NCBI GenBank assembly: GCA_036381125.1
Contig: DASVDK010000334.1
Coordinates: 1-5,561 of the forward strand
DNA from: DASVDK01 sp036381125 [NCBI: Thermodesulfobacteriota bacterium]
GTDB taxonomy: Bacteria; DASVDK01
Reading direction: 5' to 3'
DNA: 5,561 nt
The notes beneath the pieces were generated by a model that saw only the letters and a list, made by a program, of their open reading frames with translations, was not told the origin of the DNA and ran no database searches. Below, one piece after another: positions 1 to 5,561 of this stretch (within the stretch, counting starts at the first letter, position 1; every line of letters starts with the position of its first letter). Position numbers and translations under genes: made by a program.

Positions 1-940
1 CCGCCCCGGCGGGCTGATAGACGCAGAGCGTGCCGAGCCGCTCGCCGCCGATGGCCACCGGCAGCTCGAGCGCGAGGGCCGCCGGCGCCGGCCGCGGGAG
101 CACGCCCCGGGCGACTGCCCCCGCCGCGACCGGCTCGACCTGCCGGGCCGCGAAGTCGAGCGGCGAGCCGCCCTCGAGGCGCAGCGCGACGCGGGCCACC
201 CCCATCCGATCGGCCGCGCCGCCGAGGAGCTGGTCGAGGACCCCGTCGAGGCTGAGCGAGGAGAGCACCGCGTCGTCGATCAGGCGCGGCAGCGGCGCCG
301 CGGCGTCGGGGGCCCCGGCCGGCGGCGGGGGCGTCCGGCCTGTCGGCGGCGTGGGCGCGGCCGGGGCGTCCGATGGTCGAGGGGCGGCCGTGCGGGCCGC
401 CACGCGCGCGGCCGCGGCCACCGCGGCGAGCGCGGCGGCGAGGACGAGCGTCTGTCCGATCGCGGGCCCGGCGTCGGCGCCGGCCAGTCGGCCGGCGAGC
501 CACGGGACGAGGGCCGTGGCGGCGACCAGGGCGCCGGGCAAGAGCCCCCCGCCGTACGCGCCGACGAAGGCCGCGACGACGAAGGTGAAGTAGAGCATCG
601 GGCTCGCGGCGCCGCCGGTGAGCGCCGCCGCCCAGGCGATCAGGGCATCGACCGGCGGGACCACGGCGAGGAACCAGCGCGGGTCGAAGCGGCTCCAGGG
701 GAACGTGAGGACGAAGACGCCGGTCGAGACCGCGAGCATCACCACCGCCACGATGCCGCGAGGGTGGCCGCTCGACAGGCCGCCGACGTGGAAGGCGAGC
801 GCCACCGCGAACGCGCCGAGCACGATCGCCGTGCCGCAGAGCCGCCTGAGCGCCTCGTGCCGCGCATCGGCGGCCGCATCGGTCTCGAACGCCCCCGGGA
901 GCCCCGCCGCAGGCCCATCCTTCCGCGGTGTCGCGAGCAA
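1..940 (-). CDS. Multi-pass membrane sensor with GAF domain (3' end outside window)
   Basis: The reverse strand is open from a stop at 989-991 to the left edge, so this is the N-terminal ~313 residues of a longer protein. Residues 1-30 are polar. About six hydrophobic segments follow, near residues 34-54, 62-80, 89-108, 114-131, 133-150 and 160-180. A Pro/Ala-rich linker covers about 185-216. From about residue 220 the sequence fits a GAF domain: LDQLLGGAADRMGVARVAL at its start, then LELPVAIGGERLGTLCVY with the usual late strand pattern. Membrane sensors of this shape normally end in a histidine kinase, GGDEF or PP2C output, but that part is not in the window. The start is chosen as TTG at 940, with GAGG 5 nt upstream and GGAGG slightly further away; no in-frame ATG or GTG precedes the first membrane segment. 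It lies downstream of the tRNA on the same strand. The transmembrane part matches no named sensor domain I can identify. Confidence 0.75.
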   Translation of the reverse strand, partial: MLATPRKDGPAAGLPGAFETDAAADARHEALRRLCGTAIVLGAFAVALAFHVGGLSSGHPRGIVAVVMLAVSTGVFVLTFPWSRFDPRWFLAVVPPVDALIAWAAALTGGAASPMLYFTFVVAAFVGAYGGGLLPGALVAATALVPWLAGRLAGADAGPAIGQTLVLAAALAAVAAAARVAARTAAPRPSDAPAAPTPPTGRTPPPPAGAPDAAAPLPRLIDDAVLSSLSLDGVLDQLLGGAADRMGVARVALRLEGGSPLDFAARQVEPVAAGAVARGVLPRPAPAALALELPVAIGGERLGTLCVYQPAGA

Positions 941-1039
941 GAGCGCCTCGTGCCTCCACGGCCCGCACGCCCGGCGCGGACTGCCGGGGCGTCAGGGCCC
1001 GATTCCATGCGCTGCGTGACGCCGGGCGGTGGAGGCGCG

Positions 1040-1068
1040 ATCCTATCCTCGGGCTGCCGAGAGAGCAA
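1040..1068 (-). promoter_or_regulatory. Possible promoter for the membrane sensor gene
   Basis: Reading the reverse strand, TTGCTC (1068-1063) is followed after 17 bp by TAGGAT (1045-1040). The -10 matches the sigma-70 consensus at 4 of 6 bases and the -35 at 3 of 6. Transcription would start near 1033 and give a leader of about 90 nt before the TTG start at 940. The rest of 941-1155 shows no gene and no clear terminator for the tRNA, so read-through from the tRNA promoter is an alternative. Confidence 0.3.
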
Positions 1069-1155
1069 GCCATTCTTTCGCGGCGCGCGTGGCGCACGCG
1101 AGGCGCACGCGGCGACGGAGCCGGCAGGGCTGGCGGTCGAGAAGCAGAGGAGAGG

Positions 1156-1232
1156 TGGCGCGCCCGGCAGGACTCGAACCTGCTACCCGCGGCTTAGAAG
1201 GCCGCCGCTCTATCCAGATGAGCTACGGGCGC
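1156..1232 (-). tRNA. tRNA-Arg (anticodon UCU)
   Basis: The reverse strand folds into a complete cloverleaf. The acceptor stem GCGCCCG/CGGGCGC is perfectly paired. The D arm is GCTC/GAGC around ATCTGGATA. The anticodon stem GCGGC/GCCGC encloses the loop CTTCTAA with anticodon TCT (plus-strand 1196-1198). The variable loop is GGGTA, and the T arm GCAGG/CCTGC encloses TTCGAGT. The discriminator is G (1159) and the CCA end is encoded (1158-1156). The UCU anticodon reads AGA and AGG arginine codons, which are rare in the neighbouring GC-rich genes. No copy of its 3' end is seen elsewhere in the window, so there is no sign of use as an integration site here. Confidence 0.97.
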
Positions 1233-1240
1233 ATGCGCCA

Positions 1241-1270
1241 TTCCTAGCGGTTTCACGGCCTCTGCGTCAA
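1241..1270 (-). promoter_or_regulatory. Probable tRNA-Arg promoter
   Basis: On the reverse strand TTGACG (1270-1265) is followed after 18 bp by TAGGAA (1246-1241). The -35 matches the sigma-70 consensus at 5 of 6 bases; the -10 is weak. The predicted transcription start, near 1234, lies just before the tRNA 5' end at 1232, as expected for a tRNA with a very short leader. It faces away from the receiver-gene promoter at 1290-1316. Confidence 0.45.
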
Positions 1271-1283
1271 GTCACGCCCCACT

Positions 1284-1316
1284 CATGTCTTGACATGGGT
1301 CTCGTGACATTATTAG
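1284..1316 (+). promoter_or_regulatory. Promoter and palindromic operator candidate for the receiver gene
   Basis: A consensus -35 box TTGACA (1290-1295) is followed by TATTAG (1311-1316, 15-bp spacing) or, at 17-bp spacing, by TTAGCC (1313-1318). The stretch 1305-1320 is clearly AT-rich against the background. The -35 sits inside a perfect palindrome, CATGTC (1284-1289), TT, GACATG (1292-1297). A further half-site TGACAT recurs at 1305-1310, 14 bp from the one at 1291-1296. Transcription would start around 1323-1325, only 2-4 nt before the GTG at 1327, so the message would be leaderless. A dimeric regulator bound to the palindrome would cover the -35. Confidence 0.5.
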
Positions 1317-1326
1317 CCTAACCATC

Positions 1327-1713
1327 GTGCCCCGGACCGCCAACGACAGCGACGTCCTCTGCGTCGAGGACGACCCGGACATCGCGCGCATTCTCCAGCT
1401 CATGATCGAGGCGACGCCCGGACGGCGCGCGCTCGTCGCTCGCGACGGCGCCTCCGCGCTGAAGCTGCTCGATCGCGGCGACGTCGGTCTCGCCCTCGTC
1501 GACCTGGGCCTTCCCGATCTCGACGGCGTCGACCTCGTACGCGAGATCCACCGCCGTGCGCCGCAGACGCGCATCGTCGTCATCACCGCCTACCACGAGC
1601 GCCGCGGGGAGGCGATCGCCGCGGGCGCCAGCGCCTTCCTCGGCAAGCCCTTCGACCCCGAGCAGATCGTCGCGCTCGTGGAGCGTCACGAGCGCAACGG
1701 CATGGACCACTAG
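1327..1713 (+). CDS. Stand-alone receiver (CheY-like) response regulator
   Basis: This 128-residue protein is a single REC domain with no output domain, the usual size for CheY/Spo0F-type phosphorelay proteins in the cytoplasm. The acidic pocket is E14-D15-D16 (VLCVEDDPD), the phospho-acceptor is D59 (VDLGLPDLDG), the conserved Thr is T87 (IVVITAY), F104 sits at the aromatic switch position and K107 lies in LGKPF. All residues needed for phosphorylation are present. GTG at 1327 is chosen because the domain begins a few residues later, an in-frame TGA lies at 1291-1293, and the promoter places the transcript start right beside it. No Shine-Dalgarno sequence precedes it, which supports leaderless translation. 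Its kinase is not visible in the window; the membrane sensor on the other side of the tRNA is a possible partner only if its missing end is a kinase. Confidence 0.92.
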   Translation: MPRTANDSDVLCVEDDPDIARILQLMIEATPGRRALVARDGASALKLLDRGDVGLALVDLGLPDLDGVDLVREIHRRAPQTRIVVITAYHERRGEAIAAGASAFLGKPFDPEQIVALVERHERNGMDH

Positions 1714-1758
1714 CCGCCGCCTGCTCGATCCCGCCCGCCGGTCCGCCGTCCTCGACTG

Positions 1759-1882
1759 CCGAGCCGCCACGGGGCGGGCGGCCCGGCGCAGTTGCCTGGC
1801 TCGATCTCGCTGTGCTGGTGCGCTCGGCGTCCGAGCCGTCAAGCGGCGGCCGGCCCGGCGCAGGTAGCCGGCGCGATCACGC
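1759..1882 (+). repeat. Imperfect 52-bp direct repeat, two copies 72 bp apart
   Basis: Positions 1759-1810 and 1831-1882 align without gaps at 42 of 52 bases (81%). The longest identical block is 13 bp, from 1779 and from 1851 (CGGCCCGGCGCAG). Both copies begin CCGAGCCG and end GATC, one base, CGC. The 20 bp between the copies is not itself repeated, and no third copy is evident, so this is a two-copy dispersed repeat rather than a tandem array. It could be a degraded REP-like element or a duplicated regulatory site. Confidence 0.6.
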
Positions 1883-1926
1883 ACGACGGACAGTTCTGCC
1901 CGGCTCGGGCCGCGGCCGCTTGACGG
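1836..1926. repeat. 12-bp perfect inverted repeat flanking repeat copy 2
   Basis: CCGTCAAGCGGC at 1836-1847 is the exact reverse complement of GCCGCTTGACGG at 1915-1926. Pairing can continue inward after a 1-nt offset (GGCCCG at 1852-1857 with CGGGCC at 1906-1911). The right arm contains TTGACG, the -35 of the next gene. The left arm therefore carries the same box in reverse, but no -10 follows it at the proper distance. Confidence 0.6.
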
Positions 1927-1948
1927 CCCCGTGACCCCTGCCTACGAT
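1920..1948 (+). promoter_or_regulatory. Sigma-70-like promoter of the SirB1-family gene
   Basis: TTGACG (1920-1925) is followed after exactly 17 bp by TACGAT (1943-1948); matches to the consensus are 5 of 6 and 4 of 6. Transcription would start near 1955, giving a leader of about 50 nt before the GTG at 2007. The -35 lies within the right arm of the 12-bp inverted repeat, so a factor or structure at that repeat could affect access. Confidence 0.5.
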
Positions 1949-2006
1949 GGCCGCGACCGGAAGCCGGGGCGCGCGCCGCGCGCCGCGCTGACGAGAGGAA
2001 GGCCCT

Positions 2007-2861
2007 GTGAGCATCGCCGTCCGACGCCGCTTCGCCGCACTGGCGGCGCGTCCCGACGCGGAGATCGATCTCGTCGAGGCGGCGCTCCTGGTCGCCGCCG
2101 AAGAGTACACGGACCTCGACGTCCGCCACTACCGTCGAGTCCTCGACCGGCTCTGCGACGGCGCCCGCATGCGCGTCGGCGAGGCGGCGATCGGCGCACG
2201 CGGCGGGCTCGGGCCCTGCGAGGTCGTCGGCGCCCTCAACCGGTACCTCTTCGAGGAGTGCGGCTTTCGCGGCAACCGCGAGGCCTACTACGACCCGCGC
2301 AACTCCTTCCTGAACGAGGTCCTCGACCGCCGTCTCGGCATCCCCATCAGCCTCTCGCTGGTCTATATCGAGGTGGGGCGCCGGGCGGGGCTTCCGCTGG
2401 TCGGCATCGGCTTCCCGGGACACTTCCTCGTCGGCTGCGACGCGCCCGAGGGTCGGCTCCTCATCGACCCCTTCGACGGCGGCAAGCTCCTCACCGAGTT
2501 CGACTGCATCGCCATCCTCACGCGCCTGCACGGCCGGCCGGTCCCGCTCGCCCGCCACTACCTCGCGCCGATCGGGCCGCGCGCCTTCCTCGTCCGGATG
2601 CTGGCCAACCTCAAGTCGATCTACCTCGAGCGCGAGGACTACTGCCGCGCCCTCGCGGCGGCCGAGCGCATCCTCCTGCTCACGCCCGACGCCGCGGAGG
2701 AGCGGCGCGACCGCGGTCTCATCCACCTCAAGCTCCAGGCCTTCTCCCTCGCAGCCTCGGATCTCGAGGCTTATCTCCAGGCTCGCCGCGAGGCGCAGGA
2801 CCGCGACCAGGTCACCCGATACCTCACGACCGTCCGGCAGATCCTGGCCCGCCTGAATTAG
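2007..2861 (+). CDS. SirB1-family transglutaminase-like protein with C-terminal TPR-like helices
   Basis: The 284-residue protein matches the SirB1/YchA family (transglutaminase-like core followed by TPR-type helices), and its size is close to that of E. coli YchA. The family signature runs YYDPRNSFLNEVLDRRLGIP (residues 94-113), ISLSLVYIEVGRRAGLPL (114-131), GFPGHFLV with H139, and LIDPFDGG with D154. H139 and D154 fit the His and Asp of a transglutaminase-type triad. The position where a nucleophilic Cys would be expected is Ser-rich (S115, S117), as is usual in this family, so protease or transglutaminase activity should not be assumed. Residues ~190-284 form paired helices (ANLKSIYLEREDYCRALAAAERILLLTPD) typical of TPR repeats that bind partner proteins. 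GTG at 2007 is preceded by AGGAAGG (1996-2002) 4 nt upstream. There is no signal peptide, so it is likely cytoplasmic. It appears to be transcribed alone. Confidence 0.9.
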   Translation: MSIAVRRRFAALAARPDAEIDLVEAALLVAAEEYTDLDVRHYRRVLDRLCDGARMRVGEAAIGARGGLGPCEVVGALNRYLFEECGFRGNREAYYDPRNSFLNEVLDRRLGIPISLSLVYIEVGRRAGLPLVGIGFPGHFLVGCDAPEGRLLIDPFDGGKLLTEFDCIAILTRLHGRPVPLARHYLAPIGPRAFLVRMLANLKSIYLEREDYCRALAAAERILLLTPDAAEERRDRGLIHLKLQAFSLAASDLEAYLQARREAQDRDQVTRYLTTVRQILARLN

Positions 2862-2868
2862 CGAGCCG

Positions 2869-2886
2869 CGGCGCGCACCTGCGCCG
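2869..2886 (+). terminator. Short GC hairpin after the SirB1-family gene
   Basis: CGGCGC (2869-2874) pairs with GCGCCG (2881-2886) across a 6-nt loop, starting 7 nt after the stop codon. No U-run follows, so it would be a weak or Rho-assisted terminator at best. Confidence 0.25.
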
Positions 2887-2921
2887 GCCGGTCCCTCGTC
2901 GGAGCGGCAACCGCCTTCTCC

Positions 2922-2949
2922 TTGTAAATCGCCCACTTGGCGGTAGCAT
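2922..2949 (+). promoter_or_regulatory. Candidate promoter of the two-gene operon
   Basis: TTGTAA (2922-2927) and TAGCAT (2944-2949) are separated by 16 bp, each matching the sigma-70 consensus at 4 of 6 bases. They lie in the most AT-rich part of the 205-bp gap. Transcription from here would give a leader of roughly 110 nt that includes the hairpin at 3020-3038. Confidence 0.4.
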
Positions 2950-3019
2950 TTCCCTGCCGGACTGCTCATTCGAGCCCTATGGCGCGAGGCGTCGGTCCGG
3001 ATTGCGACGAACGAGCTGA

Positions 3020-3038
3020 CCGCCCGGGGATCGGGCGG
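3020..3038 (+). promoter_or_regulatory. Leader hairpin upstream of the annealing-protein candidate
   Basis: CCGCCCG (3020-3026) pairs perfectly with CGGGCGG (3032-3038) around the loop GGGAT. It ends 14 nt before the GAGAAAGG ribosome-binding sequence (3053-3060). With no U-run it is unlikely to be a simple terminator. It could be a structured leader, an operator or chance pairing in GC-rich DNA. Confidence 0.35.
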
Positions 3039-3066
3039 CCGTGTACAGACACGAGAAAGGCACGCG

Positions 3067-3717
3067 ATGGCAGACAAGGCGCAGGCGAACGGGCACGAGG
3101 CGAGCGTCAAGCCGGAGTTCGTGGTGAACCTCCGCGGGAAGGAGTTCGTCCTCTACGCGGGCGTGCTCGACCTGGCACACCAGAAGGGGATTCGCCGGCT
3201 GGAGACCGAGGTGGTGCAGCTCCCCTCGGACCAGAACGGCCGGGAGTGCGTGGTCAGGGCGACGCTCGAGCTCGAGGGGGGCCGGATCTTCACCGACTAC
3301 GGCGACGCCAACCCGACGAACGTCAATCGCCCGATCGCGCAGCACCTCATCCGGATGGCGAGCACCCGCGCGAAGGCGCGCGTGCTGCGCGACGCGACCA
3401 ACATCGGCCTCACGGCACTCGAGGAACTGGGCAGCCTCGAGGACGACGAGCCGGCGAGCCCGCCCCTCCCCCGGGCAGCCCAGGCGGAGGGTGCGCGGCC
3501 GAGCCGTGAGCCGCGCGGCACGCGCGGCGGCGCCGACTCGCCGCGGGGGATCGCCGTCACCGACGCGCAGCTCAGGGCCATCCGGTCGATCGCGCGATCG
3601 AAGGGCATGACGCCGCAGGCGGTGGAGGACTTCGCCCGGCGCCAGTTCAACGCGCCGCTCGAGTCGCTCAACATCGACGAGGCCTCGCACATCATCAAGG
3701 AGCTGCAGCGTGTATAG
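3067..3717 (+). CDS. Candidate Rad52-superfamily single-strand-annealing-like protein
   Basis: The 216-residue protein has two parts. Residues ~16-122 form a compact alpha/beta domain: FVVNLRGKEFVLYAGVLDLA, then VVQLPSDQNGRECVVRATLEL, then GRIFTDYGDANPTNVNRPIA, then a basic helix LIRMASTRAKARVLRDATNIG and LTALEELG. The NP..N turn before an RMA.TRA..R.LR.A.N.G helix recalls the 'TRA..RAL' helix of Rad52/DdrA-type annealing proteins; this link is by pattern only. An acidic, Pro/Arg-rich linker (123-160) leads to a ~50-residue module, VTDAQLRAIRSIARSKGMTP to LNIDEASHIIKELQ, resembling C-terminal modules I recall on phage recombination proteins. If correct, it would coat single-stranded DNA and anneal strands in recombination or repair. 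The ATG at 3067 follows GAGAAAGG (3053-3060) with a 6-nt gap. Its stop overlaps the next gene by 8 bp, indicating translational coupling. No exonuclease or phage gene is nearby. It could instead be an uncharacterised chromosomal family. Confidence 0.55.
   Translation: MADKAQANGHEASVKPEFVVNLRGKEFVLYAGVLDLAHQKGIRRLETEVVQLPSDQNGRECVVRATLELEGGRIFTDYGDANPTNVNRPIAQHLIRMASTRAKARVLRDATNIGLTALEELGSLEDDEPASPPLPRAAQAEGARPSREPRGTRGGADSPRGIAVTDAQLRAIRSIARSKGMTPQAVEDFARRQFNAPLESLNIDEASHIIKELQRV
3697..3712 (+). promoter_or_regulatory. Ribosome binding site and GTG start of the small HTH gene
   Basis: AAGGAG at 3697-3702 stands 7 nt before GTG at 3710, an ideal spacing. It lies inside the end of the preceding gene, whose stop is at 3715-3717. 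This fixes the unusual GTG start and the 8-bp overlap, since there is no other good in-frame start ahead of the helix-turn-helix. Confidence 0.75.
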
Positions 3718-4159
3718 TACGGGTCGCGAGGCGGAGGGGGGCGGCGCCCCCCTCCGGCCGCGCCTCACGAAGCGGGCGCGCGCGCTCGCGGCCTGGGACG
3801 CGGGCGAGCGCGACATCGTGCGCATCGCCCGCGAGGTCGAGAGCCGGCCGTCCTACGTGGCGCGCGTCCTCGCCGACACGGGCCGCCTCACCGGCTACTA
3901 CGACCTCTACAGCCGCACCGGCACGCCGGTGAACGTCTACGGCGAGCGGTTCGCCGGCGTCCTCGCCTTCCGCGACGCCGAGGCGGCGCGCGCGTCGGTC
4001 GAGCGGATCGACCGGCTCTACCACGAGTACGAGGCGGCCGGGGACCGCGCGGGCCAGCACCACGCCCAGGTCGTCGCCCTCGTCGGCCGCAATCGCGCCC
4101 GCTGGGCCGACAAGCCGGAGGCCGCGGCCGTCTTCCACCACTGGCTCATGACGCACTGA
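3710..4159 (+). CDS. Small helix-turn-helix protein of unknown family, coupled to the annealing-protein candidate
   Basis: The 149-residue protein begins with a Gly-rich stretch encoded by a strong hairpin (residues 8-16). Residues ~20-57 form a likely trihelical DNA-binding unit: LTKRARALAAWDAGERD, IVRIAREV, then the recognition helix RPSYVARVLADTG. This resembles the helix-turn-helix of resolvase- or sigma-4-like proteins that step through A..W..G..D...IA..... The remainder (60-149) has no family I recognise: YYDLYSRTGTPVNVYGERFA, then an amphipathic helix AEAARASVERIDRLYHEYEAA, then GDRAGQHHAQVVALVGRNRA and a Trp-containing tail. There is no membrane segment, nuclease motif or ATP-binding motif. 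It overlaps the upstream gene by 8 bp, so the two products are probably made together and may act together. It could be the operon's repressor or a DNA-targeting partner of the annealing protein; both are inference. Confidence 0.75.
   Translation: MYSTGREAEGGGAPLRPRLTKRARALAAWDAGERDIVRIAREVESRPSYVARVLADTGRLTGYYDLYSRTGTPVNVYGERFAGVLAFRDAEAARASVERIDRLYHEYEAAGDRAGQHHAQVVALVGRNRARWADKPEAAAVFHHWLMTH
3732..3756 (+). repeat. Perfect 11-bp hairpin inside the start of the HTH gene
   Basis: CGGAGGGGGGC (3732-3742) is the exact reverse complement of GCCCCCCTCCG (3746-3756), with loop GGC. It begins 22 nt after the first base of the GTG start. In the mRNA it would be a very stable stem just downstream of the initiation site and could slow or gate translation; as DNA it is a palindrome that a dimer could bind. 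The same core recurs downstream of this gene at 4208-4219 and 4310-4321. Confidence 0.7.
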
Positions 4160-4169
4160 CAGCCTTGGA

Positions 4170-4223
4170 GTCAGGAGGGGGACTCCGGGCCGGCATCCGC
4201 CGGCCCTCCGCCCCCCTCCTGAC
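4170..4223. terminator. Large stem-loop after the HTH gene, likely terminator
   Basis: GTCAGGAGGGGG (4170-4181) pairs perfectly with CCCCCTCCTGAC (4212-4223). Pairing resumes at GGGCCGG (4187-4193) with CCGGCCC (4200-4206), leaving loop CATCCG (4194-4199). The whole structure is 54 nt and starts 11 nt after the stop. No U-run follows. It lies between convergent genes, so it may stop transcription from either side. Confidence 0.55.
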
Positions 4224-4325
4224 CACCTCCCCGTTACGTCACTCGCTCCGGGCGGAGTGAATCCGCCCTCCGCTCCAGACGGCCCCCCGGTGTCTCCGTC
4301 ACCGGCCCTCCGCCCCCCTCCTGAC
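4200..4325 (+). repeat. 24-bp perfect direct repeat, 102 bp apart
   Basis: Positions 4200-4223 and 4302-4325 are identical over 24 bp; the core is CCGCCCCCCTCC. A shortened, degenerate relative lies between them at 4263-4280 (CCGCCCTCCGCTCCAGAC). Copy 1 is the 3' arm of the large stem-loop. Copy 2 lacks the matching 5' arm, although the short inverted repeat CCGGTG/CACCGG (4287-4292 and 4300-4305) sits across its left edge. Confidence 0.7.
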
Positions 4326-4425
4326 ACGTCGCCAGCGGGCACGGCGACTCGCGCCGCGAGAGCGGCGCAACCTCCCCGGCATGTCGATCGCTCCGGCCGG
4401 GCGAAGCCGGCCTCCGATTCGGAGG
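4250..4425. other. Cluster of short hairpins between convergent genes
   Basis: Several further perfect stems are visible: GGGCGGA/TCCGCCC (4250-4256, 4262-4268), GTCGCC/GGCGAC (4328-4333, 4343-4348), CTCGC/GCGAG (4348-4352, 4356-4360), GGCCGG/CCGGCC (4395-4400, 4407-4412) and CCTCCG/CGGAGG (4411-4416, 4420-4425). The last begins 11 nt past the stop of the leftward REC-HD-GYP gene and could terminate it. No coding sequence is evident in 4160-4435. Confidence 0.5.
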
Positions 4426-4435
4426 GAGCCGCGTC

Positions 4436-5491
4436 TCAATCGGGATCGGGTATGACGTCGGGCGGGAGGGCGAGGAAGGCGTCGACGACGCGCGGGTCGA
4501 ACTCGGTGCCGGCGGCCGCGCGCAGGGCGGCGCGGGCCGTGGCAGGGTCGAGGCGCGTGGCGCCGCGGCGGCCGGCGGTGAGCCGGTCGTAGGCGGCCGC
4601 CACGGCGAAGATGCGGGCCCCGAGCGGGATCGCCTCCCCCTCGAGCCCTCGGGGATGGCCGCTCCCGTCGTATCGCTCGGCCTGCGAGAAGACGATTGCC
4701 GCGGCCGGCCGGAGGAACGCGATCCGCGAGAGCAGCTCGTAGCCCTTGCGCGGGCTCTCGCGGATGAGCGCCGCCTCCTCCGGCGTGTGGTCCGAGCGGG
4801 CGAGGATGCCGTCCGGGATCGCGATGGTGCCGATGTCGTGCAGCAGGGCGGCCCGCCCGAGCGCGTCGAGCTCCGCCTCGGCGAGTCCCATCTCCCTGCC
4901 GATCGCCAGCGCGATGGCCGCCACCCGATCGGCGTGGTGCGGCGAGGAGCTGTCGCGGTAGGAGAGCGCGGCGCCGAGCGCCTTGAGCGTCGCGTCGTAG
5001 GTGGCCCGGATCTCGGCGAGCGCCCTGGCGTGCGCGCGCGTCTGGGCCTCCACCATCGCCTCCAGGCGCTCCCGGTAGGCGCGGTTCTGCACGACGACCT
5101 GCCGCCGGTCGAGCGCCCGACGGACGGCGAACGAGACCTGGTCGAGGTTGAACGGCTTGAGGATGTAGTCCGCCGCGCCGGCCTTGAGCGCGTCGACGGC
5201 CGTCTGGAGGGTGGCGACCGCCGTGATCATGATGACGGCGAGGTCGGGGTCGAACCCGCGCGCCCAGTCGAGCAGCTCGAGCCCCGTCTCGTGCGGCATC
5301 TGGATGTCGGCCAGCAGCGCCTCGGCCCCCCGGCGCTCGAGCAGCGCCCGCGCCTCGGACGCGCTCGACGCGCTCGCCACGTCGTAGCCCTCCCGGGTGA
5401 GGCGGCGCTGGAGGATGTCGAGGATGACCGGCTCGTCGTCCACGACGACGAGCCGGGCGCGTGGCTCGGGGGTCTGCGACGGGCTGGGCAA
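4436..5491 (-). CDS. Response regulator with REC and degenerate HD-GYP domain
   Basis: The 351-residue protein has an N-terminal receiver domain (residues ~13-128) with acidic D18-D19 (VVVDDE), phospho-acceptor D62 (LADIQMP), T90 and K112 (LKPF), all intact. A helical, probably coiled-coil linker (~129-170) leads to an HD-GYP domain (~171-330). HD-GYP proteins of the RpfG type hydrolyse c-di-GMP at a metal centre. Here H186 (HADRV) and H218-D219 (LLHDIG) remain. The Lys after DIG is T222, the His of the HPxxG element is S246 (ESPRKG), the HH pair is Q270-A271 (SQAERYDGSG), GYP reads GHP, and the Asp of AVAD is A299. It is therefore probably a poor or inactive phosphodiesterase. The start is TTG at 5491, preceded by GAGGAGG (5503-5509). 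The same frame stays open to the right edge, but that stretch has many A/T third positions, unlike the gene. It converges on the HTH gene. Confidence 0.88.
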   Translation of the reverse strand: MPSPSQTPEPRARLVVVDDEPVILDILQRRLTREGYDVASASSASEARALLERRGAEALLADIQMPHETGLELLDWARGFDPDLAVIMITAVATLQTAVDALKAGAADYILKPFNLDQVSFAVRRALDRRQVVVQNRAYRERLEAMVEAQTRAHARALAEIRATYDATLKALGAALSYRDSSSPHHADRVAAIALAIGREMGLAEAELDALGRAALLHDIGTIAIPDGILARSDHTPEEAALIRESPRKGYELLSRIAFLRPAAAIVFSQAERYDGSGHPRGLEGEAIPLGARIFAVAAAYDRLTAGRRGATRLDPATARAALRAAAGTEFDPRVVDAFLALPPDVIPDPD

Positions 5492-5502
5492 TGCGCGACG
5501 AG

Positions 5503-5547
5503 CCTCCTCACCCGGCCCCTGCTCGGGACGCGGGAAGAGGAGTTCTA
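5503..5547 (-). promoter_or_regulatory. Ribosome binding site and possible -10 of the REC-HD-GYP gene
   Basis: On the reverse strand GAGGAGG (5509-5503) precedes the TTG start by 11 nt, slightly long. TAGAAC (5547-5542) matches a sigma-70 -10 at 4 of 6 bases; its -35 would fall outside the window. This would give a leader of about 45 nt. Confidence 0.3.
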
Positions 5548-5561
5548 CTGCCGGGCCGCGT

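What the first reader, a model, noticed from the sequence alone, without database searches (positions are those of the whole stretch)
3067..4159. Two-gene operon pairing an annealing-protein-like gene with an unknown HTH protein
The two genes overlap by 8 bp with an ideal ribosome site inside the first gene, so they are almost certainly co-produced. The first has a Rad52/DdrA-like basic helix and a C-terminal module like those on phage recombination proteins; the second is a helix-turn-helix protein with a C-terminal half I cannot assign. No exonuclease, integrase or structural phage gene is present, so this is not an obvious prophage recombination cassette. A conserved pair of this type could be an undescribed DNA repair, recombination or defence unit.
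Basis: partly seen in the sequence, partly recalled or inferred. Interest (0 to 1): 0.7.

Follow-up and report, generated by a model that had tools for sequence, protein, structure and literature searches.

The report
DNA-strand-annealing protein with unrelated HTH-like partner
The first gene very probably makes a protein that pairs up matching single DNA strands, a relative of human RAD52 and of phage lambda's recombination protein, from a widespread but unnamed family; the second gene overlaps it, but the two were not found together elsewhere, so this looks like a known kind of DNA-handling protein in an unusual setting, not a shown new two-gene system.

Summary
The gene facts hold: ORF1 3067-3717 (216 aa) and ORF2 3710-4159 (149 aa) overlap by 8 bp, with AAGGAG 7 nt before ORF2's GTG.

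ORF1 is very probably a single-strand annealing protein (SSAP). Its model (pLDDT 87) has the annealase core; the best solved match is human RAD52, and its C-terminal module resembles the lambda Red-beta C-terminal domain. Profile comparison with Red-beta gives E 2.4e-4; 0 of 100 column shuffles score as high. The window protein matches no Pfam or NCBIfam model. In its clade 11 of 12 relatives have a PD-(D/E)XK nuclease next door, often with SSB and UvrD; none of these was found in the window.

ORF2 is rare. No relative was found in 119 loci with an ORF1 homologue; its one clear homologue is in a genome without detectable ORF1. The 'conserved pair' idea is unsupported, though the window's own lineage could not be searched.

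Side finding: the ORF1 family is in 37 of 39 genomes of the Rubrobacter family; R. radiotolerans is reported to lack ddrA-ddrD.

Verdict: an unnamed new member of a known kind.

The parts
3054..3060 (+). likely ribosome-binding site of ORF1 (AGAAAGG)
   Evidence: read from sequence
3067..3717 (+). ORF1, 216 aa: Rad52/RecT-superfamily single-strand annealing protein of an unnamed family (matches PHROG 22961)
   Evidence: ORF; fold; profile comparison with Red-beta; phrog_22961 E 2.7e-11
3112..3432 (+). ORF1 residues about 16-122: annealase core; helix 91-111 is the conserved basic helix
3544..3714 (+). ORF1 residues 160-216: three-helix C-terminal module resembling the Red-beta C-terminal domain (solved in complex with an SSB tail peptide and with lambda exonuclease)
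   Evidence: 8tg7_A Z 7.8 rmsd 1.7 over 57; 8tfu_A Z 7.7; 6m9k_D Z 7.5
3697..3702 (+). AAGGAG inside ORF1, likely ribosome-binding site of ORF2
3710..4159 (+). ORF2, 149 aa: HTH-like N-terminal half (inferred), C-terminal half weakly DUF4385-like
   Evidence: homologue in G073; DUF4385 18 bits against cut-off 27, residues 77-131
4170..4223 (+). strong hairpin just after ORF2 (25-nt arms, 84% complementary, 4 nt between them; no T-run found by the terminator scan); possible transcript end
   Evidence: (186-nt stretch z -3.26, 0 of 200 shuffles fold as well)

Best explanation
[quoted passage not shown] Oligomers bind single-stranded DNA through the beta-sheet and the basic helix 91-111 and pair it with a complementary strand; the C-terminal three-helix module docks the protein to SSB and, in relatives, perhaps to a partner exonuclease. 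Shown here by computation: the fold, the remote kinship, the gene company of relatives. Inferred: oligomers, annealing activity, docking. ORF2 is probably made from the same message by coupled translation and is most likely a small DNA-binding accessory or regulator that stands, in this lineage, where relatives carry a PD-(D/E)XK nuclease; that role is a guess (about 0.35). The pair as such is not a conserved unit in the data examined.
For: Model with pLDDT 87.4 and the order E19-22 E25-28 H30-39 E42-51 E61-69 E74-81 H91-111. Foldseek against PDB: 6 matches at E <= 0.001, all human RAD52; VIA-align: RAD52 8rjw_A Z 9.0 over 94 residues, yeast Mgm101 Z 7.2, phage 80alpha Sak Z 7.1, Red-beta C-terminal domain Z 7.8 at 1.7 A over 57. 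Viral library: 61 matches at E <= 0.001; most of the 50 listed have no name or are uncharacterised; those with a name are RecT, Erf (essential recombination function), SSAP or Rad52-type, plus one called exodeoxyribonuclease 8/PDDEXK-like. Profile-profile with nine Red-beta/RecT sequences: E 2.4e-4 over 93 columns, putting ORF1's conserved helix on Red-beta's RMLRHKAMIQCAR; in the same comparison rerun as a script the score is 35.8, the best of 100 column-shuffled profiles 28.2 and the reversed profile 11.3. Context: PD-(D/E)XK nuclease next door in 15 of 74 genome loci, SSB within 1.5 kb in 16 of 74 (Pfam names of examples), UvrD helicase within 3.5 kb in 10 of 74 (Pfam). In the window's clade of 13 (SH-aLRT 96) 11 of the 12 others have the nuclease. 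Public phage records already call two relatives 'RecT-like DNA single-strand annealing protein' and 'DNA repair and recombination protein'.
Against: No Pfam or NCBIfam model matches the window protein and no solved sequence matches the family profile (weak unrelated hits only). TM-scores to RAD52 are low (0.22-0.33 by query) and double-stranded-RNA-binding domains score almost as high (Z 8.1). Z under 8, or under about 13 for helical bundles, can be a common arrangement (note), which touches the C-terminal match. The hhalign probability is only 43%, and comparison with the single Sak sequence gave nothing. 51 of 74 genome loci and all 37 viral loci show neither nuclease nor SSB within 1.5 kb by the profiles used. 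No biochemistry exists here.
Confidence: 0.87

Rival explanations
1. ORF1-ORF2 is a conserved but lineage-limited repair or recombination unit in the window's own phylum, in which ORF2 replaces the nuclease as the working partner of the annealing protein.
For: Tight coupling (8-bp overlap, internal ribosome site); ORF2 sits where relatives carry the nuclease; the window's own lineage could not be sampled.
Against: No ORF2 relative found in the 119 loci with an ORF1 homologue, and in the genome searches only one clear homologue, G073, a genome that lacks a detectable ORF1.
Confidence: 0.25
2. The pair is a remnant of a phage or mobile-element recombination module, with its nuclease lost.
For: The family occurs in phages and in plasmids beside replication-type genes; nuclease, SSB and UvrD accompany most of the window's clade.
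Against: The genes beside the pair are a transglutaminase-like/TPR protein, two response-regulator proteins (one with an HD domain) and a tRNA, with no mobile gene seen; both frames are intact and GC is like the neighbours'.
Confidence: 0.25
3. ORF1 is a double-stranded-RNA-binding-like protein rather than an annealing protein.
For: dsRNA-binding domains reach Z 8.1.
Against: RAD52 rows align over 82-109 residues and most begin at residues 5-9; most dsRNA-binding rows align over 62-83 (one over 88 at rmsd 8.4). Profile match to Red-beta; nuclease/SSB/UvrD company of relatives.
Confidence: 0.04
4. The pair is an anti-phage defence unit.
Against: No PADLOC model at E <= 1; many relatives keep company with recombination or replication-type genes.
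Confidence: 0.04

Closest known systems
Red-beta (phage lambda bet) and the RecT family
   Same: profile-profile match over the annealase core, C-terminal three-helix module like Red-beta's C-terminal domain, nuclease gene next door in the window's clade
   Different: shorter (216 aa against 261), no match of the window protein to Pfam RecT, no nuclease found beside the window copy
Human RAD52 / yeast Mgm101
   Same: RAD52 is the best solved structure for the core, Mgm101 lower
   Different: about 11-21% identity, bacterial, Red-beta-like C-terminal module
Haloferax tailed virus 1 gp50 ('RecT-like DNA single-strand annealing protein') and PHROG 22961
   Same: sequence relatives of ORF1 (36.9% over residues 12-121; E 2.7e-11)
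   Different: viral; the PHROG has no function assigned; the HFTV1 name is as deposited, its basis was not seen
SSB - SSAP - PD-(D/E)XK - UvrD cassettes (for example L010, L017, L047)
   Same: in the same clade as ORF1
   Different: the window has ORF2 in place of the nuclease; no SSB or UvrD found in it
DUF4385 (PF14328)
   Same: weak match to ORF2's C-terminal half (E 0.0034), weaker still (E 0.086) in its G073 homologue
   Different: below the curated score; ORF2 has an extra HTH-like N-terminal half

Membership tests
Rad52/RecT single-strand annealing superfamily | beta-beta-alpha-beta-beta-beta-alpha core with the solved RAD52-type fold | tested here: met
   dsRNA-binding domains score nearly as high
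Rad52/RecT single-strand annealing superfamily | detectable sequence-profile kinship with a characterised member (Red-beta) | tested here: met
   E 2.4e-4 over 93 columns, 0 of 100 shuffles as good; hhalign probability only 43%
Rad52/RecT single-strand annealing superfamily | anneals complementary single-stranded DNA | not testable with these tools
   needs purified protein
RecT (PF03837), Rad52_Rad22 (PF04098), ERF, SSAP_Sak as curated Pfam families | match of the window protein to a family model | tested here: not met
   0 families at E <= 1; of 47 family members one matched Rad52_Rad22 (E 1.8e-4) and one RecT (E 0.021), and one NCBIfam rad52 (E 0.0077)
Red-beta-type C-terminal domain | three-helix domain that binds the SSB tail and exonuclease | tested here: inconclusive
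   Z 7.5-7.8, rmsd 1.6-1.8 A over 56-58 residues, but small helical domains can give such Z values by common arrangement; binding untested
lambda Red-like two-gene recombinase | exonuclease gene beside the SSAP gene | tested here: not met
   window ORFs; met in 11 of 12 clade relatives
DdrA (Deinococcus) | sequence or fold kinship with DdrA itself | not tested
DUF4385 (ORF2) | score at or above the curated cut-off | tested here: not met
   18 bits against 27
known anti-phage systems | match to a PADLOC model | tested here: not met
   none for ORF1 or ORF2 at E <= 1

The most novel reading that the evidence does not exclude
ORF1 belongs to a host-owned (not phage-borne) branch of annealing proteins that serves chromosome repair: near-universal in the Rubrobacter family, where one copy sits in a DnaD-like - DnaC-like ATPase - SSAP - metallo-beta-lactamase (- SSB) locus. 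It would give these lineages a RecA-independent annealing route that stands in for the missing DdrA/DdrB, with ORF2 as a lineage-specific DNA-binding partner in the window's organism.
Probability: 0.25. Interest if true: 0.7.

Novelty: new member of a known kind. Interest (0 to 1): 0.42.

Why it matters
Annealing proteins are the working part of recombineering tools and are known mostly from phages (recalled). The window protein matches no Pfam or NCBIfam model, and its 47-member alignment gives only scattered weak matches there. The family spans several phyla, sits in an SSB-SSAP-nuclease-UvrD cassette in one branch, and is in 37 of 39 genomes of the Rubrobacter family. R. radiotolerans RSPS-4 is reported to lack ddrA-ddrD (PMC4148983, passages seen). 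If active, the family offers new recombineering enzymes and a testable candidate for annealing-based repair there.

Tried and rejected
Close-relative scans with ORF1 alone found nothing in genome or viral contigs; an alignment with phage and plasmid hits did. ORF2 alone found nothing in phages, plasmids or viral contigs, nor did ORF2 with its G073 homologue in viral contigs. ORF2 hits below the G073 one are partial or weak: two of the three genomes at E <= 0.001 (3.3e-4, 8.4e-4), and 9 of 26 genomes at E <= 1 (best 0.008) (alignments). ORF2's structure model is too poor to search. Sak as a single sequence gave no profile match; lambda Red-beta as a single sequence gave P 0.0004 over 38 columns. 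As a negative control the nuclease alignment A6 gave no match to A3. Two viral scans for Red-beta and Sak relatives listed 80 near-identical copies each and were not used. A P22 stretch was fetched for Erf but did not contain it. Promoter and terminator scans of 2860-4440 found nothing.

Papers: no paper in the library holds Rubrobacter + single-strand annealing + Rad52 or HFTV1 + annealing protein. Of 61 papers with two of Rubrobacter/DnaD/helicase loader and 221 with two of Rubrobacter/RecT/annealing protein, only the 6 listed each were seen, none on a Rubrobacter SSAP. Two papers mention DUF4385 (listing only). Searches were listings; of these papers I opened PMC11783212 and PMC8093625 (abstract, outline, named sections) and PMC4148983 (passages). 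That is not proof that the family is unpublished.

Limits: the ORF2 genome searches are drawn samples that overlap one another, and the tool warns that an empty answer shows nothing without a known positive. The nuclease, SSB and UvrD counts use profiles seeded from loci of the same set, so divergent partners could be missed, and some loci are short contigs. The tree is a quick one without bootstrap and with long branches; of 120 extracted rows those under 100 or over 400 aa, one masked row and nine named duplicates or near-duplicates were left out, giving 104 rows plus the window. The fold alignment used 46 chosen relatives.

Full report
1. The observation. ORF1 (3067-3717, 216 aa) and ORF2 (3710-4159, 149 aa) are on the plus strand and overlap by 8 bp; AAGGAG at 3697-3702 stands seven bases before ORF2's GTG. 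This is the arrangement expected for coupled translation. Both look like real genes: ORF1 has relatives at 74 genome loci and 37 viral loci, a few of them the same sequence, and ORF2 has a homologue, 41% identical over 128 aa, in another genome. A strong hairpin (4170-4223) follows ORF2. The window's neighbours are ordinary: a transglutaminase-like/TPR protein, a response regulator, a response regulator with an HD domain and a tRNA-Arg. No whole genome is held for the window, so its organism and wider context are unknown; GC is 0.74.

2. What ORF1 is. The window protein matches no Pfam or NCBIfam family but matches PHROG 22961, of unknown function, at E 2.7e-11; 46 of 47 aligned family members match that PHROG. 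Translated searches found 8 phage records and 4 plasmid records; two phage relatives are annotated as recombination or annealing proteins. With a 47-row alignment AlphaFold2 gave pLDDT 87.4 and a beta-beta-alpha-beta-beta-beta-alpha core followed by a linker and three helices. In the PDB all six Foldseek matches at E <= 0.001 are human RAD52. The structural second look gave RAD52 Z 9.0, with Mgm101 (7.2) and Sak (7.1) lower, and for residues 160-216 the Red-beta C-terminal domain at 1.6-1.8 A. dsRNA-binding domains score almost as high (8.1), mostly over fewer residues. In the viral library 61 matches reach E <= 0.001; most of the 50 listed are unnamed or uncharacterised, and the named ones are RecT, Erf, SSAP and Rad52 kinds plus one exodeoxyribonuclease 8/PDDEXK-like entry.

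3. Sequence-level test. Nine Red-beta/RecT proteins from named phages (alignment) were compared with the ORF1 family: E 2.4e-4 over 93 columns, with the conserved helix of ORF1 placed on Red-beta's RMLRHKAMIQCAR helix. In a scripted rerun the score was 35.8; of 100 column-shuffled Red-beta profiles none reached it (best 28.2) and the reversed profile gave 11.3. The nuclease profile gave no match, nor did the single Sak sequence. This is remote but consistent kinship; hhalign's own probability is only 43%.

4. Company kept by relatives. A profile for PD-(D/E)XK nucleases hit 15 places in the 119 loci, all on the same strand beside the ORF1 homologue; 15 of 74 genome loci have it, 16 of 74 have SSB within 1.5 kb, 8 have both, 51 have neither, and none of 37 viral loci has either within 1.5 kb. 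Pfam names of examples: SSB PF00436 and PDDEXK_1 PF12705. UvrD-type helicases lie within 3.5 kb in 10 of 74. In a tree of 105 rows the window protein falls in a set of 13 (SH-aLRT 96, quick tree, no bootstrap). Of the other 12 members 11 have the nuclease and 8 SSB, and 10 UvrD. The exception for the nuclease is L009, the row nearest to the window. So the window carries a nuclease-cassette type of SSAP without the nuclease.

5. What ORF2 is, and whether the pair is conserved. ORF2's C-terminal half resembles DUF4385 below the cut-off, as does its G073 homologue, more weakly (E 0.086). An HTH in the N-terminal half is plausible from sequence but unsupported by any model, and the structure model is poor. 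tblastn with ORF2 found no relative in the 119 ORF1 loci (best E 0.23). In genome searches 3 of 188 genomes of one phylum matched at E <= 0.001, one of them clearly; a search of 57 genomes around that one found only itself; 0 of 2, 132, 201, 247 and 39 genomes elsewhere matched, sets that are samples and partly overlap earlier ones. The genome with the clear ORF2 homologue (G073) has no ORF1 homologue at E <= 1e-5, and its ORF2 stands among genes unrelated to those of the window.

6. Mechanism. ORF1: oligomeric annealing of single-stranded DNA, with the C-terminal module docking to SSB. Fold and kinship are computed here; activity, oligomers and docking are inferred from Rad52/Red-beta biology (partly recalled; abstracts and named sections of PMC11783212 and PMC8093625 seen). 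ORF2: co-made accessory or regulator, guessed.

7. Spread and a side finding. The family is in 37 of 39 genomes of the family of Rubrobacter marinus; 26 of the 39 have exactly two matches. R. marinus has copies on its chromosome and one on a plasmid; the replicon of most others is unknown. One kind of copy lies in a locus with a DnaB_2-type (DnaD-like) gene, a DnaC/IstB-like ATPase and a metallo-beta-lactamase gene (21 of 74 loci have all three within 3.5 kb), sometimes with SSB; another follows a MarR/HTH gene (18 of 74 loci). In the phylum of G010, which includes the genomes of loci labelled Chloroflexi, it is in 25 of 301 genomes, and in the phylum of G001 (labelled Desulfobacteraceae) in 8 of 395. 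R. radiotolerans RSPS-4 is reported to lack ddrA, ddrB, ddrC and ddrD (PMC4148983, passages seen); that strain was not searched here by name. Whether the Rubrobacter copies act in repair is unknown.

8. Verdict. A new, uncurated member of a known kind of protein, in an uncommon two-gene setting that is not shown to be a unit. Interest is moderate: the family and its Rubrobacter branch deserve a bench test; the pair itself does not yet.

Noticed in passing
L048, L026, L030, L042 and similar Rubrobacter loci; ORF1 family in 37 of 39 genomes of the Rubrobacter family; in 21 of 74 genome loci a copy lies with a DnaD-like gene, a DnaC/IstB-like ATPase and a metallo-beta-lactamase gene, sometimes with SSB: looks like a replication or restart locus with a built-in annealing protein.
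   Followed up: partly
L033, L063 and 16 other loci: A shorter kind of Rubrobacter copy directly follows a gene with a MarR/winged-HTH domain (L063:5315-5917), with an HATPase_c gene upstream of that in L063.
   Followed up: partly
L010, L012, L017, L047: Several nuclease-cassette relatives carry an extra N-terminal SWIM-like zinc-binding motif (Pfam SWIM in 2 of 47 members, best E 9.3e-4; the longer L017 frame gave no Pfam match at E <= 0.001); the start codons chosen for some rows may cut it off.
   Followed up: no
window 4170-4223 and 4302-4325: A 24-nt stretch of the hairpin after ORF2 is repeated exactly 102 bases further on; a similar GC-rich inverted stretch sits near ORF2's start (about 3731-3757, read by eye only).
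   Followed up: partly
L057, L065 (labelled Chloroflexi): ORF1 homologue followed by a DUF1800 gene in 2 of 74 genome loci.
   Followed up: no
L009: The row nearest to the window protein has no PDDEXK_1-type nuclease next door; an AAA ATPase gene and a CobT/VWA gene lie upstream of it.
   Followed up: no
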